Part shown: piece after piece, positions 1 to 22,654 of the stretch
How the letters are laid out: each line of letters opens with the position of its first letter
How positions within the stretch are numbered: position 1 is the first letter of the stretch
IMG/VR virus record: IMGVR_UViG_3300038463_000297
Span: 1-22,654 of that record
From: a virus
DNA length: 22,654 nt
Reading direction: 5' to 3' (one strand)
Translations under genes and position numbers: made by a program
The notes under the pieces: model-generated
Databases searched by the model: none
The model's input: only the letters and a program-made list of their open reading frames with translations
What the model was told of the DNA's origin: nothing

Positions 1-1
1 T

Positions 2-1327
2 GTCAACTTGAGGCCTGAGCAATTGACGCTCAATCAAGCGCATATCAACGCTGAAATGCCGCCTAGCATCTCGACGATTCAGCTTGGATGGAACGTTCAG
101 AACTGGTCTATCACATCCACGGCCGGCTCCGCGGCACTGCCCACCGGCATGTCGATTCCGTCCGCGGGCGGGACGGCGAGCTGGGGCACTCCCACCGTCG
201 CCTACGGGCCGACGACGATCAAGGTACAGGCGACCGATAGCGCAAATCCGCCGAACGTGATCACGAAGAATCTGTCGCTGACGATCGCGGCGGCCACCGG
301 CGGCACGCTGGCGCCTCCTCCCAACCTTTGGGCGACGAGTGTCGGGCAAACACCCTCGAACCTCGGCTCCACATCGATGCAAGGCTATGGCGGCGCGCTA
401 CCGGGTCCGGTCTTCGGTCTCGGTTGGCCGAATGTCAGCGGCAATACGGGCTACGCCATTTTCGTTTCGACGACGAGCAAAACCGGACCCTGGACGCAGA
501 TCGGCACCGTTGCTCAGAACGTCACCACCTACGTCGATCAGCCAGCGACGGGCTATGCGGGCGCGGTGAACTGCGTCAATCCGTACCCCGATGGGACGAA
601 CGACGGCATCTATCAGACCAACTCCGCGGGCTTGTATTTTCCGGGGAGTCCGCGTTGGTACGCCGTCGCGACGATCAACGCGAATGGAACGGGCGCGCTC
701 AGCGGCACGCAAAAGCAATACATCGTTTACGGTGGCAGCGCAGTCGGTGGAACGATCAACCCGAGCATTCATGCGTCGCAGTCCGGTGGCAACGGATGCT
801 TTAAGTGGTGGGGCGAGTTCAACGACACCAACGCATCGAACTGGCTGGTCAAGTCCTATAACAACTCAGCGGGTTCCGAGACCGGCAATTGCATCGCGCT
901 CCAGGGAACGAACGGCGGCAGCGTATTCCCGTACTGGTTGTGCGTCGCAGGTTGGATCTGTCCGGTCTTCGGGACGTGTGTCGCTGCGGCGGACTACCTG
1001 TACCTCGATCTGTACATCGCGCCGGGGGCTGGGCTTCGGCTGAAGATCTGGGGCGAGATCACGGGCGATACGCAGACGGCTCCTGGTTCCGACAATCCAA
1101 TCGCGCAGTTTGTGAACAATGGCGCGGGCGGAGCGATTCAGGAGGGTATTTACCAAACGTATCGCATTCCGAAGTCGTATTTTATGACCGGCAATGGTCA
1201 GGCGTCCGGGAACGGTCACTCGTGCCCGAACGGCATCCTGCAGACTGAGGCGTACAAATTCGGCATAAACATCGCGTCTGGATCGGCAAACGGTTGTCTC
1301 CTCGATAACGTGTACTGGGGAACCTGA
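2..1327 (+). CDS. Ig/FnIII/carbohydrate-binding-like phage surface protein (5' partial)
   Basis: The frame is open to the left edge. The first possible start is a TTG at 8 with no ribosome site before it, so the gene is probably cut by the window; residues below are counted from that TTG. Residues ~25-95 resemble a putative-Ig (He_PIG-like) fold: a LPTGMSI...GGTASWGTPT...ATDSANPP pattern. Residues ~103-245 look like a fibronectin-III-type domain preceded by a PPP linker. Residues ~250-439 are a beta-rich, cysteine-containing module (YLYLDLYIAPGAGLRLKIWG; ends LLDNVYWGT) resembling jelly-roll carbohydrate-binding modules. Domain assignments are by pattern only. A virion surface or adhesion role is inferred from this make-up and from the similar protein that starts 4 nt downstream. 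No catalytic motif was recognised. Confidence 0.6.
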   Translation, partial: VNLRPEQLTLNQAHINAEMPPSISTIQLGWNVQNWSITSTAGSAALPTGMSIPSAGGTASWGTPTVAYGPTTIKVQATDSANPPNVITKNLSLTIAAATGGTLAPPPNLWATSVGQTPSNLGSTSMQGYGGALPGPVFGLGWPNVSGNTGYAIFVSTTSKTGPWTQIGTVAQNVTTYVDQPATGYAGAVNCVNPYPDGTNDGIYQTNSAGLYFPGSPRWYAVATINANGTGALSGTQKQYIVYGGSAVGGTINPSIHASQSGGNGCFKWWGEFNDTNASNWLVKSYNNSAGSETGNCIALQGTNGGSVFPYWLCVAGWICPVFGTCVAAADYLYLDLYIAPGAGLRLKIWGEITGDTQTAPGSDNPIAQFVNNGAGGAIQEGIYQTYRIPKSYFMTGNGQASGNGHSCPNGILQTEAYKFGINIASGSANGCLLDNVYWGT

Positions 1328-1331
1328 AGTC

Positions 1332-3563
1332 GTGTCCCTTTCTATCGCTCAAACCAAAGACAACGAGGGTCTATCGACCAACGCGAATGGCGGCGTGCAG
1401 GTGAATGGCGTCGCTACGACGATGACCGCATCTGCGCTGACCAAAGGAAATACCGTTCTTGCGGTCTACACGCTGGCGCTGGATGCGCAGAACGGGCTTC
1501 CGCATACGGATTTAGGCGGCGCGGACAACCTCGGAAATACTTACACCGGCCCGTACAACGAGGTGAGCACTCCCAATCTTGGATCGGGTGGAACTGCGCA
1601 AACTCAAGCCTATATCATCGGTCAGAATCTCGCGACGGGCGGGACGAGCGGCAACAAAGGCACCGTCAATACCTACCTGAATGCGGCGGGCGGCGGCGAC
1701 ACCGAGGATTGGCAAGCCAACTTCATTGTTGAAATCGGCGGAGTCCCGGCCGGTTCATTGATTGCGACGAACGGAGCCGTGCATAACTCGGTTGCGGCGA
1801 ATGCCCTGTTTGGCGGCGGCGCGGTCACCATTGGTGCGAATCAAGTTCCCGCCTACATCTTCGCGACCGGGCAAAATACGGGAGCCCCTTCAGGGCAGAG
1901 CCCAACACCCACACCGATCGCTCAAGCACTGGCGGGAGCCACGCTCGTTTTTAGCGCGGCGCATTGGAATTGGGGGATGGGACCTGGCTATGAAGAAGCC
2001 GTCACCGCCTGCTGGCTCGTGACGACGGCGGGAACCTATACCCCGCAGTTCAAGAACAACCCGACGACGACGACCGAGTGCCTCTGCAACGTCGCCGCCT
2101 TCATGCAAACTGGACCTAGCGGCGCGGTGCTGGCCGCTGCCGCCGCAGACACGACGGCTGCCACCGCCAACATCACCGCGCAGGCGCTGCTCCTTTCCGC
2201 CGCGCAAAGCGCGACGGCAGCGGCAGCAACACTCGTAAATTACGCCTCCGTCACGCTTGCCGCTCCGCTCTACGTAGGCCCGGGCAGTCTTCTCGATCCG
2301 AATGCGGTGTGGACGAACGGGGCGCCGACGGTTGGCAGCGTCGTGTATTACGATCCCTCGGCGATGACGGTCGCGTCCGATGGCACGCTCGCGGGCTACA
2401 CGCAAAGTTTCACGACACTCGTGCAGTTCAACAACGCAGGCACCTGGAGCGATCTGTACATCACGTTCACCGGCAGCATGGTGGGCTACGCGGGAGACAC
2501 GACGAGAGCCACCGGCGCACTGGCGGCAACGCTCCTGTCGGGTAACGCCTCGGACACGACGACCGCCGCCGGACTCATCACCGTGGCCGGGTATCTGTCC
2601 GCCAATGCGGTCTCGCTCACGACGGCGGTTGGCAAGCTCACGGCTCAGGTCGCACTCGCTTCGCAGTCGGTCGACTTCACGCAAGCCTCGGGCTTGCTGA
2701 AGGTTGCAGCCGCCCTCTCGGCGGCAGCCACGGATGTCACGAGCGCGACGGGGAGCTTCGTGACGGCGGCGAGTCTTTCGGCCCATGCGCTCGATTCGAC
2801 AGTGGCGATCGGCGGTCTGTCGACGAATCAGATCGTCGGAGCGGCCATCGACACCACGACCGCGAGTGGCCTCATCACGGTGACCTCCAATCTCGCCGGG
2901 GCCGCTCAGTCGCTCTCATCCGCCACGGCGGCGCTCACCGTGCAGGTGGCGCTCGCCGCTCAGGCGCTCGATTTTACGGGCGCGAGTGGACAAATTACGG
3001 TGTTGCAACCCATCACAGGACAGGCGACCGACACCACGGTTGCCACCGGGTTCCTCTCCGTGGCAGGAATGCTGGCCGCAGCGGCGCAGGACGTGACGAT
3101 CGCTACCGCGAATCTTCAAACTCAGTCACTGTTCCTCGGTGCGGCGGTCAGCACTACGACGGCAACGGGAACGCTTCAGGCGCTCTCGCAGTTTGGCTCC
3201 GCGAATCTCGTGGCGGTGAGCCTCACCGGATTGCAGGGCGCGCAAAGCGCCTATCCGCAAGGCACCAGTTCGATCGTCACGGCGGAGTATCTCGACATTC
3301 ACGGCGTTCCCTTCGCGCCGCAGAATGTGCAGTACCGGATCGATGATCTCGTGAGCGGGGCGAACATCGTCCCGTGGACTCCGGTGACGCCGCTCGGCAC
3401 CACGAATGCGATCGTGATCACACAGGCGCAAAACGCGATGGTGAGCCTCACGCTCGAATCGGAGACCCATCAGCTGCTCATGCAGATCGAAGACGGCTAC
3501 GGGACGCCTTACTATGCGGACGTTCAGTTTGACATCGTGAGGGTCATCGGCACCAGCATATGA
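1332..3563 (+). CDS. Repeat-containing phage structural protein, likely fibre/appendage
   Basis: 743 residues from a GTG start 4 nt after the previous stop. Residues ~1-265 form a beta-rich domain (pattern DNLGNTYTGPYNEV ... FIVEIGGVPAGSL) of a type seen in phage surface proteins. Two degenerate repeat units lie at ~267-305, followed by a ~95-residue insert. Eleven contiguous ~20-residue units (residues ~401-620) share a pattern like LxAxAxDxTxAxGxLxV. The C-terminal ~120 residues (YRIDDLVSGANIVPW ... YADVQFDIVRVIG) resemble a small Ig-like domain found in phage virion proteins. No signal peptide or membrane segment. The regular repeat suggests an elongated beta-solenoid or fibre shaft, an inference. 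It overlaps the terminase start by 4 nt (ATGA), so the two are probably translationally coupled. Its exact virion position is unknown. Confidence 0.7.
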   Translation: MSLSIAQTKDNEGLSTNANGGVQVNGVATTMTASALTKGNTVLAVYTLALDAQNGLPHTDLGGADNLGNTYTGPYNEVSTPNLGSGGTAQTQAYIIGQNLATGGTSGNKGTVNTYLNAAGGGDTEDWQANFIVEIGGVPAGSLIATNGAVHNSVAANALFGGGAVTIGANQVPAYIFATGQNTGAPSGQSPTPTPIAQALAGATLVFSAAHWNWGMGPGYEEAVTACWLVTTAGTYTPQFKNNPTTTTECLCNVAAFMQTGPSGAVLAAAAADTTAATANITAQALLLSAAQSATAAAATLVNYASVTLAAPLYVGPGSLLDPNAVWTNGAPTVGSVVYYDPSAMTVASDGTLAGYTQSFTTLVQFNNAGTWSDLYITFTGSMVGYAGDTTRATGALAATLLSGNASDTTTAAGLITVAGYLSANAVSLTTAVGKLTAQVALASQSVDFTQASGLLKVAAALSAAATDVTSATGSFVTAASLSAHALDSTVAIGGLSTNQIVGAAIDTTTASGLITVTSNLAGAAQSLSSATAALTVQVALAAQALDFTGASGQITVLQPITGQATDTTVATGFLSVAGMLAAAAQDVTIATANLQTQSLFLGAAVSTTTATGTLQALSQFGSANLVAVSLTGLQGAQSAYPQGTSSIVTAEYLDIHGVPFAPQNVQYRIDDLVSGANIVPWTPVTPLGTTNAIVITQAQNAMVSLTLESETHQLLMQIEDGYGTPYYADVQFDIVRVIGTSI
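2532..3192 (+). repeat. Eleven degenerate ~60-bp (20-aa) tandem coding repeats
   Basis: About eleven in-frame units of close to 20 codons run without linkers. Examples of unit starts are LLSGNASDTTTAAGLITVAG, ALAAQALDFTGASGQITVLQ and PITGQATDTTVATGFLSVAG. Conservation is mainly at the protein level (hydrophobic-x-Ala, Asp/Ser-x-Thr, Ala-x-Gly). Alternate units are more alike (ALASQSVDFT / ALAAQALDFT; AVSLTTAVGKL / AQSLSSATAAL), suggesting duplication of a two-unit block. Confidence 0.75.
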
Positions 3564-4969
3564 GTGCCGTGCTTTTGGCTTCGGCGCGAAACCCGCTGCT
3601 GGAGACCGCGACGAAGATGGAACTGCTCCCGCCGAAGTTGCGGGACCTGTTCTTCGGGAAGAATGCCGCCAATCAGGCGGAGTTCATTTACAGCCGATAC
3701 AAGATCGCGCACGGCGGTCGCGGAGCGGCGAAGTCGGTCGGCTTCGCCAGTGTGCTCGTGGTCTTGGGTACGCTCAAGCGGCTTCGCATCCTGTGCGTTC
3801 GCGAGATGCAAAACTCGATCGAGGAGTCGGTATACGCCAACGTCAAGGCGCGCATCGAGGAACTCGGCCTCGGGCGTTACTACAACGTCATGGCGAATAC
3901 GATCGAGGGACTGAACGGCACACAGTTCATCTTCGCGGGAATCAAAAACAACACCGCGAAAATCCGCTCGATGCACGGGGTTAATATCTGCTGGGTCGAA
4001 GAAGCGGATGTGATCAGCGAGGATAGCTGGGAGATCCTGATTCCCTCCATCCGCCCGTCGGCGGAAGACCCGAATGCGATGTCGGAGATCTGGCTGTCGC
4101 TCAATCCCGGCGATGACAGTGATCCAACGACGATCCGCTTCCTGGATGATACGCCTCCCGATTGTCGGCGCGTCGAGGTGAACTACTACGACAATCCGTG
4201 GTTCCCGAAAGTCCTGGAGCTTGAGCGGCAAGCCGCCTTCGATAAGATCGCGAGAGCGGCGGATGACATCGCACGCGCGCACCTCAAGGCCACATACGAT
4301 CACGTATGGCTCGGCAAGCGGCGCAAGGTGCAGGGGGGCGCGTACTTCACCGAAGCGTGCTTGCTGTACAAGGGTGCGCCAGTCCAACCGGCCGAGCACA
4401 TCGAGTACATCTTCTGCACGATCGACACCGCGCTCAAGAGCGGTCGCGAAAACGATGGGTGTGGCTCGATCATCTGGAGTTTCACGCCGCACGAAGGCAT
4501 CGGGGTGAGCAAACTCACCATCCTCGACTGGGACTTGAAGCAAATTGATGGCGCGCTCCTCATCAACTGGCTTCCGGGTGTGTACGATCAGATGGAGTCG
4601 TGGGCGAAGCGGCTGAAGTGTCGCATGGGGGTCGCGGGCGCATTCATCGAGGATAAGGGTTCCGGCACGATCCTGATTCAGCAGGCTCGCCTTAAAGGTC
4701 TTCCCGTCCACGAGATCGATGGGCCGCTCACGAAGATGGGCAAGCAGGAGCGCACGCTCGACATCGCAGGCTACGTGCATGTCGGCGATGTGAAGATATC
4801 CCAGGAGGCATATGACCGCGTCGTCACCTACAAGAACGTGACGCGCAATCACCTGCTGCATCAGGTGCTCAAATTCACGCCGCTCGTGACCGATCAGATC
4901 GAAGATGATCTGCTCGACTGCTTCGACTACGGCATCGGGCTCACGCTCGGCAACCATGAGGGGTTCTGA
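3560..4969 (+). CDS. terL: Terminase large subunit (packaging ATPase/nuclease)
   Basis: 469 residues, a usual length for the family. The N-terminal ATPase has a Walker A (HGGRGAAKS, residues 51-59), a Walker B with catalytic acid (VNICWVEEAD, 141-150) and a coupling-type motif (WLSLNPGD, 178-185). The C-terminal RNase H-fold nuclease shows the expected acidic positions: Asp289 in CTIDTAL, Asp365 in IEDKGSG and the DDLLDCFDYG cluster at 449-458. The best family match by pattern is the PBSX/Terminase_3 type. The enzyme cuts concatemeric DNA and drives it through the portal into the prohead. The start overlaps the previous stop (ATGA), and the stop shares one base with the portal start. No small terminase is visible in the window; it may lie upstream or be unrecognised. 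Confidence 0.96.
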   Translation: MSAVLLASARNPLLETATKMELLPPKLRDLFFGKNAANQAEFIYSRYKIAHGGRGAAKSVGFASVLVVLGTLKRLRILCVREMQNSIEESVYANVKARIEELGLGRYYNVMANTIEGLNGTQFIFAGIKNNTAKIRSMHGVNICWVEEADVISEDSWEILIPSIRPSAEDPNAMSEIWLSLNPGDDSDPTTIRFLDDTPPDCRRVEVNYYDNPWFPKVLELERQAAFDKIARAADDIARAHLKATYDHVWLGKRRKVQGGAYFTEACLLYKGAPVQPAEHIEYIFCTIDTALKSGRENDGCGSIIWSFTPHEGIGVSKLTILDWDLKQIDGALLINWLPGVYDQMESWAKRLKCRMGVAGAFIEDKGSGTILIQQARLKGLPVHEIDGPLTKMGKQERTLDIAGYVHVGDVKISQEAYDRVVTYKNVTRNHLLHQVLKFTPLVTDQIEDDLLDCFDYGIGLTLGNHEGF

Positions 4970-6594
4970 TGGCAAACGATCCGAACATTCAGAACACGCC
5001 TGTCTCGATCGACTTCGGAGGCGTGGGAAGCGGAAATTCTCCTCTGATGTCGCTCCTGACGGCGGACGACATCGTGCCAGGCGCAGATCCCTCCTACAAC
5101 TTGTGCAAGGTGATCTTCGCATATCACCCGCTCGGCGGGAAGATGACCCAGTCGCCTGTCAAGATGGCGCAGGCGCAGCCCCGGCAGATAGCCGTGCAGG
5201 AAGCACCCGATGCAGTCGTGAAGGCGTTTGAAACCGAATGGTCGAAGTTGGGGTGTGATGATCACATCTGCAACACCACCACGATATCGCGCATGTATGG
5301 GATCGGTTCGATCGCGATGGGCTGCGTGGGGACTCCATCGAACGTGCCGCTCGATATGACGAAGATCTGGCAGGCGCAACTGTACTTCAACGTGCTCGAT
5401 CCCTTGAATACCTCGGGCTCGCTGGTGCTCTCGCAGGTATCGACGGCACCGGACTTCAACAAGCCGGTCACGCTCACATCGAGCGGGGAGACGTTTCACG
5501 CCTCGCGCTATCGCGTGATGATGAACGAAGACCCGATCTTTCTGCAGTTCACGACCTCGGCCTTCGGCTACGTCGGCCGAAGCGTCTTTCAACGGGCACT
5601 GTACCCATTGAAGGCGTACATCCGATTGATGATCGCGAACGACATGATCGCGACGAAGCTCGGGCTCCTGGTGGCGAAGACGCGCCCGCCAGGCCCAATC
5701 ATCAACCGCGTGATGCAGGTGATTGCTTCGGTGAAGCGGGCGCTTTTGAAGCAGGCGCAGACGGGTCAAGTGCTCACCGTCGACCCGGACGAAGACATCA
5801 CGACGCTCAACATGCAAAACGTCGACGGGGCGGGCACATACGCTCGCAACAACGTGATCAAGGACATCGCGACCGCGGCCGATATGCCTGCGATTCTCCT
5901 GGAGAACGAGACGCTCGCCACGGGATTTGCCGACGGCACCGAAGATGCGAAGACGGTCGTGCGCTACATCGAGGGGCTTCGCATGAAGATGCAGCCGCTG
6001 TACGCATGGTTCGATAACATCGTCATGTATCGTGCGTGGAATCCAGCGTTCTACGCCCGCATCCAGCGCCAGCACAAGGAATACATGAACGTCTCTTACG
6101 AGGATGCGTTTAGCCGATGGCGAGAAAATTTCACGGCATCGTGGCCCTCACTCCTGATCGAGCCGCGCTCGGAGACGATTCAGGTCGAGGACGTGAAGCT
6201 GCAGGCGATCTGTGCGGTCACTCAGACGTTGATTCCACTCATGGACCCGCTCAATCAGGCGAACGTGATCACCTGGCTTATGGACAACGTCAACGAGAAT
6301 GAGAACTTGTTCAAGCACAATCTCGAACTCGACATCCAGATGCTGGCGCAGTTCGCCGAAGAACAGCAGCAGCAAAAAGAGCAGCAGGCGCAGATGGGGG
6401 CGCAAGGCGGCGGTGAAGGTAGCGAAGAAGGTGGGCAGCAAGGCCCGGCACAGGCAATGGCACGAAAAGCGGCGAAATTCGACTCTGCTAAACTCGACAA
6501 CTCGCTTATGAAGCTTCGCACCATGCGTCTCGCAGATATCGAGCAGTCGAAGCAGAAGGGTCAAGTACCGCAATTTGCCAACTCACGGAGCTAA
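4969..6594 (+). CDS. Portal protein (DUF1073-like)
   Basis: 541 residues. The core pattern fits DUF1073/HI1409-type portals: a conserved helical stretch (SVFQRALYPLKAYIRLMIAN), a central region with TLNMQNVDGAGTYARNNVIK, then ATAADMPAILLENETLATGF and VRYIEGLRMKMQPLYAWFDN. The C-terminal ~90 residues are Gln/Glu/Gly-rich and low in complexity (EEQQQQKEQQAQMGAQGGGE), then basic. That is typical of portal tails that contact scaffold or internal proteins. It would form the dodecameric DNA channel at the capsid vertex. It begins on the last base of the terminase stop and is followed after 3 nt by the small membrane protein. Family assignment is by pattern, and position next to terL supports it strongly. 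Confidence 0.88.
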   Translation: MANDPNIQNTPVSIDFGGVGSGNSPLMSLLTADDIVPGADPSYNLCKVIFAYHPLGGKMTQSPVKMAQAQPRQIAVQEAPDAVVKAFETEWSKLGCDDHICNTTTISRMYGIGSIAMGCVGTPSNVPLDMTKIWQAQLYFNVLDPLNTSGSLVLSQVSTAPDFNKPVTLTSSGETFHASRYRVMMNEDPIFLQFTTSAFGYVGRSVFQRALYPLKAYIRLMIANDMIATKLGLLVAKTRPPGPIINRVMQVIASVKRALLKQAQTGQVLTVDPDEDITTLNMQNVDGAGTYARNNVIKDIATAADMPAILLENETLATGFADGTEDAKTVVRYIEGLRMKMQPLYAWFDNIVMYRAWNPAFYARIQRQHKEYMNVSYEDAFSRWRENFTASWPSLLIEPRSETIQVEDVKLQAICAVTQTLIPLMDPLNQANVITWLMDNVNENENLFKHNLELDIQMLAQFAEEQQQQKEQQAQMGAQGGGEGSEEGGQQGPAQAMARKAAKFDSAKLDNSLMKLRTMRLADIEQSKQKGQVPQFANSRS

Positions 6595-6597
6595 GCC

Positions 6598-6777
6598 ATG
6601 AATATATTCCCGCTGATTCTGCAATTGATCGCGCTCATTTGTTTGCTGTTTGCCGCCTTCAACCTGTTCGGAGGCCCGCCGCAGCGTCCGGTGTGGGGAT
6701 GGCTCGGAATGTTTCTGTGGCTGCTCTCGCTGATGGTGAGCAGCATTACCCTGCATCAGACATACGGCATTCACTAA
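6598..6777 (+). CDS. Small two-helix membrane protein, 59 aa
   Basis: ATG at 6598 with GGAG at 6587-6590, a good spacing. The 59 residues form two strongly hydrophobic segments: residues ~4-23 (FPLILQLIALICLLFAAFN) and ~33-52 (VWGWLGMFLWLLSLMVSSI). They are joined by a short GGPPQRP turn, so the predicted topology is a membrane hairpin. It sits between the portal and the minor head protein, inside the head operon, where a membrane protein is not expected. Two short helices fit a small holin-like protein or a superinfection-exclusion type inner-membrane protein, but nothing in the sequence decides this. It has no charged C-terminal tail of the kind common in holins. Confidence 0.75.
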   Translation: MNIFPLILQLIALICLLFAAFNLFGGPPQRPVWGWLGMFLWLLSLMVSSITLHQTYGIH

Positions 6778-6789
6778 TCAGAATCACCC

Positions 6790-8415
6790 GTGGCATCGAA
6801 GCCGAACTACTATCAGGTGCTCGCCGCAGCACTCGCTGACTTCGAGATCCACGGGTTCGATTCACAGGAGCGGCTCGATCACTGGCTCGATGAGCTGGAG
6901 GAAGCTGCGCGCGGCAGTTGGGTCGACGAGGAGACGATCAAGCGGGATCTGGTCAAGCACCTGCATACGGTGCTCGATCGTACCCTCAAAGGCCGCCAAT
7001 TCTCCAAGGCTCATGCCGGATTGCAGCCCTTTCGGCTTCAGCACATCAAGCCGAAGCTGCACGCGGAGTTGCAGAATCGGATCATCGCCTCGACCAACCT
7101 GATCAAGCTCAATCGCGCCGAGTCGATCGCGCGGGCTCGCGCTCGGCTCGCAGGCTGGATGTCCTCGATCCCGCCGGGAGGTAAAACCGGCGAGGATTTC
7201 AAGGAATCCACGAAGACCGTGCGGCGCGGGATTGCCGGGGAGACATTCATCGAACGGCGCGTGATCATCGATCAGGGGCATAAGTTGAATGCCGCGATCA
7301 ACGACATCGTGGCGGTCGACGGAGGCGCGATCATCGCCACCTGGCGCCATGTGCATCGAGGGCTGCCGAGCTATCACCCGCGCCCCGAGCACGTCGCTCG
7401 CGATGGAAAAGTGTTCGTGATCCCCGGCAACTGGGCGCTCAAGGAGGGACTGATGAAGCCTGCCGGGCATCAGTTCACCGATGAGATCGAACAGCCGGGC
7501 GAGTTTGTTTATTGCCTACCGGGAGACACGCGGATTCCATTCGCTGATGGTGTGCGTAAAGCGTATCGGCGATGGTATTGCGGTCAATTGACCGAGTTTG
7601 TTACGGCTTCTGGTAAAACGCTGCGCGCGACACCGAATCACCCAGTTCTTACGTCGAACGGATGGATTGCGTCGGGCGCGCTTCAAAAAGGCGATGATGT
7701 GATTGAAGTTGCCAGTAATGGCATCGATGTCACAAAAGTGATTAATGAAAATAGTGCAATACCCCGAATCTCGGAGATTTTTTGTGCGTTGAGCGAGACG
7801 GCAACTGTGGTGCGTAAGGTTGGAATTAGAGATTGGTTCCACGGCGATGGAATCGTCGATAGCGATGTCGATATTGTAAATACCGCAAGGCCGCTGATGT
7901 TCGGCTTGGAATCCATGAAGGCGAAGTTCGTTCAGCAATTCGACTTCTCCGATACCGATGATTTTGGTTTTCGTATTAGCGCGTTTTATTCCTTCATCGA
8001 GCGATGCGCGACTGCCACGGCGAGCCTCATGGGCCTTAGCGACCAGAAGTTGTTTTTCAGCGTCGCTCATGCGGGCGCTGCGCAGGAATCCCGCTTGGGA
8101 ATTGTTGCGCAATTTGAGCCCCATGTTTCTTGCCAGCACGCCTCGCGACACATTGAGTCGTTTAGAGATGCTCAGCAGGCTTTCCCCTTTGAGGTACGAG
8201 TTACGCGCATCGTTGATATCAAAAATCGGGCGTGGTCTGGGCATGTGTATAATCTCGAAACCAATAATTCTGCATATATAGCCGAAGGAATCGTAACCCA
8301 CAACTGTGGGTGTTCTTACGACTACGGATACAATTTGCGAGACTTGCCGCCCGACATGCTCACCGCAAAGGGCAAAGCAGAATTGGAAAGCGTCCGCGCG
8401 ACGATGGCGCTTTAA
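6790..8415 (+). CDS. MuF-like minor head protein, interrupted by an in-frame intein
   Basis: 541 codons from a GTG with no clear Shine-Dalgarno, 12 nt after the preceding stop. Flanking parts: residues 1-241 and 506-541 (277 residues once joined). The N-terminal helical part leads to a MuF-type C-terminal block (TWRHVHRGLPSYHPRPEHVA, VFVIPGNWALKEGLMKPAG), which ends in GEFVY-CGCSYDYGYNLRDLP after splicing. This protein type (SPP1 gp7/Mu F family) sits at the portal inside the prohead and commonly lies just after the portal gene, as here. The intein (residues 242-505) splits the block exactly before the first Cys of the C-x-C motif. Without splicing the motif is disrupted, so production of a working protein probably depends on splicing. 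Confidence 0.88.
   Translation: MASKPNYYQVLAAALADFEIHGFDSQERLDHWLDELEEAARGSWVDEETIKRDLVKHLHTVLDRTLKGRQFSKAHAGLQPFRLQHIKPKLHAELQNRIIASTNLIKLNRAESIARARARLAGWMSSIPPGGKTGEDFKESTKTVRRGIAGETFIERRVIIDQGHKLNAAINDIVAVDGGAIIATWRHVHRGLPSYHPRPEHVARDGKVFVIPGNWALKEGLMKPAGHQFTDEIEQPGEFVYCLPGDTRIPFADGVRKAYRRWYCGQLTEFVTASGKTLRATPNHPVLTSNGWIASGALQKGDDVIEVASNGIDVTKVINENSAIPRISEIFCALSETATVVRKVGIRDWFHGDGIVDSDVDIVNTARPLMFGLESMKAKFVQQFDFSDTDDFGFRISAFYSFIERCATATASLMGLSDQKLFFSVAHAGAAQESRLGIVAQFEPHVSCQHASRHIESFRDAQQAFPFEVRVTRIVDIKNRAWSGHVYNLETNNSAYIAEGIVTHNCGCSYDYGYNLRDLPPDMLTAKGKAELESVRATMAL
7516..8244 (-). CDS. Putative Vsr-like (EDxHD) homing endonuclease, antisense within the intein
   Basis: The frame is open on the minus strand from 8301 to 7516. 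I choose the ATG at 8244 (MPRPRPIFDIND), giving 242 residues; a weak GAG lies 9-11 nt upstream. Residues ~16-42 look like an HTH-type DNA-binding segment (YLKGESLLSISKRLNVSRGV). A basic linker follows (RSARMSDAEKQLLVAKAHEA), then a nuclease core: Glu100 in GEVELLNEL, Asp126 in IYNIDIAID, Glu136 in IAVE, and His146...Lys155 in HHSCRLAQRTKNLRDSGY. This order matches Vsr-like homing endonucleases as I know them. The GG-x-WH segment that usually follows AVE is not recognisable (PISNSNLTH), so activity could be impaired. Its codons lie exactly opposite the intein codons, and its TAG stop is opposite intein codon 2. It would cleave intein-free alleles to drive homing (inference). Confidence 0.72.
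   Translation of the reverse strand: MPRPRPIFDINDARNSYLKGESLLSISKRLNVSRGVLARNMGLKLRNNSQAGFLRSARMSDAEKQLLVAKAHEARRGSRASLDEGIKRANTKTKIIGIGEVELLNELRLHGFQAEHQRPCGIYNIDIAIDDSIAVEPISNSNLTHHSCRLAQRTKNLRDSGYCTIFINHFCDIDAITGNFNHIIAFLKRARRNPSVRRKNWVIRCRAQRFTRSRNKLGQLTAIPSPIRFTHTISEWNPRVSR
8275..8303 (-). promoter_or_regulatory. Possible sigma70-type promoter for the antisense endonuclease gene
   Basis: Read on the minus strand, TTGTGG (8303-8298) and TATATA (8280-8275) are separated by exactly 17 nt. The predicted transcript would begin about 25 nt upstream of the ATG at 8244. Both boxes are imperfect (3/6 and 4/6 to consensus). The whole element lies inside the intein's last codons, so the mobile unit would carry its own promoter. 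This is a pattern match only. Confidence 0.3.
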
Positions 8416-8435
8416 GTTTTAGCGGTTCACACCGC

Positions 8436-8509
8436 ACCCGGGCGCTGAGAGCGCCACAGATGGTTTCTGACATCCCCCAATCTGTGGATTGGTTCCCGGG
8501 TTATTTTTT
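8436..8509 (+). terminator. Three-way-junction RNA structure ending in a T-run (terminator or structured element)
   Basis: In the 108-nt gap after the MuF gene, ACCCGGG (8436-8442) can pair with CCCGGGT (8495-8501). Inside it, GGCGCT-GAG-AGCGCC (8441-8455) forms a perfect 6-bp hairpin. CCACAGAT (8454-8461) pairs with ATCTGTGG (8480-8487) as a second 8-bp stem. The closing strand runs into TTATTTTTTG (8501-8510), as in an intrinsic terminator. A few bases are shared between neighbouring stems, so the exact partition is open. The next gene has its own GAGGAG site at 8512-8517. It could act as a partial terminator lowering expression of downstream genes, or as an RNA-processing or regulatory structure. 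Confidence 0.55.
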
Positions 8510-8523
8510 GCGAGGAGACTTCG

Positions 8524-8757
8524 ATGCCGTTGACATCCAAAGGTCGCGAGATCTTCGAGAATATGGCGAAGGAATACGGTGAGAAGAAAGGCGAGAGCGT
8601 GTTCTACGCCTCGCGAAACAAGGGCACGATCTGCGGCGTCGATGCTCAGTCTGTCGGCGGCCCGAAACTCGATCGGATCGTGACCGAGATCGACTCTCAC
8701 CGAAAACTCTCCGCGCTGATGGATGAGATCAAATCATTTCGAGCGGCTCATCCGTGA
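8524..8757 (+). CDS. Small conserved-type phage protein of unknown function, 77 aa
   Basis: ATG at 8524 with GAGGAG at 8512-8517, an ideal spacing, directly after the structured non-coding element. The 77-residue product is charged and mostly helical. It has a GREIFENMAKEYGEKKGESV stretch followed by FYASRNKGTICGVD. This KKGE..FYASxNKGxIxGVD pattern is one I recognise from short uncharacterised proteins in phage head operons and from DNA-manipulating phage genes, without a known function. No enzyme motif, signal peptide or membrane segment. Its stop overlaps the GTG of the next gene by 4 nt (GTGA), so the two are probably translated together. Confidence 0.8.
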   Translation: MPLTSKGREIFENMAKEYGEKKGESVFYASRNKGTICGVDAQSVGGPKLDRIVTEIDSHRKLSALMDEIKSFRAAHP

Positions 8758-10013
8758 TCCGCGCCGCAGGCATCATGTGTGTCGACCCGGATGGCCGGGT
8801 GCTTCTCATGCGCCGCACGGATGGCGAGGGATGGGCGTTCCCGGGCGGTCACGTCGAAGACGACGAGACGAGCGAGCAGGCGGCGCGGCGCGAGTTCGAG
8901 GAGGAGTGCGGCGTGCCGTTCAAGGGCAAGCTGCGATTCTGGACGAGGCGTATTCGCGATGGAGTGGATTTCACCACGTTCATCGGCGAGGTAACCCCGG
9001 GGTTTGCCGAGAGCGCACGGGCGGATTCTGACTGGGTGGAATCGAAACATCCGCGCGGTCAGCCCGAGAATGCCGGGCAATTTGCCTCGAAGGGACAGGG
9101 CGGCTATCACTCGGGCAATCAGCCGGTGCGCGAGCGCGAGGCGCCTCCGCCTCCGGCGCCCTCCGCTTTGCATCCAGGACTGGAGCGCGGGCCGAAGTCC
9201 AAGTACGCGCAGAATGCGATCCTCAAGGATCGGCTGGAGCAGTTTAATAACGAAGACTTCGTGATTGCGCAGATCCGCGATCTTCAGAGGCGCAACATCC
9301 ACCCGTATTCGGGTCGCGCGCTCGACATCAGCGAGACCTATATCACGCCGCAGGCGTTCGAGCAGTTGAAAAAGGATCTCGCGCCGGTGATCAAAAACGT
9401 GCGCTTGCCGATTCATGTGATCCCGGGACATTCCTGGGTACTGATCGATGGGCCGAATGGGGGTCCGGTTCCGATCAAACCGGCGGGTGGATTCATGGCG
9501 CACGCCAAAAAGTGGAGCGAGTGCCGGATCAACCTGTGCGCCGATGAGATGATCCGACACAACGTGGAGACCGGCGGATCACCGCAATTGACGTTGCTGC
9601 ATGAGGTGAATCACTTCAAATACTGCTGGGCAACGCGCTTCAGCCCGAACCGTGAGCGGGTGCAGCACTTCATCATGCAGAACATGGTGCGCCTCGCGGT
9701 CGAAGACGGGCATCACCCGAACTCCGCGCGTTACTGGGAAGCGGCGCAAGCGATTCTGTTGAAAGCCGGGGACTCGCCGGACCCACAGGCCGAAGCGCAG
9801 GCATTCGAGGCTGCGAATACGGCAGTCAATGAATCGCTCGCGTACAACTTCAACGACGATCTTGACGATGAGGGCAAGCCGATCGGCGCGATGTCGCAGC
9901 ACTGGGAGAAGTATCCGACCTATCACATGCTGCAAAAGATCGTCGATGAGGAATGGAAGACGCACGAGGAGCCGTGGAAATTCGATGTGGCCGCTAAGAG
10001 CAAAGTTGCATGA
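8754..10013 (+). CDS. Nudix hydrolase domain fused to an HExxH metallopeptidase-like domain
   Basis: 419 residues from a GTG overlapping the previous stop. Residues 1-~95 are a Nudix fold. The box is complete from Gly32 to Val54 (G-x5-E-x7-RE-F-x-EE-x-GV), with catalytic glutamates in REFEEECG, so pyrophosphohydrolase activity on a nucleoside-diphosphate-linked substrate is likely. Residues 96-117 are a linker (ESKHPRGQPENAGQFASKGQ), followed by a Pro-rich stretch (PPPPAP). Residues ~145-419 form a second domain with LTLLHEVNHF (HExxH at 283-287), a zinc-peptidase signature; the third ligand could be Glu360 in NESLAY. The domain is preceded by a Cys-containing strand (ECRINLCADEM). The stop overlaps the next start (ATGA). 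The Nudix call is secure. The peptidase call rests on one motif plus its setting. Confidence 0.82.
   Translation: MIRAAGIMCVDPDGRVLLMRRTDGEGWAFPGGHVEDDETSEQAARREFEEECGVPFKGKLRFWTRRIRDGVDFTTFIGEVTPGFAESARADSDWVESKHPRGQPENAGQFASKGQGGYHSGNQPVREREAPPPPAPSALHPGLERGPKSKYAQNAILKDRLEQFNNEDFVIAQIRDLQRRNIHPYSGRALDISETYITPQAFEQLKKDLAPVIKNVRLPIHVIPGHSWVLIDGPNGGPVPIKPAGGFMAHAKKWSECRINLCADEMIRHNVETGGSPQLTLLHEVNHFKYCWATRFSPNRERVQHFIMQNMVRLAVEDGHHPNSARYWEAAQAILLKAGDSPDPQAEAQAFEAANTAVNESLAYNFNDDLDDEGKPIGAMSQHWEKYPTYHMLQKIVDEEWKTHEEPWKFDVAAKSKVA
9039..9104 (+). repeat. Inter-domain linker motif, copy 0 (PRGQPENAGQF variant)
   Basis: Residues 96-117 of the Nudix/HExxH protein read ESKHPRGQPENAGQFASKGQ. This is a divergent relative of the EPR...GGGEWT linkers in the next two genes (Pro-Arg, a Gly-rich step, an aromatic, then Ser/Gly). 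It separates the two enzyme-like domains. Confidence 0.55.
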
Positions 10014-13000
10014 TGGGCGCTGATGCGAGCACCGTCGTCACCGACACCGGCATGTTCCAATATCGGGACGCCGATGGAATCGCGTGCGATCCCTCCGATG
10101 CCGTGCAGGTGTACATCCACGACTTTCGCACCGGCGGCACGATGCTCGCCGCGATCATGGCGCAGGAAGATCAAGACAACGCGCGGGCCGATGCGTATAA
10201 TCCGTCCGAACCTCGCAAGGGAAAAGGACCCGGAGGCGGCGAATGGACGAGCGGCGCAGCCGCAGGAGCATCCCATGATCGAAACCAATCCGCAGGCGCC
10301 GGACGATCCGCAGGACGAGGACGAGAAGCAGTTTCAGGCGCAGCTGCAAGATCTGTTCAAGGAAATGGAGGAGTCGGTGCCCCGCCACTTCGGAAAGACG
10401 GCAAACTCCAGCTCACCCACTACTCCAATCAAGCCAAACTCAGCGTCATAGATCCGGCCTTCTACGGCTCCGGCATCGCGGGTGCTGAGGCGTTTCGCAA
10501 GGCGAAAGAACCGAAGAACTGGGTCGATCGCACCTACTATGGGCTCGCCGTCGGGGAACCTGGCGGCTATCGCAAGGAACCGGGGCTAGGCCCCTACACC
10601 TACGGTGTCAGCGTCGATCCCTCGATGCTGTATGACCTCATTGGCGACCCCGATCACCTGCGTCCTCGCCCAGCGGGCTCCTCGATCAACCTGTACGAGA
10701 AGCGGATAAAGCAAGCCGGGTACTTGGGCTACTGGGTCAATCACCATTCCCTCGGCTACACCGCGGCGGTCTTTCAGCCGCTGAAGCCCGAGGGGCGCGC
10801 GGATCTGGAGGAGATGCGCCAGTTGGTGGAAGCGACGAAGAAGAACGGCGGAGTGAGCTATCAGCCGCTCACGCACGATTCTCCGAAGCCGGGCGATGAG
10901 GCGTATATGGTCTCCCCCTACCCGAATCGATCCGAAATCCTCGATGTCGCGAAGTTGACGCCGCAGCAACTCTCCGACTACGTGATGAAGAATCAGGACG
11001 TGCTCACGAAGCCGGATCACTATCTCGGGACGTGGCACGACACCGAAGGCACCGGCAAGGTCTTTCTCGATGTCTCGATCAAGGCGCCGACGCCGCAGGA
11101 AGCGACGAAGATTTGCATCGCGCAGAAGCAGATTGCATACTTCAGCTTCAAGGACATGCACTCGCATGATGTGCAGCCTGATAAACGCACTGAATGGGTT
11201 CCCGATGCCGCAGCAGCAACAGCAGATTCAGCACACCCTCGTTCCTGGCGCTCAAGCCGCGCGCCTGGAGAATATCGTCGCGATGTACGAGCGGCTGACC
11301 GGGCGCACCCTGACGCCGCAGGAGATCGAGCAGCTTCGCGCCCATCGCAAGGCGCAGGGTATCGAGGAGTAGCGGACGACTTCGACCCGAATGAGCCGCG
11401 CGTCCCGAAAGGCGGTAAGGGGGCCGGAGAGTGGACGGCCGGGAGCGGTCAGGGCGGTCAGCGGAATCTACCCCTCCATCGGACTTATCGAGCCTACGAT
11501 CAAGAACACGAAGCCTCCGCTATGGCGCATCGTCGAGAGCGCGATGCTGATATCGAGCGGGCGAATCAAGAGGCCAATCGGCGCAACAGGCATCACCCGC
11601 CTACGCAGCTGAGCAATTTGCCGAAGCGTCCCGGCTATCAGACGGTAGCCGGTCGCGGAGTGTCCTTGGGCGGCGAATCACTTCCGTTGATCAAGGATAA
11701 GGACACCCCGACGCAGATTTCGATGGTGAAAGGCTTCGAGAAGACGAGTGCCCCCTACGTCGTCCCACCGCAGCCGAACTATCGCATTTCCTCCGGCAAG
11801 TGGGTGACGGACCCGACAGATCACACCTTAAGCCCGTCGGAGTATCAGCGGCAAAACTCGAATCAGATCCGCCTGAAAGGGCAGCCGGGCATGGGCGGCG
11901 TCACTGGACAATCGATCGGTGATCTGCCGCCGAATCCGTCACTGTGGAAAGGGCGCGCGAAGCCCGGCTATCACGGCGCCGAGCCTCACTCGATCATCGA
12001 GCCTGAGCCTGCCGATCCGCACGCGCTGAGCGAAGTCGTCGGAAACCTTCAATTCCCGCAGCAGGGCACGGATATTGGCTCCGGTCACTGGGGGCACACC
12101 GGCGAGAGGGCGATAAACTCGCCAGGGTTCGTTTCCGAATCTGAGCCCGATCCTAGCCGCTTAGGGCCTGACGCCTCGAAGGGCTGGGAGCACACGGCCC
12201 GCACGGAGCCGTATTTCGGCACCGACGAGATGAGCCTCGATGCGCGCCAGTCGTATTGGGAGAAGCAAGCGAGAATGTGGCAGCGCGAAGTCGGGCGCCT
12301 GGAATACCATGAGCAAGCAGATCCTGAGCGCAAAGCCTTCGCCGGTGACAAGATGCGCGCAGCCGCCTTTCTCGCCGATCGGCTTCAGGAAGAAATCAAC
12401 GAACGAGACAAGACGCTCACGCCGCCGCCCACGCCGGAGTCAAGCGGTGCTTCTTACGATCCCGATGAAGATTCCGATCAATCCGATCGCGACTCTCGGA
12501 TTTGGGATGGCGATCAGATCAGTAAAGATTATGGCGGCCCGGGAGTCCCCAACTACGACCTGAGTCCGATGAGTGCTCACGCGGGCAACGCGGACTGGAA
12601 AAAAGGCGAAGTCAAAACGGTTAGGGTCGGAAAAGATGGAGACTGGGGTCACTACACCACCGATGAGATCGAGGTGATCAAAAACCCCTCGCCCACCCAG
12701 CTTGCCAACTGGGTCGAGACGCAGAACGACGGAAAGAACACAGATATCCGCTGGTTTGCAGACCCCGGGCACGGTGATATCTACTGCTTCGATGCCTCGC
12801 TCGGCTGGCACATTGGTCCCGTTCAGGCGCTCGGGCTTTCCTACCATGAGGCGTACCTGAATAGCGACAATATGACCGATGCCGAACATTGGCCGGAGCA
12901 GGTTGAGGAATACTTGGATCGCTGGCACAACGGGGATGCTTGGGGTCGATCGGAACTCACGACGCAAGAGGTAGACACCCTTCGCGAGAAGCTGGCCGAG

Positions 13001-14152
13001 CCCGTGGAGGAGTACGACCCGGAGGCCGAAGCGCGCCGCCGGACGGAGCTTCGCGAGATGCGCGGCGACTCGGTGCGCGCGGACGATTACAACCCAGATG
13101 AGCCCAGAAAGCCCGCGGGCGAGCAAGGCGGCGGAGAGTGGACGGGCAAGGGCGCAATCTCGGTGCCGACGGACATCGAGGCGGCGGACTTCGACACGCA
13201 TCGCACCATCGAGGCAGGAGCGGAGAATTCCAAGTTCGATCACGATCAGGCCGAGATCAATCGGAAACTCGACGGCGTCGATCACGAATTTATTCAGAAG
13301 AACAAGAGCGAAAAATCCGCCGATCTGATGGTGGACGTCGATGTGGATGACCGCATGGTGAAACATCAGGTCACACTCGATCTGACGACTCGGCTTAAGG
13401 ACAAGCCGGAATTTCAGTCGCTCAAACTCGCCTTCGAGACGATGAACGGGCAACAGGCGGGGGCAGCTGGACACCCGGAACCCGGTAGCATCGGAAGCCT
13501 TGAATCGTACTTGCTCAGCGAGTGGGCAGGCACTTCCGGCGATTCGAGTTACCCGTCTTGCGCCATGCAATGGGCCGCTCAAGAGCTATTCGGGATGCCG
13601 GAGCCGAAAGTGAGCTGGACCTCGATGGACAGCACCAAATACGGTGGCATGAAGGATGTGCTTGAGAAAACGAAGATTTATTTCGGCGCGAGCAAGATGA
13701 CGATGGATCAGTTCAAGAAGGGGCTGATGCAGTACATCCAGGCGATGTACGACAACACGCAAGAGCTGTTGAAAAAACAAGGCATCAAGGAGATTCCGCT
13801 GGTGCGCGGCATGGTGCTCGGCGGTCGTGGGGCACTCGCACCGACATTGGTGGATTTGAAGATGCAGCCGATCAGCGCGTTTTCCTTGAGTTATCCGGTT
13901 GCGAGGGATTTCGCGGGCACCCAAACGCATGGAATACTCGTGTTCACGAAGGTTCCCGCGAAGCGGGTTTTGAGCACGTATCTGTCCGGCTATGGATGCC
14001 GCTCCGAGCACGAAGTGACGGTCCTTGGAGGTGCCCCAACGAAGGCGATCGTGGTCGGCAAATTCCCCCTTAGCCACTCAAAAGAAAATGACGGCTATAA
14101 CGGGGTGATCATCAGAAACAAGGATCGTCTCAAGGAGACTGTCGAATTATGA
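10010..14152 (+). CDS. 1380-codon polyvalent accessory protein frame ending in an ADP-ribosyltransferase-like domain
   Basis: Starts at ATG 10010 (ATGA overlap). Visible parts: a short N-terminal domain (1-57); linker (59-82); a domain with LQLTHYSNQAKLSVIDP and YYGLAVGEPGGY (~128-395); linker (454-478); a long low-complexity and helical region (~480-865, coiled-coil-like at 745-800); a domain with EVIKNPSPTQLANWVE and DIRWFADPGHGDIYCFDAS (~867-945); linker (1022-1048); and a C-terminal R-S-E ADP-ribosyltransferase pattern. That pattern has Arg1266 in LVRGM, Ser1292/Ser1294 in FSLSYPVARDFA, and Glu1333/Glu1335 in SEHEVTVLGG. Residues ~89-124 and ~400-453 look out of frame (poor third-position GC, Arg/Ala/Gly-rich), while another frame there looks coding. 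The native product may therefore be two or three proteins. A role as an internal virion or injected effector is inferred. Confidence 0.7.
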   Translation: MMGADASTVVTDTGMFQYRDADGIACDPSDAVQVYIHDFRTGGTMLAAIMAQEDQDNARADAYNPSEPRKGKGPGGGEWTSGAAAGASHDRNQSAGAGRSAGRGREAVSGAAARSVQGNGGVGAPPLRKDGKLQLTHYSNQAKLSVIDPAFYGSGIAGAEAFRKAKEPKNWVDRTYYGLAVGEPGGYRKEPGLGPYTYGVSVDPSMLYDLIGDPDHLRPRPAGSSINLYEKRIKQAGYLGYWVNHHSLGYTAAVFQPLKPEGRADLEEMRQLVEATKKNGGVSYQPLTHDSPKPGDEAYMVSPYPNRSEILDVAKLTPQQLSDYVMKNQDVLTKPDHYLGTWHDTEGTGKVFLDVSIKAPTPQEATKICIAQKQIAYFSFKDMHSHDVQPDKRTEWVPDAAAATADSAHPRSWRSSRAPGEYRRDVRAADRAHPDAAGDRAASRPSQGAGYRGVADDFDPNEPRVPKGGKGAGEWTAGSGQGGQRNLPLHRTYRAYDQEHEASAMAHRRERDADIERANQEANRRNRHHPPTQLSNLPKRPGYQTVAGRGVSLGGESLPLIKDKDTPTQISMVKGFEKTSAPYVVPPQPNYRISSGKWVTDPTDHTLSPSEYQRQNSNQIRLKGQPGMGGVTGQSIGDLPPNPSLWKGRAKPGYHGAEPHSIIEPEPADPHALSEVVGNLQFPQQGTDIGSGHWGHTGERAINSPGFVSESEPDPSRLGPDASKGWEHTARTEPYFGTDEMSLDARQSYWEKQARMWQREVGRLEYHEQADPERKAFAGDKMRAAAFLADRLQEEINERDKTLTPPPTPESSGASYDPDEDSDQSDRDSRIWDGDQISKDYGGPGVPNYDLSPMSAHAGNADWKKGEVKTVRVGKDGDWGHYTTDEIEVIKNPSPTQLANWVETQNDGKNTDIRWFADPGHGDIYCFDASLGWHIGPVQALGLSYHEAYLNSDNMTDAEHWPEQVEEYLDRWHNGDAWGRSELTTQEVDTLREKLAEPVEEYDPEAEARRRTELREMRGDSVRADDYNPDEPRKPAGEQGGGEWTGKGAISVPTDIEAADFDTHRTIEAGAENSKFDHDQAEINRKLDGVDHEFIQKNKSEKSADLMVDVDVDDRMVKHQVTLDLTTRLKDKPEFQSLKLAFETMNGQQAGAAGHPEPGSIGSLESYLLSEWAGTSGDSSYPSCAMQWAAQELFGMPEPKVSWTSMDSTKYGGMKDVLEKTKIYFGASKMTMDQFKKGLMQYIQAMYDNTQELLKKQGIKEIPLVRGMVLGGRGALAPTLVDLKMQPISAFSLSYPVARDFAGTQTHGILVFTKVPAKRVLSTYLSGYGCRSEHEVTVLGGAPTKAIVVGKFPLSHSKENDGYNGVIIRNKDRLKETVEL
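10184..10255 (+). repeat. Inter-domain linker motif, copy 1
   Basis: Residues 59-82 of the 1380-codon frame contain NPSEPRKGKGPGGGEWTSG. It is almost the same as copy 4 at 14233-14304 in protein, and similar in DNA (both contain a CCTCGCAAGGG core followed by a Gly-run and GAxTGGAC). Confidence 0.85.
10275..10451 (+). CDS. Candidate nested small gene (58 aa) in the +1 frame of the 1380-codon ORF
   Basis: ATG at 10275 is preceded by AGGAG at 10264-10268, a strong site at good spacing. The product begins MIETNPQAPDDPQDEDEKQF and continues QAQLQDLFKEMEES, an acidic amphipathic helix. By hand count its third positions from 10275 to ~10395 are about 80% G/C, against about 25% for the overlapping large frame there, so this frame looks like the coding one. 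Its last ~20 residues (Ser/Thr/Pro-rich, overlapping LQLTHYSN in the large frame) look like shadow sequence. That suggests translation would pass back to the large frame at about 10375 (GTGCCCCGCC), by a -1 frameshift or because a base is missing in this sequence. Confidence 0.5.
   Translation: MIETNPQAPDDPQDEDEKQFQAQLQDLFKEMEESVPRHFGKTANSSSPTTPIKPNSAS
11205..11372 (+). CDS. Candidate nested small gene (55 aa) in the +1 frame of the 1380-codon ORF
   Basis: From ATG 11205 the frame reads MPQQQQQIQHTLVPGAQAAR, then LENIVAMYERLTGRTLTPQE and IEQLRAHRKAQGIEE, ending at TAG 11370-11372. It looks like a small helical protein. By hand count about 80% of its third positions are G/C, against about 40% for the large frame over the same bases. 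An upstream in-frame ATG at 11169 is also possible. There is no strong ribosome site. The large frame resumes convincing sequence (VADDFDPNEPR linker) exactly where this frame stops, and there is no usable start codon between. Nested gene, frameshift or indel are the options. Confidence 0.45.
   Translation: MPQQQQQIQHTLVPGAQAARLENIVAMYERLTGRTLTPQEIEQLRAHRKAQGIEE
11369..11443 (+). repeat. Inter-domain linker motif, copy 2
   Basis: Residues 454-478 of the 1380-codon frame contain DPNEPRVPKGGKGAGEWTAG, the same EPR...G-rich...GEWT plan as copies 1, 3 and 4. Confidence 0.8.
13073..13153 (+). repeat. Inter-domain linker motif, copy 3
   Basis: Residues 1022-1048 of the 1380-codon frame contain NPDEPRKPAGEQGGGEWTGK. 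It lies directly before the ~330-residue ADP-ribosyltransferase-like part and follows a charged helix (EYDPEAEARRRTELREMRGD). Confidence 0.85.
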
Positions 14153-15228
14153 GCGAGCTGAACGTCGACGACTGCATCGAGAACGCCGACTGGATCAAGG
14201 CCGCTGCGAAACGTCGCGCGGCGGCGGCCTCTGCTCGCGCCGACTATGATGCCGGCGAGCCTCGCAAGGGTAAAGGGCCTGGCGGCGGGGAGTGGACCTC
14301 CGGCGGCGCAGGCGGCGCGAAAGGCGGCGATAAGCCGGTGCCTAAGTGGAGTGAGAATCTGCCGCACAAGGACCCGGCCGCATACTTCGGCGGCACCGAG
14401 ATCCTGCCCGATCAGTCCGGCGTCTATCACGTCGGCAAGAACTTGGATGCCGCGGTCGAACTCCTCGGGCGTGGCAAGGATGTGGATCTCGAACAGCCGC
14501 GCGAAGTCGCCACCCTCATGGATAAACTCGCCGCGATCGGCCGCGAGGCGGCTAAGGGAGTGAAAAGGGTGTACGACCTGTGCCACGTCACGGTCGCCAA
14601 TACGAACCTCTTTTGCGTCGAGCACGTCGGCATTCCGCGCGCCAAGATGCCGCAGTTGAAGGGCGTCCCCGCGAAGGGAAGCCGGGGGGCGGAGTTGGAG
14701 CCCAACAAAAAGGGCGAGGTGGACTTAAGCAAGCACTTCCGCCATCACCTGGAGAAGCACGGGTACGATGTGCTCAAGGCGACGGAGGATGCCTCCTACC
14801 TTCGTGCGAGCCAACGCGAACTCGATGGCGTCAAGATCGCCGGGATGATGCAGGCGATCAAGGAAGGCAAGGTCCCCGACAATCGGATATGGGTGACGCG
14901 CGACAACTACGTACTCGATGGGCATCACCGCTGGGCCGCGCAAGTTGCCCTCGAATACATCGAGGGCAAGCCCATCCCGATGAAGGTCTTCAAGGTCGAT
15001 ATGTCGATCACGGATGCGATCCGGGATGCGAATCATTTCGCCGCGAAGTGGGGCATCGCTCAGCAAGCGGTTGGAGCACCGAGTCCGAAGGCAAAAGCGG
15101 ATAGCGTCTGCACCTCCTGCGGCGCAGGCGTGCGCTCGGATTCGAGCGACTTATCGAAGGTCGATGAGATCCTCACGCACCTGAAGGCCGGAGAGATTCT
15201 CTCGGAACTTAAGAAGTTCGAGAAGTGA
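14149..15228 (+). CDS. ParB-like nuclease-domain protein with N-terminal linker motif
   Basis: 359 residues, ATGA overlap with the previous gene. Residues 1-28 are an Ala/Arg-rich helix, and 29-52 are the EPRKGKGPGGGEWT linker. The body has VYDLCHVTVANTNLFCVEHV and IPRAKMPQL (~141-170), then HLEKHGYDV, and a ParB/sulfiredoxin-fold signature NRIWVTRDNYVLDGHHRWAA (245-264) with DGHHRW at 257-262. In this superfamily that motif contributes to nucleotide or phosphate chemistry; phage members are often annotated as ParB-like nucleases. A single CTSCG knuckle sits near the C-terminus (321-325), followed by a short helix. It is the last gene of the accessory block and overlaps the head-protease gene by 4 nt. 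Substrate unknown; DNA nicking or NTP-dependent modification are both possible. Confidence 0.75.
   Translation: MSELNVDDCIENADWIKAAAKRRAAAASARADYDAGEPRKGKGPGGGEWTSGGAGGAKGGDKPVPKWSENLPHKDPAAYFGGTEILPDQSGVYHVGKNLDAAVELLGRGKDVDLEQPREVATLMDKLAAIGREAAKGVKRVYDLCHVTVANTNLFCVEHVGIPRAKMPQLKGVPAKGSRGAELEPNKKGEVDLSKHFRHHLEKHGYDVLKATEDASYLRASQRELDGVKIAGMMQAIKEGKVPDNRIWVTRDNYVLDGHHRWAAQVALEYIEGKPIPMKVFKVDMSITDAIRDANHFAAKWGIAQQAVGAPSPKAKADSVCTSCGAGVRSDSSDLSKVDEILTHLKAGEILSELKKFEK
14233..14304 (+). repeat. Inter-domain linker motif, copy 4
   Basis: Residues 29-52 of the ParB-like protein contain AGEPRKGKGPGGGEWTSG, matching copy 1 at 10184-10255 over most positions. It is at the N-terminus here, after a short basic helix. 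Confidence 0.85.
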
Positions 15229-15944
15229 GCGAGTTTCGGCTTAACGAGGAACACGACCGCGCGTTGTGGGTGCCATACGAGGCGGCCCTGGAGACGATGG
15301 ATCTGCACCCGGGCGTGCGCGTGGCGCTGGAGCGCGCCGACATGACCGAGATGGACATCGCGAAGGCGATCAGAGACAGCGATCTTGCCTCCCCGGTGCG
15401 CTTCGGAAACGTGCTCCTCATCGCGCTTCGTATCACGGGAACCGGCGCAAGTTACCGCAAGAACGCGAACGAATACGTGTGGCGAGATCCCTCGCTCTAC
15501 ATGAATCGGGAATTCGTCGAGCGGTGCAATGGGCTTCCGGTGATCCTGGAGCACCCCGGCACCGGCGAGAAGAACGGGGAGAAAAAGCAGTTCCTCGACT
15601 CAAAAGAGTTCAAGGATCGCATCGTCGGCATGGTCATGCTGCCGTACCTCGTGCCGGAGGATAACGAAGTGTGGGGGATTGCGCGCATCTACGATGATGA
15701 GACAGCGCGCATTTTATGCACACGAGATGTATCCACCTCCCCCTGCGTCGTGTTCAAGACCGGCGAGGAAGGGGTGAAACTACCAATGGAGGATGGCAAT
15801 CATCTGCTGATCGAGGATAAGCCCGGCCTTCTCGATCATCTTGCGATCTGCGAGCTGGGAGTGTGGGACACCGACGGCGTGCCCGCCGGAGTCGATAACG
15901 AGAGTGCACGATCTGATTCTTTCACCCAACCACTGAGGATATGA
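15225..15944 (+). CDS. DUF2213-type phage head protein, putative capsid maturation protease
   Basis: 239 residues from a GTG overlapping the previous stop. The pattern matches DUF2213: LRITGTGASYRKNANEYVWR, NREFVERCNGLPVILEHPG, DRIVGMVMLPYLVPEDNEVW, ILCTRDVSTSPCVVF and LLDHLAICELGVWD. Proteins of this family sit just before scaffold and capsid genes and are often taken as prohead proteases. Candidate catalytic residues would be the conserved His in LEHPG (His154-region of the alignment is not assigned here), the Ser in STSP and the His in LLDHLAI, but no mechanism is proven by this sequence. Its stop overlaps the scaffold-like gene's first ATG. The family assignment is firm and the function is moderately likely. 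Confidence 0.8.
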   Translation: MSEFRLNEEHDRALWVPYEAALETMDLHPGVRVALERADMTEMDIAKAIRDSDLASPVRFGNVLLIALRITGTGASYRKNANEYVWRDPSLYMNREFVERCNGLPVILEHPGTGEKNGEKKQFLDSKEFKDRIVGMVMLPYLVPEDNEVWGIARIYDDETARILCTRDVSTSPCVVFKTGEEGVKLPMEDGNHLLIEDKPGLLDHLAICELGVWDTDGVPAGVDNESARSDSFTQPLRI

Positions 15945-15946
15945 CA

Positions 15947-16765
15947 ATGCCTGAGCCAGTAAAAACTCCTGAAGCACCCCAAGCGGCTGCTCCAGGCGCC
16001 GGAAACGAGGGTACTGCGGAGGGAAAGCTCGACGCGATCCTCGGTCATGTACGCGGATTGCACGCTAAGCACGACTCGCTGTGCGGGCGTATGGATGCCA
16101 TCGAGGCGAAGGTGAACGGCAAGCCGGGTGAGCCCGCGCAAGCCGGAGCACCGGCCGCCGCGACCGGCGAACCCGCTCCCGCCACTTCCATCGCAGCCGA
16201 TGCGGGAATGCCGCCCGGCTTGAAAAAGGACGAGCCCATGAAGGACGAACCGAAGGAGGCCACCGCAATGGCCGATTCCGCAACCGCCGCCTCGCTCGAC
16301 ACCATCCGCAAGGAAGTGGCCGCGCTCGGCGCTCGCATCCCCGCTCCCGTCGCGGAGGAAGATCGCAAGCTCTTTATCGCCGCGCAGATGCGCTGCGAGC
16401 CGGTCGCTCAAGCCTTTGCCGACAGCGCGCCCGCGCCGCTCTCCGGTGAGACGCTCACCGAGTACCGCACACGCCTCGTTAACAAGTTCAAGCCCAACAG
16501 CTCGCGCTGGAAGGACGTGGAACTCTCCGGCATGAGCGGGACACTGCTCGATCAGGTCGAGGCGCAGATCTACGCCGACTCGATGGCAGCCGCTCTCAAT
16601 CCGGCATCGCTCCCGAATGGGATGCTGATCGAGGTGAAAGATACCGATCGCGCCGGTCGCACGATCTCCAAGTTCCGCGGAGACCCGGAAGCGGTGTGGG
16701 GACGATTCAAGGCGCAGCCGCGTCTGATCAGCAACGTCACCATGCGATTCGGTCACGGCATCTAA
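15947..16765 (+). CDS. Scaffold-like head assembly protein
   Basis: Two in-frame ATGs exist, at 15941 and 15947. TGAGGA at 15934-15939 is only 1 nt from the first but 7 nt from the second, so I choose 15947 (272 residues). The N-terminal ~110 residues are Ala/Pro/Glu-rich, with a helix (DAILGHVRGLHAKHDSLCGR). The C-terminal half is better structured (EEDRKLFIAAQMRCEPVAQA, LVNKFKPNSSRWKDVELSGM, ALNPASLPNGMLIEV). Placement between the putative protease and the decoration/capsid genes, low complexity and predicted helix fit a scaffold or assembly protein, an inference. A strong internal start at 16268 could give a second, shorter product. Confidence 0.72.
   Translation: MPEPVKTPEAPQAAAPGAGNEGTAEGKLDAILGHVRGLHAKHDSLCGRMDAIEAKVNGKPGEPAQAGAPAAATGEPAPATSIAADAGMPPGLKKDEPMKDEPKEATAMADSATAASLDTIRKEVAALGARIPAPVAEEDRKLFIAAQMRCEPVAQAFADSAPAPLSGETLTEYRTRLVNKFKPNSSRWKDVELSGMSGTLLDQVEAQIYADSMAAALNPASLPNGMLIEVKDTDRAGRTISKFRGDPEAVWGRFKAQPRLISNVTMRFGHGI
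16253..16765 (+). promoter_or_regulatory. Internal ribosome site and in-frame start giving a 165-aa C-terminal product
   Basis: AAGGAGG at 16253-16259 is a near-perfect Shine-Dalgarno, 8 nt before the in-frame ATG at 16268. It is stronger than the gene's own site. Initiation there would give a 165-residue product (MADSATAASLDTIRKEVAAL...) ending at 16765, lacking the Ala/Pro-rich N-terminus. Nested in-frame scaffold products are known in other phages (lambda C/Nu3). Confidence 0.5.
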
Positions 16766-16805
16766 TCGCCCACTCATTCACCGATCACTTTTCTAGGAGA
16801 ATTCG

Positions 16806-17414
16806 ATGGCTCTACCAACCTTCAACCCCATGCAGGTGACGAACGCTGCAGGGACCTTCTACGCGCAAAGCACCGGATATGTATCCGGTGTGATGCTCGA
16901 CGATCCGGCCGTGCGGTTTGCAATCGACCAGGGCATCAATACCCCGGGCGGAAGCGCCGTGCTTTATGGCGGCATGGCGATCACCGAATCCGGCATCACG
17001 CCAGGAACGGAAGTCGGCTCCGTCATGTCGGTGCTCGCGCCCGCCTCGGCGGAGACGAACATCACCGGGTTCACGGTGTTCAACCAGTCCTCGGCACTCA
17101 TTCAAACGCCGCAGTCTCCGGTGCCGATCGCCCCGCCCTCGGGCTTCATCAACTTCTGCCGATTGGGGTCCGGTGCGCGCATCGTCGTCCCCGTCTCGGC
17201 GGTCGATGCCGCCGCGATGCAGGGCCAGCCGGTCAATCAGCTCGTGTACTGGGACTACACCAATCAGGTCCTGCTGCACAACGCGGGCGGGACGGCAATC
17301 CCGGTTAAGGTGCTCGATATCAACGTCGGCAACAGCCAGGTTCCCTCGTACAGCTCGGGCACCGGGTTCTATACCTGGAACTACACGGGTTCGAGCGCCG
17401 TCATCCAGATCTGA
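16806..17414 (+). CDS. Putative capsid decoration/head-stabilising protein
   Basis: 202 residues with AGGAG at 16795-16799, well placed for ATG 16806. The protein is small and beta-rich, with Gly/Ser/Thr-rich strands and few charges. It begins MALPTFNPMQVTNAAGTFYA, then YVSGVMLDDPAVRFAIDQGI, with a central ITPGTEVGSVMSVL segment and a C-terminus of FYTWNYTGSSAVIQI. It sits immediately before the major capsid gene, the usual place for a capsid cement or decoration protein, and both have strong independent ribosome sites, as expected for products made in hundreds of copies. No specific family motif was recognised, so the role is inferred from position, size and composition. Confidence 0.7.
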   Translation: MALPTFNPMQVTNAAGTFYAQSTGYVSGVMLDDPAVRFAIDQGINTPGGSAVLYGGMAITESGITPGTEVGSVMSVLAPASAETNITGFTVFNQSSALIQTPQSPVPIAPPSGFINFCRLGSGARIVVPVSAVDAAAMQGQPVNQLVYWDYTNQVLLHNAGGTAIPVKVLDINVGNSQVPSYSSGTGFYTWNYTGSSAVIQI

Positions 17415-17468
17415 TCTGTCACCCAGGTCGGTTTTTTTTAACCTCAACGTCAATCAGGAGCATTTTCA

Positions 17469-18503
17469 ATGGCTGCACTACCAACCGAATGGGTGATGGC
17501 ACATCCGAATTTCGAGGAGCCGGACATCATCCTTCAGCAGAATCAGGCGTCCGGCGCCTTCGAGACGCTCGCCGGGGGCAATCCCCGAACGAAGATCGGT
17601 CCCGAAGATAAGTACGTCTACACGACCCGTCTCGATGTGCGAACCCGCGCGAAAACCGGAGCTGCCGGTGGCAACATGCTGCCGAGTTGCCAGGTCGTTC
17701 CGAGTAAGGTCAGCGTTCCGACGTATCTTCAGCAATGCCGCGCTGAGTACGATCATCACGACATCGCGAATGCGAACGCCTGGGGCATCAACCTGCCCGA
17801 AGCGCAGCGCCTTGCGATGCGCCAGGCGCACTTTCAGGGTCTTCGCGATCGTCTGCTCTACGGGGTGAACCCTGGCAACGGCGAGGGATTGCTTCATGCG
17901 AATGGGGCGACCTCGATCAATTTGCCGCAAGACCCATACGGCAACACGACCGCCTCGACCTACGATCCGGGTTCGATGGCGCTCTTTATGGTCACGCAGT
18001 TCTCGGCCACGAAGACGCGCACGTATCAGCTCGGGACGCCGCGCAAGTTCACGATCCTGGGGCCGCAGCGCATCCTCTCGCAGTTCGAGTATCAGGGCAT
18101 CGTGCAACTGACCACCTACCAGCGCGCAGGCGCGGGCACGGCGTCGGTCGCAAAGATGACCGAGGATATCGCGACCTGGAACGGCGATGAAGTGAACTGG
18201 GTGTACGACGATACGTTGATCGGACAGGGCGCCTCATTCGGCGCATTCGCATCGACCGATGTCGTTCTGATCGTGATGCCGGAGATCAAGGTGCCTCGCA
18301 TGAGCGGCATCAACACCAACGAGTTCGGCAAGCTCACCCCGGGCTTCAATGACTGTACCGTCATGTACACCGACATGGCGGCCCCGATGGAGATCCCGAC
18401 GCCGCTGGCGGGCGGAGCGATCGATATCCTCTCCGAGATGCGCGCAAGTCCCGGCTGGGGCGTTCGACCCGAAGCGATCACCATCATCAACATGCCTCAC
18501 TAG
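17469..18503 (+). CDS. Major capsid protein (DUF2184-like)
   Basis: 344 residues, a typical HK97-fold capsid length, from ATG 17469 with AGGAG at 17456-17460. Patterns typical of DUF2184 capsid proteins: SVPTYLQQCRAEYDHHDIAN, then LPEAQRLAMRQAHFQGLRDR with LLYGVNPGNGEGLLHANGAT (a reporter-like LxG..GxxGLLN element), a central GTPRKFTILGPQRILSQF segment and a C-terminal ASPGWGVRPEAITIINMPH. No N-terminal delta-domain is obvious, consistent with use of a separate scaffold protein. The gene is set off by its own leader, with a T-run (17431-17438) before it and a strong hairpin after it, which would allow higher expression than its neighbours. Confidence 0.87.
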   Translation: MAALPTEWVMAHPNFEEPDIILQQNQASGAFETLAGGNPRTKIGPEDKYVYTTRLDVRTRAKTGAAGGNMLPSCQVVPSKVSVPTYLQQCRAEYDHHDIANANAWGINLPEAQRLAMRQAHFQGLRDRLLYGVNPGNGEGLLHANGATSINLPQDPYGNTTASTYDPGSMALFMVTQFSATKTRTYQLGTPRKFTILGPQRILSQFEYQGIVQLTTYQRAGAGTASVAKMTEDIATWNGDEVNWVYDDTLIGQGASFGAFASTDVVLIVMPEIKVPRMSGINTNEFGKLTPGFNDCTVMYTDMAAPMEIPTPLAGGAIDILSEMRASPGWGVRPEAITIINMPH

Positions 18504-18521
18504 CTCACAGGGGCATTTTCA

Positions 18522-18584
18522 ATGCGTTCGCCAATAGCCCTCCGGCGTGGTGCCGGAGGGTGTCTCTCAAGGAGTGTCTTATGA
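18522..18584 (+). other. Possible 20-codon leader ORF coupling the capsid gene region to the next gene
   Basis: ATG 18522 opens a 20-codon frame (MRSPIALRRGAGGCLSRSVL) that stops at TGA 18582-18584, overlapping the next gene's ATG at 18581 (ATGA). The GCATTTTCAATG before and including this start is identical to the sequence at the capsid gene start (17460-17471). It could be a coupling leader or simply the remnant of a duplicated start region. Confidence 0.3.
18538..18560 (+). terminator. Strong 9-bp hairpin after the major capsid gene
   Basis: CCCTCCGGC (18538-18546) and GCCGGAGGG (18552-18560) form a perfect stem with a 5-nt loop, GTGGT. No T-run follows (TGTCTCTCAA), so it is not a classic intrinsic terminator. 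It may protect the 3' end of the capsid message or act as a weak attenuator. The AAGGAG of the next gene begins 9 nt after it. Confidence 0.6.
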
Positions 18585-19114
18585 AACTGTTTATCGCGAA
18601 TACCTCGAAGCAGCATCACATCTTTGCCTACCGAATGGGCAAGGGTCGCGATGTGCCGGTCTCCTATCAGACGATTCCTGTGGGCTCTCAGATCCAGGTT
18701 GGGAATTCCGATCTGAACAAGGAAACCGTGGACTTCATCATCCACCAGCACGCGCGATACGGAATGCGATCGGCTGACGATCTTGCAAAGAATGCCGACT
18801 ACATCGGGCTTGTCTACTCGATCGACAAGCAGGTGCCGATGGGCGATAAGTTCATCGAAACGGCGGAGGATCTGAACGCGACGGCTCTCAACCGCATCGC
18901 AAGCGATCAGCGCGAGCAAAGCGCCGCGGCGGCCGGAGTGCTTCTGGAAAATGCGGTCGCAGGCACGAAGACCTCGCTCGCTCACGCTGAGATCGTCGTC
19001 ACGCAGGAAGGTGATGCAGGCGTCGTCTCGCAAGGGGTGGAGATCGTGCCGGAGGGGAAAGTTCCGCGCAATAACCCATCGCGCGATCGTCGGGCGGTCG
19101 GCCGTCGCCGGTAG
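18581..19114 (+). CDS. Conserved-type head operon protein of unknown function, 177 aa
   Basis: ATG 18581 has AAGGAG at 18569-18574 (6-nt spacing). An upstream in-frame GTG at 18560 lies in the hairpin and is less likely. The product begins MKLFIANTSKQHHIFAYRMG, then SYQTIPVGSQIQVGNSDLNK and VDFIIHQHARYGMRSADDLA. It has a helical middle (NATALNRIASDQREQSAAAA) and a strongly basic C-terminus (NNPSRDRRAVGRRR) that could contact DNA. I know similar proteins only as uncharacterised genes downstream of phage capsid genes. A role in head completion, or as a minor capsid-associated protein, is plausible from position alone. Confidence 0.75.
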   Translation: MKLFIANTSKQHHIFAYRMGKGRDVPVSYQTIPVGSQIQVGNSDLNKETVDFIIHQHARYGMRSADDLAKNADYIGLVYSIDKQVPMGDKFIETAEDLNATALNRIASDQREQSAAAAGVLLENAVAGTKTSLAHAEIVVTQEGDAGVVSQGVEIVPEGKVPRNNPSRDRRAVGRRR

Positions 19115-19120
19115 CCCATC

Positions 19121-19648
19121 ATGCCTTTCACCAATCCAGCGGTGCCGAATATCCCGGATTATCTTACGTTCCTCTATGGGACGGTGGGGATTCCTCCGGC
19201 GAATCTGCCATACGGGTCGCTGGACATTTCGAGCGCATCGGTGACGATCGATAACACGGGGTACACCATCGACTACACGGGGCCTGTCGCCTCGTGGATC
19301 GTGCCCACCTCGCTTCAGATCGCCTTCAACTGGGTGAACACGCAGCTTGCCTGCGCGGGGATCTACGCGATTGCCTGCTACAACCTCGCGGCGGATTTTC
19401 TGCTGAACCTTGCACCCGACGTGCCGGATCAGACGTACTTCAAGGATGAGCGCGCGAAGCTAAAACTCATGGTCCCGCAACTCGGCATCATCCAGTCTTC
19501 CTCGAACGAGGGTAGCTCCGCTTCCTTCACCGCGCTTGAGTGGGCATCTCGCCTCACGATGTTCGACCTCCAGCGGCTGAAGACGCCCTATGGACGGGCG
19601 TACCTGGAGATGGCGCAGCAGGCGGGCACGCTATGGGGACTCACTTGA
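19121..19648 (+). CDS. Putative head-tail adaptor / neck protein, 175 aa
   Basis: ATG 19121, six nt after the previous stop, with no strong ribosome site. The helical core VPTSLQIAFNWVNTQLACAG ... YAIACYNLAADFLLNLAPD, followed by YFKDERAKLKLMVPQLGIIQ and a C-terminal TPYGRAYLEMAQQAGTLWGL, is a pattern seen in uncharacterised proteins two or three genes after the capsid gene in related phages. Position and size fit the adaptor (gp6-like) of the head-tail interface. The stop TGA shares its last base with the next ATG (TGATG), implying translational coupling. Confidence 0.68.
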   Translation: MPFTNPAVPNIPDYLTFLYGTVGIPPANLPYGSLDISSASVTIDNTGYTIDYTGPVASWIVPTSLQIAFNWVNTQLACAGIYAIACYNLAADFLLNLAPDVPDQTYFKDERAKLKLMVPQLGIIQSSSNEGSSASFTALEWASRLTMFDLQRLKTPYGRAYLEMAQQAGTLWGLT

Positions 19649-20097
19649 TGATCCTGAACTTAGGGGTCGTCGATCAGCCGTACCGGGCAAATGGCTCCCG
19701 CAAGCCATCGACGCGCATTCTCGGCATCACCACCGGCCAGGTGGCGAAGATCCTGGAGGATCGCTACGGGATCATGGAGGCATACTACGAACGCCACGGA
19801 CGGGAGATCGCGAAGTCGTTCTCCAACTCCCTCTCCGGCGGCATCGAGTCGCTTCTGGCGGGTCATCGAGTCGATCCATTCGGTAAAGCGATGCAGGAGA
19901 TCCGTCAAGGATTTCGCGATTTCATTATGAAGCAGGAAATCGAGTCGATGGGCCTTCGAGGCGTGCCGACGAAGGCCGCACTCAAGGGCATCAATCATCG
20001 TTTGAGGCACCCGTACCGAAAGTCGAACCCGCGTCGACCCTCGTTCGTCGACACCGGATTGTATGTGGCGTCGTTTCGCGCCTGGATGGAGTTATAG
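19648..20097 (+). CDS. Putative neck / tail-completion protein, 149 aa
   Basis: I choose ATG 19648, which overlaps the preceding stop as TGATG. An earlier in-frame ATG at 19540 would add 36 residues of out-of-frame-looking Gly/Pro/Ala sequence inside the preceding gene. The product is mixed alpha/beta and basic: ITTGQVAKILEDRYGIMEAY, then REIAKSFSNSLSGGIESLLA, RQGFRDFIMKQEIESMGLRG, and a C-terminal RRPSFVDTGLYVASFRAWME. Size, basic charge and position after the adaptor fit a head-closure or tail-completion protein. No named family was recognised. Confidence 0.65.
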   Translation: MILNLGVVDQPYRANGSRKPSTRILGITTGQVAKILEDRYGIMEAYYERHGREIAKSFSNSLSGGIESLLAGHRVDPFGKAMQEIRQGFRDFIMKQEIESMGLRGVPTKAALKGINHRLRHPYRKSNPRRPSFVDTGLYVASFRAWMEL

Positions 20098-22654
20098 ATG
20101 CGCCGATTATTCCTCGCCGCTTCATTGATACTCGCAAGCTCCGCCGTCGGAGCGCAGCAGCTTTTGGATTGCGCGCTAGGCGTGCCGTGCCAGAACAATG
20201 GGCCGACCGACAGCAACACGGGCGATAAACTGCCCGTCGTCGGCACGAAGATGAACGCGAACATGCAGGAGGTGTTCGGCGCTTTCGGAGCGAATGGGTT
20301 GCTGCGCGGCAACGGGCCGCTGCCAGGTCCCCTTTCGGTCGCGACCTCGCAGGATGTCGTGAACGTCTTCAGCGTCGCGGGACCGCAATGCGTCACGGGC
20401 GACTTTCTTTCGGCGACCGGGCAGTGCCTGGTGCCCCCGGGGACCGGGATCACCGCCTTGGGCGGAGATGCAACGGCGACCGGGCCGGGCGAGGCGTTCC
20501 TGACCCTAGCCCCCGTGATGCCGAATTTCGGCACCTACGGGGGCGCCTCTCAGGCGCTCACCATCACCGTCGATGTCAAGGGGCGGGTGACGAATCTATC
20601 CGCGCAGGCGATCTCTGTGAGCGTCGCGCAGGTGTCCGGGGCCGCCCCATTGAATTCCCCGGCCTTCACCGGCACTCCGACCGGGCCGACCCCGCTTTCC
20701 GGGGACGACAGCACCAGGCTGGCAACAACGGCCTTCGTGGCTGGCGCGATCTCGGGCCTGACAGCGGACCCGTCAGGGCCTGCCAGCGGCGATCTGTGCG
20801 GCACCTATCCAAGCCCACAGGTCTGCCAGATCAACGGTTCTGCGCCTCCTGCGAGCGCCTCTGTGGTGGGTACGAATAGCGCCCGGCAGTTGGTTCCGGT
20901 GTCCGTCACCGGCTCCGGGAGCCTGGTGTTATCCACCTCTGCGGCGCTCACCACCCCGGACTTAGGGGTGCCGACCGCCCTAAACCTGCAAAACGCCACC
21001 AACCTGCAGGCGAATATCGTCCCGAACAACTCGGCCAATACCACGGGCAACGCCGCAACGGCGACCCTGGCGGCCACGGCAACCGCGCTCGCAGGCACCC
21101 CAAGCCTCTGTTCCACCAATAACGTCGCAGTCGGTATCCACCCCTCGGGGAACGCCTATTGCGAGCAGCTGTCGGCCGCAAACCTCTCGAACGGCACCAC
21201 CGGCATCAGCGGCGGCGCGATCGTGCTCTCGACCTCGCCCACCTTGACGACCCCCAACCTGGGGACCCCCTCGACCCTGAATCTACAGAACGCCACAAAC
21301 CTTCAGGCATCGATCATCCCGAATAACGCCGCGAACACGACGGGCACTGCGGCTAACGCCACCGGAGTCAACGGCGCGTCCGTATCAGCGTCCGCGCCGG
21401 TTGCCGCGACGAACAGCAGTGGACAGATTATCGCGGCGACGACCACCGGCTCAGGCACGACGGCCGTGCTATCCGTCTCGCCTGCGCTGACGGGAACGCC
21501 GACGGTGCCGACCGCTGCCGTGGGCACGAACACGACGCAGGCCGCCTCGACGGCATTCGTGCTGGCGAACGCAGGCGGCGGGGGCGGAGGATCGCCTACG
21601 GGCTCCGCAGGGGGCGATTTGAGCGGCACCTATCCGAATCCCGGAGTGGCGAGATTAAACGGCGTTGCTCCGCCCACAGGCGCTGTGGTGGTCAGTACGA
21701 CGGGAGGCGCGAGTCCGACGTTGCAGGCGGCGCCGACTTCCGGCGGAGGATCTACGGTTCTCCTGCAGAACTCGCCCACGCTGGTAACTCCGAATCTCGG
21801 GACGCCCAGTGCTATCAACCTGTCGAACGCCACGGCCTTACCCTCTGCCGCGCTACCCGCCACCATCGCGGCGAATACGACAGGCAATGCCGCCACTGCG
21901 ACCACCGCGACCACGGCGAGCCAACTGAATGGACTTGCGCCACCGACTTCGGCAACTGTCGTAGGCACGAATTCTAGTGGTCAGTTGATAGCGCAGACTG
22001 GCACGATCAGCAATAACACCACGGGAAATGCGGCAACCGCGACCACGGCGAATCAACTGAATGGCAATACTCCCGGAGGCTCGTGCACGAATCAAGTCGT
22101 GACCTCCTTGAGCAACTCCGCGGTGCCTACGTGTTCGACGGTCACATCAACGCAGACCGACACGACGCTTGCGAAAACGGGAACCGACATCAACACGACG
22201 AATCAGGTCGTATTGACGCACCTCACGTCCTCTCTGCCCGTGACTCAAGGCGGAACGGGCGTGACTACGTTATCTGCGGGACTCGTGACTGCCGCAGGGA
22301 CGACCGCATTCAGTACGGTGGCGGCGCCGTCGAGCACAGTGGTGGGAGTGTCCGACACACAGACACTGACGAATAAATCGATTAGCGGCAGCGCGAATAC
22401 GCTGTCAAATATCACTGCTAACAACGTGCAGCTCGGCAACCTCTCAACCGGCACCACAACTCCGAGCGTCACCACAAGCTGGCTCTACAACGCCTCTACG
22501 CTGACGGGTACGCCGACCTTCTTCGGCACGCCCAATCGTTCTTCTCCCTATTGGAGCCTCGTCACGAGCAGCGAGGCGTGCCCCAATACGGGCGTAGGCG
22601 CGACCGGCCTCTGCACGATTCGCGAGGATTACTTGAAGCTCGTCAGCGGCTGGG
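20098..22654 (+). CDS. Repetitive tail fibre protein with an N-terminal signal peptide (3' partial)
   Basis: ATG 20098 directly follows the previous stop; GGAG is at 20088-20091. The frame is open through the right edge (852 codons so far). Residues 1-~20 (MRRLFLAASLILASSAVGAQ) form a textbook Sec signal peptide with cleavage near AVGA-QQ, unusual for a phage fibre. The rest is Thr/Ser/Asn/Ala-rich fibre sequence: PAFTGTPTGPTPLSGDDSTR, RLATTAFV, GGDLSGTYPNPGVARLNGVA, and LPVTQGGTGVTTLSAGL near the visible end. Three ~125-nt repeats with LTTPNLGTPSTLNLQNATNL are embedded. These motifs are common in proteobacterial phage side or tail fibres that bind host surface glycans. The receptor-binding tip lies beyond the window. 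Confidence 0.88.
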   Translation, partial: MRRLFLAASLILASSAVGAQQLLDCALGVPCQNNGPTDSNTGDKLPVVGTKMNANMQEVFGAFGANGLLRGNGPLPGPLSVATSQDVVNVFSVAGPQCVTGDFLSATGQCLVPPGTGITALGGDATATGPGEAFLTLAPVMPNFGTYGGASQALTITVDVKGRVTNLSAQAISVSVAQVSGAAPLNSPAFTGTPTGPTPLSGDDSTRLATTAFVAGAISGLTADPSGPASGDLCGTYPSPQVCQINGSAPPASASVVGTNSARQLVPVSVTGSGSLVLSTSAALTTPDLGVPTALNLQNATNLQANIVPNNSANTTGNAATATLAATATALAGTPSLCSTNNVAVGIHPSGNAYCEQLSAANLSNGTTGISGGAIVLSTSPTLTTPNLGTPSTLNLQNATNLQASIIPNNAANTTGTAANATGVNGASVSASAPVAATNSSGQIIAATTTGSGTTAVLSVSPALTGTPTVPTAAVGTNTTQAASTAFVLANAGGGGGGSPTGSAGGDLSGTYPNPGVARLNGVAPPTGAVVVSTTGGASPTLQAAPTSGGGSTVLLQNSPTLVTPNLGTPSAINLSNATALPSAALPATIAANTTGNAATATTATTASQLNGLAPPTSATVVGTNSSGQLIAQTGTISNNTTGNAATATTANQLNGNTPGGSCTNQVVTSLSNSAVPTCSTVTSTQTDTTLAKTGTDINTTNQVVLTHLTSSLPVTQGGTGVTTLSAGLVTAAGTTAFSTVAAPSSTVVGVSDTQTLTNKSISGSANTLSNITANNVQLGNLSTGTTTPSVTTSWLYNASTLTGTPTFFGTPNRSSPYWSLVTSSEACPNTGVGATGLCTIREDYLKLVSGW
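20941..21900 (+). repeat. Three dispersed ~125-bp coding repeats in the tail fibre gene
   Basis: Copies at about 20941-21066, 21238-21363 and 21775-21900 encode L-T-TP-x-LG-x-P-x-x-LNLQNAT-x-L...NTTG-x-A-x-A. The first two are closest (NLQNATNLQANIVPNN / NLQNATNLQASIIPNN). Shorter partial copies of the NNTTGNAATATT and QLNG segments follow at about 22012-22075. They probably encode repeated shaft segments and could recombine. Confidence 0.75.

Follow-up and report, generated by a model that had tools for sequence, protein, structure and literature searches.

A phage intein that appears to carry a Vsr-like homing endonuclease gene on its opposite strand

We describe an insert in a phage head gene that is best explained as a mobile intein for which both DNA strands code: the plus strand would specify the splicing element and the minus strand a separate nuclease with helix-turn-helix (HTH) motifs and a Vsr-like fold, through which the element would home. 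Judging from sequence comparison, we put the probability of this reading at about 0.88. With only slightly less assurance, we take the element to represent a class of inteins, widespread in phages, whose splicing element and homing endonuclease overlap fully on opposite strands, with a promoter and ribosome-binding site in the C-terminal splicing blocks and a dual-coding stretch of 12 bp. A full-text literature search turned up no earlier account of an intein whose homing nuclease is antisense.

The window (the whole stretch of 22,654 nucleotides that was analysed) is a phage record in which Pfam and phrog annotation place terminase (3560-4969) and portal (4969-6594) genes upstream of a MuF-like ORF (phrog_15127 head protein, 1.3e-44; phrog_324, 7e-12). 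The features discussed below are as follows.

6790-8415, plus strand: MuF-like minor capsid/head morphogenesis ORF, intein host, 541 aa precursor
7513-8304, plus strand: intein of 264 aa, Cys1 to His-Asn, then Cys+1 (Pfam Intein_splicing, TIGR01443/01445, AF2 and Foldseek)
7513-7716, plus strand: N-terminal splicing blocks A and B (C1, T40, N42 and H43 invariant in 40 relatives)
8239-8304, plus strand: C-terminal blocks F and G, GHVYNLET...THN (H244, L248 and N264 invariant; synonymous-null test)
7516-8244, minus strand: predicted gene for an HTH and Vsr-like endonuclease of 242 aa, running from ATG to TAG (sequence, profile, AF2)
8107-8217, minus strand: HTH region of the nuclease (AF2 helices 10-18, 23-30 and 34-41; HTH_38/HTH_7 in relatives)
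7666-7965, minus strand: Vsr-like nuclease domain, residues 94-193, with E100, Y123-N124-x-D126, A134-V135-E136 and R153
7537-7647, minus strand: C-terminal beta hairpin of the nuclease (strands 200-214 and 220-236), opposite intein blocks A/B
7837-7848, no single strand: dual-coded 12 bp, sense FHGD opposite an antisense stretch ending in the catalytic AVE (codon bias)
8254-8256, minus strand: weak Shine-Dalgarno-like GAG, 9 bases before ATG 8244 (GGAGG/GAGG in most relatives)
8275-8303, minus strand: weak promoter-like TTGTGG-N17-TATATA (by eye; relatives often have TATAAT here)

The first-pass annotation had read the plus strand as an in-frame intein with no endonuclease that could be recognised, and both parts of this reading hold. 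Cys1 (7513), block B TPNH (7630-7641), block F GHVYNL, the terminal HN (8299-8304) and Cys+1 all lie in frame with both flanking exteins of the MuF-like ORF, so the insert has the make-up of a class 1 Hint intein (Cys1, TxxH, terminal HN or SN, Cys/Ser/Thr at +1, in-frame exteins). Pfam Intein_splicing scores it at 37.4 bits against a cut-off of 35.8, TIGR01443/01445 match as well, and no nuclease was detected on the sense strand of the window intein. The AF2 model of the sense product is confident at the ends, which form the splicing domain (pLDDT 86-98), and mostly at 75-93 in codons 81-130; Foldseek returns Mtu RecA and other inteins as its best matches, a splicing-domain fold. In codons 134-149 and 171-213 pLDDT falls below 50, and the middle is predicted to be disordered. 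This disorder would suit an intein that no longer splices, with MuF working with the insert in place, or a Hint domain with some other function. We regard such a loss of splicing as very improbable, as C1, T40, N42, H43 and the terminal Asn are invariant across the 40 aligned relatives, the +1 residue is usually Cys (Thr at one alternative site), and in deaminase genes the insertion falls at the Zn-ligand motif PCxxC, where splicing would be required. We infer that the window intein splices from MuF.

On the minus strand, as had been noted, the frame is open from 8301 down to a stop at 7518-7516 that lies opposite intein codon 2, and the codon boundaries of the two strands coincide. The start had been placed inside the intein, which stands, but at GTG 8301, which does not: translation almost certainly begins at ATG 8244, giving 242 aa. 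The position of this codon is conserved across the antisense family as ATG or GTG, two relatives (L108, L109) have a stop codon just upstream of it, and a Shine-Dalgarno-like site lies 5' of the ATG; on these grounds GTG 8301 was rejected.

The HTH-like N-terminus proposed for this product is supported by the AF2 helices, by HTH families in relatives (HTH_38 in 10 of 17) and by resolvase HTH matches of the family profile. REase_MTES_1575 was found in 9 of the 17 (best 1.1e-4), and the profile of the antisense family matches 3hrl (1e-4) and I-Bth0305I (3r3p, 0.0024) in the PDB. The window protein by itself stays below the curated Pfam cut-offs (MTES_1575 15.9 versus 38.2 bits, DUF559 12.5 versus 20.6), and single-sequence phmmer against the PDB gave no match, a profile being required. 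Among 43 relatives residues E100, Y123, N124, D126, A134 and E136 are invariant and V135 and R153 nearly so. The product had been described as Vsr-like with an EDxHD motif. The first term fits, the second in part: Glu and Asp (E100, D126) are invariant in the 43 sequences, but the residue at the His position varies among the antisense relatives, and we therefore file the protein as Vsr-like rather than strict EDxHD.

Structure prediction agrees. The 242-aa product is modelled by AF2 at a pLDDT of 92.4 (about 92 versus 75 for the sense product), with the C-terminal hairpin at 87-97. VIA-align puts Vsr with DNA first (1cw0, Z 11.6 over 114 residues, 2.7 A), followed by 1vsr (Z 11.1), 3r3p (Z 9.4; I-Bth0305I, an EDxHD homing endonuclease encoded in a group I intron of a phage) and 3hrl (Z 8.7); the alignment to Vsr reaches antisense residue 237. 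A score of Z 9.5 was also reached by 9i05_Xi, a chain whose title is unrelated. Foldseek against the PDB was weak (3r3p at E 0.38, probability 0.91, with unrelated chains ranked first), and given these poor E-values the structural case rests on VIA-align and the profiles. By the 1cw0 and 3r3p matches the model has a Vsr-type fold, and the likeness to Vsr-like and I-Bth0305I-type nucleases on which the earlier reading depended does appear (3hrl, 3r3p, 1cw0). The models thus support a Vsr-like nuclease with HTH motifs as the predicted minus-strand product.

By sequence similarity the window pair belongs to a large, unannotated family. A tblastn search with the antisense protein matched 108 phage records (best 34% identity, E 8e-25) from phages of Haemophilus/Aggregatibacter, Vibrio, Klebsiella, Gordonia, Edwardsiella, Pseudomonas and Salmonella; among the records listed, the annotated feature opposite the antisense gene is a head/MuF or hypothetical protein. 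The sense intein protein reached only E 2e-14 to 7e-10 among the matches listed, and the antisense protein is thus the better conserved of the two. Profile scans of IMG/VR gave 225 and at least 493 related stretches, of which the best 80 of each were retained for inspection (an initial profile of 17 sequences was too diverse for a genome scan, and a closer subset led to two MAG loci only). The 172 loci read in detail (89 and 83, near-duplicates counted) were found by similarity to the nuclease and not to the intein, and in all 172 the nuclease gene lies antisense to an intein; among these loci, with the best 80 matches of each scan retained, no free-standing copy of the nuclease subfamily was seen. 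The codon-aligned sense frame is without a stop in all but one locus of either set (88/89 and 82/83, together 170/172), the two frame-broken members (L009, L183) having one sense stop each, while other sense frames contain up to 47. The expectation that homologous inteins would also keep an open antisense frame was borne out, with both strands open and the antisense protein conserved in the shared middle. In four loci (L161, L162, L163, L168) the intein match starts at profile position 13-23, a pattern suggestive of a frameshifted or decayed N-terminal block, and one sense ORF (L192) may contain a second, partial intein match.

Long antisense ORFs are commonest in the codon-aligned register of G+C-rich genes, which is the register found here, and TTA, CTA and TCA codons are stops on the opposite strand in that register. 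The antisense frame could then be open by chance, through avoidance of these codons, and its nuclease look be a shadow of the intein. Against this, relatives at G+C 0.37-0.44 are built alike, with the aligned frame open and 26-46 stops in the worst other frame; within the shared core conservation is higher for the antisense protein, opposite to what a shadow would give; the antisense model stands at pLDDT 92 and the sense model at 75, with its middle predicted disordered; and the antisense start, like the signals upstream of it, shows conservation at synonymous sites. We give a chance ORF almost no credence, and it is ruled out by the mirror periodicity of codon change described next.

The antisense genes contain no TTA, CTA or TCA codon, where the codon usage of the exteins would predict 454 (for the sense side the corresponding figure, 602, follows by construction of the ORF search). 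Across 11 gap-free inteins of Guernseyvirinae, the exteins show 0.61/0.35/1.64 and 0.27/0.17/1.42 changes per codon at sense positions 1/2/3 and blocks F/G 0.06/0.06/0.82, while codons 121-200 of the same inteins show 0.88-1.12/0.10-0.18/0.30-0.35. The same holds for 18 independent pairs: N-exteins show 0.11/0.06/0.40 differences per codon and blocks F/G 0.09/0.06/0.28, the intein core 0.33/0.12/0.22. In 18/18 pairs the core has more differences at position 1 than at position 3, and the order is reversed in the N-exteins of all 10 pairs that could be aligned. Substitutions in the shared region thus fall at the wobble position of the nuclease, and those in the exteins and C-terminal splicing blocks at that of the intein. 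This mirror pattern indicates that constraint lies on the nuclease in the middle of the intein and on the splicing domain at its C-terminal end; codons 1-65 show a mixed pattern. Comparative evidence shows the predicted antisense HTH and Vsr-like nuclease to be under purifying selection.

Opposite FHGD, the antisense AVE is written almost always with the same codons (Ala GCC in 103, Val GTG in 99 and Glu GAA in 98 of 104), whereas elsewhere in the antisense frame the shares are 43% for GCC, 18% for GTG and 47% for GAA. Codon choice so far above background implies that FHGD is more conserved than the nuclease requires, and constraint on these 12 bp appears to come from both proteins, or from a role as a DNA element.

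The opposite strand of blocks F/G holds the antisense start codon and its upstream signals. The start lies opposite the block-F His codon, CAT (ATG) or CAC (GTG), and CTC encodes the Leu of block F in 43 of 53 (25% in exteins), a choice that places GAGG or GAG ahead of the start. Synonymous recoding of 110 upstream regions, which are not independent sequences, served as the null: against it GGAGG was observed 29 times (8.3 expected), TATAAT 39 (7.4), TGnTATAAT 17 (1.5) and TTGACA-N16-18-TATAAT 10 (0.16). The window copy of the promoter-like element is far from consensus, and a consensus promoter scan called nothing in the window itself. For the family, the comparison shows block F/G codons to hold a putative ribosome-binding site, joined in many members by a sigma70-like promoter. 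As the antisense gene opposes the structural transcript, it may be expressed in one phase of infection only.

Relatives differ in whether they carry the insert. When the Salmonella phage VSe101 region was used for a nucleotide search, 55 of 407 matching phage records covered at least 80% of the query, and many others had both flanks at about 85-91% identity without about 817 bases. In JD01 and SETP3 the VSe101 intein position is empty (HPN|CRS), with the junction exactly at the insertion Cys; intein-plus and intein-minus MuF alleles both occur among Salmonella Jerseyviruses. Copies of the module also occupy other positions in MuF, one of them preceding Thr in a Chromatium MAG, and dCMP deaminase genes of Virus Rctr197k (PF00383, 2.9e-10) and an IMG/VR phage carry it at the PCxxC motif. 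From this polymorphism and the multiple sites we infer that the element is mobile. Distances in the splicing blocks track those in the nuclease core (Mantel r 0.64), and N-extein distances correlate with those of the splicing blocks (0.60) and of the nuclease (0.70); the last value indicates that much of the inheritance is vertical.

Most likely the antisense nuclease spreads the insert to new genes by homing. An antisense transcript would yield the nuclease as a separate protein, which would cut intein-free host-gene alleles at the insertion Cys; repair from an intein-bearing copy would install the whole element, and the intein would splice out of MuF to leave a functional capsid protein. With the nuclease nested wholly within the splicing element the two are tied, since DNA that carries one carries the other. 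The antisense gene might instead be real but a lodged nuclease or DNA-binding regulator, acting for instance against rival phages: homing nucleases can exclude competitor phages, and HTH domains could also regulate. We consider a role other than homing unlikely, given that none of the 172 loci has a free-standing gene, that the gene keeps within the intein boundaries at several insertion sites in two host genes, and that presence and absence of the intein alternate at the exact site, as a homing enzyme predicts.

Published accounts have treated the homing endonuclease of an intein as one of its in-frame domains. I-Bth0305I resembles the antisense protein in catalytic-domain fold (Z 9.4), in the E and D positions and in having DNA-binding modules beside the nuclease, but it is intron-encoded, and the motif His is not conserved in the antisense family. 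Vsr-like nucleases beside split inteins, in 'fractured genes', were reportedly described by Dassa et al. in 2009; there too a Vsr-like nuclease is associated with phage inteins, but it is free-standing between the intein halves and does not overlap them. Canonical inteins with LAGLIDADG or HNH domains (e.g. PI-SceI) likewise combine splicing element and nuclease into one mobile unit at a conserved site, but with the nuclease fused in frame (PMC3943268) and not a separate gene on the other strand. The nearest system is the ShiLan domain, a phage methylase insertion that hides an out-of-frame HNH endonuclease (PMC11855218, 2025). It shares a stop-free in-frame insertion in a phage gene, a nuclease in another frame and a sporadic, mobile distribution; in ShiLan, however, the frame is on the same strand, the nuclease is HNH and a splicing domain was not found, whereas here the strand is opposite, the nuclease Vsr-like and the splicing blocks intact. 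Nuclear group I introns also carry homing endonuclease genes antisense to the host gene (PMC9548176), but the intron is RNA, the nuclease is of the His-Cys type and the splicing element does not code for protein. For Guernseyvirinae, the searched text of PMC6776784 and PMC8425127 reports inteins in the same capsid morphogenesis gene (Jerseyvirus, Snoke, UPWr_S), and that of PMC6776784 an intein-free K1ind2; those portions make no mention of an antisense gene, nor for Snoke of any endonuclease.

If our reading is right, mobile inteins can be built another way, with the nuclease as a separate antisense gene inside the splicing element, and mini-inteins of annotated genomes may hide a nuclease on the opposite strand. 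Antisense overlap of functional proteins is a disputed subject; the codon-position predictions are clear here, and the family offers strong comparative evidence that such an overlap, long and old, exists in bacterial viruses. Homing could be tested directly in the Salmonella Jerseyviruses, which are well studied and include both carriers of the element and phages that lack it.

Several annotations at these loci deserve mention. In L115 (KX853510.1, 1165-2517) an intein-bearing dCMP/cytidine deaminase is annotated as a head morphogenesis protein, a name possibly carried over from the intein. Intein-bearing MuF genes of Salmonella phages ZCSE7, NBSal007 and TU03 are named NAD+--asparagine ADP-ribosyltransferase. 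In the window, the 419-aa ORF at 8754-10013 starts with a NUDIX domain (3.9e-17), its remainder being without a Pfam match at E 0.01. ORFs 10010-14152 and 14149-15228, neither with a Pfam match, contain repeated copies of a motif like YNPSEPRKGKGPGGGEWTSG, and by eye the C-terminal end of the first (1380 aa) resembles ADP-ribosyltransferases, with an R...S...E-like order.

Follow-up and report, generated by a model that had tools for sequence, protein, structure and literature searches.

A fibre-like phage protein with a predicted Sec signal peptide and paired cysteines, encoded beside the head genes and probably distinct from the main tail fibre

Gene layout of the window and the kind of phage

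The window, by which we mean the whole stretch of DNA analysed here, corresponds to an IMG/VR virus record 22,654 bases long, whose genes and features are collected in Table 1. Its major capsid protein shares 41-55% identity with those encoded in 14 records of named phages, including Pantoea phage PdC23 (Certevirus), the Yersinia vB_YenM phages, Klebsiella phages Chronis and Roth, Shewanella phage QDWS and E. coli phage Rac-SA53. The capsid gene is followed by phrog_6737, phrog_6356 and phrog_6560, the order found in the Certevirus/Chronis/Rac-SA53 kind. In the five relatives examined, the next two genes after phrog_6560 encode ~310 aa and ~440-465 aa; the second of these, annotated as hypothetical, we take to be the tail sheath. 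Tail fibres, in those relatives with such an annotation, sit later, 3' of baseplate and DUF2612-type genes. The window differs from these relatives in having a fibre-like ORF immediately 3' of phrog_6560.

Table 1. Features of the window discussed in the text (positions are those of the window)
Feature	Position	Strand	Remarks
Terminase large subunit	3560
Portal	4969
NUDIX-domain gene	8754
Major capsid protein	17469..18503	+	phrog_6671, weak PF09950; marker used for finding the phage kind
Upstream gene phrog_6560 (149 aa)	19648..20097	+	abuts the fibre-like ORF; conserved 3' of the capsid gene in this phage kind
Shine-Dalgarno GGAG	20088..20091	+	read from the sequence; 6 nt 5' of the ATG
Fibre-like ORF with leader	20098..22653	+	ATG start; 852 aa seen, 3' end past the window
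Predicted Sec signal peptide MRRLFLAASLILASSAVGA	20098..20154	+	residues 1-19; predicted signal peptidase I site before QQ
Cys pair 1 (C25, C31)	20170..20190	+	mature N-terminal module LDCALGVPCQ...TGDKL..VGTKMNANMQEVF; resembles L245
Cys pair 2 (C98, C110)	20389..20427	+	CVTGDFLSATGQC, paired-Cys form of the FLRGDGTW-type repeat
Cys pair 3 (C234, C243)	20797..20826	+	within GDLCGTYPSPQVCQING
Cys pair 4 (C338, C355)	21109..21162	+
Cys pair 5 (C663, C679)	22084..22134	+	SCTNQVVTSLSNSAVPTCS
Cys pair 6 (C828, C839)	22579..22614	+

Among 77 loci with non-identical capsid genes in which both capsid and sheath are visible (11 duplicates dropped), an extra ORF of at least 300 aa separates the two in six, and one of these six (L030) carries a leader. 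Leader-bearing genes occupy the same place in the window and in L164, L173 and L145, loci on which the sheath is not visible. A consensus scan of window positions 16700-20400 gave no sigma-70-like promoter, which fits, but does not prove, co-transcription of the fibre-like ORF with the capsid genes.

Intervening elements were also seen in these genomes. A gene with an intein splicing domain (window 6790-8415, plus strand) lies between the portal and NUDIX genes, and in L239 the gene 5' of the leader-bearing fibre also has an intein/Hint domain. ORFs of ~250 aa found between the presumed sheath and tube genes (L034:14312-15076, L035:14269-15021 and L036:14269-15021) are presumably GIY-YIG homing endonucleases, judging from a motif recognised by eye.

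A predicted signal peptide at the start of the fibre-like ORF

The original prediction had described a clear signal peptide in front of a tail fibre protein. Signal prediction was run with a rule-based scorer of our own, used for all leaders reported here, and not with SignalP. The leader passes: it has a positively charged n-region (RR), a hydrophobic core and an A-x-A-like site (V-G-A before Q) with the small residues at -3 and -1 expected of a Sec substrate of signal peptidase I. Only 0.19% of 20,000 random N-termini drawn from the fibre's own composition reach its score. The leader rule is passed by 4.6% of shuffled versions of residues 2-30, because these residues are hydrophobic in composition, and by 57 of 2048 called genes of at least 100 aa in loci of same-kind phages, 32 of them at the window's score. 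With these leader features, a score above chance, the GGAG ribosome site and an ATG that directly abuts the stop of the upstream gene, the signal peptide is confirmed as a feature of the sequence.

The A-x-A-like site is directly followed by Gln in 36 of 47 leader-bearing fibres, a figure set against only 7 host-gene controls; when the site was chosen by a procedure blind to Gln, the +1 residue was Gln in 21/57 fibres vs 0/5 controls. A cleavage site followed by Gln is also the pattern of the Bacteroidetes Q-rule, yet Burkholderia phage Bm1, QDWS and the prophages L131 and L135 have proteobacterial hosts. Leaders were seen on another gene of the region as well, a small conserved one located before the sheath (L029:11411-11818 and L130:13457-13888) whose relatives start without a leader; leaders may have been gained on other genes of the late region too.

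Fibre repeats and paired cysteines

Residues 154-222 of the fibre-like protein match four tail fibre families (phrog_2631, 454, 7032 and 22682; E 1e-10 to 8e-8), and no Pfam match was found for the protein. A search of named phages with the fibre gave no match at E 1e-5, the N-terminal 201 aa retrieved only generic repeats from viral contigs, no PDB relative was found by sequence, and the AlphaFold model of the N-terminal part had a mean pLDDT of 39.

The mature part seen, which is cut by the window end, contains 12 Cys in six close pairs, the even and paired arrangement typical of disulfide-bonded exported proteins. The largest gap within a pair is 17 (P = 2.5e-5 under random placement). One repeat is present twice, as GDLCGTYPSPQVCQING with two Cys and in a later copy, GDLSGTYPNPGVARLNG, without either; therefore, the pair is gained or lost together. 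The repeats had been described as otherwise standard, which holds for the tail fibre matches at residues 154-222 but not for the six close Cys pairs, absent from ordinary copies. The pairing of the cysteines and the two-copy repeat led us to suspect disulfides and export, which were then tested on other phages.

Leaders and paired cysteines occur together in other phages

Viral contigs were scanned for two forms of one repeat, using patterns that fix the same number of bases, C....[FY]L.GDG.C (paired-Cys, 32 stretches) and [FY]L.GDGTW (Trp, at least 119 stretches, 80 loci listed). A first count of ORFs with complete 5' ends, duplicates included, gave 19 paired-Cys ORFs with a leader and 5 without; L235 and L263 among these five have a leader by eye, and L243, L262 and L266 are not fibres. 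In the Trp set, the 67 ORFs among the matches listed included 5 with a leader and 2 more that gain one from an alternative start. The recount used one procedure for both sets, dropping identical ORFs, ORFs without a 5' end and ORFs below 150 aa (L243 and L262, chance matches, among them). L266 was rejected as a fibre by eye, and 19 of the 20 recounted paired-Cys ORFs were also read by eye. Allowing any start codon, the leader was found in 19/20 paired-Cys fibres vs 8/61 Trp fibres among the matches listed (P = 2.6e-11), and with ATG and a high score in 17/20 vs 7/61, again among those listed (Fisher P = 2.2e-9), P values that are optimistic because the sequences are related by modular exchange and the counts are not independent.

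Outside the motif, Cys content was also higher in the paired-Cys fibres (median 1.22% vs 0.39%, P = 5e-5). Several of the eight leader-bearing Trp-type fibres listed have few Cys; hence, leader and cysteines are not inseparable. A survey of generic fibre repeats gave 104 loci with matches, 91 leaderless, 7 without a 5' end and 6 flagged for a leader; the six flagged leaders were judged false by eye (internal start codons). The leader is therefore rare on such repeats in general. In whole bacterial genomes, the paired-Cys pattern occurred in 0/8, 5/385 and 4/369, near the reversed-pattern control and counted at untranslated loci; this comparison adds no support.

The same association was examined in an unrelated domain, the C-terminal 57 aa with two Cys common to L030 and Bm1 (TVATLPTCN...PVYCNG.AW). 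A scan for this domain gave 35 loci. A profile run over 24,218 ORFs then yielded 27 distinct proteins that have both Cys and a 5' end, of which 25 had a leader (22 from the called start and 3 from another start), and the remaining two also gain one once other starts are allowed. Two domain proteins have a single Cys: BcepF1.012 is leaderless, and L461 is leaderless by its called start and has a leader from another start, so that the Cys-poor side of this comparison is nearly empty. A third module, searched by regular expression, gave 3 sequences only, with no controls.

Disulfide-bonded chains tend toward an even number of cysteines. The mature Cys count was even in 16/16 complete paired-Cys fibres and in 26/28 leader-bearing proteins with the C-terminal domain (22/24 minus the four whose sole Cys are the domain pair), which combined gives 42/44 leader-bearing fibres (P = 5.6e-11) or, with the smaller set, 38/40 (P = 7.5e-10). 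Among the matches listed, the Trp-type fibres that lack a leader and have two or more Cys split into 14 even and 13 odd; for 42/44 vs these 14/27, P = 2e-5. Two of the 44 are odd, and so, outside both sets, are a further L164 gene with 11 Cys and a G007 gene with 9. The three L164 proteins have 11, 6 and 10 Cys (the 10 already counted in the repeat set), and the G007 trio has 18, 9 and 6 (the 18 already counted there). Taken together, pairing, even counts and the link to the leader are the sequence signature of proteins that are exported and disulfide-bonded.

In nine genomes, a leader-bearing gene besides the tail fibres

The original prediction took the ORF to be the tail fibre of the phage, a premise that is probably wrong: in nine genomes examined that have recognisable ordinary tail fibres (G001, G002, G007, QDWS, L237, L244, L249, L260 and Bm1), the leader-bearing gene is additional. 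Three of them, G001 (the record of L164), G002 (L030) and G007 (L241), belong to the window's phage kind, and each encodes baseplate J and DUF2612. Their leaderless fibres have 342 aa (G001), 737 aa (G002) and 362 aa (G007), and to these are added three leader-bearing genes in G001, one in G002 and three in G007. The window gene lies directly 3' of phrog_6560 and not 3' of baseplate genes, the place of the separate fibres of its relatives (3' of baseplate J/DUF2612).

In L237 and L244, the leader-bearing gene is 3' of the tail fibre genes (PHROG match), and the gene order is the same in L249 and L260. Elsewhere, it is next to an SU10-type adaptor gene (L254) or preceded by a GDSL lipase and the head closure protein Hc3 (L238). 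A search of named phages with four more leader-bearing fibres found no leader-bearing relative for three, and the fourth (L030) led to Bm1. This phage has two tail fibres at 24.7-27.9 kb; the gene with the leader, surrounded by small ORFs, occupies 60.1-63.1 kb, 30 kb from the tail fibre locus. Bm1 is called strictly lytic in an excerpt of its description (PMC12003559), and therefore lysogenic conversion is not needed. We also considered whether the leader-bearing genes are host genes caught in the contigs, and rejected it: those whose position was mapped have phage genes around them, and many directly adjoin late genes.

At the other end of the window, a partial ORF 5' of the terminase (2-1327, plus strand) encodes 8 Cys and what may be an Ig domain (He_PIG). 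In a single comparison, the Ig part was similar to the gene with a leader at L164:15017-16729 (E 1e-4), and the product of the partial ORF, whose start is outside the window, may be a second exported protein.

A proposed exported accessory fibre or spike

Phage fibres are normally assembled in the cytoplasm, and the original prediction correctly saw that a leader on a fibre conflicts with this. Its sequence makes it very probable that the product of the window ORF is exported, and the product probably works outside the cell interior, not as an ordinary tail fibre assembled in the cytoplasm. The best reading, to which we give a probability of roughly 0.55, is that of a Sec-exported, disulfide-stabilised accessory fibre or spike that would act on the host envelope or at release. 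As read from the sequence, the leader would route this fibre-like protein via the host Sec system and be removed by signal peptidase I. In the oxidising periplasm, the paired Cys would close hairpin-like disulfides, as suggested by their pairing, their even number and their link to the leader. Going by gene order only, the protein would be made together with the virion genes, the main tail fibre being encoded separately in the relatives. It would most likely act on the host envelope, where its target would be a receptor or a surface polysaccharide, reached from within the periplasm or, once the protein is released, from outside. The least certain step is that this binding might protect the progeny from superinfection or from sticking to debris. 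Superinfection control is a possible role; the candidates are blocking of receptors, as by T5 Llp, attachment to virions once the cell has lysed, and binding or degradation of polysaccharide, for which the beta-helix bodies speak, and the sequence does not decide among them.

Two other explanations do without effective export. An anchor, an inefficient leader and export to block or decorate receptors were the three ways out originally offered, and real export is favoured because paired, even Cys track the leader in two unrelated domains. A hydrophobic N-terminus acting as membrane or virion anchor, or a leader so inefficient that most of the protein stays in the cytoplasm, would agree with the usual place of fibre assembly and is improbable, since the recurrent A-x-A-type site with its Gln (36/47) is needless for an anchor and even, paired cysteines speak against both variants. 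It is even harder to believe that a downstream start is used and the leader never made. In-frame starts that remove it do exist, a TTG at codon 23, preceded by GGAG at a distance of 11 nt, and the ATGs of codons 52 and 56, which lack a good ribosome site, but the ATG at 20098 has the better ribosome site and abuts the upstream stop, and many divergent relatives retain leaders ahead of different bodies.

The alternative that shares export with our reading is that of a virion part: a fibre folded and disulfide-bonded in the periplasm would attach to the particles once the contents of periplasm and cytoplasm mingle at lysis, and would serve them as an extra receptor-binding spike or a head or neck fibre. 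The gene usually sits among late structural genes, with head-tail connector or tail fibre genes for neighbours (the window, G001, G002, G007, QDWS, L237, L244, L254 and L238), which suits this, as do the fibre repeats of the window protein and the beta-helix/pectate-lyase-like body of L030 and QDWS. We nevertheless regard it as rather unlikely, since no single anchor module is common to the mature N-termini and the Bm1 gene is distant from virion genes; it is this position in Bm1 that makes us prefer an envelope role. To our knowledge, no tailed phage loads a Sec-exported fibre, and no assembly route outside the cytoplasm was found described for tailed phages in the literature searched.

Beyond the window, a bolder and less likely reading is that many tailed phages make, besides their ordinary fibres, an exported kind in which the usual modules are combined with disulfide hairpins and a Sec leader. 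Such fibres would fold in the periplasm and then either be exposed on the surface of the dying cell or attach to virions during lysis, by a route outside the cytoplasm. An odd leader thereby becomes a testable class, and the leader and paired-Cys signature offers a simple sequence test separating two kinds of fibre. If fibres are routinely exported, many "tail fibres" of environmental phages would not be virion receptor-binding proteins, which would affect host-range prediction. Loading outside the cytoplasm, if it occurs, would be a step of tailed phage assembly so far overlooked.

Comparison with known systems

No description of leader-bearing, disulfide-paired fibres was found in the full-text literature, a search outside which most subscription papers fall. 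Exported phage proteins of other types are known. The superinfection-exclusion lipoproteins T5 Llp and Cor are, like the predicted product of the window, phage proteins exported to the envelope; in the portion of the source seen, the llp gene adjoins that of the receptor-binding protein and an intramolecular disulphide is mentioned (PMC9586334). Llp, a lipoprotein, is small and has its Cys at position +1, whereas the window protein has at least 852 aa, Gln at +1 and no lipobox Cys at the cleavage site. Lom of lambda, a phage-encoded envelope protein with a signal peptide, has its gene between tail spike and fibre genes according to an excerpt (PMC12309495), but is a beta-barrel outer-membrane protein and not a fibre. 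The Nixviridae of Porphyromonas gingivalis, as far as the source extract goes (PMC10367356), carry genes without a known function whose leaders have Q directly behind them; their hosts are Bacteroidetes, and in that extract the genes are not called fibres. Phage endolysins with signal peptides also exist, as stated in parts of two reports (PMC6116005, PMC8951688).

Closer likenesses come from two named phages. Like the window ORF, CDS_0099 of Bm1 (WVR18150.1) has a leader (MKKLVSALLLFAASVGVLA, followed by QN), a fibre-like body (1001 aa) and mature Cys, 10 in number; Bm1 is, however, another kind of phage, and its gene lies off the tail fibre locus. In Shewanella phage vB_Sb_QDWS, the ORF of 687 aa at 14004-16067 of OK094664.1 (minus strand; L463:3505-5568) is a longer form of UEP18758.1, the annotated start of which is 269 codons too late, and therefore the signal peptide is missing from the annotated protein; start-site annotation may strip leaders from fibres. 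QDWS shares with the window the kind of capsid, a leader (MIKKILLTALLVPAMALA, followed by QT) and paired Cys, including CSTSSSALTYTSGTGFAC, with 8 in the mature protein, and its leader-bearing gene adjoins the annotated tail fibre gene. It differs in its pectate-lyase-like beta-helix body (below the curated cut-off) and in the position of the gene, which is 3' of the tail fibre in QDWS and 5' of the tail genes in the window.
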